A stretch of DNA of 64,000 bases from Herpetosiphon aurantiacus DSM 785 (GTDB taxonomy: Bacteria; Chloroflexota; Chloroflexia; Chloroflexales; Herpetosiphonaceae): positions 1,255,199 to 1,319,198 of the forward strand of contig CP000875.1 of assembly GCA_000018565.1 (NCBI GenBank), in the 5' to 3' direction. Below are positions 1 through 64,000 of the stretch, one piece after another. The position numbers and the translations under genes were made by a program. Positions within the stretch are counted from its first letter, which is position 1. The number at the start of each line of letters is the position of its first letter. The notes under the pieces were generated by a model that saw nothing but the letters and a program-made list of their open reading frames with translations, was not told the DNA's origin and did not search any database.

Positions 1-1617
1 GCATCAAGCACCGTCGTGATTAGCCAAGTTTATGGGGGTGGCGGCTCTGCTACGGCTACTTACAAGAGTGATTACGTAGAATTGTTCAATTTGAGTGGTT
101 CTGCTGTCTCTTTAAATGGCTTGTCGATTCAATATGCTTCAAGCACAGGGAACTTTAATGGTGTTTTCGCTTTACCAAATGCTACAATTCTACCTGGCAA
201 ATACTATCTCGTACAGCTATCTCTGGGTACAGGTCTAGGCGATATCCCAACTCCAGATGCAGCTTCTGGAACTAATATCGCTATGTCTGCAACTGCAGGT
301 AAGGTTATTATTGCGAATACCACTACAGCATTAGGGTGTTCCACAAGCGCGACTTGTACTCCTGCTCAACAAGCCCAAATTATTGATCTCGTTGGTTATG
401 GCACAGCTGCTAATTACTTCGAAGGTAGTGGGCCAACAGGTGCGCCAAGCAATACGACGAGCGTTATTCGTACCAATCCTTGTGTTGATGCCGATAATAA
501 TGCAACTGAATTTAGCGTGGGTACGCCAAACCCACGTAATACTGCCAGCCCTACGTTGAGCTGTTCAGCGGCCACCAATACACCAACGAACACGCCGACT
601 AATACCGCGACCAACACACCAACCAGCACTCCAATTGTGCTTGGGGGCGATAATAATATCCTGTGGGATCAGCTCTATCACAGCGCCACTGCTGTAAATC
701 CTCAACTTGAGCTTGTGCCAAACGAGAGCTACAGCTTTTTGCATAGTGCTAGTGGCACAATCGACGAAACCACGGCTGTGACGATTTCGGCATTAACTGA
801 TGCGCTTGATGTGCAAACGGTTAGCCTGCGCTACTGGGATGGAGCGAATTCGACTACAATTCCAATGACGAGGATTAAATCGTTGAGCGCTAGCTTTCGC
901 AGCCAGCCAATCCATAGCTACGATTTGTGGCAGGCTAGCATTCCAGCTCAGCCAATCGGCACAAGCATTTTCTATCGGGTGATTGCTCAAGATGGTTCGG
1001 CCTCAGCCTATTTGAAGCACAATAATGGCCAATATGTGAATCCGCTTGGCCAACATGTGCGGGGCTTCAATGATGATCCCGATGATTATAGCTACACGGT
1101 TTTAGCGGCAAACCCAACTGCTACCCCAACGAATACCCCAACTAACACGCCAACGGATACCGCTACGCCGACGGCGACCAATACGCCAACCAATACACCA
1201 ACCGATACGGCAACGCCAACGGCGAGCAACACGCCAACCAATACGCCGACCGATACGGCAACACCAACCAACACGCCAGTGGCTCCAACGGCAACCGATA
1301 CCGCTACGCCAACGGCGACGAACACGCCAACCAATACGCCGACCGATACGGCAACGCCAACCAACACGCCAGTGGCTCCAACGGCAACCGATACCGCTAC
1401 GCCAACGGCGAGCAACACACCAACCAATACGGCTACGCCAACGATCACGGTGACGAGAACACCGACACATACGCCAACTAATACAGCAACGCCAACGCGC
1501 ACGGCGACCAACACGCCAACCAATACGGCGACATCGACGGCGACGAATACGCCAACCGTCACCAATACGCCAATTGCTCAGCAGCATAAAGTGTTCTTAC
1601 CATGGGCCAGCAAATAG
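1..1617 (+). CDS. Secreted lamin-tail-domain protein, 5' partial
   Basis: The frame is open at base 1, so the true start (and presumably a signal peptide) lies upstream of the window. The visible part begins inside a lamin-tail domain (about 150 residues, with [19 protein letters not shown] and LSIQYAS, typical of extracellular LTD proteins). A short Thr/Pro linker (TNTPTNTPT) follows, then a second globular part of about 140 residues that I do not recognise, then a roughly 150-residue linker of TNTPT and TDTATPT repeats. The protein ends KVFLPWASK, a hydrophobic-aromatic tail shared with two other secreted proteins in this window (ending at 45673 and 49281). The family suggests a role on the cell surface or outside the cell, possibly adhesion or nuclease-associated; the substrate is unknown. 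The linker contains a 93-bp tandem duplication. Confidence 0.85.
1233..1418 (+). repeat. 93-bp tandem duplication in the Thr/Pro linker
   Basis: Bases from 1233 and from 1326 repeat almost exactly with a period of 93 bp (31 codons), covering the linker segment that contains [16 protein letters not shown]. The period is a multiple of three, so the frame is kept. Shorter 12-18 bp TNTPT/TDTATPT units fill the rest of the linker. Such repeats change length easily by slippage or recombination. Confidence 0.85.
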
Positions 1618-1801
1618 CCCGTTGGTAGCAGCTTAAATGTGATGTTTAATCAAGGGGTTGTGTAATGGCGAAGCACAAGAATGAGGCTGGAACGGTGTAT
1701 AATGCACGTTACACAAGTCGCATAATGCGTGTTTGCTGCCTACTATCCCCAACCATAGCGACCAGCAGCTAGCATCGTGGTTGAATGTTGGTATACTATG
1801 C

Positions 1802-1829
1802 CTAGGTGGGTATATTTCTACCCACCTAG
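1802..1829 (-). terminator. Hairpin overlapping the stop of the response regulator
   Basis: An 11-bp perfect stem (CTAGGTGGGTA at 1802-1812 with TACCCACCTAG at 1819-1829) encloses a 6-base loop. It covers the stop codon of the leftward gene that ends at 1818. No clear T-run follows on the minus strand, so it may work as a 3' stabilising hairpin rather than a strong intrinsic terminator. Confidence 0.45.
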
Positions 1830-2213
1830 CTTGATCTCAAGCGCAATGCTATGGCGCTCAGCCACCCGCTGAATCGTTGAGAGCAAATGATTAAAATCGA
1901 TAGGTTTCTCAACATACGCATCACACCCAACCGCCATACAGCGTTCGCGATCACCCGAGAGAGTATAGGCGGTAATCGCAATCACCGGAATCGCGCGGGT
2001 TTGTGGTGAGGCCTTGAGTTGGGCGGTTGCACCCCAACCATGCAATTCGGGCATCGACATATCCATCAGAATTAAGTCGGGCTTTAATTGCAACGCCAGC
2101 ATCAAGCCTTCGATCCCAGTTTTGGCGGTGCTAATTTGAAAACCGCGCCGTTGCAAGCGAGTCGTAAGGATGGTGCGATTGTCTTGGTCGTCATCGACAA
2201 TTAAAATGTGCAT
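1818..2213 (-). CDS. Single-domain response regulator (CheY-like)
   Basis: 131 residues, essentially one receiver domain with no output domain. Visible receiver residues are the acidic cluster near the N-terminus (ILIVDDDQDN), the phospho-acceptor Asp in LILMDMSMPE near residue 51, the Thr/Ser switch position in IAITAYT and the conserved Lys in VEKPID near residue 104. The ATG at 2213 is preceded by GCAGGAG, a good ribosome binding site. The DMSMPELHGW form is typical of receivers that act with hybrid kinases. It is alone on this strand; the CHASE4 protein on the other strand starts 226 bp away, but nothing shows that they are partners. Confidence 0.9.
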   Translation of the reverse strand: MHILIVDDDQDNRTILTTRLQRRGFQISTAKTGIEGLMLALQLKPDLILMDMSMPELHGWGATAQLKASPQTRAIPVIAITAYTLSGDRERCMAVGCDAYVEKPIDFNHLLSTIQRVAERHSIALEIKLGG

Positions 2214-2439
2214 AGCTTGCTCCTGCTGTCAATCGGCACGATTAATTGAAATCGCTACCAATGATTGATACGCTAGTGTTGTTGTATACCATGAAGTCCT
2301 AGCTGTAAATAGTTACTTTCGGGGGATATTGCTCACCCGAAAGGTGGTTTTGAGATGGTGTATAGTTAGCCTAACCACAATTCTATGCGTTGCATTCCAA
2401 TTCGCATCAAAGCCAACGATGGCATAAGGAAGTTCAGCG

Positions 2440-3984
2440 ATGAAAGTAGCCTATCAACAATATGTGCATAAAAGTGTTCGTGGCAAAATTAGCCTTGCCT
2501 TATTGGGCATTATGCTGATTGTTGTGCTGGTTTTGTTGATTCCGCTGCGCTATATTGTCAATAGCTCAAGCCTTTTTGCTGAACAACAGGAAATGCAAGA
2601 TCACCTTGAACGGGTACGACGAGCAATTAATAGTGAGCTTGCCCAGATCGATGCCTTGGTCTTGTCGATGGCAACCTGGGATGAATCATACGATTTTATC
2701 AATCAACGTACTCCCACCTATATTGAAGAAAATACCAATAACGAGATTTTTGAGCTGTATAACGTTCAGGCGATGCTCTATACCGATCAGAACGGCACAA
2801 TTGTGTTCGCCAAAACCTATGACTCGCAACAACGGAAGTCGGTGGCAGTGCCATTTGAGTTTTTTGATATCAACAATTTCTATCCCCAATTACTCAATCA
2901 TCCGCAGCTTGATCAAGGTACAACTAGCGTGGTGCGGGCTGGCACCAAACTATGGCTTTTGGCGGCACGACCAATTCTCACCAGCGATGCTCAAGGTCCA
3001 TCGCGTGGTACGTTGATTTATGGTCGGATGGTCGATCAAGCGGTGGTTGATCGGATTAATTACCAAACCTTGTTACCAGTTGAGTTGAGTGATTATCGCT
3101 TGCTTGCGCCAACACGGCAGCAGGTTGTCAGCGAATTAGCCAATGAGCAGCGCTTAGTTTCGCGAGCTTTCAACGACGATACCCTCGAAGGCTTTGTGGT
3201 TTTTCCGTCAATCGACGGTAAACCTTTGTTGGTTGCAACGTTGGCCTTGCCCCGTACAATTTATATTCAAGGTGAACGCACCTTCTGGTTAATTGCTAGT
3301 GTGGTGGGGATTGCTGGCTGCTTGGGGTTGTTGAGCCTCTTTTGGGCTTTGCGACGCTTTATTTTCTATCCGCTAACGTCGATGGTGGGCGATTTGCGCC
3401 AGATCGATCCCAATCAGCCTGAGCAACATCAGATTAATTTTGCTAGCCCCGACGAGCTAGGCTTATTGGCTAAAACCGTCAATCAAGCGCTTGATTCGTT
3501 GGCTGTCGCCCAGCGCGAACAACTGGCGGCTGAGGCCAAACGTAGCGCCTTGCAAGCCGAAATGCTGCAAAATCAACAAAGCCAATTGCAAACCCAAGCG
3601 GCTTTGCTCGAACTCCAAGAGCAAAGTTTGGCCGAACAAGCCTTGCCGTTGATTCCAGTTTCGCGTGAGGTTTTGGCAATGCCCTTGATCGGCCAAATCG
3701 ATTTCAATCGGGCTGAGCGTTTGCAAACCACGATTTTGCATGGAATTGAAACCTATCGTGCTCGCACGGTTATCCTCGATCTGACTGGGATTTCGCAGCT
3801 TGAGCAACGGGCAGCGGTTGCGCTCGGCCAAACGGCCCAAGCCGTGCAATTGCTTGGGGCACGCTTGTTGCTGACTGGGGCAAACCCATCAATTGCTGAA
3901 GAAATTGTTGCTGCCAATATCGATTTGGGCCAAATTGCGATCTATCAAACCTTGGCTGCTGGTATGCAAGCGGCTCTCCGCTAA
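2440..3984 (+). CDS. CHASE4-HAMP-STAS membrane sensor protein
   Basis: 514 residues. One transmembrane segment at about 17-40 is followed by an extracytoplasmic CHASE4-type sensor (about 45-275; the MATWDESYDF motif is characteristic). A second transmembrane segment lies at about 283-303, then HAMP (about 304-358), a Gln-rich coiled coil (about 360-400) and a C-terminal STAS domain (about 405-514; VILDLTGISQLEQRAAVALG and LTGANPSIAEEI resemble RsbR-type STAS). There is no kinase, cyclase or methyl-accepting domain, so the output is probably through STAS-STAS or anti-sigma-type contacts, as in stressosome proteins (family knowledge; target inferred). RBS AAGGAAG precedes the ATG. It appears monocistronic. 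Confidence 0.88.
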   Translation: MKVAYQQYVHKSVRGKISLALLGIMLIVVLVLLIPLRYIVNSSSLFAEQQEMQDHLERVRRAINSELAQIDALVLSMATWDESYDFINQRTPTYIEENTNNEIFELYNVQAMLYTDQNGTIVFAKTYDSQQRKSVAVPFEFFDINNFYPQLLNHPQLDQGTTSVVRAGTKLWLLAARPILTSDAQGPSRGTLIYGRMVDQAVVDRINYQTLLPVELSDYRLLAPTRQQVVSELANEQRLVSRAFNDDTLEGFVVFPSIDGKPLLVATLALPRTIYIQGERTFWLIASVVGIAGCLGLLSLFWALRRFIFYPLTSMVGDLRQIDPNQPEQHQINFASPDELGLLAKTVNQALDSLAVAQREQLAAEAKRSALQAEMLQNQQSQLQTQAALLELQEQSLAEQALPLIPVSREVLAMPLIGQIDFNRAERLQTTILHGIETYRARTVILDLTGISQLEQRAAVALGQTAQAVQLLGARLLLTGANPSIAEEIVAANIDLGQIAIYQTLAAGMQAALR

Positions 3985-4273
3985 ACCTAATTTAAATTCC
4001 CACCGTCAAAAGCTGAGAATCAGCTCGCGTAATTCCGCAATGCCGCTGTAGGAGCGGGTTGGGCGCAGCAACCCAGTGCCAATCATAAACATTGGTTAAC
4101 CTTCATCCATCGCTTAGCCCAACTTACTCAGAATATGCTAAAATGTACAAGCCTGCATAACCCATCTTTCAGAGCGTTGTCGAATGCGGGGGAGTATGCT
4201 CCCTCATGCAGGGATTGTATACGCTAGCTCGATCACCCCAAATGGTGGGAACGCATCTTAAAAGTAGGAGTCG

Positions 4274-5359
4274 ATGGTTATGACTGAACTCGTTCGCGCT
4301 CAACCGGCATTTAAAGTTGATTTTGTCCCATCACTTGGGTTGGATCTGCTTTCGACAATGGGTCTGATTGGAATTGTCCACGATTTTGAAGGCTTGGATG
4401 CATGGCTGGTTGAGGCTGCTGCGAGTGTGCCCCCGCGCTTACGCCACGATATTCAGCTGGCAATGCGCATGGGCGTTTATCCCTATGTGGTGGTCGAAAC
4501 CGTCTCTGACCAAATTTTACAGCCTGGTGCTGCTGGCCACGACGATTTTAATGGCTTGATTGAAGACCTCAAAGCGCTTTCACCGCAAGAATGTGCCGCG
4601 ATGGTACATAAAATCGTGCAACGCACCGCCGCCAACGCTGATGTTGAATTATTGCACACGCCAGCCGAAATTATTGCCGATCAAGAGCAATTAGAAGAAT
4701 TATTGGCTAAAATGCAGTTTCCGGTCGATACCGATGAGCTGATTGAATTATTGCAACAGCCAACCGAATGGCGCGATTTATTGGTCTCAACGATTCAGCG
4801 CTTTTGGGACCGGATTTATCGTGAGCAATATGAACTGCAACAAGCCCGCCGCGAACGTAATGCCCATTATCATCGCACACATCAATATAGCGTCAACTTC
4901 CGCGATTTATTTGCTGGAGTAACTGGCCGCCGCTTGCCCGACCATATTCATGAACGACTTGGCACGATTAGCACTGTACGTTTTGTTCCATCGCAATATA
5001 TTGGGCCATACTTGTCGTTTCTTTTCAATGGATCATTACTCACGGTGTTTTATAATAGCAGCACCACACCAGCTGAAGGCGATGAGCAAACTGAACGCAC
5101 GCAAAGCCTGTATCAGCCATTAGCAGCCTTGGCCGATAAAACGCGCTTGCAAATTATGACGTTGTTGCATGGCCGCGAATTGTATGCCCAAGAAATTGTC
5201 AATTTGCTCGATATTCATCAATCGGCGGTTTCACGCCATTTGAAGCTGATGGAAACTTCAGGTGTGCTGAATGTTCGCCGCGACAAGGGTGCAAAATATT
5301 ATTCGATCAATCGCCAACGGATTGAAGAAATTTCGGCTCGCCTACGCGAATTTGTCTAA
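4274..5359 (+). CDS. ArsR-family transcriptional regulator with long N-terminal domain
   Basis: 361 residues, about three times a plain ArsR repressor. The C-terminal 75 residues form a winged helix-turn-helix of ArsR type (LADKTRLQIMTLLHGRELY, then VSRHLKLMETSGVL as recognition helix, then a wing with RRDKGAKYYSI). The N-terminal 280 residues match the DUF5937-like type of extension seen on ArsR regulators in Chloroflexota and Actinobacteria and probably sense a ligand or mediate oligomerisation; I see no CxC metal site. The start is the ATG at 4274 after AGTAGGAG; an ATG two codons later is possible. A strong terminator follows before the PPK2 gene, so the two are probably separate units. 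Confidence 0.85.
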   Translation: MVMTELVRAQPAFKVDFVPSLGLDLLSTMGLIGIVHDFEGLDAWLVEAAASVPPRLRHDIQLAMRMGVYPYVVVETVSDQILQPGAAGHDDFNGLIEDLKALSPQECAAMVHKIVQRTAANADVELLHTPAEIIADQEQLEELLAKMQFPVDTDELIELLQQPTEWRDLLVSTIQRFWDRIYREQYELQQARRERNAHYHRTHQYSVNFRDLFAGVTGRRLPDHIHERLGTISTVRFVPSQYIGPYLSFLFNGSLLTVFYNSSTTPAEGDEQTERTQSLYQPLAALADKTRLQIMTLLHGRELYAQEIVNLLDIHQSAVSRHLKLMETSGVLNVRRDKGAKYYSINRQRIEEISARLREFV

Positions 5360-5370
5360 ATCGACCAGCC

Positions 5371-5400
5371 AACGCTCCGCTACAACGGAGCGTTTTGCTT
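5371..5400 (+). terminator. Intrinsic terminator after the ArsR-type gene
   Basis: A 9-bp stem (AACGCTCCG at 5371-5379, CGGAGCGTT at 5386-5394) with a 6-base loop is followed by TTGCTTTT. It sits between the regulator stop (5359) and the PPK2 ribosome binding site. Confidence 0.8.
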
Positions 5401-5415
5401 TTAAAGGAGCTTGCA

Positions 5416-6282
5416 ATGTCGCTGCTTGATCACGTTGATTTATCGTTGGATTTGGGCAAAAAAAGCTATGAGCGCCAACTCACCGATTTGCAATTTAAAA
5501 TGTTGCGCTTGCAACGCGCCGTGACCCAAATTGGGCATCGCATGGTTTTGGTGTTTGAAGGCTGGGATGCGAGCGGCAAGGGCGGTGTGATCAAACGCCT
5601 GACCGAAGCGCTCGATCCGCGTGGGTTTGTGGTGCACCCAATTGCCGCACCTACCCCCGAAGAACGTGCCCACAATTATCTTTGGCGTTTTTGGAACCGT
5701 TTGCCCCGCGATGGCCAGATAGTTTTATTTGACCGTTCATGGTATGGTCGCGTGCTGGTGGAGCGGGTTGAAGGCTTTGCGACGATGCGCGAGTGGAGCC
5801 AAGCGTATGGCGAAATCAACGATTTTGAAAGAATTTTACATAACGATCGAACGTCGGTCTTGAAATTTTTCCTGCATATTTCGAGCGACGAGCAAGAAAA
5901 GCGTTTTCGGGAGCGCGAAAATGATCCGCTGAAAACCTGGAAATTAACCGAAGAAGATTGGCGCAATCGTGAGAAATGGTCGGAATATGCGATTGCAATT
6001 GATGAAATGCTGGCGCGAACATCCAGCGAAAACGCCCCATGGCAAGTGATTGCCGCCAACGACAAACGTTGGGCACGGATTGCGATTCTCAAGGCGGTAG
6101 TCGAAATGTTGGTCGCTGATATGCCGTTTGAATTTGACGATGCTAATACCTTGGTGCTCGATCGATCGGGCGCTTATGCCTTGGTTGATGCGGGCAAACT
6201 CTCAGCCAAAGCGGTTGAAGCGGTAATTGCCGAAGAAGAGAAAGTGCGGAAGTTGCTCAAAAAGCAGCGCAAGGAAAACTAA
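5416..6282 (+). CDS. ppk2: Polyphosphate kinase 2 family phosphotransferase
   Basis: 288 residues from the ATG at 5416, chosen because AAAGGAG lies 7 bases upstream; the frame is open seven codons further. PPK2 enzymes move phosphate between inorganic polyphosphate and nucleotides in the cytoplasm. Visible signatures are Walker A (GWDASGKGG, near residue 50), the lid/PPK2 motif (WRFWNRLPRDG), Walker B (IVLFDRSWYGRVLVERV) and the downstream REND..KTWKLTEEDW region. Length and single-domain form fit the short PPK2 classes; which nucleotide is used (AMP, ADP or GDP) cannot be fixed by eye. The C-terminus is Lys-rich (KLLKKQRKEN). It seems to be monocistronic, lying between a terminator and the homoserine dehydrogenase gene. 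Confidence 0.93.
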   Translation: MSLLDHVDLSLDLGKKSYERQLTDLQFKMLRLQRAVTQIGHRMVLVFEGWDASGKGGVIKRLTEALDPRGFVVHPIAAPTPEERAHNYLWRFWNRLPRDGQIVLFDRSWYGRVLVERVEGFATMREWSQAYGEINDFERILHNDRTSVLKFFLHISSDEQEKRFRERENDPLKTWKLTEEDWRNREKWSEYAIAIDEMLARTSSENAPWQVIAANDKRWARIAILKAVVEMLVADMPFEFDDANTLVLDRSGAYALVDAGKLSAKAVEAVIAEEEKVRKLLKKQRKEN

Positions 6283-6390
6283 ATATCGAATTTACGCCAA
6301 GTTTGCTTCCTTGTGCTCAGCATTTTTTGCCTAAATAGCTGGCTAACCCGTACAATACAGCCCGACACATCAGATTAAGGAAGCTCTACG

Positions 6391-7395
6391 ATGCACAATT
6401 TAGCAATTTATGGCTTTGGTGGAGTCGGGCGGGCGGTGTTGGCCCAAGCCTTGCCGCACTTCAACCTTGCCTTGGTGGCTGATCGTTCTGGGTATGTGGC
6501 GGGACCATTGAGCAATGAACGTTGGTTGGCGGTGGCGACGGCCAAAGCCCAAGGCGCAACCCTAGCTAGTTTGCCCGAGGGAAGCAGCGGTGATTGGCGA
6601 GCCGCCTTGCCCGCTGGTTGTTTGGTGGCTGATACGACCGCCGAAGCCAATGCCGCCCAGTTGGTTGAATTGGTTGGGCGTGGAATGCGTTTGGCCTTGG
6701 CCAATAAAAAACCGTTGTGCGAAGATTTAAATTTGTTTCAAGCCTTGGTTGCTGAGCGCTGCACCCGCTACGAGGCTACGGTTGGGGCTGGCTTGCCGAT
6801 TGTGGTGACCACCAATTTACTGCGCGATACTGGCGATCAGGTTCAGCGCATCGAAGGCGGTTTGAGTGGTACACTGGGGTTTTTGCTCTCATCAATCGAA
6901 CAAGGCCAGCCTTATTCGGCGGCTGTGCGTGAAGCTAAAGCCTTGGGCTGGACGGAACCCGACCCGCGTGATGATTTGGGCGGTGTTGACGTAGCGCGTA
7001 AAGCTTTGATTTTGGCGCGTACTTTGGGCTATCAATGGAACTTGAGCGATATTACGATTGAGCCATTGTATCCGGCTGAGTTTGCTGATTTGAGCATTGC
7101 TGAATTTATGGCGCAACTTGAGCAACTTGATCCTGGTTATGCCCAACGCCAAGCCGAAGCTGTTGCCCAAGGCCAAACCTTGCGCTATGTGGCGGCGATC
7201 ACGTCTGAGGGTGCGCGAGTTGGCTTGCAAGCAGTTGCTAAAGATAGCCCGCTTGGCTCGCTCAAAGGGCCAGATAATATGGTGGCTTGGACAACCAACC
7301 GCTACCAAGAGCGCCCGTTGGTGGTACGCGGGCCTGGCGCAGGAGTCGAAGTGACCGCTTCGGCAGTCTTGTTTGATCTCTTGGCCTTCCGTTAA
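6391..7395 (+). CDS. hom: Homoserine dehydrogenase (short form)
   Basis: 334 residues. The enzyme reduces aspartate semialdehyde to homoserine in threonine/methionine synthesis. The NAD(P)-binding loop is GFGGVGRAV (residues 8-16). The substrate region carries ANKKPLCED (near 110) and the family signature GGLSGTLGFLLSSIEQG (near 155) followed by KALGWTEPDPRDDLGGVDVARK. The regulatory C-terminal ACT domain found in many bacterial forms is absent, so feedback by threonine through ACT is not expected. RBS TAAGGAAG precedes the ATG. It is isolated from other amino-acid genes here. Confidence 0.93.
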   Translation: MHNLAIYGFGGVGRAVLAQALPHFNLALVADRSGYVAGPLSNERWLAVATAKAQGATLASLPEGSSGDWRAALPAGCLVADTTAEANAAQLVELVGRGMRLALANKKPLCEDLNLFQALVAERCTRYEATVGAGLPIVVTTNLLRDTGDQVQRIEGGLSGTLGFLLSSIEQGQPYSAAVREAKALGWTEPDPRDDLGGVDVARKALILARTLGYQWNLSDITIEPLYPAEFADLSIAEFMAQLEQLDPGYAQRQAEAVAQGQTLRYVAAITSEGARVGLQAVAKDSPLGSLKGPDNMVAWTTNRYQERPLVVRGPGAGVEVTASAVLFDLLAFR

Positions 7396-7402
7396 ATAAA
7401 AA

Positions 7403-7424
7403 CCGTGGTCAACGAAGACCACGG
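7403..7424 (-). terminator. Terminator of the ABC transporter operon
   Basis: Stem CCGTGGTC (7403-7410) with GACCACGG (7417-7424) and a 6-base loop. Read leftward it is followed by a T-rich run (GGTTTTTATTT), so it suits the minus-strand ABC genes. On the plus strand, after homoserine dehydrogenase, there is no T-run. Confidence 0.75.
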
Positions 7425-7449
7425 CTCAAACCCTCTTGATAATTGTGAA

Positions 7450-8289
7450 CTATTGACCTGCCATATCCCGCCGCTGGAACAAGAGAATTCCTAACATAAT
7501 TGAGCCAAAGATATAGGCTGCAACAACCATCAAGCTGGTGCTTAATGAAATATGTGTGCCAAAGACTCGATCAACCCCTTCAAACATCATTGTTTGCTCT
7601 TCGCCAGTGTATAACCAATTGGCTTCAAGGTTGCTGATATGGGCATTTGGTAAGATTTTGGCTGCCAAGGTTGAAAAGCTCATGGCAAGGTTGAAAATCG
7701 TATTACCAACGATCCCAAAGACAATCCCCATAATCGTCGAGCGGCCTGCCATGGTTACCAACAAGGTAATCGATGAAAAGACCACTAATTGCAATAAGAC
7801 TGGAATCAACGATTTCAGCAAGGTTCCCAAGGAAAAGCTATCAAAATCAAATAACGTGCCACCTAAGATTGCCGTGCCGATCAAACCCATCAATTGCCCG
7901 AAAATCAGCGAAATAATGATCAGGCAGATCATAAATAACAAGCAGATGGCAATTTTAACGATAATGAAATCGCTGCGCCGAGCGCGGCGTGGCAAGAGCA
8001 CTTTCCAGGTATCACGGCTATACTCTGAGCCGATGCTATTGCCCATAAACACCACAGCCAACATTGAGCCAATCGCACTCAAAATAATCGAAGGGAAGAG
8101 AAACCCATTTGGAAACATCATCGCGAATTGGGCTGCTGTCCACCCTGTATCCTCTTTGCCGTTGTATAAGGCAATCCCAGTTTGCGCCACAAAGGTGATC
8201 AAAATAATCGCCAAAGTGATTAGCAATAGCCCAATATTGGCGGGGCGTTTATAAGTTTTAGTCCATTCAGCCCGAAATAAATTCCACAT
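7450..8289 (-). CDS. ABC-2 type transporter permease
   Basis: 279 residues, with about six hydrophobic segments and a large first extracytoplasmic loop. The order (short cytoplasmic N-terminus LFRAEWTKTYKRP, TM1, loop, then a cluster with SEYSRDTWKVLLPR before TM3) is that of ABC-2/NatB-like permeases of drug or bacitracin-type exporters. It starts at the ATG that overlaps the stop of the ATPase gene by one base (TAATG), with GGAGG just upstream, so translation is coupled. The substrate is unknown. Confidence 0.88.
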   Translation of the reverse strand: MWNLFRAEWTKTYKRPANIGLLLITLAIILITFVAQTGIALYNGKEDTGWTAAQFAMMFPNGFLFPSIILSAIGSMLAVVFMGNSIGSEYSRDTWKVLLPRRARRSDFIIVKIAICLLFMICLIIISLIFGQLMGLIGTAILGGTLFDFDSFSLGTLLKSLIPVLLQLVVFSSITLLVTMAGRSTIMGIVFGIVGNTIFNLAMSFSTLAAKILPNAHISNLEANWLYTGEEQTMMFEGVDRVFGTHISLSTSLMVVAAYIFGSIMLGILLFQRRDMAGQ

Positions 8290-9251
8290 TAGCGACCTCC
8301 TACCACAACTTCAGCCAAGGGTTGTTGGGCTGACGCGCCGCCAGTCCCAGTAATTTCTAAGAACAACGATTCGAGCGAGCGCTGGCGCACGACCACTTGA
8401 AATACATCAACATCAGCTTGCACTAATTTGCGCATGACATTTGGCACATCTTGCGGCTCCGCATTGATGTTAATCCAGTGTTGGTCGAAGCTATGAGCTT
8501 TTAATTGTGGTAGTTCTTGTAAAATCGCCATGGCGCGTTCAAATGGCGCGGCTTCGATCGCATAGCCTGGGCCGCCTTCGGTCGCCAACAGATCGCGTAC
8601 CCGGCCTTGTTTGATCGTCACACCCTTTTGAATGATCGCCACATCCGAGCAAACTTGTTCAACTTCGTAGAGCAAGTGGCTTGAAAGAAAGACTGTGCGG
8701 CCTTCTTGACCCATGCGCAAAATTAAGTTACGCATTTCGACCGTGCCAGCCGGATCAAGCCCGTTGGTCGGCTCATCAAGAAACACGATTTTGGGGTCGT
8801 TGAGCAAGGTTGCGGCAACCCCAAGCCGTTGCTTCATACCCAATGAATAGGTTTTAACTTTATCTTTTTCGCGGCCACGTAAGCCCACAAACTCAATTAA
8901 TTCATCATAGCGGGCTTGTGGTAAATCTTGGCCGCCTGATCGGGCTAGAACGCGCAAATTTTCTAAGCCCGACATATAGGTATAAAATGCTGGCGATTCG
9001 ACAATTGCTCCAACGTAAGGCGCAATATGTTTGCGAGCATGCAAAATATCATGACCAAAAATGGTTGCCTTACCAGCAGTTGGTCGAATAAGCCCCAATA
9101 ACATGCGGATTGTGGTGGTTTTACCTGCACCATTCGGGCCTAAAAAACCATAAATCGTGCCTTCAGGAATATGTAAACTTAAATTATTAACTGCTGGAAT
9201 TTTTTTATAGACTTTGGTTAACCCTTCAGCAGTAATTGCGATTCCACTCAT
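8289..9251 (-). CDS. ABC transporter ATP-binding protein
   Basis: 320 residues. Walker A GPNGAGKTT is at residues 38-46, the signature YSLGMKQRLG near 140, Walker B with D-loop KIVFLDEPTNGLDP near 160, and the switch His in FLSSHLL near 193. The C-terminal 100 residues form the usual domain of ABC-2 exporter ATPases (bcr/NatA-like). RBS AGGAG precedes the ATG at 9251. It forms an operon with the permease. The two-component system genes lie 69 bp upstream on the same strand and may control it, as is common for such exporters (inference). Confidence 0.92.
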   Translation of the reverse strand: MSGIAITAEGLTKVYKKIPAVNNLSLHIPEGTIYGFLGPNGAGKTTTIRMLLGLIRPTAGKATIFGHDILHARKHIAPYVGAIVESPAFYTYMSGLENLRVLARSGGQDLPQARYDELIEFVGLRGREKDKVKTYSLGMKQRLGVAATLLNDPKIVFLDEPTNGLDPAGTVEMRNLILRMGQEGRTVFLSSHLLYEVEQVCSDVAIIQKGVTIKQGRVRDLLATEGGPGYAIEAAPFERAMAILQELPQLKAHSFDQHWININAEPQDVPNVMRKLVQADVDVFQVVVRQRSLESLFLEITGTGGASAQQPLAEVVVGGR

Positions 9252-9319
9252 ACAATGCTCCTAATCTAGCTGCGGTGTTGATACAACGTTAACAATCGAT
9301 GAATTGTTGCAAGCATTTA

Positions 9320-9976
9320 TTATTTTTGTTCGTCATCAAGTGGCACTAAGCGCTCGCGTAAAGCCATAATTGCTGCTTGAGTTCGATCTTGCAGGTGTAA
9401 TTTGGATAAAATATTGCTGACATGGGTTTTGACAGTGCGCTCACCGATCACCAAATGCTCGGCAATTTCGGCGTTGCTCATGCCACGGGCAATGCACGTC
9501 AATACTTCGCGTTCGCGCTCGGTCAGGGTGTCCAAGGGCGAGCGGCGTGAGCTGGTAAGTTCAGTCATCAAGCGTGAAGCAACCATTGGATGTAAGGTGG
9601 CCTCGCCCCGTCGAGCTGCCCGAATTGCTGCCACCAAGGCATCAGGCCCAACATCTTTGAGCAAATATGAGAGTGCTCCAGCCTTGATCGCCGGAAAAAT
9701 GCGCTCGTCTTCGCTATACGATGTCAGTACGATTACTTGGGTATGTGGTGAAGCTCCGCGCACTTGGCGCGTCGCTTCAACGCCATCGATTCCAGGCATG
9801 AGCAAATCCATTAGCACCACATCGGGCAAGACTTGGCTCACAACCTGCACGCCTTCTTCGCCCGAAGCGGCCTCGCCCACAATTTCAATATCTGGCTGTG
9901 TATCCAAGAAGGCACGTAAACCTACCCGTACCACGACATGATCATCAACTAAAACAACTCGAATCTGCTCTTGCAT
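9320..9976 (-). CDS. NarL/LuxR-type response regulator
   Basis: 218 residues from the ATG at 9976 (RBS GAAGGAAAG); a TTG eight codons earlier is less likely. The N-terminal receiver has [11 protein letters not shown], the phospho-acceptor in VLMDLLMPG near residue 55, the switch Thr in VLTSYS and the Lys of LLKDVG. The C-terminal LuxR helix-turn-helix reads [20 protein letters not shown]...[16 protein letters not shown]. It is encoded directly after its histidine kinase (stop 9997, 20 bp gap) and is surely the cognate partner. The ABC genes follow. Confidence 0.95.
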
Positions 9977-9996
9977 GGTGCTTTCCTTCTTGGCTA

Positions 9997-11637
9997 TCAA
10001 CGTGGCTCGACCAGTAGCCCAGTTTGGGTTCGTGGTACAACGATGCGTAGGCTTGTGCCTTGGCCTGGCGCAGCAGTTAATTCAACTGTGCCGCCAACTG
10101 CTTTGGCGCGTTCTTGAATGCTAATCAAGCCTAGCGAGTGCGAATTGCGCGGTTTATCTTGATCAAAGCCACGGCCACGATCGCGCACCTCTAAAGTGGT
10201 GCGATGGGCTTCATATTCAAGGCTTACGCTGGCGCTGTTCACGCCGCTATGCTTGGTCACATTGGCCAAGGCTTCTTGGCAAATCCGATAGAGTGCCTGC
10301 TCATGATCTAAGGGAATGCGCCGTTCGCCGTTGGTATTCAGTTCAATCTGCAAGCCTTGGCGACGCGCTGCCTCTTCGGTAAGTTGACGTAATGCTGGGA
10401 CTAAACCTTGATCACCGAGCGCAGCAGGCCGAAGTGCGAAGATCAAGCCACGAGTTTCGTGCAAGGCGCGTTGGGCCATTTGGCTGAGTTGTTCAACTTG
10501 GCTACGCGCTTTATCGGGCTGGGCTGGCAATAAATTACGCGCAGCCGCCGCCAACATCGTGACGCTAAATAACTCTTGGCTAACGCTATCGTGCAAATCG
10601 CGAGCCAACCGATTACGCTCCTCGACGATTGCCAATTGGCCTGCCTGCTCAACTAAGGCAGCATTGCGATCAGCTAGTTGACGTAACATTTTGACATTTG
10701 ATTCAAGCTGTTGGGCCATGCTGTCGAAGCGCCGCGCCAAATGCCCAATTTCGTCGATTGATCCATCGTTGACCCGCACGCTCAAATCGCCAGCGGCCAA
10801 ACTATCGGTAGCTTGGGTGAGATGCACCAAACGGCGCACAAAATTACGGGCCACAAACCAGCCATAGACCATGCCAATTAAGGCATTGGCAATAATCGAA
10901 ACAATTGAACTGGCAATAAAAATAACAAACATCAACAATGCAACAATCACTTGATTTTGGCTAAGTGGCCGCGAACGTACATACAGTGCCCCAATCACTT
11001 GGTTGGCTTGATCGCGAACTGGAGTGGCAATCACTAAATAATTCTCATACTTCCAAGTTAATTGATCGATATCGTCGCTGCCAGCAAGTGCTGCCTGCAC
11101 AACCCGTCGATCATTGCCCACTATCGCATCGTTCCAGGGCTGGCCCGCCGGAGTACGGCTGGGAAATGTCCCGCCGAGCACATTACCCTGCGCATCAAGC
11201 AATAAGAGGTGGTAGCTCTCGCTAAACACATTGGTCGCTTCAGGCGAAAATACCTCAGCTGGCATCAAAATCATTTCCTGCGAAAGATCGCTGGGAGAAT
11301 TATTGATAGTATTGCTAATCGCTAATTCAAGGTTATTTTGCAGAAATTGGCCGCGCAACGAACCAAAGCGATAGCGTAACAACTGTTGGATTGTGTGCTG
11401 ATCGGTTGGCTCTTGCAAAACCTCGCTAAACTCAGCGGCATGATTTTGGGCGGCGCTAAGCAAGGCGGGAGCATTGAGCGGTGGAGCAGCACCCATCACT
11501 AAACCAAACGCCAAACCATTAATCAACAAAGTCAACGCTACGCTGATCCACACATACGACCATGTGAGTTTCCAGCGTAGCGTGCCAAAGCGCTGCCCAA
11601 AGCGTTGAACGAGGGTTAATTTACGATGCTGCTGCAC
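9997..11637 (-). CDS. NarL-family sensor histidine kinase
   Basis: About 546 residues from a GTG at 11637, chosen because AAGAGG lies 8 bases upstream; an upstream TTG at 11670 would add 11 residues. Layout: TM1 ([20 protein letters not shown]), an extracytoplasmic sensor of about 190 residues with a dCACHE-like pattern ([32 protein letters not shown]), TM2, HAMP ([17 protein letters not shown]), HisKA_3 with the phospho-His in [14 protein letters not shown], and HATPase_c ([36 protein letters not shown]). It overlaps the end of the upstream small gene by 17 bp, so the three genes form one transcript. Confidence 0.92.
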
Positions 11638-12088
11638 TCGCTGCCTCTTGTCGCCAAATACTGATTGCAATCATCAAACAGCCAAGTTGAAAATCGTAGG
11701 GCTGTGGGTTATTGAAATTGGCGATCATGGTGCGTTGCCAAAAGCCTTCAGCTTTAACTTCGCCAATGATGACCCCATTGAGATACACCTGATAGCCACT
11801 TTTCCAGATTGAAGGCCGCTCGAAGCGTAAGGGTTGGTTGGCATAATGGCCTTCAAGCGTGGTTTTCCAAATACTCACGCGGGCAACCCGCATAATTTCT
11901 TGGCCATTGGCGCTCATAACAAGTGGGTAGCCCTTGCCTTTGACTCGGCTGAGGGTGTAATTTGTGTGCTCAATTTGCCATTGCGCACTATCACGCCAAC
12001 CTTTAAATTCAACCGTAATTTGGTTGGCATAGGCGCTACGAATTTCAAGTTTTCTGCCAGTCCAACTACTATACTTAGCTTGAAGCAT
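11621..12088 (-). CDS. Small conserved protein of unknown function upstream of the sensor kinase
   Basis: 155 residues from the ATG at 12088, chosen for the GGAGG five bases upstream. No signal peptide is evident. The body is beta-rich (LEIRSAYANQITVEFKGWRD, YQVYLNGVIIGEV) and a moderately hydrophobic segment near the C-terminus (YDFQLGCLMIAISIW) could be a buried strand or weak membrane anchor. I do not recognise a family with certainty; the layout of repeated strands around short Gly turns slightly recalls LURP-one/Tubby-like scaffolds, but this is only an impression. The gene overlaps the sensor kinase start, which suggests a role with that two-component system. Confidence 0.75.
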   Translation of the reverse strand: MLQAKYSSWTGRKLEIRSAYANQITVEFKGWRDSAQWQIEHTNYTLSRVKGKGYPLVMSANGQEIMRVARVSIWKTTLEGHYANQPLRFERPSIWKSGYQVYLNGVIIGEVKAEGFWQRTMIANFNNPQPYDFQLGCLMIAISIWRQEAASAAAS

Positions 12089-12347
12089 GGTATCCTCCAA
12101 CGACTACAAAGCTTGAATCCTACTATAAACGAGGCTGTTGGATTATACATCCGAATCTGGGGCCAATCGGAACTGTAAAATCTGCAACTGAGCATCGTCC
12201 TTAAGTACGAGCATTAGCATGGGCTGGTTGCTGGGTTAGCATTGAGTTAACATCAAGCACAACGGTGGTTTTACAACGTATGGTGCAATTCGCCTAGCCA
12301 AAGTTTGGGTATAATGCGCAGGAATAACTACACCATGGAGTCAACCT

Positions 12348-13472
12348 ATGGCCTATTATGTTGAAGAGCGCCCAGGTGGGCCAGCGCTAGCACCTCGTCG
12401 CCCCACAATTAATGAATTTTTTCTCTCGACCTATCAAGTTGGTCCATATGTGGGCTGCGAGTTTGGGTGTGCCTATTGCGATGGCTGGTCGTTCAGTCAG
12501 CGGCCATTTAACGAGGTTATCCGCGCTAATGTTGATTTGCCTGATCGCTTTGCCGAGCAACTGAGCGTGGTTTCACGCGGCGATCTAATTGCCTTCAGCC
12601 TTGGCGATGCCTACCAACCTGCCGAAAAAACCTATCGCCTCACCCGCCAGATGCTCCAGGCTTGCCAAGTTGCCAAGCAACCAGTGTTAATTTTGACCAA
12701 AAGCTTGGCAGTGATGGATGATTTGAGCTTGCTGCAACGCATGAATGAGCAGGGCTTGGCGATTGTGGTGATGAGCATTCCGACGATTGATCCCTTGCTC
12801 TCGGAAAAATTAGAGGGCAAAGTTGCCCCCCCCTCAGCTCGTTTGGAAGCCTTGAATACCCTCAAACGTGCAGGCATTCCAACTGGCGTGGCGATGTTGC
12901 CAGTTATTCCGTATCTGACCGACACTGATCGCCAATTGCCTTTGACCTTGAATGCGATCGCCAATGTTCAGCCCGATTTTGTGGTTTGGGAATATCTATG
13001 GCAGCCGAATGAACGCCATCGCCAACGAATTACCGATTTGCTTTCGCGCTTGGGCAATTATCCCGCCTCATATTATCGTGAATTGTATGGCAAGGATATG
13101 CAGCCGAGCCTCGAATATCGCCGTGAGATGCATCGCGATATTTTGGGGCGTTTTGAAGAGCTGAATCTTAACCCGCGAGCACCACTGGAGTTGTATCGCG
13201 AGCATTTGGCTCCCAATAATGTGGCGGCATTGATGCTCAAACATCAAGCCTTTATCGACCAAATCAAGGGTCGCGAACTATTGGCCAGCCGCCACTCGAA
13301 TTTGGCCGAAGCGGTGTTCAATGGCAAAGCCGATGAGCCAGCCTTGGCGGTTAGCCCATTGTGGCCGATGTTGCGCGAAGTGCTGAATATTAGTGATACC
13401 CGCGCCCGACTCGACCAAATTCTTGAAAAAGTGCGTAACCCTGATACCCCTAACGATCCCAGTAGCGAGTGA
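12348..13472 (+). CDS. Radical SAM protein, SPL/Rv2578c-like
   Basis: 374 residues. The 4Fe-4S motif is C-x3-C-x2-C in YVGCEFGCAYCDGW (Cys 37, 41 and 44), at the position and spacing of the spore-photoproduct-lyase-like radical SAM group. Further family features are the post-cluster SLGDAYQPAEKTYRLTR strand and helix and the AGIPTGVAMLPVIPYLTD strand. Homologues of this type are often annotated as SplB-like or Rv2578c family with unknown reaction. A -10-like TATAAT lies at 12310-12315. It is transcribed divergently from the 11.6-12.1 kb gene and appears to be alone. Confidence 0.85.
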   Translation: MAYYVEERPGGPALAPRRPTINEFFLSTYQVGPYVGCEFGCAYCDGWSFSQRPFNEVIRANVDLPDRFAEQLSVVSRGDLIAFSLGDAYQPAEKTYRLTRQMLQACQVAKQPVLILTKSLAVMDDLSLLQRMNEQGLAIVVMSIPTIDPLLSEKLEGKVAPPSARLEALNTLKRAGIPTGVAMLPVIPYLTDTDRQLPLTLNAIANVQPDFVVWEYLWQPNERHRQRITDLLSRLGNYPASYYRELYGKDMQPSLEYRREMHRDILGRFEELNLNPRAPLELYREHLAPNNVAALMLKHQAFIDQIKGRELLASRHSNLAEAVFNGKADEPALAVSPLWPMLREVLNISDTRARLDQILEKVRNPDTPNDPSSE

Positions 13473-13635
13473 CCCAAGCAGTGGTCAGCGGTACGCATGA
13501 GGTGAAGAAAAAACCGCCTCTAGAAGCTTAAAAATACTACTCGACAAAGCTACGAACTCAGGTAGTATGTAGCTCTGAGTTCCTAATGCCAAAATCTGCC
13601 CTGACCGCAGGTTTCGGCTGATTCACGTAGGTGTC

Positions 13636-15426
13636 ATGAGTGTTCAAATGCCCAACGTCCGATTGCCCGATTCGGCTGCCCAAGCGGCCATGTTGCCAAC
13701 CGAATGGTTATTAATCGGCTTAGTTTGCGGGCTGGGAATCTGGTTGTGCTGGCGTTGGCAGCGCCGCCGCACCGCTCAGCGCATTAGCACCCAATTAGGC
13801 TTGTGGCACTGGCCGCACAGTCAACAAACGGTGATTATCGATCAGCATGCGACGATTATTGCAATCAGCCCGCTGCTGAATCAACAGCTTGGCTATCCAG
13901 CCCTCAGCCTCAACGGTCAATCATTCAAGCACCTCCTGCATCCTGATTCATCCAACTATTTTGAACAACTGCTGCATACCCAAACTACCCAAATTCACTG
14001 GCAAATGCTGCGCTGTCGCCATGCTGATGGCTCGTGGCGTGGGCTGGAGTTTTGTCGGCATCAAGTTGGCCGCTATTGGCTACTCAATTGCCGTGAAACT
14101 GAGCCTGTTGTAACTGCGCAACGAACACCGCCTGCCTGCGATTGGCTGACGGGCTTGCCCAATCGCCAGAGCTTGGTTATTCAACTACAACGCTTGATCG
14201 CCCAGCGCCAACTCGATCAACAACACTTTGCCGTCTTGTTTGTTGAAGTTGATCGATTTAGTGCGATTAACGATGCCTTGGGCTACGATGTTGGCGATCA
14301 AGTGCTGCAAACGATCGCCCAACGCCTCCAATCAACGCTTGGCCCCAATGATTTAGCTGCCCGTTTAGGTGGCGATGAATTTGTGGTTGTGCTTGGCCAC
14401 GTGCAACATGCGCAACAAGCGCTTGAGCATGCTCAACGAATTCAAGAGCAATTTAGCCAGCCAATTGTGCTACGCGATAAGCCAATTTATACCACCCTCG
14501 GCATTGGTGTGACGCTCGGCGATGGCCAATCCCAGGCTGAAACTTTGCTGCGTGAGGCTGATACGGCCATGTATCAAGCCAAAACCAATGGCATTAGCCA
14601 AATCTTTTTGTTTGATCGTGCGTTGCATGCGGCGCTGGCTGAGCGTTGGCAACTGGAAATTGATTTGCGCGGAGCTTTAGAGCGCCATGAATTAATTTTG
14701 CATTATCAGCCAATTACGGCACTGCCTACCGGCCAGATGGTTGGGGTTGAGGCTTTGTTGCGCTGGCATCACCCGCAGCGCGGCATGATTCTGCCCAACG
14801 AGTTTATTCATTTGGCCGAGGAAAGTGGCTTAATTGTGCCAATTGGTTTTTGGGCTTTAGAAACTGCCTGCCTACAATTTTTGGCTTGGCAAGCTGATTA
14901 TTCGCGGCCCCGCTTACAAGTGCTTTCGGTCAATCTCTCGGCGCGTCAATTGGCCAGCCCAGCCTTAGTTCAAACCTTGGGCGAGATTATTCAGCGCACT
15001 GGAATCAATCCGGCTCAGTTGGAGCTAGAAATTACCGAAAGTATGGTGATTCATGGCTTTGAATTGGCGCGGGCACAGTTGGGCGCAATCAAAAATTTGG
15101 GGGTAAAGCTGGCGATTGATGATTTTGGCACAGGGTATTCATCATTAAGCTATTTGCACCACTTCCCCTTGGATACGCTCAAAGTTGATCGCTCATTCGT
15201 CAATGCCATGAGCGATGGCAGCCGCAACGTCGAAATTGTGCGGGCAATTATCATGCTCTCGCAGCAATTGGCCATGAATGTAATTGCTGAGGGCATCGAA
15301 ACAATTGAAGAAGCGGCGACCTTGCGCGATTTGGGCTGTGATTATGGTCAGGGCTATCATTTTAGCCGCCCCATGACAGCGCCCGATATTACCTCGTGGC
15401 TGCATAGCCAACCGTTGAGTCTTTGA
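13636..15426 (+). CDS. Diguanylate cyclase/phosphodiesterase (PAS-GGDEF-EAL)
   Basis: 596 residues. One N-terminal transmembrane helix (about 19-37) is followed by a PAS-like region (about 60-160), GGDEF (about 175-330; signature RLGGDEFVVVLG intact) and EAL (about 345-590). In EAL the metal and catalytic motifs VEALLRWHHP, ELEITES, IDDFGTGYSSLSYL and VIAEGIET are present, so both c-di-GMP synthesis and breakdown are possible by sequence. The product is membrane-bound with both output domains cytoplasmic. The ATG at 13636 has only a weak ribosome site (GTAGG). No partner genes. Confidence 0.93.
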   Translation: MSVQMPNVRLPDSAAQAAMLPTEWLLIGLVCGLGIWLCWRWQRRRTAQRISTQLGLWHWPHSQQTVIIDQHATIIAISPLLNQQLGYPALSLNGQSFKHLLHPDSSNYFEQLLHTQTTQIHWQMLRCRHADGSWRGLEFCRHQVGRYWLLNCRETEPVVTAQRTPPACDWLTGLPNRQSLVIQLQRLIAQRQLDQQHFAVLFVEVDRFSAINDALGYDVGDQVLQTIAQRLQSTLGPNDLAARLGGDEFVVVLGHVQHAQQALEHAQRIQEQFSQPIVLRDKPIYTTLGIGVTLGDGQSQAETLLREADTAMYQAKTNGISQIFLFDRALHAALAERWQLEIDLRGALERHELILHYQPITALPTGQMVGVEALLRWHHPQRGMILPNEFIHLAEESGLIVPIGFWALETACLQFLAWQADYSRPRLQVLSVNLSARQLASPALVQTLGEIIQRTGINPAQLELEITESMVIHGFELARAQLGAIKNLGVKLAIDDFGTGYSSLSYLHHFPLDTLKVDRSFVNAMSDGSRNVEIVRAIIMLSQQLAMNVIAEGIETIEEAATLRDLGCDYGQGYHFSRPMTAPDITSWLHSQPLSL

Positions 15427-15505
15427 AACCCGCATGAATTTAGCTCGTAATGGAGAGGATTATTGTTGTAGTTGAAATTAAGTGGATACTTGAGGGTATT
15501 TAAAG

Positions 15506-15751
15506 ATGATCACCAAAGAGGGACAAAGGTTGCTCCGCATGGCCGGAATGATATACTGGATGTTGGCTCTAATCAGAGCATTCGCTTCCGAGGCTAACTG
15601 GTTTAACGCAATTCAGCACTTCTTTTTTGGCAGCTTTTTGTTATTGCTAAGCTTCCAATCGGCTGGGGTCATCAGTGAGCGCTATAAGACGTTGCCTTGG
15701 GCTTCGCTAGGCCTGAGCATTATCTTCACAGTATTGCATTTAATCAATTAG
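15506..15751 (+). CDS. Small membrane protein of unknown function
   Basis: 81 residues with two hydrophobic helices (about 12-28 and 38-55) and a third at the C-terminus (SLGLSIIFTVLHLIN). The start is supported by GAGGG about 12 bases upstream. I do not recognise a family. It ends eight bases before a strong bidirectional terminator, which supports it being a real transcription unit. Confidence 0.6.
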   Translation: MITKEGQRLLRMAGMIYWMLALIRAFASEANWFNAIQHFFFGSFLLLLSFQSAGVISERYKTLPWASLGLSIIFTVLHLIN

Positions 15752-15758
15752 ATCAACC

Positions 15759-15800
15759 AAACGCCCTGCTCCATTGGCACACGGAGCAGGGCGTTTTTGC
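15759..15800. terminator. Strong bidirectional terminator
   Basis: A 14-bp perfect stem (AAACGCCCTGCTCC at 15759-15772, GGAGCAGGGCGTTT at 15783-15796) with a 10-base loop and T-rich sequence on the plus-strand side. It lies between convergent genes and can serve both. Confidence 0.88.
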
Positions 15801-15817
15801 GAGTTTTGAAGCCCAAT

Positions 15818-16237
15818 TTACGACATTGCGAACAAACGATCGCCTGGCAAGCGCAAAATCCCAACCACAACCAAGACCAAAACCGCAAGTGTGCCTAAGG
15901 CCATCAAGCGATAACGGGCGGCTGGAATTTCGCCACGCTTAACTTTGACACTGACCACGTGGGCCAAGCCCAAGGCCAGTACCATCATGGTTGGGTGCTC
16001 AAAGCGCACTTGTGCTGGGTTAAGTTGGTTCCACGATTCGCGGGCAACATACAAGGCTAAGCCACCAAGCAATTGAATGTCAATTGCAATTGTGGTGTAC
16101 AGCATAATTTTGCGGGCGAGATCATTCCATGGTTGTTTAGTTAGCCAACCCCACAAACCATAGCCAATGGCAACCAAGACTGCCAGCATAACAATCCAAC
16201 GCCAACCTGAGTGAGCGCTCAGCAGAAACGTTTGCAT
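15818..16237 (-). CDS. Four-helix membrane protein of unknown function
   Basis: 139 residues from the ATG at 16237, chosen because GGAGG lies 10 bases upstream; the frame is open ten codons further. Four transmembrane helices are visible (about 10-32, 45-65, 80-100, 110-130). Conserved-looking His residues (SAHSGWRW in TM1; FEHPTMMVLALGLAHV in TM3) could bind haem, as in small cytochrome b-like membrane proteins, but this is an inference from position only. Confidence 0.7.
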   Translation of the reverse strand: MQTFLLSAHSGWRWIVMLAVLVAIGYGLWGWLTKQPWNDLARKIMLYTTIAIDIQLLGGLALYVARESWNQLNPAQVRFEHPTMMVLALGLAHVVSVKVKRGEIPAARYRLMALGTLAVLVLVVVGILRLPGDRLFAMS

Positions 16238-16348
16238 GAGTCGGTGTTCCTCCAAAACAAAATTCAATCGAAAGCACTGGGCTGAATGCTATCATAGCAT
16301 AGCCTAGGCTCGTCAAGTGTTGAACCATTGCCATTTATGAACGCAAAA

Positions 16349-16381
16349 AACCGCCCTCAGTGCTTAACACCAAGGGCGGTT
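16349..16381 (-). terminator. Terminator of the PspC gene
   Basis: Stem AACCGCCCT (16349-16357) with AGGGCGGTT (16373-16381). On the minus strand it is followed by TTTTTTGCG, as expected for the leftward PspC gene that ends at 16394. Confidence 0.8.
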
Positions 16382-16393
16382 GAATGGAGTACA

Positions 16394-16966
16394 TTAGATT
16401 TTGTTGTTGCGGATCAACCAAACCCCAGCGACGACCAAACCAACTGGAATCAGCACTGGAGCGATTTCGACCAAGATGCTGCTCAGGAACAAGGCACCAC
16501 CGATGACCAAGGCGCTCTTGAGCCACAAGTTACGGCGAGCTTTGATCACATCTGGGCTAACCGTGGCAACAGGGGTTGCGATGTTGTTGACCGGAATGCC
16601 TTGACCGATTGGTTGACCAGTTACTGGATCAAAGCGATATGGTTCAGCTTTGATGGCTTGGCCAGTCATTGGGTCGAAGCGAGCATTGACGCTTGGTTGT
16701 ACGCCAACGCTTTGGGCCACTTGGTAGCTAACTGGTTGTTGGACGGCTTGGGTTGTTTGAGCCAAGTAGCTGACTGCGCCACGTGGCATAATAAACCACA
16801 ACAATGGGTAGAGTAAAATGCTAATCCCCGTCATGACCAAGAATACAAAGGCTAAGCGAACCCAGATTGAATCGATAGCTAAGTATTCGGCAATCCCACC
16901 ACAAACGCCTGCAAAACGGCGGTCGGTAGCGCTACGGGTCAAACGGTTAGAAACTTGGGTTGTCAT
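16394..16966 (-). CDS. PspC-domain membrane protein
   Basis: 190 residues. The N-terminal PspC domain (about 8-65) shows RSATDRRFAGVCGGIAEYL, WVRLAFVFLV and YPLLWFIMPR. A soluble Pro/Gln-rich segment follows (about 70-135), then a C-terminal pair of helices (about 140-190: LWLKSALVIGGALFLSSIL and VLIPVGLVVAGVWLI) like the LiaF/LiaI membrane unit. PspC proteins take part in envelope stress responses; the target here is unknown. RBS AAGGAG precedes the ATG. Confidence 0.9.
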   Translation of the reverse strand: MTTQVSNRLTRSATDRRFAGVCGGIAEYLAIDSIWVRLAFVFLVMTGISILLYPLLWFIMPRGAVSYLAQTTQAVQQPVSYQVAQSVGVQPSVNARFDPMTGQAIKAEPYRFDPVTGQPIGQGIPVNNIATPVATVSPDVIKARRNLWLKSALVIGGALFLSSILVEIAPVLIPVGLVVAGVWLIRNNKI

Positions 16967-17065
16967 TGTCTAGCTCCTTCAAAAGCAATTGATTGATTAT
17001 CTGGTAGCTAGGACGCTAGGCTATTTTGAATTGTTGCAGTGAGTATTCAACCAGTTTCGTTATTC

Positions 17066-17094
17066 TTGCAGTCAAACCGATGCTGTGGTATAAT
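17066..17094 (+). promoter_or_regulatory. Housekeeping sigma promoter for tRNA-Cys
   Basis: TTGCAG (17066-17071), a 17-base spacer, then a perfect TATAAT (17089-17094), placed 10 bases before the first base of the tRNA. Confidence 0.8.
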
Positions 17095-17104
17095 CCCGCC
17101 TGTT

Positions 17105-17179
17105 GGCGACATAGCCAAGTGGTAAGGCAGTGGTCTGCAAAACCGCGATCCATGGGTTCGAATCCCATTGTCGCCTCCA
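17105..17179 (+). tRNA. tRNA-Cys (anticodon GCA)
   Basis: A full cloverleaf: acceptor GGCGACA with TGTCGCC, D arm GCC...GGC, anticodon stem GTGGT with ACCGC around loop CTGCAAA (anticodon GCA), T arm ATGGG-TTCGAAT-CCCAT, discriminator T (U73, the identity base of tRNA-Cys) and an encoded CCA end. Its regular 75-base length contrasts with the tRNA-like units near 59.3-59.7 kb. Confidence 0.97.
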
Positions 17180-17185
17180 AACGCG

Positions 17186-17228
17186 CAAACGCTGGTTGAA
17201 TTGTTCAACCAGCGTTTGTTGTTTTTTA
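17186..17228 (+). terminator. Terminator after tRNA-Cys
   Basis: A 15-base stem (17186-17200 with 17204-17218; centre GCTGGTTGAA/TTCAACCAGC) with a 3-base loop, followed by TTGTTTTTT. It begins seven bases after the CCA end. Confidence 0.92.
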
Positions 17229-17245
17229 GTTAGCAATATTTTTGC

Positions 17246-17677
17246 TTATTTGCGCCAGAAGGTTGCTCCGTTGCGGCTGTAGCTCCGAGTGTTGACATTA
17301 TTGCAATTGCCTTCCGTTTCGCTACCACCTTGGTTTGCTCCACGCACGCTGATTGGTCCATAGTTTGGCGCGACCGCCGTAATAATCGCAACATGACCAT
17401 ATTGATTGCCCATAGCTGCTTGTGAGAAAACGACTACATCACCAACTTGCGGGATTGAATATTGGCGATAGCCGTTGCGTGGAAGTACACCGTTGCTGTC
17501 ATCCCACGTATGCGCATGACCATAACTACCACTTAAGCCTTTTTTGGCATAGACATATTGGGTACACTCACAAAATGCTGGAGCAGCCTGTGGTTTGGCG
17601 GCGGCCAACGGCACAGCCATCAAGCTAAACAAACTCATCAATACCAACAAGCCAACAACGAAAATTCGTGACATCAT
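17246..17677 (-). CDS. Secreted CHAP-domain amidase/peptidase
   Basis: 143 residues. A Sec signal peptide (about 1-27, ending VPLAAA-KPQA) leads into a minimal CHAP domain: catalytic Cys in CECTQYVYAKKG near residue 39, the GHAHTWDD segment, the VGDVVVFSQ strand and the catalytic His in QYGHVAIIT near residue 95. CHAP enzymes cleave peptidoglycan peptides or glutathionyl amides. There is no cell-wall-binding domain. The product should act outside the membrane, in wall turnover or lysis of other bacteria (inference). Two adjacent ATGs (17677, 17674) are possible starts. Confidence 0.9.
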   Translation of the reverse strand: MMSRIFVVGLLVLMSLFSLMAVPLAAAKPQAAPAFCECTQYVYAKKGLSGSYGHAHTWDDSNGVLPRNGYRQYSIPQVGDVVVFSQAAMGNQYGHVAIITAVAPNYGPISVRGANQGGSETEGNCNNVNTRSYSRNGATFWRK

Positions 17678-17888
17678 TGCATCCTTTTACTACTCACACA
17701 GCACCTTCGCCGTGCTTCTACTGTAGCCAAAGCATAACGCAAGCCGACTCCGAGGAGTTGGTTTTGTGCTCCGAATTTGCTCCAGAAATGATCCGAGCAG
17801 TGTGCAAAAAGTCATACTAGCCAGCTAGCCAGCTATGCTATAGTTGCTGCTACTACCAGTTGTCAATCTTGCTTGTTGGGAGTTTGCT

Positions 17889-19232
17889 ATGCCTGCTTCA
17901 GGGGAAAAATTTGCCCAATTATTAACCGAGGCGCTCTATCAGATTCGCCTGCGTGAATCCAAACCGCTCCAAGTGATCCAAGATGAATTGGGCTATGCCA
18001 TGGGGCGCAATGGCGGCAGTGTAATCGATTATTGGCGGCGTGGTAATCTCCCGACCAAATTAGCCGATTTGGAGCAGCTGACCCGCACGCTGCAACAACG
18101 TGGCGTGCACGATCAACGCTGGATCGAGACTTTTTTGACGGCTGGTGGTTATCCACCAACTCAAACGCTCATCCAGCCAGTGGCGGCTAGCAAAGCGCTT
18201 GATCCAAATTTGCCCAAACGCTATCGCCAATTGGTTGGCCGTGATAGCCTTGTGCGCCAAGTGTTGCAACACCTCAGTGATCGTGAAGGCTATTGGGTGA
18301 TTGCAATTGATGGCATGGGCGGCATTGGCAAAACCGCGCTAGCGATGGATTTAATGCAGCGTTTTGTGGCGCAACAGCCCGAATATCGCCCAATTTGGAT
18401 TAGCGCTGAGCCTCAGCAGGGCGGCGGCATTTTACCCAATCAACCCCTCACCTTCGATAGCCTGATCACCAATTTGGCGCGGCAATTGGCCTTGGCCGAT
18501 GTAGCTCAGTTGAGCGTTGAAGAAAAATTTCAACGGCTGCAACAGGTGCTTAAACATCAGCCCATCCTTTTAGTGCTTGATAATTTGGAAACTTCAGGCG
18601 AACCACAGCAAGTGTTATTAGAAAAATTGCGTCCGCTGTTGCAACCAAGCAAAGTTATTTTGACCAGCCGTCAGCGCTTCAAGGGCGAAGTATTTAGCGT
18701 GCACTTGATTGGCTTGGAAGCTGAACAAGCAGCGCTGTTTATTCGCCAAGATGCTAATGAAAAGGGCGTGCAATGGCTGCAACAGGCCAGCCTCGACGAT
18801 CTTCAGCCAATTATCAAGGCGACTGGTGGCTCGCCCTTGGCTATGAAATTGGTTGTCAGTCAATTGGCTTCGTTGCCATTGGATGTGGTGTTGCAGCATG
18901 TTCAAAGTGTGACCCAACTCAACCCTGGCGATGAAGATGCCTATGTGCGTTTTTATATGTTCCTGTTTCAACGTTCATGGACGCTACTGGAGCTAAGTGC
19001 CAAGCAATTATTAGTTTCACTAGCGCGATTTGTCCCCTCGAATGGCTGCGATTGGCGAGCAATGCAGCAAATTAGCGCCTTACCTGCGGCTGAATTAGCC
19101 CATAGTATTGATATGCTGTGGAAATTATCGCTACTAGAATTGAATGAAGGCGAACGTTTTGGTCAATTACGTTACTACCTGCACCCCTTAACTCAGCATT
19201 TTGTGCTTTCTGAAATTGCTCAGGTGTTGTGA
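17889..19232 (+). CDS. STAND ATPase with N-terminal helix-turn-helix-like domain
   Basis: 447 residues from the ATG at 17889 (RBS GGGAG); the frame is open 15 codons upstream. The first 90 residues resemble a helix-turn-helix/adaptor region (GGSVIDYWRRGNLPTKLADLEQL). Next comes an NB-ARC-type ATPase: Walker A GMGGIGKTAL near residue 142, Walker B PILLVLDNLE near 227, sensor-1-like KVILTSRQ near 258 and the GSPLAMKLV motif near 318, then a winged-helix region. It ends without sensor repeats; the next gene, one base after its stop, supplies TPRs. Together they look like a two-piece STAND switch protein. Confidence 0.85.
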   Translation: MPASGEKFAQLLTEALYQIRLRESKPLQVIQDELGYAMGRNGGSVIDYWRRGNLPTKLADLEQLTRTLQQRGVHDQRWIETFLTAGGYPPTQTLIQPVAASKALDPNLPKRYRQLVGRDSLVRQVLQHLSDREGYWVIAIDGMGGIGKTALAMDLMQRFVAQQPEYRPIWISAEPQQGGGILPNQPLTFDSLITNLARQLALADVAQLSVEEKFQRLQQVLKHQPILLVLDNLETSGEPQQVLLEKLRPLLQPSKVILTSRQRFKGEVFSVHLIGLEAEQAALFIRQDANEKGVQWLQQASLDDLQPIIKATGGSPLAMKLVVSQLASLPLDVVLQHVQSVTQLNPGDEDAYVRFYMFLFQRSWTLLELSAKQLLVSLARFVPSNGCDWRAMQQISALPAAELAHSIDMLWKLSLLELNEGERFGQLRYYLHPLTQHFVLSEIAQVL

Positions 19233-19233
19233 T

Positions 19234-20670
19234 ATGAGCATTCTTGAACCAACCATCCAACAGCCCAATCTTGATTGGCAATTATATTATCAGCAATGTC
19301 ATCAGCGATTTTTAAATTACTGGCTTAATTTTGTGCTTGAAAACCCGCGTGCTCTCGCTGCTTTTGAGCTGGATGCTGATAATATTTATAATGCTTTGGC
19401 AACCGCTTATAGCGAAAAGCATCCACAATTTTTAGCCAGCGCTGTGGCATTTAGCTATTTTATTGAATATAGCAGCGATATCGAACGTCGGCATAATTTA
19501 TCTAATTGGGCAGTTGAAGCCACCCAAACCAGTAATGATCATCAAAGTGCTGCCTCGGCATTGTTGTACGCTGGCCGTTTAGCGACGTTTTCTAAATCGT
19601 ATGCGGTGGCAATGCATTATTTTGAGCAAGGTTTACAACGCGCACGCCAAGCCCAATCACGCTTAATCGAAGCCAGTCTATTAAATGATTTAGGGGCGAG
19701 TGCGATTAACCAAGGCTTTTATGATCAAGCCTATGCCTATTTAGAACAGGCCTTAGAAATTGCCCAAGATCATCATGATAACGAACTAATTGCCGATATT
19801 TTGGTCAAACGTGGAGCTGCTTATTCCAATCGCGGCGCTTACGATGTAGCATTTGCCGACTTGCAAGCGGCCCTAGCCGCAGCTCGCTTAACTAATTATA
19901 TTGATGTAATGGGCAAGGCCTTGGCTTTGTTGGGTGCGGTTGAAACCAATCGCGGCGATTATGCAGCAGCCAAAGCCTATTTTTCCGAAGGCTTGACGAT
20001 CTGTCGCCAATTGAATATTCCTGAGCGTTTGAGTGAATTGTTGAATAATTTAGGTGTGATTTGTATGCGCCAAGGGCTTGATGATCAAGCTGAGGCCTAT
20101 CTCAACGAAGCCTTTGAAATTGCTCGTAGCCAAGGCCAACAAGAGCGGATGAGCTTTTTATTGGTCTATTTGGGCAGTATTAGCAACCATAAAGGTGCAT
20201 ATGATCAAGCGGCACAGCAGCTTAATCAGAGCTTAGCGCTAGCCCGTCAGGTTGGCAATCAATTAATCATCGCCTTCTCGCAAGGCCATTTGAGCGAAAC
20301 CTTACGTCAACAAGCCAAGTATACTGAGGCCTTGGATGTGGCTAACGCAGGCTATCCGATTGCAACCAGTCTGAATATTCCCTTAATTATTTGTCTTTAT
20401 TTACATAATTTTGCTGAGCTTGGGCTGGCACAAGCTGATTATGGCTTAGCTTTGGAGAAGTTTCAGCAAGGCTACGAGCAAGCCAGCGCGATCGGCCTCA
20501 AAGAGTGGCAAGGCTTGATGGGCTATGGTTTGGCTCGTACTTATTTGGCCCAAGCCCAGCCTGAGCAAGCCTTAGCATTTGGTCGGGCTAGTTTGGCAAT
20601 ATTGCAGGCAATCGGCCATCGCCGCACCAACGAAGTTCAAGCATGGGTTGCCCAGCTAACGCCGCTATAA
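19234..20670 (+). CDS. TPR-repeat protein partnered with the STAND ATPase
   Basis: 478 residues from the ATG at 19234, one base after the stop of the ATPase gene (TGATATG), so translation probably restarts there; an upstream in-frame start at 19201 would overlap. About nine tetratricopeptide repeats fill residues 100-470 (LLNDLGASAINQGFYDQAYA, LNNLGVICMRQGLDDQAEA, ILVKRGAAYSNRGAYDVAF and so on). In fused STAND proteins such repeats form the sensor half. The frame shift relative to the ATPase gene is +1. Either a natural split or an old frameshift of one long gene would explain this. Confidence 0.85.
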   Translation: MSILEPTIQQPNLDWQLYYQQCHQRFLNYWLNFVLENPRALAAFELDADNIYNALATAYSEKHPQFLASAVAFSYFIEYSSDIERRHNLSNWAVEATQTSNDHQSAASALLYAGRLATFSKSYAVAMHYFEQGLQRARQAQSRLIEASLLNDLGASAINQGFYDQAYAYLEQALEIAQDHHDNELIADILVKRGAAYSNRGAYDVAFADLQAALAAARLTNYIDVMGKALALLGAVETNRGDYAAAKAYFSEGLTICRQLNIPERLSELLNNLGVICMRQGLDDQAEAYLNEAFEIARSQGQQERMSFLLVYLGSISNHKGAYDQAAQQLNQSLALARQVGNQLIIAFSQGHLSETLRQQAKYTEALDVANAGYPIATSLNIPLIICLYLHNFAELGLAQADYGLALEKFQQGYEQASAIGLKEWQGLMGYGLARTYLAQAQPEQALAFGRASLAILQAIGHRRTNEVQAWVAQLTPL

Positions 20671-20708
20671 TACAAGCATCAACAGCTTTGTAGGATAGGA
20701 GCTTTGCT

Positions 20709-21779
20709 ATGCCGACGACGATTCAGGCCATCAGTGCCGAAGCGATTAATTTGCCTTTGACCGAGCCGTTTGCAATTGCCAGCGGGGCGCAAGCGGTCGC
20801 TGCCAATGTTTTAGTCAAAGTTCAGTTGGCTGATGGCACGCTTGGCTTAGGCGAGGCGGCTCCTTTTCCCGCTGTCAGCGGCGAAACCCAGACTGGCACA
20901 AGCGCTGCGATTGAGCGCTTGCAAAGCCATTTGCTGGGAGCCGATGTGCGTGGATGGCGCAAACTAGCGGCGATGCTGGATCATGCTGAACATGAGGCGG
21001 CTGCCGCTCGTTGTGGCCTTGAAATGGCCATGCTTGATGCGCTAACTCGCCATTATCACATGCCATTACACGTATTTTTTGGCGGCGTGAGTAAGCAACT
21101 TGAAACTGACATGACGATTACCGCAGGTGATGAGGTGCATGCGGCGGCCTCAGCCAAGGCCATTCTTGCCCGTGGCATCAAATCGATCAAAGTTAAAACG
21201 GCTGGGGTTGATGTGGCCTATGATTTGGCGCGACTGCGGGCCATTCATCAAGCAGCGCCCACCGCACCATTAATTGTTGATGGCAATTGCGGCTATGATG
21301 TCGAACGGGCACTAGCTTTTTGCGCTGCTTGTAAGGCCGAGTCAATTCCGATGGTGTTGTTTGAGCAACCGTTGCCGCGCGAGGATTGGGCAGGCATGGC
21401 CCAGGTTACGGCCCAATCAGGCTTTGCAGTTGCTGCTGATGAATCTGCGCGTTCAGCTCACGATGTGCTACGGATCGCCCGCGAAGGTACAGCCTCGGTG
21501 ATTAACATTAAATTGATGAAGGCTGGCGTAGCTGAAGGCTTGAAGATGATTGCAATTGCCCAGGCTGCTGGCTTGGGATTGATGATTGGCGGCATGGTTG
21601 AAAGTATTTTGGCCATGAGCTTTTCGGCCAATCTGGCGGCTGGTAATGGCGGCTTCGATTTTATCGATCTTGATACGCCATTATTTATTGCCGAGCATCC
21701 CTTTATTGGTGGCTTTGCTCAAACTGGCGGAACCCTGCAATTAGCCGATGTTGCTGGCCATGGCGTGAATCTGGCCTAA
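20709..21779 (+). CDS. Dipeptide epimerase (enolase superfamily)
   Basis: 356 residues. Enolase-superfamily muconate-lactonizing subgroup: capping domain (1-125), then the barrel with the acid/base Lys pair in IKSIKVKTAG (near 160), metal ligands in LIVDGNCGYD (near 192), LFEQPLP (near 218) and AADESAR (near 243), the second catalytic Lys in INIKLMKAG (near 267) and the substrate-binding GGMVES and DLDTPLF. The last motif is typical of L-Ala-D/L-Glu epimerases, which recycle murein peptides or change dipeptide stereochemistry. The exact dipeptide cannot be told by eye. RBS AGGAG. Confidence 0.9.
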   Translation: MPTTIQAISAEAINLPLTEPFAIASGAQAVAANVLVKVQLADGTLGLGEAAPFPAVSGETQTGTSAAIERLQSHLLGADVRGWRKLAAMLDHAEHEAAAARCGLEMAMLDALTRHYHMPLHVFFGGVSKQLETDMTITAGDEVHAAASAKAILARGIKSIKVKTAGVDVAYDLARLRAIHQAAPTAPLIVDGNCGYDVERALAFCAACKAESIPMVLFEQPLPREDWAGMAQVTAQSGFAVAADESARSAHDVLRIAREGTASVINIKLMKAGVAEGLKMIAIAQAAGLGLMIGGMVESILAMSFSANLAAGNGGFDFIDLDTPLFIAEHPFIGGFAQTGGTLQLADVAGHGVNLA

Positions 21780-21793
21780 GCTAACCCTCTATT

Positions 21794-21837
21794 CTAGCCC
21801 GATCATGGCAATTTATGCTATTTTCGGGCTAGCTTTT
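21794..21837 (+). terminator. Probable terminator after the epimerase gene
   Basis: Stem CTAGCCCGA (21794-21802) with TCGGGCTAG (21824-21832), a rather long 21-base loop, then CTTTTTG. Confidence 0.65.
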
Positions 21838-21983
21838 TGCCCCTACTTGCACTAGACTTGCTGTAACCAAACCACATTGGTGGCGTAGATAAATTGCCCA
21901 TTCTAATGGGCTGAAATGCTATTTTTGCTTAACAAAACCATAACATTTTAGCATTCTGGATTTTTGGATAGAACGGAGTTGTT

Positions 21984-23147
21984 ATGCGTAAGGCATGGGT
22001 GGTTGCAGCTGGCTTTTTTCTGATTTGTGCGTTAGTCGTGGTTGCGGTGAGCCAAGGTTGGTTGGCTTCATCAGCGCCCTTGGCAATTTTGCCCACCCGG
22101 GTGCCTGGCACGCCCGACCCAAGCCAGGCAATTAAGTTGCAATTGGTCTATAGCAGTGAAAAAGAGGTTTGGCTCAAGCAATCGGTCAATGCGTGGCAGG
22201 CAACCAATCCGACTGTCGATGGCAAGCCGATTCAAGTCGAATTGATTTCGCGTGGTTCGCAAGAGATTGTAACGCAGTTGCAGGATGGCAGTTTGCGACC
22301 AACCGCGATCAGCCCCGCTAGCACCTTACAAATTACCCAAATTAATGTCGCCCAGATCGATGCTAAAACCAATTTGGCTGCTGATGCCGAACCGATGTTG
22401 ATTTCGCCATTGGTGCTAGCTGCCTACGAAGGTTCGCCCGCCGCCAGCTTGTTGAAATCGCAAGATCCCCAGCTTTGGCAAGCCTTGCACGATGGGGTTC
22501 TCATTCCCCAGCGCAGTCAAAAAATTCTATTTGCCCAAACTAGCCCGACCACTTCAAATAGCGGTTTTCAGGCCTGGATTTTGATGGCCTATGCTTACCA
22601 TAATAAAGCTAGTGGCTTAACCGCTGGAGATGTTAATGATCCTAAATTTGTGGAATGGCTCCAAGGCTACGCCAAAAATGTTGAGCAATTTGCTGAAAGC
22701 ACTGGTTCGTTAATGCAGAAAATGGTGCAATTTGGGCCAAGTAGCTATGGCGCAGCCGTGGTCTATGAAAGCACGGCGCTTGAGTATTTGCCCAAGGCCC
22801 AAGGCCGTTTTGGTAAATTAATCTTGGTCTATCCACCGCAAAATCTTTATAGCGACCATCCTTTGGCCATTTTGGATGCTTCATGGAGCAGCGATGATCA
22901 ACGGGAAGCAGCTGGATTATTGCGCGAATTTCTACTAGCCAAGCCACAACAAACCACGGCTGTCCAACAAGGCTTTCGCCCTGTCGATCCCGATATTGCG
23001 ATCGATGCCGCCGATTCGCCTTTTGTTAAATATCAAAGTTCCGGAGTGCAAATGAGCATTCCAAATTTGGCGGCTGAGCCAGATGCTGCCACAATCAAGG
23101 CAGTGCTGGATTTGTGGAACTCGTTAGCGGCCAGTGTTAAACGCTAA
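21984..23147 (+). CDS. Membrane-anchored extracellular solute-binding-like protein
   Basis: 387 residues. An N-terminal hydrophobic segment (about 5-28) serves as signal anchor; there is no lipobox Cys. The rest is a periplasmic-binding-protein type 2 fold of the SBP_bac_11 kind: LQLVYSSEKEVWLKQSV, then ISPASTLQI, SPLVLAAYE, SGFQAWILMAY, GPSSYGAAVVYESTALEYLPK and YSDHPLAILDASW. The same core pattern recurs in the next gene, so these are paralogues. No ABC permease or ATPase is encoded nearby, so a role in transport is doubtful. First gene of a four-gene operon; RBS GGAG. Confidence 0.8.
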   Translation: MRKAWVVAAGFFLICALVVVAVSQGWLASSAPLAILPTRVPGTPDPSQAIKLQLVYSSEKEVWLKQSVNAWQATNPTVDGKPIQVELISRGSQEIVTQLQDGSLRPTAISPASTLQITQINVAQIDAKTNLAADAEPMLISPLVLAAYEGSPAASLLKSQDPQLWQALHDGVLIPQRSQKILFAQTSPTTSNSGFQAWILMAYAYHNKASGLTAGDVNDPKFVEWLQGYAKNVEQFAESTGSLMQKMVQFGPSSYGAAVVYESTALEYLPKAQGRFGKLILVYPPQNLYSDHPLAILDASWSSDDQREAAGLLREFLLAKPQQTTAVQQGFRPVDPDIAIDAADSPFVKYQSSGVQMSIPNLAAEPDAATIKAVLDLWNSLAASVKR

Positions 23148-23163
23148 TCAAGGAGTGTCACCA

Positions 23164-24852
23164 ATGCGTTTTCGATTTATACTACGCTTATTATTGCTCT
23201 TCATATTTTTGAGCGCCTGTGGTCAGGCGGCTAACCCAATGCAACCAAGCCAATCCGGCCAGGCGAGCAGTGATGATCTGGTGTTGCGGTTGCTCTATGG
23301 CAGCGAAAAGCAACTCTGGATTGATGCGGTAGTGAGCGATTTTAACGCCAGCTCAGCTAAAACCGCTAGCGGCCAACGCATTCAGGTCGAAGCAGTGCCC
23401 GTTGGCTCGCTCGAAACGATCAACGGCTTACTTGATGGCTCGCAACAGGCCGATTTGTGGAGCCCAGCGAGCAGTTTATCCTTGCCATTAGCCAATCAAC
23501 GTTGGAAGACGGCTAAAGGCGAATTGCTGTTTAGCGATCAAACTCCCACCTCGTTGGTGCTTAGCCCAGTTGTGATTGGCATGTGGAAGCCGATGGCTCA
23601 AGCCTTGGGCTACCCCGATAAGCAAATTGGCTGGGCGGATTTGGCCGATTTGGCGACCAGTGGCAAAACTTGGGCCGATTTTGGTCATCCAGAGTGGGGT
23701 GCATTTCAGTTTGGCCACACGCACCCTGAGTTCTCCAATAGTGGGCTTGCCACGATTGTGGCGATGGCCTATGCTGCCAATCAAAAAACCAGCGATCTGA
23801 CTGTCGCTGATTTGGATAAACCCGAAACTGCCAGTTTGATCAATGCTGTCGAGCAATCAGTGATTCACTATGGCTCAAGCACAGGCTTTTTTGCCAAAAC
23901 CATGTATGAGCATGGCCCTTCGTATTTGTCGGCGGCAATTTTGTATGAAAATCTCATCATCGAGTCGTATGATCAAGCGTTGTATCCCAACCTTGAGTTG
24001 CCGATGGTGGCGATTTACCCCAAGGAAGGCTCATTTTGGAGCGACCATCCCTTGGTGGTGCTGGAAACCGAGCGCATGAATGCCGACAAACGGGCTGCAG
24101 CGCAAGTATTTCAAGAGTTTTTGCTGGCTCAGCCTCAACAAGCCAAGGCCATGCAATATGGTTTTCGGCCAGCCAATGTTGATATTAGCCTCGCTGCGCC
24201 AATTGATACGGCGCATGGCGTTGACCCAAGCCAATTGCAAGTCGCCTTGCCAACGCCTTCGGCAGAGGTTTTGCAGGCCATAACTCAATTGTGGCAGCAG
24301 CACAAAAAGCAAGTTGATGTAGCGTTGATTATTGATACTTCTGGCTCAATGCGTCAAGAAAACCGTTTGCGCGAAGCCAAAACGGCGCTTGGCGATTTTA
24401 TCGATATCTTTGCCGATCAAGATAATGTGCAAGTGACGATTTTTAGCACCAATGCAACCGAGCTTTCCGATCTCTCGCCGATTGGCCCCAAACGGGCCGA
24501 TTTGCATACTCGCATCGATGGATTGGTGGCCGATGGCGAAACTCGTTTGTACAGCACAATTGGCGAAGTCTATACCGATATTCAGCAACAAACTGAAGTG
24601 CAGCGGATTCGCGCATTGGTGGTGTTGACTGATGGCGAAGATACGGCTAGCTCATTGAGTTTAGAGCAATTGAATGAACAAATTCGCCAAGATGAATCTG
24701 GCACGTCGATTAAAATTTTCACGATTGCCTATGGCTCTGATGCCAATCAAGAGGTTTTGCAACGAATTGCCGAAATCACTGGAGCCAAATCATATACTGG
24801 CGATCCGGCGACAATTCGTCAGGTTTATCATGAAATTGCTACATTTTTCTAG
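23164..24852 (+). CDS. Lipoprotein with solute-binding-like and von Willebrand A domains
   Basis: 562 residues from the ATG at 23164 (AAGGAG 10 bases upstream). A lipoprotein signal (LLLLFIFLSACGQ, lipobox LSAC with Cys near 20) is followed by an SBP_bac_11-like domain (about 40-360) paralogous to the previous protein and a C-terminal VWA domain (about 380-562). The metal-ion site is intact: VALIIDTSGSMRQ (DxSxS), the Thr in DGETRLYS, and VVLTDGEDT. This suggests binding of a partner protein in a metal-dependent way at the outer face of the membrane. The combination is found in Chloroflexota and Actinobacteria; its function is not established. Confidence 0.88.
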   Translation: MRFRFILRLLLLFIFLSACGQAANPMQPSQSGQASSDDLVLRLLYGSEKQLWIDAVVSDFNASSAKTASGQRIQVEAVPVGSLETINGLLDGSQQADLWSPASSLSLPLANQRWKTAKGELLFSDQTPTSLVLSPVVIGMWKPMAQALGYPDKQIGWADLADLATSGKTWADFGHPEWGAFQFGHTHPEFSNSGLATIVAMAYAANQKTSDLTVADLDKPETASLINAVEQSVIHYGSSTGFFAKTMYEHGPSYLSAAILYENLIIESYDQALYPNLELPMVAIYPKEGSFWSDHPLVVLETERMNADKRAAAQVFQEFLLAQPQQAKAMQYGFRPANVDISLAAPIDTAHGVDPSQLQVALPTPSAEVLQAITQLWQQHKKQVDVALIIDTSGSMRQENRLREAKTALGDFIDIFADQDNVQVTIFSTNATELSDLSPIGPKRADLHTRIDGLVADGETRLYSTIGEVYTDIQQQTEVQRIRALVVLTDGEDTASSLSLEQLNEQIRQDESGTSIKIFTIAYGSDANQEVLQRIAEITGAKSYTGDPATIRQVYHEIATFF

Positions 24853-24870
24853 AGAAATGGATCGCGCATT

Positions 24871-25620
24871 ATGAATTCACGCCACCCTTTACAAGTTGCC
24901 GCCACCAAACCACTGCCCTTGATTGTTTTGGCAATCGGGGTGGTTATGGCGCTAACAATTTATCCATGGTTGATTGTGGTTGCGATTATCGCCTATGCCC
25001 TGATGGTCTGGATGTTGGCGAATGATCCGAATATTTTAGTGCAAAAGCAAGAAGCGCCAAAATTGGCCAAAATTACTAGCCGCACCTTTCAATCGCATTT
25101 GGAAGCGATCGATCGCACGCGCCGCGAGATTGTGCGCTCCACCAATGTGACTGCTGGCCCGTTGCAGCGCCTGCTCCAGCCAATTGCTGATCAAGCCAAT
25201 GAATTATTTCAGCAAGCTCATGGGTTAGCCGATAAAGGCCAATTGATCGAGCAATATTTGCAAACCTCGCAACCGCATGGCTTGCAACCCCAAATCGACA
25301 ACCTTGATCAACGGATCGCCATGACCAAGGATAGCTATACGGTTGATCAATTGAAAGAAACGCGGGCGGCCTTGATTGATCGTCAGCAAAATGCCCAAGC
25401 TTTAGCAACCTACTATGATCGGATTACGGCTCAGTTGCAAAATATTGCGGCTAACCTTGATAATGTCTTGGCTGAAACCGTGCGTTTGCGAGCATCCGAG
25501 GCGGCTAGTGCCACTCAAACCTCGCAAGAAGTTGCCGAACGGCTAAGCAATTTGAACGCCGACATGGATGCGTTTCAGCATGTTTTAGAAGGCGCTATGT
25601 CACAAAGTGGCGTAGCCTAG
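24871..25620 (+). CDS. Membrane-anchored coiled-coil protein of the VWA operon
   Basis: 249 residues. Two adjacent hydrophobic helices near the N-terminus (about 12-30 and 31-48) form a hairpin in the membrane. The remaining 200 residues are strongly helical and Gln-rich with heptad character (IDNLDQRIAMTKDSYTVDQ, ITAQLQNIAANLDNVLAETV, EVAERLSNLNADMDAFQHVL). I recognise no catalytic motif. Position between the VWA lipoprotein and a multi-span membrane protein suggests a structural part of one membrane complex (inference). Confidence 0.75.
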   Translation: MNSRHPLQVAATKPLPLIVLAIGVVMALTIYPWLIVVAIIAYALMVWMLANDPNILVQKQEAPKLAKITSRTFQSHLEAIDRTRREIVRSTNVTAGPLQRLLQPIADQANELFQQAHGLADKGQLIEQYLQTSQPHGLQPQIDNLDQRIAMTKDSYTVDQLKETRAALIDRQQNAQALATYYDRITAQLQNIAANLDNVLAETVRLRASEAASATQTSQEVAERLSNLNADMDAFQHVLEGAMSQSGVA

Positions 25621-25642
25621 GTTTATAACGAGGGAGAATTGA

Positions 25643-26263
25643 ATGTTTATCGGAATGTATCTTGCAATCTGGTTGGCGCTGGCAGGGGCAATTTGGTGGT
25701 CGATCCGCTCCAAAAATTCAATTGGGCGCATGCAGCATTTATTGGGCATTAGCCTGATCGAGCCAATTATCACGGTAATTATGCTGATTGGGATGTATCC
25801 GGTGTTGTTAGAATGGGCTTGGCAAGAAAACATGATTAGTATTGCTAGCTATCAGTTGATCAACTCGAATGATGTGCTGAATAGCGTGCTTGCTACAGTT
25901 TCAGTTGGGCTGGCCTTGCTGCCATTGCTGTTGCTGTTTGATGAGCAAGCTGTCGTGCGTAGTGTTGCTTGGCAAGCAGGCTTGATAGGTTTATTCCGTT
26001 GGGGATGTTTGTTGGGCCTAGGCTTTCTTTTGAGTGCTGATTTGCATCCATGGATCAATACCTTCTTGGTCGTTGGCTATCTGATTATGATTGCGCTGAC
26101 GATTTATCTGCTGAATGCCAAATTGCGCGGGCGCTTGGATCAAGCAGGTTCGCCGTTGCCCGTTGAAACCGAGCAATTATTTCAAGGCCAGCCGATCGTC
26201 TATGTAGACCCAAATCTGCAACCAATGATCATGATCGATCCGCCCAAGGATGAAGGTAAGTGA
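25643..26263 (+). CDS. Multi-span membrane protein of the VWA operon
   Basis: 206 residues with about five transmembrane helices (about 1-20, 34-55, 75-97, 107-128, 134-155) and a hydrophilic C-terminal tail containing GQPIVYVDPNLQPMIMIDPP. RBS GAGGGAG. No recognised family. It is the last gene of the operon begun at 21984. Confidence 0.7.
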   Translation: MFIGMYLAIWLALAGAIWWSIRSKNSIGRMQHLLGISLIEPIITVIMLIGMYPVLLEWAWQENMISIASYQLINSNDVLNSVLATVSVGLALLPLLLLFDEQAVVRSVAWQAGLIGLFRWGCLLGLGFLLSADLHPWINTFLVVGYLIMIALTIYLLNAKLRGRLDQAGSPLPVETEQLFQGQPIVYVDPNLQPMIMIDPPKDEGK

Positions 26264-26355
26264 TGGTGCTATACTAACCAGCATTACAGGATATCGACTC
26301 AACGACGCTGCGGTATACTAATCGCACGTCGTTGTTGCGTTTTAGAGGATGGTTC

Positions 26356-27171
26356 ATGACCCCGAAATATCGTTTGTTGGCGCTTGATCTTGATGGAACC
26401 TTGCTTGATTCACGCTTAGAGCCAAGCGCCGCCACCAGAGCTGCGATTGCTGATGCCCAAGCCGCCGGAGTGCATGTCACAATTGCCACTGGCCGCATGA
26501 TTCGCACCGCTCAGCCGTTTGCCGATATGTTGCAGATAACCACCCCGCTGATTACTTACCAAGGCGCACATGTGCAAACCGCCGATGGCACGGTGCTCTA
26601 CGATAATCCCTTGCCCGCCGATTTGGCCGCCGAAGTGGTCGAATTGGCCTTAGCTGAGGGCTTGTATATTCAGGCCTATATCGATGATGAGCTGTGGATT
26701 GTTGAGCGTAGCCCTGAGGTTGAAGAATATTTGGGCTTTTCGCTGGTCGATATTCCGGTAAATATTGCCCCCAACTTGGTTGAAATTGTGCGCCAAAAAC
26801 CTGTTACCAAGCTGGTTTGGATTACCGACCCAACTGAATTAGAGCGCACAATGCACGAATGGGGTGAACGCTGGAAAGGTCGCTTGGAGATCTTTCGTTC
26901 GCACGATCATTTTGGTGAGGCGGCGGCGATTGGTAGCTCCAAAGGTGTTGGTTTAGCCGTGCTTGCCGAACATTTGGACATTCCCCAGGCCGAAGTTGCC
27001 GCAATTGGCGATCGCGAAAACGATGCTTCGATGTTGGCGTGGGCAGGCTTTGGCATGGCTATGGGCAATGCTGATCGCTTTGCCTTAGCTGCGGCTAATT
27101 ATGTGTTGCCTGCGCTCAGCGACGATGGTGCGGCCTATGGCATTCGCCATTTTGTGTTAGGCGAAGAGTAG
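26356..27171 (+). CDS. HAD hydrolase, Cof/YbiV-type phosphatase
   Basis: 271 residues from the ATG at 26356 (RBS AGAGGA). HAD motif I is LLALDLDGTLLDS with the nucleophile Asp near residue 10; motif II is the Thr in HVTIATGRM; a C2B-type cap lies between about 85 and 190; motif III is the Lys in IGSSKGVGLAVL, and motif IV is AAIGDRENDASML. Cof-type enzymes dephosphorylate small sugar phosphates or flavin intermediates with broad range; substrate not predictable. A short -10-like TATACT lies at 26312. Confidence 0.92.
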   Translation: MTPKYRLLALDLDGTLLDSRLEPSAATRAAIADAQAAGVHVTIATGRMIRTAQPFADMLQITTPLITYQGAHVQTADGTVLYDNPLPADLAAEVVELALAEGLYIQAYIDDELWIVERSPEVEEYLGFSLVDIPVNIAPNLVEIVRQKPVTKLVWITDPTELERTMHEWGERWKGRLEIFRSHDHFGEAAAIGSSKGVGLAVLAEHLDIPQAEVAAIGDRENDASMLAWAGFGMAMGNADRFALAAANYVLPALSDDGAAYGIRHFVLGEE

Positions 27172-27206
27172 CTGTAATGATACATAGCATTAACAACCGT
27201 TGATAT

Positions 27207-27312
27207 TCCCCTCACCCCCAGCCCCTCTCCCACTGCCGTGGGCGAGGGGAGCACTGTTGGAGCGCTTCCCCCTCGCCTCGCGTGCGGGAGAGGGGGTCAG
27301 GGGGTGAGGGGA
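27207..27312. repeat. Palindromic dispersed repeat, copy A
   Basis: About 106 bp with complementary ends (TCCCCTCACCCCC at the left, GGGGGTGAGGGGA at the right) and two inner hairpins rich in CCCCTCTCCC/GGGAGAGGGG. The same element is seen at 34727-34838 and 49288-49400 and in part at 42435 and 46855. It lies in an intergenic gap with no transposase, like a REP/MITE-type sequence. Confidence 0.85.
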
Positions 27313-27422
27313 CACAAGACATTGCCAACCCAATGAACCATTACATCTATGTTCTATGTTCTTTGTTCTAATTGAATAAGGTATAATGAGCCACGTTTAA
27401 CTAGTATGGCTGGACTTTTCCC

Positions 27423-28583
27423 ATGAAAATATTATCTGCCTTGACCTACTACGCGCCGCACTGGACGGGCTTGACCATGCATGCCCAACGGGTGGCTGAA
27501 GGACTCGCAGCTCGTGGACACCACGTCACCGTCTTAACAATCCAGCATGAGCCAACGCTGCCAACTGAAGAAATCTTGAATGGGGTGCATGTATTGCGGC
27601 TTAAGCCTGCGGCTCAAATTAGCCGTGGCATGCTCGCACTCAATTTTCCATTTGTCGCCGCCAAATTGATTCGTAGCCACGATGTGGTGCATGTGCATAC
27701 GCCCCAACTTGAAGCCTTGCTGCTTTCAGGGTTATGCCGCGTGCTGAATAAGCCCTTGTTGATGAGCCATCATGGCGATTTGGTCATGCCAACTGGCTTG
27801 ATTAATCGGGCGATCGAGAAGGTCATGATTGGCCAGATGGTTTTAGCAGGCAAATTGGCGCGGCGCGTTAGTGCCTATAGTCGCGATTACGCCGCAAACT
27901 CCAGCTTTTTGCAAAAATTCACCAAAAAATTGACGTATATTTACCCACCGGTTGATTTACCAACCCCCAATCCAAGCCAAGTAGCCGCTTGGAAAGCCGA
28001 ACTTGGGATCAGCGATAAGCCGATTGTTGGCTTTGCTGGGCGCTTCGTTGAAGAAAAAGGCTTTGATTTCTTGCTCAAAGCTATGCCAATGATCGCCGAG
28101 GTCTTTCCTGAGGTGCGCTTTGTGTTTGCGGGCGAGCACAAAATGGTCTATGAAGATTTTTATTCCACATGTTTGCCGCTGATCGAGCAAAACCGTGAAC
28201 GAATTGTGTTCCTTGGTTTGTTGCGTGATTCGCAAAAACTTGCCAATTTTTATGCAATGTGCGACTTGTTTACCTTGCCCAGCCGCACCGATTGTTTGGC
28301 GATGGTGCAGATCGAGGCTTTACTGGCGGGCACGCCGTTGGTCACCAGCGATATTCCAGGCGCACGGGTTGTCGTGCAGGAAACTGGCTTTGGGCGCTTG
28401 GTGCAAACTCAAAATCCTCGCGCCTTAGCCGATGGGATTATTGAAGTGCTGAAAAACCCTGAAACCTATAAAGTGCAACCCGCCAAAGTTGAACAAGTCT
28501 TTTCAGTCAAAACCATTCTCGATAGCTACGAGCGGACGATGGCCGAAATGTGTGGTCAGCCCGTTTCTGCCTCGGTTGTATAA
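27423..28583 (+). CDS. Glycosyltransferase family 4
   Basis: 386 residues with the GT-B layout of GT4 enzymes: N-terminal acceptor domain (PHWTGLTMHAQRVAEGLAAR; HVHTPQLEAL), then the nucleotide-sugar domain with VGFAGRFVEEKGFDFLLKAM (near 200) and the E-x7-E type motif in SRTDCLAMVQIEALLAGTPLV (near 290). Such enzymes move a hexose onto a lipid or glycan. A TATAAT at 27382-27387 could be the promoter; no clear Shine-Dalgarno site precedes the ATG. It starts a co-directional run with a methyltransferase and a GT39-like protein, probably for envelope glycan or glycolipid synthesis. Confidence 0.92.
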   Translation: MKILSALTYYAPHWTGLTMHAQRVAEGLAARGHHVTVLTIQHEPTLPTEEILNGVHVLRLKPAAQISRGMLALNFPFVAAKLIRSHDVVHVHTPQLEALLLSGLCRVLNKPLLMSHHGDLVMPTGLINRAIEKVMIGQMVLAGKLARRVSAYSRDYAANSSFLQKFTKKLTYIYPPVDLPTPNPSQVAAWKAELGISDKPIVGFAGRFVEEKGFDFLLKAMPMIAEVFPEVRFVFAGEHKMVYEDFYSTCLPLIEQNRERIVFLGLLRDSQKLANFYAMCDLFTLPSRTDCLAMVQIEALLAGTPLVTSDIPGARVVVQETGFGRLVQTQNPRALADGIIEVLKNPETYKVQPAKVEQVFSVKTILDSYERTMAEMCGQPVSASVV

Positions 28584-28592
28584 GGAAGAGCG

Positions 28593-29474
28593 ATGAACAT
28601 GACCGAACAACCCTATGTCCCGCTAGCCCCACGCGATGCATCCCTGATGGATACGATGTTGCGCAACGAGGCTGATCCTGCCTATAGCCGCCGCGCCCGC
28701 CGCTTGATGCAATATCTTGATTTGCAGGATGGCGATACGGTACTGGATTGTGGCTGTGGCTATGGCTTCTATACCCAGATGATCGATAAATTGCGTGATT
28801 TGCATGTTGTGGGCTTTGATGAAGCCTTTGATCGGCTCCTAGTTGGGCAAGAACATGCCAATCGCGCAACCTTTGTACGTGGCGATGGCCAAGGCATGCC
28901 CTTTGCCAATAATAGCTTCGATAAAATTCTGCTCTCAGAAGTGCTCGAACATATTCCCGATCAACAGGCAGCCTTGCACGAATTGCGCCGCATCCTTAAG
29001 CCTGGTGGCATCTTGGCCATTTCAGTGCCGCATGCCAATTATCCGCTATGGTGGGACCCCGCCAGCTGGATCTGGACGCGGCTTGGTGGTAAGCCCTTCA
29101 CCCACACCAAATTTGGTAGCATTTGGGAAAACCATGTGCGCTTGTATGAGCCAGCCGAATTGGTACGTCAAGTGCGTATGGCCGATTTCGAGGTTGAATG
29201 CTGCGAAGAAGCCACCCACTACGCTATTCCGATGACTCCTTATGTGGTGTATGGCATTGGCAAGCCTTTAATTGAATCGGGTATCTTGCCCGAAAGCTGG
29301 ATGAAAAGCGCCGACCGTATGCGAGGCGACCAAAACCAAGGCAGCAAATTGAATCCGCTCAATCTTGCACGCGGCATTATCAATTATGTTGATCAACTGA
29401 ATGAACGCCCAGAAACTTTAGATAAACGCAGCTTTGTGAATGTCTTTGTCAAAGCCCGCAAGCCCTTGAGTTAA
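28593..29474 (+). CDS. SAM-dependent methyltransferase (class I)
   Basis: 293 residues. The Rossmann motif I is VLDCGCGYGFYT (near 52), motif II ends VVGFDEAFDRL, and motif IV is FDKILLSEVLEHIPDQQAALHE, a Methyltransf_11 pattern. The C-terminal 100 residues give substrate specificity and are not recognisable. It begins nine bases after the GT4 stop with RBS GGAAGAG. Likely to methylate a sugar or lipid made by its neighbours (inference). Confidence 0.9.
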   Translation: MNMTEQPYVPLAPRDASLMDTMLRNEADPAYSRRARRLMQYLDLQDGDTVLDCGCGYGFYTQMIDKLRDLHVVGFDEAFDRLLVGQEHANRATFVRGDGQGMPFANNSFDKILLSEVLEHIPDQQAALHELRRILKPGGILAISVPHANYPLWWDPASWIWTRLGGKPFTHTKFGSIWENHVRLYEPAELVRQVRMADFEVECCEEATHYAIPMTPYVVYGIGKPLIESGILPESWMKSADRMRGDQNQGSKLNPLNLARGIINYVDQLNERPETLDKRSFVNVFVKARKPLS

Positions 29475-29495
29475 GTCTGTCAGGAGATCGTGTCC

Positions 29496-31538
29496 ATGCT
29501 ACGAGGTGTCTTCCCAAGCCAGCGCCTAGGCTGGCTTTGGCTTTTAGGCTTGCTTGGAACAGCCCTAGCGCTCATGCTCAAGGTTCAAGCCCAACTTGAG
29601 TTCCGCCATTTCAATGGGGCAGTTATGCTTGGGGCAGCGGTTGCGCTCGGCATTTGGTGGTGGCTGATCAAGCGCCAACCGCCACAAGCTGATATCTTGC
29701 CTGAACTCCATGATCAGCCGTTAGATCACCTAACGTTGCGGCTTGGCATAAGCGCTGTATCCTTGCTTAGCGGTTTCGTCGCATGGAATAATCTCTTTGG
29801 CAATGAATTTAACTCACTCTCGACCTGGACATGGCTGTTTGCGATTGGCTTATGGCTGTTGGCATGGATGCCCTGGCAACGCCCACGCTTGCCCAAAGCT
29901 GATCGAGCCGAAACCCAACGGGCATGGCTGACCTTCGGCTGTTTGCTGATTGTCACCGCTTTTGGTTTATGGATTCGGCTGTATCGGCTGGATCAAATGC
30001 CATATGACATGACGGTTGACCACGGCTGGAAGATGGAAGATGTTTACACCATTTTGCAGGGTGGTCGCCCATTATTTTTGCCCAATAACACAGGTCGCGA
30101 GCCAGGCCAATTCTATTACATTGCCATGTTGATTCGCTTTTTTGGCGTGCCGTTTGGTTTTATCGCGCTCAAACTTGGCAATGTGATTATCGGCACGCTA
30201 ACAATTCCGTTTATCTATTTGTTTGCGCGTGAGCTGGGCGGTCGCAAGTTGGGCATTTTGAGTGCCGCCTTGTATGCGCTAGGCAAATGGCCGCTCGAAA
30301 CCACTCGCATGGGGTTGCGCTTTCCTTATGCCACCTTGCCCGCCGCGCTGGTGTTGTGGTCACTCTGGCGCTATGTGCGCTTGGGCAAACGCAGCGATGC
30401 CTTGCTGGTCGGGTTATGGATGGGCATGGGTTTATATGGCTATATCGGCGTTCGAGCAGTGCCCTTCGTCATTGCCGCCGTATTTGGCCTGATGCTGTTT
30501 GAGCGACGACGACGCAACCCCAAAGGCTGGCTCAAATTGCTCGGCCATGGCAGCCTGACGTTAATCACAACCGCCTTGATTTTCTTGCCGCTCGGCCATT
30601 TTATGCTCGATTACCCCGATGTTTTTTGGTTTCGCGTCAGCACCCGCACCAGCAACCATACCGACGATATTAGCCGCGAATTTTGCCAAACTACCAGCAG
30701 CGAACGTGAATGCGATATTAAAAAATTCGTTGCCAATAATGTTAATTTAGCGGTCGCGTTTAACTGGCGTGGCGATCGCAACGAAGTTAATAATGTGCGT
30801 TTCGATCCATTGCTTGATGTTGTCAGCGCGGCTTTGCTCTTGTTAAGTTTGCCAATCGTCGTGTGGCGGTTGTTAGTTGAACGTTCATGGCGTTGGTGGA
30901 TGCTGGTCGTCGCATTGCCATTACTTGGTTTAGCCACAACGTTGAGCTTAGCATACCCAATCGAAAACCCCAGCGCAGCGCGGACTGGCGTGCTGATGCC
31001 AGTGATTTTTACCATGGCCGCTGCACCGCTAGCCTTGGCGCTTGAATGGCTAACCAAAGGCCAGCCGTTTGAGCAATGGTGGCGCGGCAAATCAGCCTTG
31101 GGTGGATTGCTGAGCATTGGCTTAACAATCTGGCTACTGGCATGGGCTGGACGCGAAAATTTCCAGCGCTACTTTGTTGATATGGCCCGCCAATACACCG
31201 GTTTTATCCCGAATAATCGTGAGGTTGCCGATGCGATTCGCTACTATCGCGATGCTCAAGGCGTACCCTACGAAAACGCCTACCTCATGCTCAACAGCTA
31301 TTTCTGGAAGGAATCGCGCAATATCAGCGTGCATCTAAATGATATGCAATGGTATGTCAACAACACGATTAAGCCCGAAATGGCGCTGGTTGTGCCTGGC
31401 AATCGCCCATTAATTTACATTCTCAATCCTGACGATCAAGCCCATATTGATCAATTGCAACAGGAATATCCTAAAGGCGAGTTGCGCCGCATCAGCAGCG
31501 CCGTTGGCAAGGATTTTCTGGTGTTTCATTTACGCTAA
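29496..31538 (+). CDS. Polytopic membrane glycosyltransferase, GT39/ArnT-like
   Basis: 680 residues from the ATG at 29496, chosen because CAGGAGA lies 9 bases upstream; a GTG two codons earlier is too close to that site. About 12 transmembrane helices. The first large outer loop has YRLDQMPYDMTVDHGWKMED, matching the acidic loop of GT-C enzymes of the dolichyl/polyprenyl-phosphate-dependent PMT/ArnT kind, and GREPGQFYYIAMLIRFFG follows. The C-terminal about 100 residues form an outer domain. It should transfer sugar from a polyprenyl-phosphate donor outside the membrane; acceptor unknown. The stop overlaps the SelB start by one base. Confidence 0.85.
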   Translation: MLRGVFPSQRLGWLWLLGLLGTALALMLKVQAQLEFRHFNGAVMLGAAVALGIWWWLIKRQPPQADILPELHDQPLDHLTLRLGISAVSLLSGFVAWNNLFGNEFNSLSTWTWLFAIGLWLLAWMPWQRPRLPKADRAETQRAWLTFGCLLIVTAFGLWIRLYRLDQMPYDMTVDHGWKMEDVYTILQGGRPLFLPNNTGREPGQFYYIAMLIRFFGVPFGFIALKLGNVIIGTLTIPFIYLFARELGGRKLGILSAALYALGKWPLETTRMGLRFPYATLPAALVLWSLWRYVRLGKRSDALLVGLWMGMGLYGYIGVRAVPFVIAAVFGLMLFERRRRNPKGWLKLLGHGSLTLITTALIFLPLGHFMLDYPDVFWFRVSTRTSNHTDDISREFCQTTSSERECDIKKFVANNVNLAVAFNWRGDRNEVNNVRFDPLLDVVSAALLLLSLPIVVWRLLVERSWRWWMLVVALPLLGLATTLSLAYPIENPSAARTGVLMPVIFTMAAAPLALALEWLTKGQPFEQWWRGKSALGGLLSIGLTIWLLAWAGRENFQRYFVDMARQYTGFIPNNREVADAIRYYRDAQGVPYENAYLMLNSYFWKESRNISVHLNDMQWYVNNTIKPEMALVVPGNRPLIYILNPDDQAHIDQLQQEYPKGELRRISSAVGKDFLVFHLR

Positions 31539-33421
31539 TGGCAATTACGCTCGGCACTGCTGGCCATGTTGATCATGGCAAATCAAGCCTCGTTCAAGCC
31601 CTGACAGGCATCAACCCCGATCGTTGGGAAGAAGAACAACGCCGCCAAATGACGCTTGATCTGGGCTTTGCCTGGTTCAGCACGCCCGCTGGTCATTCGG
31701 TCAATCTGGTTGATGTGCCAGGCCATGAACGGCTAATCAAAAATATGTTGGCTGGGGTAACTGGTTTTGATGGAGTGTTGTTCGTCGTTGCCGCCGATGA
31801 AGGCATGCAGCCACAAAGCCATGAACATTTACAAATTCTCAATCAATTGGGCATTGAGCATGGGCTGATCATCATTAGCAAAATTGATCTGGTTGATGCT
31901 GAATGGCTTGAATTTATCAGCGGCGACATTCAGGCGCAATTTGCCGCTACCAGCCTGGCCAATGCGCCAATCGTGCCAGTTTCGGCGCGAACTGGGGCTG
32001 GCATGGCTCAATTGCTCCAAGCGCTTGACCAATTAATCAGCCAATTGCCAGCCCGAACAATCCAGAAACAGCATCCGCACTTGCCGATCGATCGGGTGTT
32101 TAGCATCGATGGCTTTGGCACAGTCGTCACCGGAACGCTGCGCGACGGCAATTTAAGCGTGGGCATGGAAATCGAAATTTTGCCGCAACAACTGCGTGGG
32201 CGAATTCGCGGCTTGCAATCGCAGCAAATCAGTTACGTCAGCGTGCAGGCAGGCATGCGCGTGGCGGTTAATCTGAGCGGCATCGAACGCCAAAGTCTCA
32301 AGCGTGGCGATGTATTGACATTGCCTCAAACTTTTGAGCCAACCAACTTGCTTGATGTGTTGATTGAAACCACCACCGCTGCCCCAAGCTTGAGCCATAA
32401 TCAGCCTCTACAACTCTATCTCGGGAGCGCCGAACTGAGTTGCACCCTCGCCTTGCTCGATTGCGACACGTTGCCAGCCAAGCAGCAAGCCTTTGGCCAA
32501 TTGCGTTTACAACACCCAACCATTGCCCAACGCGGCGATCGTGGAATTTTACGGCGTGCCTCGCCAGCCGCCACAGTGGCGGGAATACGGGTGCTCGATG
32601 CGCATCCACAACGGCATCGGCGTATGCGCCCAGCTGTGATTGAACAGTTGCAACAACTAGCCAATGGCTTGCCCCATGAAATTCTGTTACAGCACATTCA
32701 ACAGCAATGTTTAACCTGGCAGGAGCTGCAACAACGCAGCGGCTTCGATTCGCCAACTGCCCTAGCCGCGCTCAATATCGGCTGCAACAACGGCTTAATC
32801 AGCATCGTCTCAGCAACAATGGCGACACTCACGGCCAGCAGTTTAATTACGAGCACAGCTTATTGGAGCCAATTACAAGCCAATTTGCGCCAGATTCTGG
32901 CCGAATATCATGCCATGTGGCCGTTGCGCACAGCTATGCCCCGCGAGGAATTACGCAAACGGATGGGTTTAGCAGCCAACAGCTTTAATCAAATATTAAA
33001 TGCTTTAGCTGCACAACCATGGCTAAGTGTTGAAGCTACGCAGATTAAGCTGACTGAACATCAAGCCCAACCTAGCCCCGGTCAACAAGCCCAAATCCAA
33101 GCCTTGTTGGGATTGTGGCAGAGCAACCCAGCCCTACCGCCAAGCCGTGAGCAATGGCCCAAGCTTGATCCAGAACTATGGCGCTATCTACTACAAACTG
33201 AGCAATTGATTCAGATTGGCGCAGAGGTCTATTTCTTGCCGAAGCAATACCACCAGATGCATACTTGGGTGCTAGAGCAACTTGCTGCTGGCCAAAGCAT
33301 CAGTCTTGCCCAAGCCCGTGATGCTTGGCAAACCAGCCGTAAATATGCCCAAGCCATGCTCGAACACTGCGATCAACTGCGCATTACCCGCCGCGTCGGC
33401 GATCTACGGGTAGCCTATTGA
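31538..33421 (+). CDS. selB: Selenocysteine-specific elongation factor SelB
   Basis: 627 residues. The GTPase domain has G1 GHVDHGKS (residues 9-16), the SelB-type switch region [11 protein letters not shown]3 DVPGHE, G4 SKID and G5 SAR, then EF-Tu-like domains II-III ([19 protein letters not shown]) and a C-terminal set of winged helices (about 370-627) that bind the SECIS hairpin. It delivers Sec-tRNA to UGA codons. I find no selA, selD, tRNA-Sec or selenoprotein in the window. Its start overlaps the preceding stop (TAATG), so it is cotranscribed with the glycan genes, perhaps only by chance. Confidence 0.92.
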
Positions 33422-33524
33422 GCTTAACAAAGTGTTAGAAAAGCTTGGCACGCCTAGCCCCACCCAAATGCTCGTGTTATGCTGAAGTGAATGGCGTTTG
33501 TGCCAGCGGAAAGGATGTCGAAAC

Positions 33525-34715
33525 GTGAGGACAAAACGTTTATCAATTAAGCAACTTGGGAGTGTGCTATTGATCAGTGCCGCCGCAGGCGCTGGCGCAC
33601 GCTATCTCGCCAATAAAACCCGCCAACAAGGCCAAAAAATCTACGATTATACAACCCCACAAAAACTGATCGATTGGTCGGTTGCCCGCATGATTGCCCT
33701 GCGAGTCTCGCAATGGCAAGAGCATCCCGTGATCAATCGGGCTGAGCGCCAAGCCGAATACGATCAAATGGTTGAGCGCAGCCAGCCCTTAATCGACGAT
33801 TATTTGAACGTCAAGCTGCCCGAAACGCTCTCGCGGGTCAAAGTCGTTGATCGCAAAGAGTGGATCGATGCCAATTTGCGTTCATTTGAGCGCTTGTTTG
33901 AGCCAATTGAGCAACTTTATCGCCAAGCAGCTCAAAATGCAGGCCGTAATCCATCAGTCAATGCGATCAATCGGGCATTTGTCGGCGCACAAGTTGGGGC
34001 AATGGTTGGGGTTTTAGCGCGAAAAGTCCTAGGTCAATACGATCTCAGTTTGCTTTCGCCGCAAGCTGAGCCAGGTATGCTCTATTTTGTTGAGCCAAAT
34101 ATTGCCCGCGTGCAACAAGGTTTGGGCGTTGATGATCATGACTTCCGCTTGTGGATTACGCTGCATGAAACCACCCATGCCTATGAGTTTGAAGCCTATG
34201 GCTGGGTGCGCGACCATTTCAGCAACTTAATTCAGCGCTATTTCAACGAGCTTGGCGGCCAACTCGATGCGCTGCGCAATGGCGTTGGCAACTTCATCAA
34301 CCGCATTTTCAACAATAGCAAAACCCCCAACGATGGCCATTGGATGGAGCAGCTGTTGACTCCAACCCAACGCCAAGTATTTAGCGAACTCCAAGCCTTG
34401 ATGTCGTTGGTCGAAGGCTATAGCAACCACATTATGAATGCGGTTGGCCGCGAAATTCTGCCAAACTTCGAGCAGATCGAAGCTCGCATGAGCGATCGCA
34501 AAGAAAAACGCTCGATCTTCGATGAATTGTTCAATCGTATCACAGGTATGAGCCTCAAAATGCAGCAATACGAACAAGGCGAACGCTTCGTTAATGCAAT
34601 TGCTGATCATGGTGGCAAGGAATTAGCTGCCCGTGTTTGGGAAGGCCCAGCAATGTTGCCAACCCTCGAAGAAATTCGCAACCCACAACTATGGATCGCC
34701 CGCGTTGGCGCATAA
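33525..34715 (+). CDS. Zinc metalloprotease-like protein (DUF2342/F420-associated family)
   Basis: 396 residues from a GTG at 33525 (AAGGA 9 bases upstream); a TTG nine codons earlier lacks such a site. The family is the one annotated as zinc-dependent metalloprotease or 'coenzyme F420 biosynthesis associated' protein in Actinobacteria and Chloroflexota. Visible signatures are GAQVGAMVGVLARKVLGQYD, LYFVEPNIARVQ and the HExxH-like WITLHETTHAYEFE with a downstream acidic helix MSLVEGYSNHIMNAVG. A short N-terminal hydrophobic stretch (LISAAAGAGARYLA) may be a weak anchor. Peptidase activity has been assumed from the motif and not shown. Confidence 0.85.
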   Translation: MRTKRLSIKQLGSVLLISAAAGAGARYLANKTRQQGQKIYDYTTPQKLIDWSVARMIALRVSQWQEHPVINRAERQAEYDQMVERSQPLIDDYLNVKLPETLSRVKVVDRKEWIDANLRSFERLFEPIEQLYRQAAQNAGRNPSVNAINRAFVGAQVGAMVGVLARKVLGQYDLSLLSPQAEPGMLYFVEPNIARVQQGLGVDDHDFRLWITLHETTHAYEFEAYGWVRDHFSNLIQRYFNELGGQLDALRNGVGNFINRIFNNSKTPNDGHWMEQLLTPTQRQVFSELQALMSLVEGYSNHIMNAVGREILPNFEQIEARMSDRKEKRSIFDELFNRITGMSLKMQQYEQGERFVNAIADHGGKELAARVWEGPAMLPTLEEIRNPQLWIARVGA

Positions 34716-34726
34716 ATAATACACGG

Positions 34727-34838
34727 CCCTCACCCCCTAGCCCCCTCTCCCGCCGAGCGAGCGAGGGGGAACCCCCAGATCATGACCATTGAAACTCCCC
34801 TCGCTCACCGCAGTGGGAGAGGGGTCGGGGTGAGGGGA
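34727..34838. repeat. Palindromic dispersed repeat, copy B
   Basis: About 112 bp beginning CCCTCACCCCCTAG and ending GGGGTGAGGGG, with two inner hairpins. Same family as 27207-27312. It lies 12 bases after the metalloprotease-like gene and may serve as its 3' end. Confidence 0.85.
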
Positions 34839-34911
34839 GCCTAGAACCAACATGGAACCTTGGTTTTTGGTTAAAATACTGCTGCTCTTTTAACCAAATA
34901 GGTGCAATTCC

Positions 34912-35394
34912 ATGAACGAATTAATCAATCAAGCCCAAGCAGCCTTACTCAGCGGCGATCTCAGCCGTGCCCGTGGTCATCTAGCTCAGGTCATTCAACA
35001 AGAACCGCTGAATGTTTTAGCATGGCTGATGCTCAGCGAAGTAGTGCACGAGCCTGAACGCCAGCGCGAATGTTTACAGCGGGTTTTGACGCTAGAACCA
35101 CAAAACCAAACCGCCCAAAAACGCCTCGCCGCCCTCGATCAACCAACTACTGTAACTCAAGCCGCCCAACCGCCAACGCCCCTAAAACTGCGCCAACCAC
35201 AACCAATAATTGCGCCACAAACACCGACTTCAGCCACCATGCCACCAATTTCGATTATTTCAATTGGCCTAGTCTTATTAGTTCTCTTGGTTATTGCAAT
35301 CGTGGTGCTGCGCGGTTTACCTGAAACTGCTAGCGAGCAATCGCGGGTTGTGGAAGGTGTGCTTTTATTGGTTAGCTACATTCGATTCTTTTAA
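34912..35394 (+). CDS. TPR protein with C-terminal membrane anchor
   Basis: 160 residues. Two TPR-like helical hairpins (about 1-75; NVLAWLMLSEVVHEPERQRE, RVLTLEPQNQTAQKRLAAL), a Pro/Thr/Gln linker (about 78-112), a transmembrane helix (ISIISIGLVLLVLLVIAIVVL) and a short tail. Proteins with this layout are common in Chloroflexota, with no known function. Confidence 0.7.
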   Translation: MNELINQAQAALLSGDLSRARGHLAQVIQQEPLNVLAWLMLSEVVHEPERQRECLQRVLTLEPQNQTAQKRLAALDQPTTVTQAAQPPTPLKLRQPQPIIAPQTPTSATMPPISIISIGLVLLVLLVIAIVVLRGLPETASEQSRVVEGVLLLVSYIRFF

Positions 35395-35406
35395 TTGAGA
35401 GAATAT

Positions 35407-35853
35407 ATGGATACTAATACAATTCTCAAACAAGCGATTATCCAACTTAATCAAATGATTGGCCATACATTTGATGTGCTTCAACTGAGCAAGCCAATTT
35501 CTACCGCTGCTGCACTGAACCTACTTAAAATTATTTCAAAACTATCTCCATTAATTGGGAATTTGATTGAATTCAATATTGTTGAACTACTCAATAAAAA
35601 CAATCAATTTAAAGACCTTGGGGCTTGGGTTCGCCAAGATCCAGGGTTTCCCGATGCAATTTTTCAAGGTCTAATTAAGCCTAGTCCAGGTTTTGAAATC
35701 AAAGCGTGGTTTCCGCTAGCTACCGAAATCACAGTACGATTTAAGGATAGCGTAAACCATTTTGATAATCAAAATATCTATATGGTGCTCATCGCTTGGG
35801 TTCCTGAATATGTAACCACTGTTGCTAGTTCAAATCACAAAATCAAGGAATGA
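35407..35853 (+). pseudogene. Restriction endonuclease fragment, truncated by the IS
   Basis: 149 codons from the ATG at 35407. The central segment DPGFPDAIFQ...SPGFEIKAWFPLATEITVRF has the PD-x(n)-ExK catalytic arrangement of PD-(D/E)XK nucleases and looks like a type II restriction enzyme. The frame runs into the left end of the insertion sequence at 35815, so its last dozen residues (after PEYV) are encoded by IS DNA and its true C-terminus is lost. With the IS and one TA removed, the frame would continue about 30 codons into DNA now right of the IS. The partner is the broken methyltransferase at 36707-37686. Confidence 0.7.
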
Positions 35854-36706
35854 TAGTTTGCCATGCGTGAGCTGTAACAAACAATTAAAGCATGCCGCAA
35901 CAAAGCCTAAGCGCAGATCAATGCCCCGATCCGTCCGATGCGTGAGTTGCTTGATCTGAAACACGCGTTCCAATAAACTGAAGGTCGTTTCGATCAAAAA
36001 GCGGCAGTTCCAATCCCCACGGGCACAAATTTTGATCGGCACGCCATCATCCTCATCAGCGCGTACCCGAAACCCACGATCACCGAGGGCGATGGTTTGG
36101 CCCTCCTGCCACGCTACCACATCGCGAAATTCCTGATCACTGACATTGGCTGGCATCCACGACCATTCGACGACCTCGCCGCGCTGATTAATCAGCCACG
36201 CCAGCTTAATACCCACGATCCAGCGGTGATTCGAGATGCCTTTCTTGCCCAGCGGCGCAGCACTGCGCCCTTCGCGCCTGGGATGCACCAGTTCGATGCC
36301 AAATGAGTCGATGATGCCGAGGATCGTGGGATCGGCCAAAAATAGGTCGGTATAGCCGTGGGCCTTAACCAGCACCCGATAGCGCCGCGATTGTTCTGGC
36401 AATGCCGGGAACAGATGGCGATAATTTGCGGATAACCACCGATAAAACGATCGATACCTGCGCCCTTTGAGCGCCAACAACAACCCGATGGTGACGACTT
36501 CACTGGGGTGCAGGTTGGCGAGCGGATGCTTTTTGACAGCACCGAGCCGATCATCGACAATACAAAATAAGCGGATGATAATCTCATCGGTACGCATGGC
36601 ATGTCCTCCTGATGGGGTTGTAGCAAATCCATCATCGAGGACATGCGTGCGTTAAGCAAGTCTGTTCAGGTACACAAAGAATCGTCGTTTAACTAGCAAC
36701 AGTGGT
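35815..36706. mobile_element. 892-bp insertion sequence with 16-bp perfect inverted repeats
   Basis: The ends ACCACTGTTGCTAGTT (35815-35830) and AACTAGCAACAGTGGT (36691-36706) are perfect inverted repeats. Each end is flanked by TA (35813-35814 and 36707-36708), consistent with a 2-bp TA target duplication. One DDE transposase gene fills the element on the minus strand. It separates, and truncates, a restriction endonuclease gene and a DNA methyltransferase gene. Confidence 0.88.
35830..36597 (-). CDS. DDE transposase of the IS4/IS5-like superfamily
   Basis: 255 residues, short for IS4 but normal for small IS5/IS982-like elements. The DDE core can be followed: Asp in TILGIIDSFGIELVHP near residue 97, Asp in TIALGDRGFRV near 176 and Glu in FLIETTFSLLERVFQIK near 207, the last with the Y/F-x-E-x-F/R context of DDE_Tnp_1. 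SNHRWIVGIKLAWLINQRGE is the typical strand before it. It is intact, with the stop inside the left inverted repeat, so the element may still be active. Confidence 0.85.
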   Translation of the reverse strand: MRTDEIIIRLFCIVDDRLGAVKKHPLANLHPSEVVTIGLLLALKGRRYRSFYRWLSANYRHLFPALPEQSRRYRVLVKAHGYTDLFLADPTILGIIDSFGIELVHPRREGRSAAPLGKKGISNHRWIVGIKLAWLINQRGEVVEWSWMPANVSDQEFRDVVAWQEGQTIALGDRGFRVRADEDDGVPIKICARGDWNCRFLIETTFSLLERVFQIKQLTHRTDRGIDLRLGFVAACFNCLLQLTHGKLSFLDFVI

Positions 36707-37686
36707 TAAATAACCCACCAAATGGCTCCCAAATTACATCATCAGGATCACTACTAGCGGCAATAATCCGTTCCATCAAATCGAGCGGCTTTTGATTAAG
36801 ATGAATTACCTTGCCTTGAGGTGTCTTAATTCGTTCAGCATTGCGTAAAGCATCGCGCTGCCAAACGTTGGTAAAGCCATATGGGCAGTAAAATTTTGCC
36901 CGCATAGTAGCCCATTCTGCAGCTGTTGCAGGCCGACTGCCATCGATTGAAAAATAGGGCCGACCTGTGACAACGCCATGGCTATTGGCATAATCCACCA
37001 ATAACTCAAAGCGTTCAGGCGGCGGAAAATACCACAAATGCCCTTGATTAAGGTATTTACGTGTAGCAGCATCGGCTACATCACAGGCTCGATTGGCTTC
37101 ACGCAATGCTAAACCTGTGCGCCGCCACTCGTAAAGCAACCATTGTTTTAAGCTTAATCCGTTAATCTTTGGCTCAAAAATATACTGAACACATAGTTCG
37201 GTAACAACCGGAAATTGGCGTAATTGCTTGGTATTTACATTACCAGCAATATGAGCTTTGCCTTTATCCCAAATATTTGTGCCCACATAGCGCCAGCCAT
37301 AACGCTCCAAAACTGGATGCACCGCAGCCCAACCAAGTTTCACTATTCCAAAACCATAGTGTTGTCCATAGCAATGCTCGCTCTGTCCAAGCTTGGATAT
37401 GTGGTTCGTACCAATCGGGTAAATCTTGATGATTGGTGGGATCGCCATCGAAGCCCAATACTCCATAAGCACCATCAGAAATGATCACCGTTGGTGCATC
37501 CCACGCTTGATACAGGTTCAGACTATCACCATAATGCAAGTTAATGGTTTCATTGTGCCAAAGCGTTTGGGCTGGGGCAATAGTTAACTCAAAGTTTTTT
37601 TTGCGGCCAACTGTGCTTGGAGCAGCATGAGAAAGCACAGGCTTGGATTGGCTCAATCCTGATAGCGATTGGCGTTTTGATGGCAT
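36707..37686 (-). pseudogene. DNA methyltransferase pseudogene (frameshift plus IS truncation)
   Basis: Starts at the ATG at 37686 (RBS GGAGTG). The first frame (37686 to about 37336) holds the target-side motif IV as SDGAYGVLGFDGDP and WTTLWFWNSE. A +1 shift near 37335 leads into the second frame, which continues GWAAVHPVLERYGWRYVGTN, NIWDKGKAHIAGN, FPVVTELCVQY, HLNQKPLDLMERII and motif I-like DDVIWEPFGGLF. Joining the frames restores WFWNSET-GWAAVHP without a gap, so one extra base is the simplest cause. The IS right end removes everything after GGLF. Motif order (IV before I) fits a beta-class N4-cytosine or N6-adenine methyltransferase. Not functional. Confidence 0.85.
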
Positions 37687-37830
37687 AATTCACTCCGATT
37701 TAGCACAAATGTAGTATAGCATAGAGCACTAGCAAATTGGAATACTACCCATTGGCAGATCAACCTCTAGCCATCGCCACAATGTGAAGCATGATACAAT
37801 ATCTTGAGAATTTTAGTGCTTGGAGTTGCC

Positions 37831-38508
37831 ATGAATGCTTCGCAATTGCTTAAACAAGAACGCGCTGATGCCGTGGCATTACTTGAATCGTTAACTGAAG
37901 AACAATGGCAGGCCACGACGCTTTGCGAAGGCTGGACTGTCACGCATTTGGTGGCGCATATGGTCGCCCGTGAAACTCAACCTATCCGCTTTATCTTCGC
38001 CGAATCAACCAAAGGCAAGCTCGGTTTGCACCCCGACGACTTGATGCAACAGGCCTTGAAGCAAGGTCGGTTTGCCTTATTGCAAAAACTGCGCAATGGC
38101 CCGCCATTAGCGTTTCGCTTACCTGGCGCAGCCTTGGCTAATTTTGTTGAGCAGTGGGTACATAACGAAGATTTACGCCGTGCTGGCTTGAATAAACCCC
38201 GCGTCTCGCCGCCAGCAGTCCAAGATTTAATTTGGAAATTGCTCCATATCAATGCGCGAATGATGTTGCGCTCGTTCAAAACGCCTGGAATTATTGCGCT
38301 AGTCCGGCCCAATGGCAAGTCCTTGGCCTTTCAGGTTGGCACTGGATTTCCACGCCAAGCTAACCTCGCTGATGCAGCGGTTAAATTAATTGGTGAGCCA
38401 GGTGAGATTTTGCTGTATTTATTTGGTCGCAAAAGTGCCGCTAATGTCAGCATCGAGGGCGATCCACATTTAGTTCAGGCCTTACGCGAAGCTGTGATGG
38501 CGTTATAG
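37831..38508 (+). CDS. DinB-like maleylpyruvate isomerase family protein (TIGR03083)
   Basis: 225 residues from the ATG at 37831 (GGAG upstream). The N-terminal four-helix DinB-like domain shows LLKQERADAVALLESLTEEQWQ, then CEGWTVTHLVAHMVARE, the family signature with the metal-binding His pair. The C-terminal part (about 150-225) is SCP2-like (LAFQVGTGFPRQANLADAAV, GEPGEILLYLFGRKSA). Members are named mycothiol-dependent isomerases in Actinobacteria; in Chloroflexota the thiol and reaction are unknown. Confidence 0.85.
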   Translation: MNASQLLKQERADAVALLESLTEEQWQATTLCEGWTVTHLVAHMVARETQPIRFIFAESTKGKLGLHPDDLMQQALKQGRFALLQKLRNGPPLAFRLPGAALANFVEQWVHNEDLRRAGLNKPRVSPPAVQDLIWKLLHINARMMLRSFKTPGIIALVRPNGKSLAFQVGTGFPRQANLADAAVKLIGEPGEILLYLFGRKSAANVSIEGDPHLVQALREAVMAL

Positions 38509-38517
38509 GAGAGCAGC

Positions 38518-39006
38518 ATGCAACAGCGCAAGGCCGCCCATATAATTGTAACTGGATTGATGTTGGTGCTCGGCTTGGTATTTGGCGCATTTTTTGTAGT
38601 TTGGTGTGGCCTGCTACGCTTCCTCTTTACCGAAGATGGCTGGACTGGTTGGTTTTTATTAATTATGTCTGGTTTTATTGCATGGCGAGCACTTGAAGCT
38701 GGTCGAGACGCTTGGGATGGTCTGCCTAGCGCCCCACCCAGCGCTATCGCTGCGTTGCTAGCCACCCAATTTTTAATCATCGTGATTCAAGTCCATGCTC
38801 GTTGGACAGGCCAAAGCAGCGGGATTGATTTCTTGACGATTCTGCCGCATGCAATCAGTTTTGGTTGTATTGGCTTAGTCTTCGCCTTGAATGGCCAATT
38901 TACTGGCCATCTAATTGAGTATGCTGATGCTGAATTTTTGGATGAATCAGCGCCGAGCAATGAGCATGATGATGACGATGATTTGATGTATTTGGGGGGC
39001 GCATGA
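38518..39006 (+). CDS. Membrane protein of unknown function
   Basis: 162 residues, four hydrophobic helices (about 9-35, 42-60, 78-94, 105-125) and an acidic tail (DESAPSNEHDDDDDLMYLGGA). RBS AGGAG. The stop overlaps the next start (ATGA), so it is translationally coupled with the phosphorylase-like genes. No family recognised. Confidence 0.7.
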   Translation: MQQRKAAHIIVTGLMLVLGLVFGAFFVVWCGLLRFLFTEDGWTGWFLLIMSGFIAWRALEAGRDAWDGLPSAPPSAIAALLATQFLIIVIQVHARWTGQSSGIDFLTILPHAISFGCIGLVFALNGQFTGHLIEYADAEFLDESAPSNEHDDDDDLMYLGGA

Positions 39007-39764
39007 TTTTATTGCTCGGTGGCACAGGAACTTATTTTCTTGAGCTTGAGGCCACGCTGGGAGCTGGCAATTACCAAACGATTGAAACGCCCTACGGCAC
39101 AGCTGGCTCGATCTATCAACCAGAGCGTTTTGCTGGCAAAATTGGCCTTGCTTCGCGCCACGGTTGGGGCCGTTTGGATGTTTCGCCGCCCTTCGTCAAT
39201 AGTCGCGCTAATATTTGGGCCGCCAAAGAGCTGGGCTACCAAAACATTCTTAGCTGGAACGGGGTCGGGGCAATCAATCAATTATTGCAAGTACACGATT
39301 TGGTCGTGCTCAACCATGTGCTGAATGGCACCAAAACCCGCCCGATCAATTTTGCTGGCGATCTGCCCAACGCCAGTGCTTGGCAGATTGCTCAGCGGGT
39401 GTTTGATCCAGCCAGCGCCAGCGTGCTTTACCAGCAGGCGCGACGCTATCAAGCCCGCAGCTTCGATTGTGGCACCTATGCCTGTTCAGAAGGGCCACGC
39501 CTCGAAACCGCCGCCGAAATTCGGGCTTGGGCCAATTTTGGAGCCGATGTGGTGGGCATGACGCTGGTGCCAGAAGTATTATTGGCCTACGAATTAGGCA
39601 TTAAATTTGCCTCGTTGGCCTATGTGACCAATTTTGCCACTGGCGTGGAACCAAGCACTGGCGCACCACGTTTCTTTGGAGTCGAAGTCGCCCAAACTTG
39701 TCTGCAAATTGTGCTAGCGACTGCCGAGCAATTGTTGGCAACTAACGAGGTGAGCACCCAATGA
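39003..39764 (+). CDS. Purine nucleoside/MTA phosphorylase-like protein, paralogue 1
   Basis: 253 residues, class of 5'-methylthioadenosine/purine nucleoside phosphorylases. The N-terminal phosphate loop region (LLGGTGTYFLELEATL), SRHGWGRLDVSPPFVNSRANIWAAKELG and the base/ribose site CSEGPRLETAAEIRAWANFGADVVGMT-VPE are visible, the last very close to MTA phosphorylases. The segment that in MTA phosphorylases reads PDQ-ID-T-x-R-STFF is replaced here by LNHVLNGTKTRPINF. The next gene is a paralogue that keeps that segment but has lost GPRxET. The two may form one heteromeric enzyme. Confidence 0.82.
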   Translation: MILLLGGTGTYFLELEATLGAGNYQTIETPYGTAGSIYQPERFAGKIGLASRHGWGRLDVSPPFVNSRANIWAAKELGYQNILSWNGVGAINQLLQVHDLVVLNHVLNGTKTRPINFAGDLPNASAWQIAQRVFDPASASVLYQQARRYQARSFDCGTYACSEGPRLETAAEIRAWANFGADVVGMTLVPEVLLAYELGIKFASLAYVTNFATGVEPSTGAPRFFGVEVAQTCLQIVLATAEQLLATNEVSTQ

Positions 39765-40423
39765 GCTTTACCATAACCTCACTCAATACCCCGTTTGGGC
39801 TGGCGATGTTTGCCACCAAAAGCAGCGCTGGCGGCTCCTTGGCAATTCTGCTTGATGAACCAAATCCGCATGCCGCAATTTATGCCGCTAAATCCCAAGG
39901 GGTCACTTGGATCATCGAAGCGGTCAGCATGCTGCCGTGCGATGGCTTGCTGCAACCTGATGATATCTTAATTCCAGACCAACTGGTGGATTTGACCCAG
40001 CAACGGTCATCGACCTTCTTTCGCAATCGCGGCTATGGCTTTATTGGCCAGAACTCGGTTTGGTGTCCCGATTTGCGAGCTAGTTTATTAACCGCCGCCC
40101 AAAGCATCAGCCAACGGGTGTTTAGTCGTGGTACACTGGCGGTTGGCGAGGCCGACACCACGCTTGAGGCTGCCCAAACTTGGCAAGCCCATGGCCTGAG
40201 TCGCAGCGCAGCACCAGCGGCCTACCTCGCGAAAGAATTAGAATTATGTTACGCTGTTGTCGGAATTGTCGGCACAGCCGCCAGTAAACTTGGCAATACA
40301 TTAATTGCAAGCGTTGCACAACATTTGCCCACAGCACCAACCTGTGCCTGCCGCCAGACCATGCAATCTGCGCGGGATCGTGGCTTGGTTGGCGACGATT
40401 GGCGTACATGGATTGGGGAATAA
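39761..40423 (+). CDS. Purine nucleoside/MTA phosphorylase-like protein, paralogue 2
   Basis: 220 residues, shorter than usual (about 260-290). It keeps VTWIIEAVSML, DDILIPDQLVDLTQQRSSTFF and CPDLRASLL, matching the central segment of MTA phosphorylases. The segment corresponding to the GPRxET-AE and VVGMT-PE region is unrecognisable (TLAVGEADTTLEAAQTWQAH, GLSRSAAPAAYLAKELELCYAVVGIVG), although AKELELCYAVVGIVGTAAS follows the family pattern. Its start overlaps the stop of paralogue 1 by four bases (ATGA). Alone it is unlikely to be active as a phosphorylase. Confidence 0.72.
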   Translation: MSFTITSLNTPFGLAMFATKSSAGGSLAILLDEPNPHAAIYAAKSQGVTWIIEAVSMLPCDGLLQPDDILIPDQLVDLTQQRSSTFFRNRGYGFIGQNSVWCPDLRASLLTAAQSISQRVFSRGTLAVGEADTTLEAAQTWQAHGLSRSAAPAAYLAKELELCYAVVGIVGTAASKLGNTLIASVAQHLPTAPTCACRQTMQSARDRGLVGDDWRTWIGE

Positions 40424-40427
40424 ACAC

Positions 40428-41177
40428 ATGACACTCGTTTTACGCAACAGCACACAAATCGAAAAAATGCGCAATGCAGGCCGTTTGGTTGCCCAAACCC
40501 ATGCCATGCTGCGCGAATATGTTGTTCCTGGCGCAGTTTTGCTTGATCTCGATCAATTGGTCGAGGAATATCTGCGTGAACATGGCGCAACCCCATCGTT
40601 TAAAAATTATAAAGGCTTTCCAGCGTCAACCTGTATTTCAATTAATGATGTGATTTGCCATGGCATCCCGGATAAATCGCGCTTAAAAGATGGCGATTTG
40701 GTGGCAATCGATATTGGCGCGTTTCTCGATGGCTGGCATGGCGATTCATGCGTGACCTATCCGGTTGGCACGATCGACGCGCAAAGCCAAAAATTGATGG
40801 ATGTCACCAAAGAAGCCATGTGGCGGGGCATCGCCCAAGCGCGGGCTGGCAATACGCTTGGCGATATCGGCGCGGCCATCCAAGAATATACCGAAAGTCA
40901 AGGCTTCTCCGTTGTGCGTGAATACACAGGCCATGGGATTGGCCGCAACATGCACGAAGCACCAACCGTTTTGCATTATGGCGAGTGGGGCAAAGGCTTG
41001 CGCTTACGCGCTGGCATGACCTTCACAATCGAGCCAATGGTCAATGTTGGTAGCTATGCCACGCGCTTGCTCAAAGATGGCTGGACGGTTAAAACGGTCG
41101 ATGGCTCACGCTCAGCTCAATTTGAACATCAACTAGCGGTCACCGATGGTGAACCAGATATTTTAACGGTGCTTTAA
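40428..41177 (+). CDS. map: Type I methionine aminopeptidase, copy 1
   Basis: 249 residues from the ATG at 40428, four bases after the previous stop; the open frame extends further upstream inside the previous gene and should be ignored. All five metal ligands are present: Asp pair in VAIDIGAFLDGWHGDSC, His in GHGIGRNMHEAP, Glu in FTIEPMVN and Glu in AQFEHQLAVT. ATPSFKNYKGFPASTCISIN is the usual type I segment. It removes the initiator Met from nascent proteins. It lacks an N-terminal zinc-finger extension. A closely similar copy follows directly. Confidence 0.95.
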   Translation: MTLVLRNSTQIEKMRNAGRLVAQTHAMLREYVVPGAVLLDLDQLVEEYLREHGATPSFKNYKGFPASTCISINDVICHGIPDKSRLKDGDLVAIDIGAFLDGWHGDSCVTYPVGTIDAQSQKLMDVTKEAMWRGIAQARAGNTLGDIGAAIQEYTESQGFSVVREYTGHGIGRNMHEAPTVLHYGEWGKGLRLRAGMTFTIEPMVNVGSYATRLLKDGWTVKTVDGSRSAQFEHQLAVTDGEPDILTVL

Positions 41178-41180
41178 ACA

Positions 41181-41933
41181 ATGGCAATCAGAATCTACAA
41201 TCAATCGCAAATTAATGAAATGCGCAAAGCTGGCCAATTGGTTGCCAAAGCCCATGCGATGTTGCGCGAATATGTGGTGGCTGGAGCAGTCTTACTGGAG
41301 CTTGATCAGCGGGTCGAGCAATTTTTGCGTGATCATGGCGCAACCCCATCATTCAAAGGCCATGGCGGTTTTCCAGCCTCAACCTGTATCTCGGTCAACG
41401 ATGTAGTATGTCATGGCATTCCTGATAAATCGCGGCTGAGCAATGGTGATATTGTTTCAATCGATATTGGAGCATGTTTAGATGGCTGGCATGGCGATTC
41501 GTGTGTAACCTACGCGGTAGGCAAGCTCGATTCGCAAAGCGCCAAGTTGATGAAGGTAACTGAGGAAGCGATGTGGCGTGGGATCGCCCAAGCCCGCGCC
41601 GGCAAAACCATCGGCGATATTGGCGCAGCAATGCAAGAATACACCGAAAGCCAAGGGTTTTCGGTGGTGCGCGAATACACGGGCCATGGTATTGGCCGCA
41701 AAATGCATGAAACGCCACCTGATGTTTTTAATTTTGGCGAATGGGGCAAAGGGCTAAAACTGCGAGCAGGCATGACGCTCACAATCGAACCAATTGTCAA
41801 CATCGGCTCGGCCCGCACTCGCTTGCTACGCGATGGCTGGACTGCCAAAACCGCCGATGGCTCTCGTTCGGCTCAATTTGAACATCAACTAGCGATCACC
41901 ACTGGTGATCCGGAAATTTTAACCAAATTATGA
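41181..41933 (+). CDS. map: Type I methionine aminopeptidase, copy 2
   Basis: 250 residues, colinear with copy 1 and very similar throughout (shared MRxAGxLVAxxHAMLREYVV, GVPDKSRL-like region and EYTESQGFSVVREYTGHGIG). Metal ligands are intact: SIDIGACLDGWHGDSC, GHGIGRKMHETP, LTIEPIVN and AQFEHQLAIT. Differences cluster near the substrate pocket (EAPTVLHYGEW in copy 1, ETPPDVFNFGEW here). Only three bases separate it from copy 1 and no ribosome binding site is clear. The last four bases overlap lspA. Confidence 0.95.
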   Translation: MAIRIYNQSQINEMRKAGQLVAKAHAMLREYVVAGAVLLELDQRVEQFLRDHGATPSFKGHGGFPASTCISVNDVVCHGIPDKSRLSNGDIVSIDIGACLDGWHGDSCVTYAVGKLDSQSAKLMKVTEEAMWRGIAQARAGKTIGDIGAAMQEYTESQGFSVVREYTGHGIGRKMHETPPDVFNFGEWGKGLKLRAGMTLTIEPIVNIGSARTRLLRDGWTAKTADGSRSAQFEHQLAITTGDPEILTKL

Positions 41934-42430
41934 AATTAACCAAACGCTATCTAAGCCTTGGAATAATGGTTTTGGCGATTTTGGCGCTTGATCGCTGGGT
42001 CAAATGGTGGGCGCTCGACACGCTTACGCCCTTGGGCAATCCAGGCCATGAGCCAATTCCTGGCATTTTACGGCTGGTCTATGTTGAAAATCGCGGCGTG
42101 GCGTTTGGCTTTTTGCAAAATAACTCGCTGCTGCTTGGCATTATGGCGCTGGGCGTAATTGCTTTTATGTTGATTCGTTCACGCACATGGTTTGGCGAGG
42201 CGGGTTTGCTTGGTCAAATTTCGGTGGCAGCGATTATTGCTGGCGGATTGGGCAACGTTATCGATCGCTTTATCTATGGCTTTGTGGTCGATATGATTCA
42301 TTTGATTCCGCTGCCAATTTTCCAAGTGTTTAATATTGCCGATATGGCGATTTCGTTTGGCGCAGTGGGCTTGTTTATCACCCTCTGGCGCGAAGATGCG
42401 GCCAAACGGCGCAGCGAACAAACTGCCTAG
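41930..42430 (+). CDS. lspA: Lipoprotein signal peptidase (SPase II)
   Basis: 166 residues, four transmembrane helices. The conserved blocks are LALDRWVKWWA, VENRGVAFGFLQ, GGLGNVIDRFIYGFVVDMI (first catalytic Asp) and FNIADMAISFGAVGLF (second catalytic Asp). It cleaves prolipoprotein signal peptides in the inner membrane, for example that of the VWA lipoprotein at 23164. The ATG overlaps the stop of methionine aminopeptidase 2. Confidence 0.95.
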   Translation: MKLTKRYLSLGIMVLAILALDRWVKWWALDTLTPLGNPGHEPIPGILRLVYVENRGVAFGFLQNNSLLLGIMALGVIAFMLIRSRTWFGEAGLLGQISVAAIIAGGLGNVIDRFIYGFVVDMIHLIPLPIFQVFNIADMAISFGAVGLFITLWREDAAKRRSEQTA

Positions 42431-42434
42431 ATGA

Positions 42435-42474
42435 CCCTCACCTCAACCCCTCGCCCACTGCGGCGATCGAGGGG
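42435..42474. repeat. Partial copy of the palindromic dispersed repeat
   Basis: Left half only: CCCTCACCTCAACCCCTCG, then CCCACTGCGGCGATCGAGGGG, forming one inner hairpin (CCCCTCG with CGAGGGG). It lies directly after lspA and could end its transcript. Confidence 0.7.
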
Positions 42475-42550
42475 TGTTCCAGTCTTCATAATAGGGTAGG
42501 TCTCAATTGAGAACCACCAATACGCTGGTTCATTAGTGAATGCACCTAAA

Positions 42551-42647
42551 CCCTAAATTGTCATTTAGGGGGTGCAGGGGGATTAAAGCCCCCTGCGTCT
42601 CCCGCCTTGAGGCGGGACGGAAGGGTGGTGAACAATACACTACCCTT
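42551..42647. repeat. Array of four consecutive hairpins
   Basis: Four adjacent inverted repeats: CCCTAAA/TTTAGGG (42551-42570), GCAGGGGG/CCCCCTGC (42574-42596), CCCGCC/GGCGGG (42601-42616) and AAGGGTGGTG/CACTACCCTT (42621-42647). There is no open frame. The array fills most of the gap between convergent lspA and the TPR-GGDEF gene. It is either another dispersed palindromic element or a structured 3' region. Confidence 0.7.
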
Positions 42648-42674
42648 ATAGACTAGAGGGTGAGCGCAATCAAT

Positions 42675-44423
42675 TTAGGCTGAATAGATTTGCACATTGT
42701 TGCGGCCAGCGGCTTTGGCTTGGTAGAGCGCATGGTCGGCTTGTTGAATCAAGCGCTCCAAGGGGATTTCAGCATGCGGGTAGCTCAGCGTCAAACCAAC
42801 GCTAATCGAAGTCGTAACCGATTGCTGGTTGTCGGTTAATATTAGCTGTTCGATCGCGCTGCGCAAGCGTTCGGCCACCAACAGCGCCTCGGCATTACTC
42901 ACCCGCGTCAGCATCACCACAAATTCCTCACCGCCATAACGCCCAAGCAAATCAGATTGGCGCAAGGCTGCTTGGGCCGTCGTGGCCACCAATTGCAACA
43001 TTTGATCGCCAATATGATGGCCATGGCGATCGTTAATTTGCTTAAAATGATCAATATCAAACAGCAAAATGGCCAAAGCATTGCCAGCCTGCCAAGCCTG
43101 CTCCAACAAGCTTTGAGCCAAGCCCAAAAAATGGCGACGATTGTATAAGCCAGTTAAGCTATCGATCGTTGCTAATCGTTCCAATTCAATTCGTTGGCGA
43201 TCACGTTCTTGCATCTCAGCCACCAATTCCTGTGTTTTTTGATAATAAAACCGTACTTGATGTTGAGCCTGAAGTACTTGATGTGTCACTTGCAATAGCC
43301 GTAACCGTTGATCTGAGCGCTCGTTAAACAGGTTTTCGCGAATCTGATGGTAGTGTTTGAAGTGGTACAAGGCCTCGGCACAAGCGTTGGTTTGTTCGTA
43401 CACATCGGCTAGGGCTTTATGAGCCAAGGCTTGTTGGCTAAGATCATCGGTATCCAAGGCCAAGGCCAAACCAGCGTGAATCAAGGTTAGGGCTTGGGTG
43501 TAATCCGGTTGGGTTGCTACTAGCATACCACGCTGGATCAAGGAAAAAATCATATCTTCTTGAAAGCCAAGGCGTTGAGCTAACTCAAAACTGGCTTCAA
43601 ACTCGGCCATGGCCCGTTCAGCTTGATCAAATCGCTGATAAACCACCCCTAGAATATTCAAAACCTCGACAATGCCCTGCGACCAATTCAGAGCTTGATA
43701 CAATTCCAAGCTGGCATTGGCATAGATTAAAGCATCGTACAATTGACCATGTTCAAGCGCAACCCAACAGGTATTATCTAGCATCGTGGCATACAAACGT
43801 TTTTGGGCTTGAGTTTCTAAAGCTTCGGGTAAGCGCTGAAAAGCCCGTTGCAAATAATTTTCGGCCTCGATTGGTTGCTCAAGCACACGATATAAATAGG
43901 CAATATTGCTATTGAGAATTGTTTGCATCCATTCATTTTGGTGCATAATTGCAATTTCTTCAGCAATCAGATAATGCTCCAGAGCTGCATCAAGCTGCGA
44001 CTGCAAGGCTAAGGTTACGCCAAGAATATTATGCAATGCTAATTTATCAACCCAATTTTCAATAAACTGATCGGGCGCATCTTGATAATAGCAAGCAGCC
44101 TGATTCTCAAAGCTAAGTAATGCATCATCAACATAATCACAATATTCGATTGCTTTATAAAAACAACCAAGTGCATCAGCATATTTTTTATGCACGCTAT
44201 AAAATTTGCCGCGCCAATACCAACATTCAACTAAACCTTGATAATAAGGAGTATGGGCAAACATGCCATTACGAGCATGATGTTCGGCTTGATAATTTAA
44301 TTTCCAAGCTTGCGCTAAATCGGTGTGGCGTAAATTTGCGGCCCATACATTCAATAAATCGATCGTATGGGCAGGATTTGTCGATTGTTTTAATGCGTCT
44401 TGGATTTGGAGTGTTACTACCAT
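42675..44423 (-). CDS. TPR-GGDEF diguanylate cyclase
   Basis: 582 residues with no transmembrane segment. Residues 1-370 are TPR-like helical repeats (LLSFENQAACYYQDAPDQF, LNILGVVYQRFDQAERAMAEF, YTQALTLIHAGLALALDTDDL), a coiled coil follows (RVRLLQVTHQVLQAQHQV-type segment near 385-425), then a C-terminal GGDEF domain (about 428-580) with DSLTGLYNRRHFL, LLFDIDHFKQINDRHGHHIGD and RYGGEEFVVML. GGEEF is an active form. It should make c-di-GMP under control of protein-protein contacts. It is divergent from the gene at 44729, with a perfect palindrome in between. Confidence 0.93.
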   Translation of the reverse strand: MVVTLQIQDALKQSTNPAHTIDLLNVWAANLRHTDLAQAWKLNYQAEHHARNGMFAHTPYYQGLVECWYWRGKFYSVHKKYADALGCFYKAIEYCDYVDDALLSFENQAACYYQDAPDQFIENWVDKLALHNILGVTLALQSQLDAALEHYLIAEEIAIMHQNEWMQTILNSNIAYLYRVLEQPIEAENYLQRAFQRLPEALETQAQKRLYATMLDNTCWVALEHGQLYDALIYANASLELYQALNWSQGIVEVLNILGVVYQRFDQAERAMAEFEASFELAQRLGFQEDMIFSLIQRGMLVATQPDYTQALTLIHAGLALALDTDDLSQQALAHKALADVYEQTNACAEALYHFKHYHQIRENLFNERSDQRLRLLQVTHQVLQAQHQVRFYYQKTQELVAEMQERDRQRIELERLATIDSLTGLYNRRHFLGLAQSLLEQAWQAGNALAILLFDIDHFKQINDRHGHHIGDQMLQLVATTAQAALRQSDLLGRYGGEEFVVMLTRVSNAEALLVAERLRSAIEQLILTDNQQSVTTSISVGLTLSYPHAEIPLERLIQQADHALYQAKAAGRNNVQIYSA

Positions 44424-44608
44424 AGTAAACTTTCGTTGGCAAGCTTCTTGCTCTATAGATAGCTAAAATTGCGATTCAGCAATCAACCTATAATCAATAA
44501 CAAAACTTTAACATAAGCATAATCTTTGTGCCATCCCCTATATGGTGCAACCCATATTTGGTGAAATCTACCGCTTAGGGTAGATTTTTTGCAACGTAGG
44601 TGATTAGT

Positions 44609-44624
44609 TTGCTTACGTAAGCAA
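44609..44624. promoter_or_regulatory. 16-bp perfect palindrome, candidate operator
   Basis: TTGCTTACGTAAGCAA is a perfect inverted repeat without spacer, in the 305-bp divergent gap between the TPR-GGDEF gene (start 44423) and the GTPase/roadblock gene (start 44729). It lies 104 bp before the latter. Size and symmetry fit a dimeric repressor site. The rest of the gap is AT-rich and shows nothing else that I can name. Confidence 0.55.
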
Positions 44625-44728
44625 TTTTGTTAGGAAATTGATATAGACTGTCTACAAACGCTCTTTTTAGCTGCATACTAAATGCAGTTTAGGCTCAACA
44701 CCAACGATCATACAGGAGCATCGTAGCC

Positions 44729-45610
44729 ATGACAACTCAGCGAATCTTAGTCGTTGGTGCTGAAGCAGCACCAAAAACCCAGTTTATTCAGCAAATCTGT
44801 GACACCTGGAGCAGCCATGAGCTAGAGCTTTCGAGCATGCCAAGCTCGCAATGCATCGCCATGGATATAGGCCATTTAGACTACGCCGAACAGCGTTCAG
44901 TCTGGTATGGCATCCCCGCGAGTGCTAGCCCTGTGTTGCATGACCTCGCGCAAACCGTAACTAGCTGTATTGTGTTAATCGATTCAATCAACGATAATGC
45001 AGCTATGCTCACATTGGCCGACCAAATCCAGCCCTGGATCACTGGCCCTGTCGTTTTGCTTGTATCACAGCAATCCAACTTACCCGACCATCTCCGCAAC
45101 GCCTTAGATCATTCAAGCCATCACATAGTAGACAGTTACAACATGAATAAACCAGAATCAATCCAACGGATCATGACCGCCTTGGGTGGTACACTTCCCA
45201 CCGCTAGCTCTATCCAAAAAGAATATATTACTCCCAATCACTTTGATCAATCAGCTAAAGTGCAAGCGCTATTTGAGCAATTAGCCCACCATAGCACCGA
45301 TCTGATTGGCGCAGCATTAATCGCTGTTAATGGCGATCTGCTGGTTTCAACCTTGCCCCAAGCGATTAATGCCGAGCAACTTGCCGCAATCGGTAGCCCA
45401 TGGCTGCGGATTGCCGATAAAGTTGCGGCTAGTGCCGCCCTAGGACAAACCGAAGAAAGCATTATTCGGACGGAGCAAGGCTTGTGTCTGATTCGGCCAA
45501 TTCACAACCATATTTTAATTACGCTGCTGAATCCACACGCCAATCTTGGCCTCTATTGGCTCAATCTTGCTGAAATCGAGCAGCCTTTAACTGAGTTATT
45601 GGCTGCCTGA
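44729..45610 (+). CDS. Degenerate small-GTPase domain fused to a roadblock/LC7-like domain
   Basis: 293 residues. The N-terminal 165 residues follow the pattern of bacterial Ras-like GTPases: strand ILVVGAEAAPKTQFIQQI at the P-loop position, IAMDIGHLDY at switch I/strand 2, WYGIPASASPVL at the position of DTPGQ, and SCIVLIDSINDN at strand 4. The P-loop GxxxxGK[ST] has become GAEAAPKT, so nucleotide binding is doubtful. The C-terminal part (about 185-293; DLIGAALIAVNGDLLVSTLP, EESIIRTEQGLCLIRPI) resembles a roadblock/LC7 domain, the fold of MglB. The single-chain fusion suggests a polarity, motility or signalling scaffold (inference). Confidence 0.7.
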   Translation: MTTQRILVVGAEAAPKTQFIQQICDTWSSHELELSSMPSSQCIAMDIGHLDYAEQRSVWYGIPASASPVLHDLAQTVTSCIVLIDSINDNAAMLTLADQIQPWITGPVVLLVSQQSNLPDHLRNALDHSSHHIVDSYNMNKPESIQRIMTALGGTLPTASSIQKEYITPNHFDQSAKVQALFEQLAHHSTDLIGAALIAVNGDLLVSTLPQAINAEQLAAIGSPWLRIADKVAASAALGQTEESIIRTEQGLCLIRPIHNHILITLLNPHANLGLYWLNLAEIEQPLTELLAA

Positions 45611-45627
45611 TGAACCGCTCGACAAGC

Positions 45628-45670
45628 GCATCCTGCTAGGAGTATCGCTAGCAGGATGCGGCATTTTTTT
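45628..45670 (+). terminator. Strong terminator after the roadblock fusion gene
   Basis: A 12-bp perfect stem (GCATCCTGCTAG at 45628-45639, CTAGCAGGATGC at 45648-45659) with an 8-base loop is followed by GGCATTTTTTT. Confidence 0.9.
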
Positions 45671-45672
45671 AG

Positions 45673-46743
45673 TTATTGAGTGACGTAGGGCAAAAACGAA
45701 TAATATTGAGGAATAACCACAGTTGCGCTGACTGAAGGCGTAGCACTGGCCGTGATCGATGGGGTTACGCTAGGAATTGTGGTTACTGTCGCAGTTGGGG
45801 TAAGCGTATTGCTTGGCGTAGCGGTTGCGCTAGTCGTTGCTGTAGGGGTAGCGGTACGGGTAGCAGTTGGAGTCGCGGTTGGCGTGCGCGTCGCAGTTGG
45901 CGAAACCGTTCCAGGCGTGACGGTTACTACCGGCGAACCATCAACCTGCGCCTCGACAATCGCTTGAATCGCAGTTGGTACATTCGAGAGAAAATCGTAG
46001 CCAGTCATACTTTCAATATAATCGACGCTGACCCGATATTGCTCCCAAGCATTACTCCGAATTCCTTGATCATTTGGCATCCAAATCCCGATCACGCGGG
46101 TATTGGCGGCCACACGATTGGCATCATCATTCCCCACTGGCAGCACCACAATCACCTTCCACGTTACCGCAGGAATTAACACCCGACCACTAGCAATCGT
46201 GCCTTTCGTACCATAGCCACCACTAATAATGTATAACTCATTGCCAGCGCGTGCCCAGGTACGACTATCGTTTTCCAAATCGTTCCATGGGCCTTGGTTG
46301 TTGTCGGGCGCTTGAGGAATAATATTCGACATAATGAAGGTTTGATCGTTGGCTGCCCGCGAACTGGTGCGATCGCCCGATGGGGTCATATGACCACGAT
46401 CATAGCCGCTACCGCTATAGTCGCTGGTCGCGACACGATACCAACCACTGGGCAAGCTGGTATCAACCGCAAAATCGCCGCGCGAAGTGCTGCCCAAATC
46501 TTGCACTTCCAAATGCCAACTGACCCATGCTGGAATTCCCGCATCGCGCTGATAGGCCAAGGCATACTGGGTACGTTCAATTAAATAATTATTTGGCACT
46601 AAAGGATCAGCTACAGCATTGCTAGGGTTGCCCAGCGTGAGGTGTAAACTATCGTTGGGAGCCGCTTGAGTAGTCGGTTGACGCAGGCCTAGCGCCAACA
46701 ATCCTAAAACGAGTAAACCAAGAAGCCGACGCAGACCAGTCAT
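45673..46743 (-). CDS. Secreted DNA/RNA non-specific endonuclease
   Basis: 356 residues from the ATG at 46743 (AAAGGA upstream); the frame is open 15 codons further. Signal peptide about 1-29 (LLGLLVLGLLALGL...TQAA). The NUC domain (about 45-260) has the catalytic DRGHMTPSGDR motif, with SNIIPQAPDNNQGPWNDLEN carrying the Asn metal ligand. The linker is Thr/Pro repeats (TPTATPTATRTATPTA), and the C-terminus is YYSFLPYVTQ. It should degrade nucleic acids outside the cell, fitting a predatory or scavenging lifestyle (inference). Confidence 0.92.
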   Translation of the reverse strand: MTGLRRLLGLLVLGLLALGLRQPTTQAAPNDSLHLTLGNPSNAVADPLVPNNYLIERTQYALAYQRDAGIPAWVSWHLEVQDLGSTSRGDFAVDTSLPSGWYRVATSDYSGSGYDRGHMTPSGDRTSSRAANDQTFIMSNIIPQAPDNNQGPWNDLENDSRTWARAGNELYIISGGYGTKGTIASGRVLIPAVTWKVIVVLPVGNDDANRVAANTRVIGIWMPNDQGIRSNAWEQYRVSVDYIESMTGYDFLSNVPTAIQAIVEAQVDGSPVVTVTPGTVSPTATRTPTATPTATRTATPTATTSATATPSNTLTPTATVTTIPSVTPSITASATPSVSATVVIPQYYSFLPYVTQ

Positions 46744-46854
46744 GACAGCAATGTCCTTTCGCAATGAAAGTATGATGATAGCTTGCATACTGTACCATAG
46801 CTGTCTAGGCGTTAATCAACAATGCGGCCTCAGCAAAATCCCGCTTGCCTATCC

Positions 46855-46885
46855 CCTCACCTGCGTGGGGGATGAGGGACTACTC
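46855..46885. repeat. Minimal relic of the palindromic dispersed repeat
   Basis: CCCCTCACCTGCGTGGGGGATGAGGG, with both outer ends of the family but no inner hairpins; probably an internal deletion derivative. Confidence 0.5.
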
Positions 46886-46966
46886 GAACGTTATCATATG
46901 ATCATACTTGCAATTTCAGAAATTAGCTGTATCGTTACAGAAGTGAAGTAAGACCCATGCTTTGCA

Positions 46967-47000
46967 AGAACGAGCCGCTCTAGAAAGCGCTCGTTTTTTT
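46967..47000 (+). terminator. Terminator-like hairpin in the leader of the MFS gene
   Basis: Stem AACGAGC (46969-46975) with GCTCGTT (46989-46995), followed by TTTTTTT in total. No plus-strand gene precedes it within 220 bp, so it may end a small RNA or attenuate the MFS transcript. Confidence 0.6.
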
Positions 47001-47030
47001 GCAATCTACAGATGCAGAACCGCGGCAATG

Positions 47031-47064
47031 AAGCTGGCGAGGCAGGCGTAGCACTCGCCAGCTT
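47031..47064 (+). promoter_or_regulatory. Second hairpin in the leader of the MFS gene
   Basis: A 10-bp perfect stem (AAGCTGGCGA at 47031-47040, TCGCCAGCTT at 47055-47064) with a 14-base loop, 78 bp before the MFS start. Together with 46967-47000 it gives the leader two stable hairpins. The 398 bp from 46744 to 47141 hold only these and the repeat relic. Confidence 0.5.
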
Positions 47065-47141
47065 TGTTGTATGCGCAAAATACCCAGCATGGCTTCCTTT
47101 CACTCGTTGGCATATTGTTGGAATCTATGAGGAGTCAGCGT

Positions 47142-48329
47142 ATGGGCAGCCGTTTGGCGCTCTGGCGGTCGAATGCACGTCCCGGGGTTCGGGGTAGTTT
47201 GTACTATTTATGTTTTTGGTCAAGCGTTGGGATGTATATTCCATTCATTAATGTATATTTCACCAACCTTGGCTTAAGTGGGCAACAAATAGCCATGTTT
47301 GGGGCAATTAGCCCGCTAGCAGTGCTGTTGTTCAACCCATTGGTGGGTGCAACAGCCGATCGACGTGGCTGGCATGTGCAGTTACTCCTAAGCATGTTGG
47401 CCTTAACGGGGTTAAGCCAAATTGCCTTGGCATTTCCAACAACCTTCTTTACAATCTTGCCAGTGATGGTCGTTTTGGCAGTGGTACGCGGGCCAATTGC
47501 GCCATTGGCTGATAGCATGATCGCAGGCATGGCCGTGCGTCATCAACTGGCCTATGGCAAATTGCGGCTCTGGGGTTCAGTTGGCTATGCCGTCACCTCA
47601 TTATTAGGTGGTATTTGGTGGGCCAAAACGGGCTATCCAACCATGTTTATATTGACTGGCTTGATGACTGGCTTGGTCGCGATCGTAGCCAATAGCCTTG
47701 ATCATACGCCTGAATTGCGCAAAACTGCTGCCAAATCGGCGAAAGCGCCCCGTGATGCCGCTTTTATCGCAATTGTCGTGATCACTAGTTTGGTTGGGGC
47801 TGCCTTTAGCATGGTTTCAATGTTCGATGGCAACCTGATTCAACGGATCAGTGGGAGCACCATCATGCTGGGGGTTTTGCCATGTGTCATCGCCAGTACC
47901 GAAGTGCCAGTGATGCTCAACGCCGATCGGGTGATCGCTCGCTTTGGCACAGCTAAAACACTAGCCGTTTCAACCTTGATTCTTGGGCTAGGGTTTATTG
48001 GCAGCGGCATGGTGAGCGAAGCTTGGATGTTAATTCCAATTGGCATGTTTCGGGCTTGTGGATTTGGCTTGTACTCGGTGGCGATCATTCGCCTAATTAC
48101 CGAGCGCATTCCAACCACCTTGCTGGCAACCGCGCAAGGCTTGATCAGTGCGATTGCTGGTGGTTTGTCGCCGTTGTTGGCTACCCAAGCGGGTGGCTAT
48201 ATGTTCGATATATCAGGGCCACAATTGGTCTTTATTGCATCAGGCTTGTGCATTGGCTTGGCAACCTTGGTCGTTTGGCTAGGCTTAAAACTGAATTGGT
48301 TCAAACCAATCGCGCAAACCAACGCCTAA
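47142..48329 (+). CDS. MFS transporter (MFS_1_like)
   Basis: 395 residues from the ATG at 47142, chosen because GAGGAG lies 6-7 bases upstream; the frame is open 26 codons further. Twelve transmembrane helices; the loop 2-3 motif A-like segment is VGATADRRGWHVQ. LRLWGSVGYAVTSLLGGIWW is typical of the MFS_1_like/3-phenylpropionate or nucleoside-type permeases (the arginine-bearing helix 5 region). Substrate unknown. Monocistronic with a strong terminator after it. Confidence 0.9.
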   Translation: MGSRLALWRSNARPGVRGSLYYLCFWSSVGMYIPFINVYFTNLGLSGQQIAMFGAISPLAVLLFNPLVGATADRRGWHVQLLLSMLALTGLSQIALAFPTTFFTILPVMVVLAVVRGPIAPLADSMIAGMAVRHQLAYGKLRLWGSVGYAVTSLLGGIWWAKTGYPTMFILTGLMTGLVAIVANSLDHTPELRKTAAKSAKAPRDAAFIAIVVITSLVGAAFSMVSMFDGNLIQRISGSTIMLGVLPCVIASTEVPVMLNADRVIARFGTAKTLAVSTLILGLGFIGSGMVSEAWMLIPIGMFRACGFGLYSVAIIRLITERIPTTLLATAQGLISAIAGGLSPLLATQAGGYMFDISGPQLVFIASGLCIGLATLVVWLGLKLNWFKPIAQTNA

Positions 48330-48350
48330 ATTCGCTATGTGATTTACTCG

Positions 48351-48383
48351 CAGCACCACCCATCAACGGGTGGTGCTGTTTTG
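48351..48383 (+). terminator. Terminator after the MFS gene
   Basis: An 11-bp perfect stem (CAGCACCACCC at 48351-48361, GGGTGGTGCTG at 48368-48378) with a 6-base loop, followed by TTTTG. Confidence 0.85.
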
Positions 48384-48459
48384 ATGTTAACCAAACTTGA
48401 CAGCAACCACCGCATTGCGTAGAGTGGCAACTATTAATTATTAGTTAAAGGTAGGTTGT

Positions 48460-49281
48460 ATGCTTGTTCGCACTCATGCTGTACGTTGGCTATTGTTTGT
48501 AAGTTTGTTCATGGTGATATTTGGGAGTTATGCTTGGCAGCAACAGAGCTTTGCCCAAAATCCGGCCACAATCACCAATCCATGGGCAATTCGCCAAGGC
48601 CAAGCTACCTATTACACCGCCACTGGTTTGGGCAATTGTAGTATTCCTGTGCCCAGCGATTTGCTATTTGGAGCTATGAATAACCCCGATTATGCCACCG
48701 CTGATTATTGTGGCGCGTTCGTTAAAATTACAGGGCCATTAGGATCGGTCACAGTTCAAATTACCGACCGCTGCCCTGAATGCCAAACTGGGCATATCGA
48801 CCTCAGCCCGCAAGCCTTCGATCGCATCGCTAATCGAGTTACGGGCATTGTGCCAATTACTTGGCAATTAATCAGCAATCCAGCGACCACAGGCAAGGTC
48901 AGTTATCATTTTAAAGATGGTAGCAGTCAATGGTGGACGGCGGTGCAGCCCCGCAATCATCGTAATGCGATTGCCAAATTTGAATATCGCATGGGTCAGG
49001 CGGCGTATAAAGTTGCTCCACGCTTTATTTTCAATTATTTTATTGCCGAGGCTGGCATGGGTACTGGCCCCTACAGCTTTCGCACCACCGATGTGTATGG
49101 CAATATGATTGTTGATGAAAATATTGTGCTTGGTGATGATGTAATTCGCACTGGGACTCAGCAATTTCCCTATATGGCTCCGCCTGGCTCGGCCACCCCA
49201 ACCCCCAGCCCAACGCCACGGCCAACCATCCCACCCGAAAGCCTAACTGAACATGTTTGGCTGCCTTATACTCGTAAATAG
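48460..49281 (+). CDS. Secreted bacterial expansin-like protein
   Basis: 273 residues. Signal peptide about 1-31 (LLFVSLFMVIFGSYAWQQQSFA). The double-psi beta-barrel domain (about 42-140) has GQATYYTATGLGNCSIP, ATADYCGAFVKITGP, the expansin Asp in VQITDRCPECQTGHIDLSPQAFDRIA. The second domain (about 145-245) matches the CBM63-like binding domain of EXLX1-type expansins (VSYHFKDGSSQWWTAVQPRNHR...YNYFIAEAGMGTGPYSFR-type). A Pro/Thr linker and the tail EHVWLPYTRK follow. Expansins loosen cellulose or peptidoglycan networks without hydrolysis. No cellulase is encoded nearby. Confidence 0.9.
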   Translation: MLVRTHAVRWLLFVSLFMVIFGSYAWQQQSFAQNPATITNPWAIRQGQATYYTATGLGNCSIPVPSDLLFGAMNNPDYATADYCGAFVKITGPLGSVTVQITDRCPECQTGHIDLSPQAFDRIANRVTGIVPITWQLISNPATTGKVSYHFKDGSSQWWTAVQPRNHRNAIAKFEYRMGQAAYKVAPRFIFNYFIAEAGMGTGPYSFRTTDVYGNMIVDENIVLGDDVIRTGTQQFPYMAPPGSATPTPSPTPRPTIPPESLTEHVWLPYTRK

Positions 49282-49287
49282 ATAAGT

Positions 49288-49400
49288 GCCCTTACCCCCG
49301 ACCCCTCGCCCACTGCGGCGGGCGAGGGGAGATCCAATGATCATGATCGAAGGTTTCCCCCTCGCCTGCTCGGCGGGAGAGGGGACTAGGGGGTGAGGGC
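49288..49400. repeat. Palindromic dispersed repeat, copy C
   Basis: About 113 bp, from GCCCTTACCCCCGACCCC to GGGGACTAGGGGGTGAGGGC, with two inner hairpins (CCCCTCGCCC/GGGCGAGGGG and CCCCCTCGCC with a partner GGCGGGAGAGGGG). Same family as 27207 and 34727; inserted in the gap between expansin and glutamine synthetase. Confidence 0.85.
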
Positions 49401-49414
49401 ATGAAAAGCCTAAA

Positions 49415-49448
49415 AACAGCAACGCCCAGAGCAATTGCCCTGGGCGTT
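49415..49448 (-). terminator. Terminator of glutamine synthetase
   Basis: Stem AACGCCCAG (49421-49429) with CTGGGCGTT (49440-49448); on the minus strand it is followed by GCTGTTTTTAGG. Confidence 0.8.
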
Positions 49449-49469
49449 GACTTAACCTCGAACCAAGAA

Positions 49470-50891
49470 TTAGAACTTGCTCCAGAGGAATTGGTTGGTC
49501 ACTTCGTGGTGGAATTGAACTTCCGAGCGCTTGATCAACGTGCCCAAGCGATGTGGACAGCGATCAGCCGAGGCAATTTTCAATTCAGCATACTTGGATT
49601 GAATTTCTTCGCCCAAGACTGAAGCGATAATTTCGCTTGCTTGGAAGGCATCAATTGCATCGTAGATGTTGTCTGGCAATACTTTTGCGCCCTTGCGAAC
49701 TGAAGTATCGGCCTTTGGCCCTTCCAAACCAACTTTCAAGATCGAGTAAATCGCCATGTGTGGGTTGGCATCTGGAGCAATCGAGCGCACTTCGATCCGT
49801 GCTGAACGAGCGTTGCCCAATGGAATCCGCACCATCGAACCACGGTCGATCGCCGAAGCCTTGATTTGGTTTGGCGCTTCGTAGTGTGGGTCGAGGCGGC
49901 GATATGAGTTGACGCTGGAATTCAGCAACAAACACAGATCCAAGCCACTGGTCAAGATGCGATCAACATAGCTCCAGCCATATTCTGAGAGGCCTTCTTC
50001 GCCGTTAGCATCATAGAACAAGTTGGTATCGCCCTTGGCCAACGACATGTTGGTGTGCATCCCGCTACCATTGACACCAGTCACTGGCTTGGGCAAGAAG
50101 CTGGCGGTCAAATCGAGTTTGTAGGCCAATTGGCGACAAATCAATTTATACAGCAACACTTGGTCGGCTGCGACCGAAGCTTCGGTGTAGGAGTAGTTCA
50201 TTTCGAACTGTGAAGGCGCAACTTCTGGGTGATCTTTTTCATTGGCAAAGCCCATTGCGCGTTGTGCTTCAGCAGCAGCATCGATGAACAAGCGCAGTGG
50301 ATCGCCTGGCAATGAGTTGTAATAGCCGCCAGTGCTCACAAAATCGAAGTGACCAGTATCGCGATAGTGTTGCTCGGCGTTGCGGCCCTTGAACAAGAAG
50401 CCTTCAATTTCGTTAGCAACGTTACAAACAATCCCTTGTTTGGCAAATAATTCAGCGGTGTAGGCTTGCAAGCGTGAGCGGAAGTCGGCAGGATAGGCCG
50501 AACCATCGCGTTCCAACACTTGGCCGAACACCAAGACTTTACCAGGCCCAAAGATATCGGCTGGCAACCAATAGAATGCACCCCAATCGATGCCCAAGCG
50601 CAAGTCGGATTCTGATTGTTGTGAGAAGCCACGGATCGACGAGCCATCAAAGGTCAAGTTATCAGCTGATTTCAACAAGAATTTCTTGTCGTAATCGAGC
50701 ATATGCAAGCGGCCTTCAAGGTCGGTGAAACAGACGGTCACGGCCTTGATGCGCTTTTCGTCATTCAAATAACGCATGCGCTCTTCTTGCAACTTGTCCA
50801 ATGGCGTGCGGCCAACCCGTTGGGCTTTAGCAGCCAGGTTCAGTTCTTCCAACTCTTCGTAGGGAATTTCGAGAAAATCGCGAAGTGTCAT
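49470..50891 (-). CDS. glnA: Glutamine synthetase, type I
   Basis: 473 residues. It joins ammonium to glutamate with ATP in the cytoplasm. Visible blocks: VCFTDLEGRLHML, LTFDGSSIRGF, ANEIEGFLF (metal-binding Glu), EVAPSQFEMNY, VNGSGMHTNMSL (ATP/metal), and the glutamate-binding IPLGNARSARIEVRSIAPDANPH. The adenylylation loop region reads NLFYDANGEEGLSEYGW instead of NLYDLPPEE, so control by adenylylation is uncertain. The N-terminus carries an extra about 40 residues (EELEELNLAAKAQRVG). RBS AAGGATG. Monocistronic. Confidence 0.95.
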   Translation of the reverse strand: MTLRDFLEIPYEELEELNLAAKAQRVGRTPLDKLQEERMRYLNDEKRIKAVTVCFTDLEGRLHMLDYDKKFLLKSADNLTFDGSSIRGFSQQSESDLRLGIDWGAFYWLPADIFGPGKVLVFGQVLERDGSAYPADFRSRLQAYTAELFAKQGIVCNVANEIEGFLFKGRNAEQHYRDTGHFDFVSTGGYYNSLPGDPLRLFIDAAAEAQRAMGFANEKDHPEVAPSQFEMNYSYTEASVAADQVLLYKLICRQLAYKLDLTASFLPKPVTGVNGSGMHTNMSLAKGDTNLFYDANGEEGLSEYGWSYVDRILTSGLDLCLLLNSSVNSYRRLDPHYEAPNQIKASAIDRGSMVRIPLGNARSARIEVRSIAPDANPHMAIYSILKVGLEGPKADTSVRKGAKVLPDNIYDAIDAFQASEIIASVLGEEIQSKYAELKIASADRCPHRLGTLIKRSEVQFHHEVTNQFLWSKF

Positions 50892-51166
50892 GGTGTGTCA
50901 TCCTTTGTACTAACAAAGCCATACTCGGTGTCCCGCGAGCATGGTGGTTTAGTATTGTGCTTGGGAAAGTTTTGGGATATTGCCAAGGAACGCGCGATCC
51001 ATTCAACAGGTCGCATTATACGCAATCCCACCACACCAGAACTTGTGTATTCTATCCAAACTTTAAATCACGCTATTTGTACAAAGTGCACAAAAGGTTG
51101 TTAAATTGCTTGCCGCTAGCGGCCTCAGCCAGCATGCTTAAATTCCCAAAGTATGTAGCAATCTGC

Positions 51167-53062
51167 CTAATCAATTGCCTCAACCAAGCATGGAAAGACA
51201 ATGGTAAAGATCGAGCCTTGGCCAAAGACACTTTCAACTTGAATTGAGCCATTCAATAGTTCGATAAAATGGCGACAAAGCGCCAAGCCCAAGCCAGTGC
51301 CACCATAGCGCCGCGTCGTCGAGGCATCACCTTGGGTAAATGGCTCAAACAAACGCTGCATTTGCTCATCGTTCATACCAATGCCAGTATCGCGCACCCG
51401 ACATTGCACATGTTGGCTGGCTGGATCAAAGCTGACGCTGATGTTGATGCTGCCTGCTTTGGTAAATTTGGCGGCATTACTCAATAAATTCAGCAAAATC
51501 TGGCGCAACATCGAGCGATCAGTATGAATTAACGGCAGATGTTTGTTTGGCTCAAAGTAAAGGCTATTGGCATTTTTCTGAGCCATTGGGTTAATTGTGG
51601 CAATCAAATCACGTACAAGGCTGTTGAGATCGAAGGTTTCAGCAGCAACTTGATATTTGCCAGCCTCAACTTTGGCCAAATCAAGCACATCGTTGACCAA
51701 ATTGAGCAATTGATGACCTGCATCATTAATTTGCGCAATATCATGGCGAAACTGCTCAACCATCGTCGGATCATCAAAATCAGTATCGTCCATCAGCAAT
51801 TCGCTATAGCCAATAATTGCATTCAGTGGCGTGCGCAGCTCGTGGCTCATATTGGCCAAAAAAGTGCTTTTGGCATGATTGGCGGCTTCGGCAGCATCAC
51901 GGGCATGGCGCAACGCCTCTTCGACCTGTTTGCGTGCCGTAATTTCTTGAATCGTGCCTTCGGCGTAGAGCATCGAGCCATCCTCAGCATACACCAAACG
52001 CGAGGTCTCGCTGATCCAAATCCGTTCGCCAGTGGCAGGCCGATAAACTTCCGATTCAATTTCATCATACGAGCCATTGGTTTGCAGCAGCTCACGCAAG
52101 TATTCAAAGCGCTGCGGCTCAACATACATCGTGGTTAAATCGGCCACATAATCGACCAATTCATGTTCATGGGCAAAGCCCGCCAAGCGCACCAACGCCG
52201 GATTAGCCCGTAACACCCGTCCATCGGGAGTAATGCGAAAGATGCCAATTTTGGTGGTTTCAAAAATTGTGCGATAGTCGTGCTCGGCCACCCGCAAGGC
52301 CTCAGTTAATTGATGGTGCTCAGTTACATCTTGCAACGAGCCATAAATTTTGATTGGCTGGCCAAACTCTAGCTCAACTCGCCCAGTAAAACGACCCCAG
52401 AACGAACGCCCCCGAAACGTCCGCATTTCCACACTCATATCAAACGAGCCACGCTGCTCGATCATTTGGCGAAAAATTGCCTCAAGTTGGATTAACGTGG
52501 CATTGGTATGGAAAAAATTCTGATTCTCAATCGTGGGCGTGTATTCGTGTGCTGTGGTATCCAAAATATGGTACATTTCGCGCGTCCAAAATACTTGGTT
52601 GGTGCGCAAATCGATCTCCCAGCCGCCGACGCGGGCGGTTTGTTCAGTTTGCAACAGCAAGCGCTCAAGCCGATTGCTCTCGGTAATATCGCGTACCAAC
52701 CAAACCTGACGATGGCCATGGGAAGCCAACGTACATTCTAAAAGGCAACTTTGGTTCTGGCGATTCACGACAAAGCCATGGATTGTCTGGCCTAAGGTCG
52801 CTGCCGAGGTTGTTGCATACAATTGGCGCATGCTGGCGGCTTCAGGGCCATACAAGGTGCTAAACCATTGCTCAGTTGTCGCAATTTCCGCATTGCTATA
52901 GCCAATCATCGCCGTGACCGCTTGATTAAAAAAAACCTGTGAGCCTTGAAACCAAACCAAGCCAACCGGAAATTGCTCAAGCGTTACATCTTTACGGCGA
53001 GTTGCTTTAATCAAGCGGCGTTGCCATGCTCCAGCGAGTGGCCATTTCAATTTCCGAGGCAT
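51167..53062 (-). CDS. Multi-PAS sensor histidine kinase
   Basis: 631 residues from the ATG at 53062 (RBS GAGGAT); an upstream in-frame start would add 22. No transmembrane helix. Three PAS domains in series: about 25-130 (VGLVWFQGSQVFFNQAVTAMIG), 140-255 (ARVGGWEIDLRTNQVFWT, with a PAC WGRFTGRVELEF) and 270-390 (KIGIFRITPDGRVLRANPALVRLAG, then RIWISETSRLVYAEDGS). HisKA follows with FLANMSHELRTPLNAIIGYSELL and HATPase_c with LLNLLSNAAKFTKAGS, RDTGIGM and RRYGGTGLGLALC. A cytoplasmic sensor, partner regulator not adjacent. Confidence 0.93.
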   Translation of the reverse strand: MPRKLKWPLAGAWQRRLIKATRRKDVTLEQFPVGLVWFQGSQVFFNQAVTAMIGYSNAEIATTEQWFSTLYGPEAASMRQLYATTSAATLGQTIHGFVVNRQNQSCLLECTLASHGHRQVWLVRDITESNRLERLLLQTEQTARVGGWEIDLRTNQVFWTREMYHILDTTAHEYTPTIENQNFFHTNATLIQLEAIFRQMIEQRGSFDMSVEMRTFRGRSFWGRFTGRVELEFGQPIKIYGSLQDVTEHHQLTEALRVAEHDYRTIFETTKIGIFRITPDGRVLRANPALVRLAGFAHEHELVDYVADLTTMYVEPQRFEYLRELLQTNGSYDEIESEVYRPATGERIWISETSRLVYAEDGSMLYAEGTIQEITARKQVEEALRHARDAAEAANHAKSTFLANMSHELRTPLNAIIGYSELLMDDTDFDDPTMVEQFRHDIAQINDAGHQLLNLVNDVLDLAKVEAGKYQVAAETFDLNSLVRDLIATINPMAQKNANSLYFEPNKHLPLIHTDRSMLRQILLNLLSNAAKFTKAGSINISVSFDPASQHVQCRVRDTGIGMNDEQMQRLFEPFTQGDASTTRRYGGTGLGLALCRHFIELLNGSIQVESVFGQGSIFTIVFPCLVEAID

Positions 53063-53262
53063 AACGATCCTCACAACACAAGTTTCAAGCCTAAGGTCTA
53101 TGCTGTATTGTAGTATGAGAAAGCCCACGATCCAAGTAGTTTTAGCGGCTTTTTAAGCCAATTTAGCGGTACACTATTAATATATGACGCACTGCACAGC
53201 AACCCGCAACGACCGTGCTATAATGAGTTTCCCGCAGCACAATTCAGATCGTAGGAGGCGTT

Positions 53263-53769
53263 GTGGAATTAATTAAGAAATACGGCAATCGGAAGCTTTA
53301 TCATACCAATGCCAAACAATATATTACCCTGCATGGCATTGCCAAGTTGATTCGGGCAGGCAGTGATGTTCGGGTCGTCGATAATGTGACTGGCGAAGAT
53401 TTGACGGTGCAAACCTTATCGCAAATTTTGCTCAATAGCAAAGGCCGCCGTTCAGGCTCGCTGCCAATTCCGATTTTGTCTGATCTGATTCAAACCAGCG
53501 GCGAGACGCTCTCGCAGATGCGCCGGAATCTGTTTCAATCGCTGGGCGGGAGCCAAATTGTTGATGCCGAAATTCGCTTACGTCTCGAACATTTGCTCGA
53601 TGAAGGCAAAATTAGCGAAGATGTCTGTCAACATATGGGTCAATTATTGCTGAAAGATTCGGGCCATGCCCACGCCGAAAACCTGCCTGATCGCTCTGAT
53701 GTTGAACGCTTGAAAAGCCAAGTTGAGCAACTAGCCAATCTAGTTGAGCAACTGTTGCACGATAAATAA
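53263..53769 (+). CDS. PhaR-like polyhydroxyalkanoate synthesis regulator
   Basis: 168 residues from a GTG at 53263, with AGGAGG 7 bases upstream. The N-terminal 60 residues are the PHB/PHA accumulation DNA-binding domain (IKKYGNRKLYHTNAKQYITL, VVDNVTGEDLTVQTLSQIL), where KYxNRxLYxT is diagnostic. The rest is helical (SLPIPILSDLIQTSGETLSQM) with a C-terminal leucine-zipper-like end. In PHA producers it senses PHA granules and represses phasin genes. A TATAAT lies at 53219-53224. The patatin gene follows 62 bp later on the same strand. Confidence 0.9.
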   Translation: MELIKKYGNRKLYHTNAKQYITLHGIAKLIRAGSDVRVVDNVTGEDLTVQTLSQILLNSKGRRSGSLPIPILSDLIQTSGETLSQMRRNLFQSLGGSQIVDAEIRLRLEHLLDEGKISEDVCQHMGQLLLKDSGHAHAENLPDRSDVERLKSQVEQLANLVEQLLHDK

Positions 53770-53831
53770 TCAATCTTCGTTTCACCATTTCGTTTGCTGA
53801 TTTATCGCCAATGGCAATGAGGCCACGATCA

Positions 53832-55067
53832 ATGAAGAAATCAACCCCATCCAAACGCGCTCTTGTCCTCGCTGGTGGTGGCATCTCTGGTGCCGTTTAC
53901 GAAATTGGCGCTCTCCGTGCCATCGATGATCTCCTCACAACCCTAAGCATCAACGATTTTGATATGTATGTTGGCACAAGTGCTGGCAGCCTAATTAGCT
54001 CGTGCTTGGCCAATGGCATCACCACCCGCGAGTTGTTGCGCATTCTCGAAGGTGCTTTGCCCGATGCCAAACGGCTACAACGCGACCAAATTCTGGCGCT
54101 CAATTTGCGCGGCTTGATCAAGCGTGGTCGCCGTTTGCCACGCCTGTTAGCCCAACGAGCAATCGAAACTTTGCGTCGCCCGCAAGATTTTGCCCCCCTC
54201 GATTGGGCTTGGAAGTTGCTCGAAGGCTTACCCAATGGCATTTATTCAACCAATAGCTTAGAACGTTATCTGCGCCATTTCTTGACTGAGCGCGGTAGCA
54301 ACCACTTTGCTGAGTTACAGCGTGAGCTTTATATTGTAGCGACCGAGCTGGATAGCGGCGACCGCGCAGTTTTTGGCGAGGGCAACCTACGTAATGTGCC
54401 AATTTCGGCGGCGGTTGCAGCCTCTAGCGCCATGCCAATCGTTTATGAGCCAGTTCGGATCAATGGGGTTGATTATATTGATGGTGGGGTGCGCGGCACA
54501 GCCAGCCTCGATGTGGCGATTGATCGTGGAGCAAAACTGATTGTTTGTGTCAATCCACTGGTAGCCTTTGATAATCGCAAACATCAGCTTGGCAGCCGCA
54601 TCGCCGATGCTGGCATTCAGGCGATTGGCAATCAGGTATTTCGCACGTTTATTCAGGCTGGCTTGCACTATCACATCAAAAAATTGCGCCAACAGCACCC
54701 TGATGTTGATATTATTTTGATCGAGCCACGCGCCGACGATGCAATTGTCTTTGCTGAACATGTGCTGCATTACGATGAGCGCATGTTGCTAGCTCGCCAT
54801 GGCTACGAATCAGCTACAATTCGCCTAGCCGATAAATATCAAGATTACAAGGCGATTTTGGCCAAACACGGCGTACAGATCAGTCGCCAACGGGTTGCCA
54901 AAGAATTACATCACCTGTTTGCGAGCGATGATGCCGATACTTTGCACTCATTATTAGAGAACGATCCCAATGGCAAGCGTTTGACCCACCCCCAAAAAAG
55001 CTGGCGCACGGTCAACCTCGCCCACACCCTCGACGACCTCGATGCCCGACTCGGCAATTTGGAATAG
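53832..55067 (+). CDS. Patatin-like phospholipase
   Basis: 411 residues from the ATG at 53832 (GAGG 9 bases upstream); in-frame ATGs at 53811 and 53817 lack a site. The patatin domain (about 10-260) has the oxyanion loop AGGGISGAVYEIGALRA, the nucleophile Ser in MYVGTSAGSLISS (GxSxG) near residue 47, and the catalytic Asp in YIDGGVRGTASLDVAI (DGG). The C-terminal about 150 residues include IILIEPRADDAIVFAEHVLHY, found in bacterial patatins. Probably a cytoplasmic or membrane-associated lipase; the PhaR neighbour suggests a link with storage-lipid turnover (inference). Confidence 0.92.
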   Translation: MKKSTPSKRALVLAGGGISGAVYEIGALRAIDDLLTTLSINDFDMYVGTSAGSLISSCLANGITTRELLRILEGALPDAKRLQRDQILALNLRGLIKRGRRLPRLLAQRAIETLRRPQDFAPLDWAWKLLEGLPNGIYSTNSLERYLRHFLTERGSNHFAELQRELYIVATELDSGDRAVFGEGNLRNVPISAAVAASSAMPIVYEPVRINGVDYIDGGVRGTASLDVAIDRGAKLIVCVNPLVAFDNRKHQLGSRIADAGIQAIGNQVFRTFIQAGLHYHIKKLRQQHPDVDIILIEPRADDAIVFAEHVLHYDERMLLARHGYESATIRLADKYQDYKAILAKHGVQISRQRVAKELHHLFASDDADTLHSLLENDPNGKRLTHPQKSWRTVNLAHTLDDLDARLGNLE

Positions 55068-55089
55068 CGAAGGTTTGCTTTGCTTACCC

Positions 55090-55127
55090 CAACCCCTCTC
55101 GTGACCATGAAGAGAGGGGTTGTTTTG
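55090..55127 (+). terminator. Terminator after the patatin gene
   Basis: An 11-bp stem (CAACCCCTCTC at 55090-55100, GAGAGGGGTTG at 55112-55122) followed by TTTTG. It resembles the inner hairpin of the dispersed palindromic repeat and may derive from it. Confidence 0.8.
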
Positions 55128-55136
55128 ATTCGTTAG

Positions 55137-57353
55137 CTAACCTAAAACTCGTGGATCAACCGTTTGATCGACCGAATCGAGAAATTCGCTAATTGTTGGC
55201 AGGGTTGATGTAGCCGCAGCTTGCCCCACAAAATGGCTCACCTGCTCGGCAGTTTGCTTGAAAAAGAGCAGTGTGGCTGGATCAGGCTGAAGCTCTTGGT
55301 TATAAGGATCTTGCATGCGCTCAGCAAACTCCAAGGCTTGTTGGGCCAATTTGGGATAATGCTCAGCCAAAATTGCCGCGAGAGTGATCATCTCTTCGCC
55401 CGATTGCTCCAAATTTTGCAATTGAGCTTGAATATCAAAAACTGGGCGCAAAAGCTCGAAAGCACGTTGGATTTGGCCTTTTTTATACCAAACTCTAGCC
55501 AATGCACTCTGCGAACCAGGAATTAAGTTGCGAGCATCGTTTTGCAGGGCTAGATTGAGTGATTCCTCCAGTGCCTCTTGGGCTAATTCCAAATCATCAA
55601 TCGCACAGGCGAGCCAGCCACGAGCACTCTGACAGAGAATAATCCCAACTTGATTGCCAAGGCTACGATTGATCTGCAAGCTTTGTTGGTAGCAACGTTC
55701 AGCATCATCGAAACGACCCAAACCAGTGTAGGAGCTGGCCAAATTGCTCAAGGCCGCAGCTTCACCTGAACGATCATCCATGGCTTGCCAGCGTGCCACA
55801 ACATCTTCGCCAAGCTCCACTGCTTTTTGATAGTAGCGTTGTTGATAGGCCAATGACGATAAATTATGCAAGGCGCGGGTTTCGCCAAAGGTATCGCCAA
55901 CTTGCTTGAATAAGGCTTGACCACGCTCATACCATAACGTTGCATCAGCATGATCGGCAAAATATTGGGCACAAATGCCTGCGGCAATCGCTGCTTTAGC
56001 GCGAACCACAGGCTCAATTTCGTGTTCGCGCCGCCATGCTTGGCGAATCCAGACCCGCGCTTCTTGGGCATAGCCTTTGGTAAACCAAAACAACCACAAC
56101 GAGCCAGCAATCCGCAAGGCTGTGGCGGGATGCTGCTCAACCGCCCAATCCAGCACCGAGCGCAAGTTGTAAATATCACTCTGCAAGCGAGCCATCCATA
56201 GCGGTTGATCGGCTCCGAGCAAGGGTTTTTCGGCACTCTCAGCCAAATGGGTAAAGTATGAGCTATACAATCGTTGCAAGTGGTTAGCTTCGCGGCGACG
56301 TTGTAAACGACCCTCGGCATAAGCATGCACCGCATCAAGCATCAGATAGCGATGATCGCCGTTGGGCAGAGTTTCAAGCTGTACCAACGATTTATCGACC
56401 AAGGTTTGTAAGCCTTCAACCACATTGATCGGTACGTCGGGAATGCCCGCGCAAATCGCTTCAGCCGATTCGAGCGTCCAACTGCCGCGAAAGATCCCCA
56501 AGCGAATAAACAACACTTGCAGCGTTGGCGAAAGCAGGCGATAGCACCAATCGAGCACTGGCCACAAAATTTCTTTGCGTTGCATGGTGCTGTTTTTGTC
56601 GATCATAGCCGCACCCAAGCGCAAGTGATGCCGCACCATGCGCACCAAATCAGAGGGCGGTAAGCTGCGACTATGGCTAGCGACAAGCTCGACGGCCAAC
56701 GGCAAGCCCTGCACCAAACGACATATTTCGGCGATCGCCTGAGCTTGTGGTTGATCGACTTTGAGCATTGGCTGCAACCGTCGCAATCGTTCGCTAAACA
56801 ATTGCACAGCGCCATATTGCAAAATTTCGCTGGCGCTCAAGCGAGCATCTTCGGCAGGCACGCTCAATAATGGCACCCGATAGATCGTTTCAGCAGCCAC
56901 GTTCAGCGCCACTTGGCTAGTGACCAAAATGGTTAATTGCGGCACGGCTGTGACTAAGGCTTGCACATCCGAGGCAGCCTCGACTACATGATCAATATTA
57001 TCGAGAATTAACAAGCTCGGTTGATGTGGAAAATGGGCGGCAATCGTGGTGAGCAATGGTTGATCGGAGGTGGGAGCGATACCGAGGCTTTCGGCAATCG
57101 TTGCTAGCACTAAACCCGCCGCCCGAATCGGCACCAACGACACAAAAAAACAGCCACCAACAAATTGGTCGGCATATAAACGGGCACAATCAACCGCCAA
57201 ACGGGTTTTGCCCGCGCCGCTTGCCCCAACTAAACTAATTAACCGCTGACCTTGGGCCAATAAAGCCCCAATTTCAGCAGTTTCAGCATCACGCCCAATT
57301 AGAGCAGTGGTGTAACGTGGAAGGAGATCGGAATGTTCTGTCTGCATATTCAC
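55137..57353 (-). CDS. NB-ARC/STAND ATPase with TPR repeats
   Basis: 738 residues. The ATPase domain has Walker A VGASGAGKTRLAVD near residue 44, Walker B SLLILDNIDHV near 116 and ILVTSQVALNV, then the GLPLAVELVASHSRSL motif and a winged-helix region, as in AfsR/MalT-type regulators. TPR repeats fill about 400-700 (ALHNLSSLAYQQRYYQKAV, AALSNLASSYTGLGRFDDAERCY). Neither end carries a DNA-binding or effector domain, so output is probably by protein contact. Start is a GTG at 57353 or ATG at 57347; no clear ribosome site. It is a single-chain counterpart of the split pair at 17889-20670. Confidence 0.88.
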   Translation of the reverse strand: MNMQTEHSDLLPRYTTALIGRDAETAEIGALLAQGQRLISLVGASGAGKTRLAVDCARLYADQFVGGCFFVSLVPIRAAGLVLATIAESLGIAPTSDQPLLTTIAAHFPHQPSLLILDNIDHVVEAASDVQALVTAVPQLTILVTSQVALNVAAETIYRVPLLSVPAEDARLSASEILQYGAVQLFSERLRRLQPMLKVDQPQAQAIAEICRLVQGLPLAVELVASHSRSLPPSDLVRMVRHHLRLGAAMIDKNSTMQRKEILWPVLDWCYRLLSPTLQVLFIRLGIFRGSWTLESAEAICAGIPDVPINVVEGLQTLVDKSLVQLETLPNGDHRYLMLDAVHAYAEGRLQRRREANHLQRLYSSYFTHLAESAEKPLLGADQPLWMARLQSDIYNLRSVLDWAVEQHPATALRIAGSLWLFWFTKGYAQEARVWIRQAWRREHEIEPVVRAKAAIAAGICAQYFADHADATLWYERGQALFKQVGDTFGETRALHNLSSLAYQQRYYQKAVELGEDVVARWQAMDDRSGEAAALSNLASSYTGLGRFDDAERCYQQSLQINRSLGNQVGIILCQSARGWLACAIDDLELAQEALEESLNLALQNDARNLIPGSQSALARVWYKKGQIQRAFELLRPVFDIQAQLQNLEQSGEEMITLAAILAEHYPKLAQQALEFAERMQDPYNQELQPDPATLLFFKQTAEQVSHFVGQAAATSTLPTISEFLDSVDQTVDPRVLG

Positions 57354-57486
57354 ACCAATTGGTTTCTGCTAAAGCCATCAGCACTGATAGCTGCCATGCT
57401 CCGTTGCATGTTAGTTGTCGTGCGTAGCCCAATCGATGAGCCGTTGCATTGGTTAATCATACACGAAAATTCAATTTAAATGCAGT

Positions 57487-57515
57487 AATCCCTGTAGAAT
57501 TGTGCTACAGGGATT
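57487..57515 (-). terminator. Probable terminator of the Ro60 gene
   Basis: An 11-bp perfect stem (AATCCCTGTAG at 57487-57497, CTACAGGGATT at 57505-57515) with a 7-base loop, 16 bp after the Ro60 stop; downstream T content is modest. Confidence 0.6.
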
Positions 57516-57531
57516 GTTAGCATTGGCTTGA

Positions 57532-59118
57532 TTAGAGTGTAATCTGCTCGATCGTGCTCAGCTGATCGGCATATCCAAGCAAGCTTTGGGCGATATAGGC
57601 TGGCACATGCTCGGCCCAGCCAAAAATAAAGCTGACATTTGGCTCATCGGGCGGGGCAACCGCGTGTGGATAGGGCGCAATCGTGATTAAAAATGCTTGA
57701 GCTTTGGGATTAACCTTGGCCAAATATTTACGCCAGACACTGACAAAACTTGTTCCACTATCGCTATCACGTGCCCATTCTTCGTTGTCAGTAATCGCAA
57801 TTACTACATCGACCACCTCACGGCGCTCGTACAAGTAGGAAATTGGGGCGGAAACCGCGGTTCCACCACCAAGTTTGGCCGTAATTTGCTTTGTCAACCA
57901 CATCAATTTGGTTTCGCGCCAAGTCTCCATCTGAACAATGCTGGTATTAAAAGGTAGCAGTTGGGCGGTTGGGTTGCTGCGATAGAGCGAGCCAGCGAAA
58001 ATGCCTGCAACATCGACATAACGTACTTGCGACTTCGGATTGATAGAGCCGCGCATCGAGCCAGAAACATCTGGGGCAACCACGACCCGCCCAGGAATTT
58101 CGGGCATGTTGACGAAGGCCATTTCGATCATCTGCTCAAGCGTTTGCTGAATCAGCTTTTCCTGCTCGCTTAGTGGCGTGAAGGCCAACCAAGCTGCGTG
58201 CAAACGGAAGGGCAAAATCTTGGCGCGGCGCAAGGCCTCAAGGTCGCCCAAACGCCCAACCACATACTCAATCATCGCCGCATCGTGGAACACACCTGCT
58301 CGTTGTAGGCTAGCCAAATTGCGTAGCAAGGCCAAATAGGGCATTTGCTCGATCAACGTTCGCCACATGGCCAAATCTGGCTTGCCCGTACCTGTGACAA
58401 TTTCGTAGGGCAGACGACCAGCCTCAACCAACGCTCGCTGCTCAGTCGGATCGCTCGTGCGCTTGAGTTGCTCGACCGCTGCGATTTGCGGCAACAGCGT
58501 GGATGCTTGCTCAGCCCAAGTTGTGCGCCAGCGCTCACGATCGATCAAATAACTGAACAAAGCATTAGTACGATCATCGATAGGTTGCGGACGCGTTAGG
58601 CGTAGCACATCGCGTAGGGTCATGCTGCCTGCATTCGTGCCACCATATTTAATTACGTGATATTCGCTCAGGTTAAGCAACCAATCATTGATTGTTTGCT
58701 TGATTGCCCGACCCATACCAGGCCGAATCTGACGCGAACGCACAATTTGCACAAAATCTTGCAAATCGCCTGGCGTTAGAATAATGCGCTTGAATATTAG
58801 GTGAAACAAGCCCAAATCGACAGTTGATAGCACAACCAAGCCGATAATTGGCTGAAGGCGCATGGTTCCTTGTTCGCGAGCATACACTAAGGCTTTTGCA
58901 GCAAAGAGTGGGTTATGGGCTAACATGGCTTGATGCAACTCCAAGGCCAAGGCATAATTGCTACCTTGCGAGGCGTAAAAGGTTGAGCCAATGGTATTGG
59001 TCAACAAAGTTTGCATATACCGTTCAGCCAAACTGCGTTGATAGGTAGGGAAGCCCTCGTGGTTAAGCCCATGTGCTGCATCAGGCGTGCGAGCAAACAG
59101 GCGGCGAACAATGTTCAT
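57532..59118 (-). CDS. rsr: Ro60 orthologue (TROVE + VWA RNA-binding protein)
   Basis: 528 residues from the ATG at 59118, chosen because GGAGGTGG lies just upstream; the frame is open 18 codons further. The N-terminal TROVE domain (about 10-340, HEAT-like ring) shows FYASQGSNYALALELHQAML, AKALVYAREQGTMRLQPIIGL, VRSRQIRPGMGRAIKQTINDWL and VIKYGGTNAGSMTLRDVLRLTRP. The VWA domain (about 345-528) has an intact metal site (VVAPDVSGSMRGS; ITDNEEWARD). Ro60 binds Y RNAs and the 3' ends of misfolded RNA and in bacteria tethers to PNPase. The about 1 kb upstream, on the same strand, encodes tRNA-like and Y-RNA-like structures, as expected for a Ro60 locus. Confidence 0.95.
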   Translation of the reverse strand: MNIVRRLFARTPDAAHGLNHEGFPTYQRSLAERYMQTLLTNTIGSTFYASQGSNYALALELHQAMLAHNPLFAAKALVYAREQGTMRLQPIIGLVVLSTVDLGLFHLIFKRIILTPGDLQDFVQIVRSRQIRPGMGRAIKQTINDWLLNLSEYHVIKYGGTNAGSMTLRDVLRLTRPQPIDDRTNALFSYLIDRERWRTTWAEQASTLLPQIAAVEQLKRTSDPTEQRALVEAGRLPYEIVTGTGKPDLAMWRTLIEQMPYLALLRNLASLQRAGVFHDAAMIEYVVGRLGDLEALRRAKILPFRLHAAWLAFTPLSEQEKLIQQTLEQMIEMAFVNMPEIPGRVVVAPDVSGSMRGSINPKSQVRYVDVAGIFAGSLYRSNPTAQLLPFNTSIVQMETWRETKLMWLTKQITAKLGGGTAVSAPISYLYERREVVDVVIAITDNEEWARDSDSGTSFVSVWRKYLAKVNPKAQAFLITIAPYPHAVAPPDEPNVSFIFGWAEHVPAYIAQSLLGYADQLSTIEQITL

Positions 59119-59269
59119 GGCCACCTCCAAGTTATAAGGTAGGAAAACGACTCTTCTCAACAAAGCAACCATGGTCTAGCCCGAATCACACTTGCGGATC
59201 AAACGCTATGAATTGGTTTGGGCAACTACATCACAGCTGATTCGTCTAGACCATGGTGTCAGAATAGGT

Positions 59270-59378
59270 CGGGCCTAGCAGGACTCGAACCTGCGACCTA
59301 AGTAGCCCCTACTATCACCTCGTGAACGAGGAAGTTGACGCAGAAGCAGTTTGCTCTACCAACTGAGCTATAGGCCCG
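59270..59378 (-). ncRNA. tRNA-like Y RNA candidate 1 (Y module in the anticodon arm)
   Basis: Acceptor stem GGGCCTA (59377-59371 read leftward) with TAGGCCC (59277-59271), D arm GCTC-AGTTGGTA-GAGC (59368-59353) and T arm GCAGG-TTCGAGT-CCTGC (59294-59278) are all canonical. The space for anticodon arm plus variable loop is 57-58 nt instead of about 22. It holds a small hairpin (ACTGC-TTCT-GCGT, one bulge) and the hairpin CCTCG-TTCA-CGAGG followed by the conserved Y strand at 59321-59300. There is no usable anticodon and no encoded CCA. It lies 152 bp upstream of Ro60 on the same strand. Confidence 0.8.
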
Positions 59379-59383
59379 AAATT

Positions 59384-59413
59384 AAGGATGAAGGATAAGG
59401 GATGAAGGATGAA
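59384..59413. repeat. Short direct repeat GGATGAAGG(AT)
   Basis: AAGGATGAAGGATAAGG followed by GATGAAGGATGAAG: three to four iterations of GGATGAAG, also echoed near 63620 (ATCCTTCATCC, opposite strand). This is a low-complexity dispersed motif of the intergenic DNA. Confidence 0.55.
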
Positions 59414-59495
59414 GCCAAACCCACAGATGCTGCCAATAGCTCAGCGCCTTGCTCTCTGCGCCTCTGCTTTAAACCCTTCTTCGTGCCCTTTGCGT

Positions 59496-59524
59496 TCTTC
59501 GCGGTTACAGCCTTCGTGGATCAA
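59496..59524. repeat. 29-bp direct repeat, copy 1
   Basis: Identical over 29 bp to 59792-59820 (begins TCTTCGCGGTTACAG, ends CTTCGTGGATCAA). The flanks share the CTTCGTG/CTTCGCG pattern, also seen at 63594-63615. The two copies bracket the second tRNA-like RNA. Confidence 0.85.
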
Positions 59525-59529
59525 TGTAG

Positions 59530-59664
59530 GTGAGCACAATAGGAATCGAACCTATACGTCAGGTCAACGAAGTAACTCCCACGATCACCTCAAATTGAGG
59601 AAGAGTTGTTGAAGTACTGTGCCGAAGCACATCCTGATGTTCTGCCGTTAAACTATGTGCTCAC
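59530..59664 (-). ncRNA. tRNA-like Y RNA candidate 2 (Y module in the anticodon loop)
   Basis: A 9-bp acceptor (GTGAGCACA with TGTGCTCAC), D arm GTTT...GAAC, T arm ATAGG-TTCGATT-CCTAT (59555-59539) and a preserved anticodon stem TCAGG (59637-59633) with CCTGA (59563-59559) are seen. Between the stem halves are about 69 nt: a hairpin TGTGC-TTCG-GCACA with a UUCG tetraloop (59631-59618), then TCAAC, AACTC and TTCCTCA pairing with TGAGG, GAGTT and GTTGA. The conserved Y strand is 59591-59570. The CCTCA/TGAGG pair here against CCTCG/CGAGG in candidate 1 is a compensatory change. No encoded CCA. Confidence 0.82.
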
Positions 59665-59791
59665 GTTTATAGTTCGGCGGTCAGGGGCTGGGGATCGGTA
59701 ACGTTTTCCATCCCAACCACACGTACCAAACCTGCAAATTTCCCGATAACCACTAGCTATCAGCCTAAAACCTTCTTCGTGATCTTCGCGC

Positions 59792-59820
59792 TCTTCGCGG
59801 TTACAGCCTTCGTGGATCAA
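59792..59820. repeat. 29-bp direct repeat, copy 2
   Basis: Identical to 59496-59524, 296 bp away, in the same orientation. Preceded by CTTCTTCGTGATCTTCGCGC, a further variant of the same CTTCG(T/C)G unit. Confidence 0.85.
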
Positions 59821-59834
59821 GATCTATTGCTAGA

Positions 59835-59918
59835 CTACCATCGTGTTACAAGGGTTCCAAGAAGCGGCTGATTAAAGCCCGCATTCGCCACATTAACATT
59901 GGTTGGTTCCTCTGGTAG
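59835..59918 (-). ncRNA. Possible additional structured RNA
   Basis: The ends CTACCA (59835-59840) and TGGTAG (59913-59918) are complementary and enclose an inner GCGG/CCGC pair around GCTTTAATCA. It lacks the conserved Y strand. A separate hairpin GCATAC/GTATGC (59921-59946) follows. Function not assignable; listed because it lies inside the Ro60 RNA cluster. Confidence 0.35.
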
Positions 59919-59961
59919 CGGCATACGACTCCTTCAATCGGTATGCTGAACGTTCAGGGCT

Positions 59962-60022
59962 GCTGAGGAAAAGGCGTGGAACTTCGTGGTTCAAGCGAAG
60001 TATGTCCCACAAGCACCTCAGC
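59962..60022 (-). ncRNA. Free-standing Y RNA candidate 3
   Basis: Read leftward: GCTGAGG (60022-60016), TGCTT, GTGGGA, CAT, ACTTCG, loop CTTGAACCA, CGAAGT, TCCACG, CCTTTT, CCTCAGC (59968-59962). Terminal stem GCTGAGG/CCTCAGC, middle stem GTGGGA/TCCAC with one mismatch or bulge, and upper stem ACTTCG/CGAAGT, with an asymmetric internal loop. The conserved strand is 60019-59998. This is the Y RNA layout, with 5' and 3' ends paired, and no tRNA parts. The strand order is opposite to candidates 1 and 2. Confidence 0.75.
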
Positions 60023-60031
60023 AAACTCTCA

Positions 60032-60112
60032 CTTGTCTCCCACAAGCTGGCGAGGAAGCTGGCTAAATCGTAAACACTTCACCTCGCCAACTTGTTGATT
60101 CTCTCCCACAAG
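60032..60112 (-). ncRNA. Divergent Y-like hairpin flanked by two CTTGT/ACAAG hairpins
   Basis: A central stem GGCGAGG (60088-60082) with CCTCGCC (60055-60049) begins GAGGTGAAG and ends CTTCCTC, the outer motifs of the Y units, but lacks the middle. It is flanked by CTTGT-GGGAG-ACAAG (60046-60032) and CTTGT...ACAAG with a 12-base loop that also begins GGGAGA (60112-60091). The motif GCTTGTGGGA therefore recurs three times between 60005 and 60112. This may be a degenerate or diverged fourth RNA. Confidence 0.5.
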
Positions 60113-60196
60113 CGCTAACCCCTTGATGTTGCAATCGATCATTGGCTAGCGATACCTCAAGCTATTGGTTAATTCCTACTCCGCTCGTTCTCTCCC

Positions 60197-60667
60197 TCAA
60201 GCGGTCTTTTTGGCTTTTCCGCGCCATGGTAAACGCCATGAAGTTGGTTCGGGCGCTGTCTCAATCTGCGCCAATTCCAACACCTTACGCACATAGCGGC
60301 GCACTTCACCTTGGCAAGCATCCAAGCGCTTGGCAACTTTGGCGGCATCTTCCACCACCACAGGCACCCGCAAGGTTTGATCAAACCAAGAAACAATCCC
60401 AGTTACATCGCGCATCGTTTTGGTTGGCGCAGTTAAGCAAACCACCCGAATCAAAACATCGGAGCGTTTAATCTTAGGATGTTGAACGGTAAACATAGGG
60501 CTGGCAATATAATTGGCATAGATCAAGACTTTCGCAATCAGCAAACGATAGCGGAGGCTGTCATCAGCGACTGAACCATTGTCTACGATCCATAAATCCA
60601 ACCCAGGCCGGGCGGGGTCGAGTGAACCCGCAACAATATCAATGCGGGTAGGATCTTCGAGCGTCAT
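60197..60667 (-). CDS. Conserved protein of unknown function in the Ro60 locus
   Basis: 156 residues from the ATG at 60667 (AGAGG upstream); a TTG two codons earlier is possible. The middle has an alternating strand/helix pattern: RIDIVAGSL, LDLWIVDNGSV, RYRLLIAKVLIYANYI and DVLIRVVCLTAPTKTM. The C-terminus is basic (SWRLPWRGKAKKTA), which could suit RNA binding. The opening DPTRIDIVAG recalls DUF6572-type proteins, not certain. It lies directly upstream of the RNA cluster and Ro60 on the same strand, so it may be part of that unit. Confidence 0.7.
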   Translation of the reverse strand: MTLEDPTRIDIVAGSLDPARPGLDLWIVDNGSVADDSLRYRLLIAKVLIYANYIASPMFTVQHPKIKRSDVLIRVVCLTAPTKTMRDVTGIVSWFDQTLRVPVVVEDAAKVAKRLDACQGEVRRYVRKVLELAQIETAPEPTSWRLPWRGKAKKTA

Positions 60668-60741
60668 GAGCAAACCTCTAGCTAAAACAAAATAGTCGTC
60701 ACTGCTGTGACGACCATAGCATTAGCGTGTGTCAGTACGCG

Positions 60742-60900
60742 TCACACTATTGGTCGCCATCCATCCTTCGTCCAACTCAGCTCGCCAGCAAAACCATAGC
60801 CTAAATCTACATTACGCAATGAGCCACAAATGTGGGCTATTGGCGCGTAATGTGTGCTTGACTGGCGTTTTGGTTGTGGATTAGTGAGTAGCCGTCGCAT
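60742..60900 (-). CDS. Small basic protein upstream of the Ro60 locus
   Basis: 52 codons from the ATG at 60900, with AAAGGGA nine bases upstream, a convincing ribosome site; the frame is open nine codons further. MRRLLTNPQPKRQSSTHYAP is basic, followed by HICGSLRNVDLGYGFAGELSW. No family recognised. It is co-directional with the gene at 60667, with a 74-bp gap. Confidence 0.45.
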   Translation of the reverse strand: MRRLLTNPQPKRQSSTHYAPIAHICGSLRNVDLGYGFAGELSWTKDGWRPIV

Positions 60901-61074
60901 GGTGCTCGTCCCTTTCCTAATTTGCAATCGAACTCTGATTTGGTGATGGGCTAACTATAAGCGCTGTTAATCAGGCTTGCATCAGTCGTCGGGCGGAAAT
61001 TTCTAAGCCATTAGGCTGAGGAAAGAACATATCTCTGCATTCTGACTTTTGACTTTTGATTTCTGGCAAAACGG

Positions 61075-61103
61075 TTGCAACTCCCCCGCTTTTAAGCCAT
61101 AAT
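61075..61103 (+). promoter_or_regulatory. Candidate promoter of glycogen phosphorylase
   Basis: TTGCAA (61075-61080), 17-base spacer, CATAAT (61098-61103), about 100 bp before the ATG at 61206. In the 305-bp gap from 60901 to 61205 nothing else is recognisable. Confidence 0.5.
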
Positions 61104-61205
61104 AGGCACTAACGTTCAGGCTCAAAACAAACAACGCGATGTTGCGACAGGCTTTTTCTGGCTGGCGGCATCGTTTTTTAATTAATCGTAGTACAAGGAG
61201 TTGCA

Positions 61206-63344
61206 ATGAACGTTGCTGAATTACCACCGCTGTTTGCCCCCCTACCCCAACGGATCAACCGACTCTATGAGTTGGCTTATAACCTTTGGTGGAGCTGGCA
61301 ACCAGAAGCCCAAGCGCTTTACCAAACGATTGATGCAACGTTGTGGGAGCGCACAGGCCATAATCCGGTGAAATTTTTGCGTGAAGTTAGCTTGGCTAGC
61401 CTCGAACAAAAAGCCCTTGATAGCAATTATTTGGCCCAGTATGATCGGGTAACGATCAAATTTGATCATTATATGCGTGATGATCAAACGTGGTTTGCCC
61501 GCACCCATCCTGAGCTTAAAGATCAAACGATTGCCTATTTTTCGGCTGAATTTGGCATTCACGAGTCGTTGCCAATTTACTCTGGTGGCTTGGGCATTTT
61601 GTCGGGCGACCATTGTAAAGAAGCCAGCGATATTGGTTTGCCATTCGTTGGGGTTGGCTTTTTATATCCTCAAGGTTATTTTCGCCAATTTATCAATAGC
61701 GAAGGCACCCAAGAAGCGCTCTACGAACGCTTGAATTTTGCTGAGTTGCCAGCCTTGGCTGTGCGCAATAGCGATGGCAGCGAATTACGCGTGAGCGTCG
61801 ATTTGCCCGGGCGCATGGTGTTTGTCAAAGTTTGGCGCTTCCAGGTTGGCCGCATCACGCTGCTGCTGATGGATACCGATGTTGACGAAAATCGCCCTGA
61901 AGATCGCGAATTGTCGGCTCGTTTGTATGGCGGCGATCAATGGCTGCGGGTCGCTCAAGAAATCATCTTGGGGATTGCTGGCGTGCGAGTGTTACGCGCT
62001 CTCAATATCAATCCAACAGTTTGGCACATGAATGAAGGTCACTCAGCATTCTTGGGCTTGGAATTGTTGCGCGAACGAGTTCAACGTGGCGAAAACCTTG
62101 AACATGCCGTCAGCGAAGTGCGCAAACGCTCAGTCTTTACCACCCATACGCCAGTGCCTGCTGGCAACGATGCCTTCCCACTCGATCTGATCGATCAATT
62201 CTTCCACAACTACTGGCCACAATTGGGCATTGATCGCGACACCTTTATGAATATTGCGTTGCAGCAACAAAGCTGGGGGCCAACCTTCAGCATGACCGTG
62301 CTCGCATTGCGCTTATCGGAATATCATAACGGCGTGAGCGAATTGCACGGCGCTGTGGCTCGTCAAATGTGGCAATTCCTGTATCCAGGCAAATCAGTTG
62401 ACGAAGTGCCAATTGGCCATGTGACCAACGGCGTGCACTCGGATACGTGGTTGGCTCCAGCCATGGCCAATATGTACGACTCGGTGCTTGGCGCTGGTTG
62501 GCGCGAACGGATGGACGACCCTGCAACATGGGATCGCATCACGACGATGCCCGATGAAGTGCTTTGGGGCGTACACTCAGGCCAAAAGCACGATTTGGCT
62601 CGCTTTATTCGCGAACGCGCTTGGCAGCGCCAACGTCGTTTAGGCTACCATCGCGACGATGCAATTAGCGGCGATGTTAACCCCAACGCGTTGTTGATTG
62701 GCTTCGCACGCCGATTTGCCACCTACAAACGGGCGACCTTGATTTTCCGCGATTTGGATCGGATCAAGCGGATTTTGAACAACGCTGAGCGTCCCGTTCA
62801 AATCATTTTCGCTGGTAAATCGCACCCAGCCGATGAGCCAGGCAAGAGCTTTATTCGCGCCGTTTACAATATGGCTCGCGACCCAGAGCTGCGTGGCAAG
62901 ATCTTCTTTATCGAAGAATATGATATTAACGTTGGCCGCCATTTGGTACAAAGTGTTGACGTATGGTTGAACAACCCACGCCGACCATTGGAAGCATCGG
63001 GAACCAGCGGCGAAAAAGCGGGCATGAACGGTGTGCCAAACCTAAGCGTGCTTGACGGCTGGTGGCGCGAAGCCTACAACGGCAAGAACGGTTGGGCGAT
63101 TGGGCGCGAAGCTGGCTACGACGATCTTGAACAACAAGATATTGACGATGCTGAATCGTTGTATAGCTTGTTGGAAAACGAAGTTATTCCATCGTTCTAT
63201 GATCGTGATGCCAATGGCTTGCCCCACAAATGGATTGCGACCATGAAGGAATCGATTCGCACGGTTGCCCCACAATTTAGCTTCCGTCGCATGCTCAAAG
63301 ATTACGTAGCCCAATACTACGTGCCAGGCATGCAAGCCGAATAA
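61206..63344 (+). CDS. glgP: Alpha-glucan (glycogen) phosphorylase, GT35 short type
   Basis: 712 residues. It releases glucose-1-phosphate from glycogen or maltodextrin with pyridoxal phosphate. The N-terminal DUF3417 segment (RINRLYELAYNLWWSWQPEA) marks the GlgP subgroup of about 700-850 residues. Further blocks: AYFSAEFGIHESLPIYSGGLGILSGDH, VWHMNEGHSAFLGLELLRE, FTTHTPVPAGNDAF, FARRFATYKRATL and the PLP-lysine region GTSGEKAGMNGVPNLSVLDGWW near residue 605. RBS AAGGAG. Monocistronic, with a terminator downstream. Confidence 0.95.
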   Translation: MNVAELPPLFAPLPQRINRLYELAYNLWWSWQPEAQALYQTIDATLWERTGHNPVKFLREVSLASLEQKALDSNYLAQYDRVTIKFDHYMRDDQTWFARTHPELKDQTIAYFSAEFGIHESLPIYSGGLGILSGDHCKEASDIGLPFVGVGFLYPQGYFRQFINSEGTQEALYERLNFAELPALAVRNSDGSELRVSVDLPGRMVFVKVWRFQVGRITLLLMDTDVDENRPEDRELSARLYGGDQWLRVAQEIILGIAGVRVLRALNINPTVWHMNEGHSAFLGLELLRERVQRGENLEHAVSEVRKRSVFTTHTPVPAGNDAFPLDLIDQFFHNYWPQLGIDRDTFMNIALQQQSWGPTFSMTVLALRLSEYHNGVSELHGAVARQMWQFLYPGKSVDEVPIGHVTNGVHSDTWLAPAMANMYDSVLGAGWRERMDDPATWDRITTMPDEVLWGVHSGQKHDLARFIRERAWQRQRRLGYHRDDAISGDVNPNALLIGFARRFATYKRATLIFRDLDRIKRILNNAERPVQIIFAGKSHPADEPGKSFIRAVYNMARDPELRGKIFFIEEYDINVGRHLVQSVDVWLNNPRRPLEASGTSGEKAGMNGVPNLSVLDGWWREAYNGKNGWAIGREAGYDDLEQQDIDDAESLYSLLENEVIPSFYDRDANGLPHKWIATMKESIRTVAPQFSFRRMLKDYVAQYYVPGMQAE

Positions 63345-63417
63345 GCCGCCGTTTGTAGCGTGAGCCTGTGCTACAGCAAGGCTTTTTTGGCTTTTTGACA
63401 ATGTTTGTCAGTCAAAC

Positions 63418-63467
63418 AAACGAGCAAGGTTTTGAAAAAGCGCAAAATCTTGCTCGTTTGGCATTTT
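63418..63467 (+). terminator. Terminator downstream of glycogen phosphorylase
   Basis: A 16-base near-perfect stem (63418-63433 with 63444-63459; core ACGAGCAAG/CTTGCTCGT) followed by GGCATTTTTA, 74 bp after the glgP stop. Confidence 0.82.
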
Positions 63468-63787
63468 TAGCCCTAAACTTCGTTCGCCTACCGATCTTTG
63501 TTATATGCAGGTGAAGCTCTAGGCTTTTGGCTATGGGCTATCGGAGATTGATAGGAAATACCAACCATTGTTCCGATAGCCAAACGCCATGTCTCCTTCG
63601 TGTCCTTCGTGGTTAAATTTCATCCTTCATCCCTCACTTTTCAGCCAGCTATCATTGACCCGCCTGCAACCGGTGTGCTAGGCTGAACAAGTGTTGTGAG
63701 TTGATGGAGGACATGCCTCATAAACAATCGTGCCCGTTGGCCGCAGCCCATGTGGCCTTGGGTGGTTAATACTCCCACTAGCTCCAA

Positions 63788-63967
63788 CTAGTCAATCTGC
63801 TGCAAACACCGCTCGATACTGACATAAGCAAAATTACCATGGCTAGTAACGGTGGCTTTGTGCCCAATCAAGACCAATTGGCAAGAAATGTTGTCTACGG
63901 TGCCGCTTAAGTGGGTGGTGTTCTTCATGTGCAGCTGTTCAGTTGCCGTGGTTAACTGATATTGCAT
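63788..63967 (-). CDS. Possible small protein of 59 residues
   Basis: An open frame from ATG at 63967 to TAG at 63788 encodes MQYQLTTATEQLHMKNTTHL followed by SGTVDNISCQLVLIGHKATV and FAYVSIERCLQQID. Composition is protein-like, with amphipathic strands, but there is no ribosome binding site and I know no relative. A small hairpin (ACTAG/CTAGT, 63777-63792) overlaps its stop. The rest of 63345-64000 shows a terminator, a CTTCGTG-type repeat near 63594 and the GC-rich segment 63660-63770, which has local hairpins but no RNA family I can name. Confidence 0.35.
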   Translation of the reverse strand: MQYQLTTATEQLHMKNTTHLSGTVDNISCQLVLIGHKATVTSHGNFAYVSIERCLQQID

Positions 63968-64000
63968 GGGGTACTAAATTCATGAAATTGAGCAAGGATA

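What the first reader, a model, noticed from the sequence alone, without database searches (positions are those of the whole stretch)
59267..60112. Cluster of tRNA-nested Y-RNA-like genes upstream of Ro60
Seen: two units (59270-59378 and 59530-59664) with canonical acceptor, D and T arms but an anticodon region enlarged to about 57 and about 79 nt (stem included), plus a free-standing unit (59962-60022). All are on the Ro60 strand within 1 kb of its start. Known: bacterial Ro60 proteins bind Y RNAs encoded nearby, and at least one Y RNA per species carries a tRNA-like domain that is modified and recognised by tRNA enzymes. Inference: these are the Y RNAs of this organism, but with the Ro-binding module nested in the anticodon arm of a nearly complete tRNA whose acceptor ends are free, so they could be matured by RNase P/RNase Z and even receive CCA.
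Basis: partly seen in the sequence, partly recalled or inferred. Interest (0 to 1): 0.9.

Follow-up and report, generated by a model that had tools for sequence, protein, structure and literature searches.

The report
Y RNAs built inside tRNA bodies
Next to the Ro60 gene of this Herpetosiphon genome lie two small RNA genes that are almost complete tRNAs whose anticodon arm has been replaced by, or carries, a Ro60-binding Y-RNA hairpin; the same design recurs across Chloroflexota and in a cyanobacterium, apparently also in haloarchaea, and it is the circularly permuted version of the known bacterial Y RNA, YrlA, with the tRNA end left free.

Summary
Two units (59270-59377 and 59531-59662, minus) score above Rfam's tRNA cut-off (52.6 and 47.0 bits) with 40- and 66-nt inserts at the anticodon arm; a third (59962-60022) is a free-standing Y-type hairpin. 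All lie upstream of Ro60 (TROVE + vWA), on its strand. Homologous units occur at the Ro60 locus of 19 Chloroflexota genomes and on Picosynechococcus plasmids. Similar units, by manual reading, occur on haloarchaeal plasmids and in halovirus HGTV-1. Covariation is strong: all seven acceptor pairs show double changes within each unit in both alignments, so the ends of each unit pair with each other. A covariance model made only from the nested Ro arms, re-cut at the arm's terminal loop, finds the free-standing unit here (43.9 bits) and one at eight other Ro60 loci, and nothing else in 158 whole genomes. The nested units are therefore circular permutants of Y RNA and, by topology, of YrlA. Of 38 units 24 have genome-encoded CC and 14 CCA after position 73; the window's own two carry only CC. 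Ro60 binding, tRNA-enzyme processing and function are inferred. I found no description of this form, but the key Y RNA papers were not readable here.

The parts
59270..59377 (-). Nested unit U1: tRNA body (acceptor 59371-59377 with 59271-59277, D arm 59353-59368, T arm 59278-59294) whose anticodon arm is wholly replaced by a Ro-binding arm
   Evidence: Rfam tRNA 52.6 bits; R1 104.4 bits; pairs counted. Orthologues in five other Herpetosiphon genomes
59305..59347 (-). Ro-binding arm of U1: stem GCUUCUGC/GUAGGGGC, asymmetric internal loop, closed hairpin CCUCG-UUCA-CGAGG
   Evidence: Helices 3 and 4; permuted counterpart of unit U3
59267..59269 (-). ACC following position 73 of U1 (8-bp acceptor C-1:G73, then A, CC); CCA not fully encoded
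   Evidence: sequence
59531..59662 (-). Nested unit U2: tRNA body with anticodon stem (59633-59637 with 59559-59563) closed around a UUCG hairpin and a Ro-binding arm
   Evidence: Rfam tRNA 47.0 bits; R1 119.1 bits; orthologues in G045 and G047
59568..59616 (-). Ro-binding arm of U2 (UACUUCAACAACUCUUCCUC-AAUUU-GAGGUGAUCGUGGGAGUUACUUCG)
   Evidence: sequence; alignments
59962..60022 (-). U3: free-standing Y RNA, ends paired in the basal stem GCUGAGG/CCUCAGC, same Ro element in the opposite circular permutation
   Evidence: R3 hit 59964-60020, 43.9 bits, only significant hit in the genome; conserved in six Herpetosiphon genomes
59169..59256 (-). Conserved 88-nt structured element between U1 and Ro60 (long outer stem, two inner hairpins; T run behind it in relatives): attenuator or a further ncRNA
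57532..59118 (-). Ro60 orthologue (TROVE + vWA); ORF opens at 59172, probable start ATG 59118
   Evidence: ribosome-binding site GGAGG sequence

Best explanation
The cluster encodes the Y RNAs of this bacterium in two topologies. U3 is an ordinary free-standing Y RNA: its 5' and 3' ends pair in the Ro-binding stem. U1 and U2 are tRNA-shaped Y RNAs: 5' and 3' ends pair in a 7-8 bp acceptor stem, D and T arms are canonical, and the Ro-binding stem projects from the anticodon position and is closed by a small hairpin. They are circular permutants of the Y RNA and, by topology, of the proteobacterial YrlA RNA, where the tRNA part is permuted and has no free end. How it most likely works: the precursor is cut at the tRNA ends by the tRNA machinery (RNase P, RNase Z or exonucleases, CCA enzyme), Ro60 binds the anticodon-position arm, and the tRNA body is the effector domain that brings a tRNA-recognising or RNA-degrading partner to Ro60, as proposed for YrlA and PNPase. 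Shown here: sequence, structure, covariation, permutation, linkage to Ro60. Inferred: expression, Ro60 binding, end maturation, effector role.
For: Rfam tRNA above cut-off for both units. Homologous nested units on the Ro60 strand, upstream of Ro60, in 19 Chloroflexota genomes of several classes and on three checked Picosynechococcus plasmids. Class A alignment: 97.3% of pair cells paired versus 42-48% when slid; acceptor 7/7 pairs with double changes, T 4/5, D 2/4, Ro stem 4/8. Class B: 94.0% versus 42-52%, acceptor 7/7. In 158 whole genomes ordinary tRNAs reach at most 57.4 bits with model R1; listed matches over 100 nt fall in 15 genomes, 14 on the Ro60 contig (Fisher p 3e-12). Permutation: model R3, built only from nested arms re-cut at their loop, finds U3 and a free Y unit at eight other Ro60 loci, nothing elsewhere in 158 genomes. 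Y identity: a free Y unit beside a nested unit in G003 matches Rfam RF01656 (nematode sbRNA, a Y relative) at 39.8 bits, cut-off 38. Free ends: 24 of 38 units have CC and 14 CCA after position 73.
Against: No transcript, pull-down or end-mapping data. The window's own units lack encoded A76. 15 of 34 Ro60-positive Chloroflexota loci showed no nested unit by these methods (some cut by contig ends). G003 has a nested unit and a free Y unit but no Ro60 found in its draft genome. Models R1 and R2 were trained on units found at Ro60 loci, so the linkage test is partly circular in sensitivity, though not in specificity. Class A (this window) and class B (vertebrate-like motif) Ro elements were joined by position and motif, not by a model: R3 does not reach class B.
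Confidence: 0.82

Rival explanations
1. They are tRNA genes interrupted by an intron that is spliced out to give working tRNAs.
For: ARAGORN with introns allowed reads them as tRNAs with 17-62-nt introns; some relatives keep a whole anticodon arm; HGTV-1's unit is annotated 'tRNA-Asp + intron'.
Against: Orthologues of U1 give different 'anticodons' (Glu TTC in three genomes, Arg TCT in three). No group I intron match in Rfam. The insert, not only the body, is conserved and covaries and equals the free-standing Y unit. U1 has no anticodon stem left to splice.
Confidence: 0.05
2. They are YrlA RNAs read across neighbouring repeats: the tRNA match joins the 5' half of one YrlA to the 3' half of the next.
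For: Exactly this occurs in the Xanthomonas array, where a YrlA match (5860-5988) overlaps a tRNA match (5932-6067).
Against: In the window and relatives the two acceptor strands of one unit pair with each other, 7/7, with compensatory changes; U1 and U2 acceptors differ and do not pair with each other; the Ro arm is a closed hairpin with a 4-5 nt loop; best YrlA score 20.2 bits, cut-off 69; no YrlA at cut-off in 32 Chloroflexota loci.
Confidence: 0.03
3. The tRNA body serves mainly as decoy or sensor for tRNA-cleaving nucleases, with Ro60 as carrier, rather than as a tether to a degradation enzyme.
For: Several nested and free Y units carry a UCGA-7nt-UCGA hairpin whose loop looks like an anticodon loop (U33, purine 37). 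Hughes et al. 2020 (PMC7790460) suggest YrlA may inhibit the anticodon nuclease.
Against: U1 and U2 have no such loop. RtcB genes are present but unlinked to this locus. The count includes a few false hairpins.
Confidence: 0.25
4. They are decaying tRNA pseudogenes with random inserts.
For: Default ARAGORN rejects them.
Against: All arms conserved with double changes over many genera; T loop TTCRA kept throughout.
Confidence: 0.01

Closest known systems
YrlA bacterial Y RNA (RF02553; Chen et al. 2014; structure 6CU1)
   Same: Encoded at Ro60 loci; one Ro-binding stem plus a tRNA-like domain with D and T arms
   Different: YrlA is a circular permutation of tRNA (PMC11472068), its ends lie in the Ro stem and it lacks a free CCA end (recalled from the abstract of Wang et al. 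2018); here the ends lie at the acceptor, often with encoded CCA, and the Ro stem is a closed hairpin
Free-standing Y RNAs (Deinococcus Y RNA, YrlB, animal Y RNAs, nematode sbRNAs)
   Same: U3 and its homologues have this topology; the nested arms carry the same Ro element in permuted order
   Different: No tRNA body in U3; nested units have one
Canonical tRNA (RF00005)
   Same: Acceptor, D and T arms, T loop TTCRA, CC or CCA in many
   Different: No 7-nt anticodon loop in the window's units; an extra Ro arm
tmRNA
   Same: tRNA acceptor and T arm combined with a foreign module, free CCA
   Different: No coding part; a full D arm; linked to Ro60

Membership tests
Bacterial Y RNA | Encoded next to a Ro60 orthologue | tested here: met
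Bacterial Y RNA | Ro-binding stem with asymmetric internal loop and conserved motif | tested here: met
   U3 and the nested arms share it; relative in G003 matches RF01656
Bacterial Y RNA | 5' and 3' ends pair in the Ro-binding stem | tested here: not met
   Met by U3 only; in U1 and U2 the ends pair in an acceptor stem
Bacterial Y RNA | Bound by Ro60 in the cell | not testable with these tools
   needs pull-down
YrlA (RF02553) | Covariance model score at or above 69 bits | tested here: not met
   20.2 bits; none in 32 Chloroflexota loci; positive control Xanthomonas 72.1 bits
YrlA (RF02553) | tRNA-like domain with D and T arms | tested here: met
YrlA (RF02553) | Permuted order (T arm before D arm), no free acceptor end | tested here: not met
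   D arm precedes T arm; acceptor strands at the two ends
tRNA (RF00005) | Score above gathering cut-off | tested here: met
   52.6 and 47.0 bits versus 29
tRNA (RF00005) | Anticodon loop of 7 nt that can decode | tested here: not met
   absent in U1 and U2
tRNA with group I intron | Group I intron core | tested here: not met
   no such Rfam match

The most novel reading that the evidence does not exclude
Ro60 RNAs with a genuine, free, CCA-tailed tRNA acceptor end (possibly aminoacylated or handled by EF-Tu or tRNA nucleases) are an old and widespread class in Bacteria and haloarchaea, and YrlA is a circularly permuted descendant of tandem copies of such genes (or the reverse); the Ro-binding arm took the place of the anticodon arm.
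Probability: 0.35. Interest if true: 0.9.

Novelty: new variant of a known kind. Interest (0 to 1): 0.77.

Why it matters
YrlA was described as a tRNA mimic without a free acceptor end, and the use of its tRNA-like domain is open. Natural Y RNAs with the same parts, an unpermuted tRNA body and often an encoded CCA let one ask directly whether tRNA-end enzymes, EF-Tu, synthetases or anticodon nucleases act on Ro60 particles. The two permutations side by side also give a concrete path by which one RNA family came from the other. In annotation, default tRNA search misses them or, as in HGTV-1, calls them 'tRNA + intron'.

Tried and rejected
Rfam for YrlA or vertebrate Y RNA in the window: only a 20-bit YrlA match, overlapping U1 by its T arm. 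A viral-contig scan with Ro60 found nothing. Sigma-70 promoter scan upstream: no site, so transcription start unknown. Phage Ro60 loci (Myxococcus Mx1, Vibrio, Streptomyces, Thermus, Gordonia, Brevundimonas): no convincing nested unit; ordinary tRNA arrays are common in several of them. Tandem reading as YrlA rejected for the window, but true for Xanthomonas. Cyanobacterial tRNA 'introns' of 22-49 nt reported in PMC5733544 looked like possible nested units; the printed motifs do not match, left open. Key papers (Chen 2014, Sim and Wolin 2018, Wang 2018, Sim 2020) are not held, so prior description cannot be excluded.

Full report
What is in the sequence. On the minus strand, between a 158-aa ORF (60197-60673) and Ro60 (57532-59118, TROVE plus vWA), lie three RNA-like units. 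U2 (59531-59662) and U1 (59270-59377) match the whole Rfam tRNA model at 47.0 and 52.6 bits (cut-off 29) with 66 and 40 nt unaccounted for at the anticodon loop. Default ARAGORN sees neither. U3 (59962-60022) is a separate hairpin. In U1 the 8-bp stem GCUUCUGC/GUAGGGGC, an asymmetric loop and a closed CCUCG/CGAGG hairpin stand where the anticodon arm should be; in U2 an anticodon-like stem UCAGG/CCUGA encloses a UUCG hairpin and the same arm.

Relatives. Ro60 was found in 26 of 158 genomes of the class and in others of the phylum. ARAGORN with introns allowed, motif search and inspection found nested units upstream of Ro60, on its strand, in 19 of these genomes: six Herpetosiphon, G049, G052, G053, G055, G002, G038, G097, G098, G068, G216, G300, G307, G422. 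Two motif classes occur. Class A (this window): UUCCUCG..CGAGGUGAUAGUAGGAGUUACUUCG. Class B: CACCUUGCCCG..CGGGCCGAUGGCCGAGGGUUAUCG, which resembles the vertebrate Y motif as I remember it. Tandem nested units also stand upstream of the TROVE gene on Picosynechococcus plasmids. Nested-like units occur near TROVE genes on plasmids of Haloplanus, Haloarcula and Halosimplex and in halovirus HGTV-1, where one is annotated as tRNA-Asp with intron; these archaeal cases rest on acceptor pairing, T arm and motif, without a covariance test.

Structure test. In 19 class A units 97.3% of cells in 29 named pairs are standard pairs, against 42-48% when the partner is slid; all seven acceptor pairs, four of five T pairs, two of four D pairs and four of eight Ro-stem pairs show changes on both sides. 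In 19 class B units the figures are 94.0% against 42-52%, acceptor again 7 of 7. The acceptor result is what fixes the topology: the two ends of each unit evolve together.

Linkage test. A model of class A units (R1) was run on 158 whole genomes. It also matches ordinary tRNAs, which stop at 57.4 bits and 73 nt. The listed matches longer than 100 nt fall in 15 genomes; in 14 they lie on the Ro60 contig. The exception, G003, has no detectable Ro60, but its nested unit (class B) follows directly on a free-standing Y unit that matches Rfam RF01656, a nematode Y-related family, above cut-off. Fisher's test, 14 of 26 against 1 of 132, p 3e-12. R2 (class B) in 400 genomes of the phylum at E 1e-12 hits five genomes, all TROVE-positive, all in the training set.

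Permutation test. The Ro arms of class A nested units were cut at their terminal loop and rejoined at the tRNA side with a GAAA linker, so that the model (R3) has the topology of an ordinary Y RNA. R3 then found U3 in the window (43.9 bits, E 8.6e-9) and free-standing units at the other class A loci. On whole genomes it hit nine genomes, 11 places, all on Ro60 contigs, and in the window's genome only U3. Nested arm and free Y unit are therefore the same module in two circular permutations. By the same logic nested units are permutants of YrlA: Rhizobium and Xanthomonas YrlA sequences read Ro strand, T arm, acceptor 3', loop, acceptor 5', D arm, Ro strand, and the permuted relation of YrlA to tRNA is published (PMC11472068). 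No YrlA reaches cut-off in 32 Chloroflexota loci, while Xanthomonas does; the model also misses the Rhizobium YrlA, so absence is only suggestive.

Ends. In 38 units, 24 have CC and 14 CCA directly after position 73; several others fit an 8-bp acceptor followed by A-CC(A). Ordinary tRNA genes of this genome encode CCA in 20 of 20 checked, whereas U1 and U2 read ACC-T, so here A76 would have to be added. This, the intact acceptor/T stack and the T loop argue that tRNA end enzymes can act on them; that is inference.

How it works. Most likely Ro60 binds the projecting arm and the tRNA body recruits a partner. For YrlA the partner is proposed to be PNPase (review text in PMC8394870). A decoy or sensor role for anticodon nucleases is the main rival; several relatives, though not the window's units, keep an anticodon-like loop with U33 and a purine at 37 (14 of 32 hairpins found, some of them false).

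Novelty. I found no description of unpermuted, free-ended tRNA-shaped Y RNAs in the held library. The central papers are not held, so earlier mention is possible; I would put that at about one in four.

Noticed in passing
window 59169-59256 (-): A conserved 88-nt structured element between U1 and Ro60 in six Herpetosiphon genomes: outer stem CCATGGTCTAG/CTAGACCATGG changes on both sides in relatives, with a T run behind it in several; attenuator of Ro60 or a further small RNA.
   Followed up: partly
window 55137-57353 (-): An AAA/NB-ARC plus TPR protein gene directly downstream of Ro60 on the same strand, conserved there in Herpetosiphonaceae.
   Followed up: partly
L039 4595-4714, L045, L046, L077, L078, L101 2910-3034, L107 2198-2320: In many nested units the Ro arm sits between the D arm and a complete 7-nt-loop anticodon arm (loops such as CTGTTAA, CTTTTAA, TTGTCAC, CTTCCAA); similar loops cap some free Y units (L038, L040).
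   Followed up: partly
L092 971-1102: Halovirus HGTV-1 'tRNA-Asp (gtc) + Intron' carries a Ro-like arm (GGAAGCGUUACUUCGC) and lies about 2.8 kb upstream of the virus's TROVE gene; probably a nested Y RNA, not a split tRNA.
   Followed up: partly
L098 5580-6200: Xanthomonas sacchari plasmid: tandem YrlA copies between Ro60 and rtcB in which a tRNA match spans two neighbouring YrlA units, a possible route between the two permutations.
   Followed up: partly
L107 2127-2320: G003 has a free Y unit and a nested unit but no Ro60 found in its draft genome.
   Followed up: partly
L079, L080: Ro60 loci of G300 and G405 sit beside arrays of about 20 ordinary tRNA genes.
   Followed up: no
window 60030-60120 (-): Repeats of CTTGTGGGA(G) and a GGCGAGG/CCTCGCC hairpin upstream of U3, possibly a degenerate further Y unit.
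   Followed up: no
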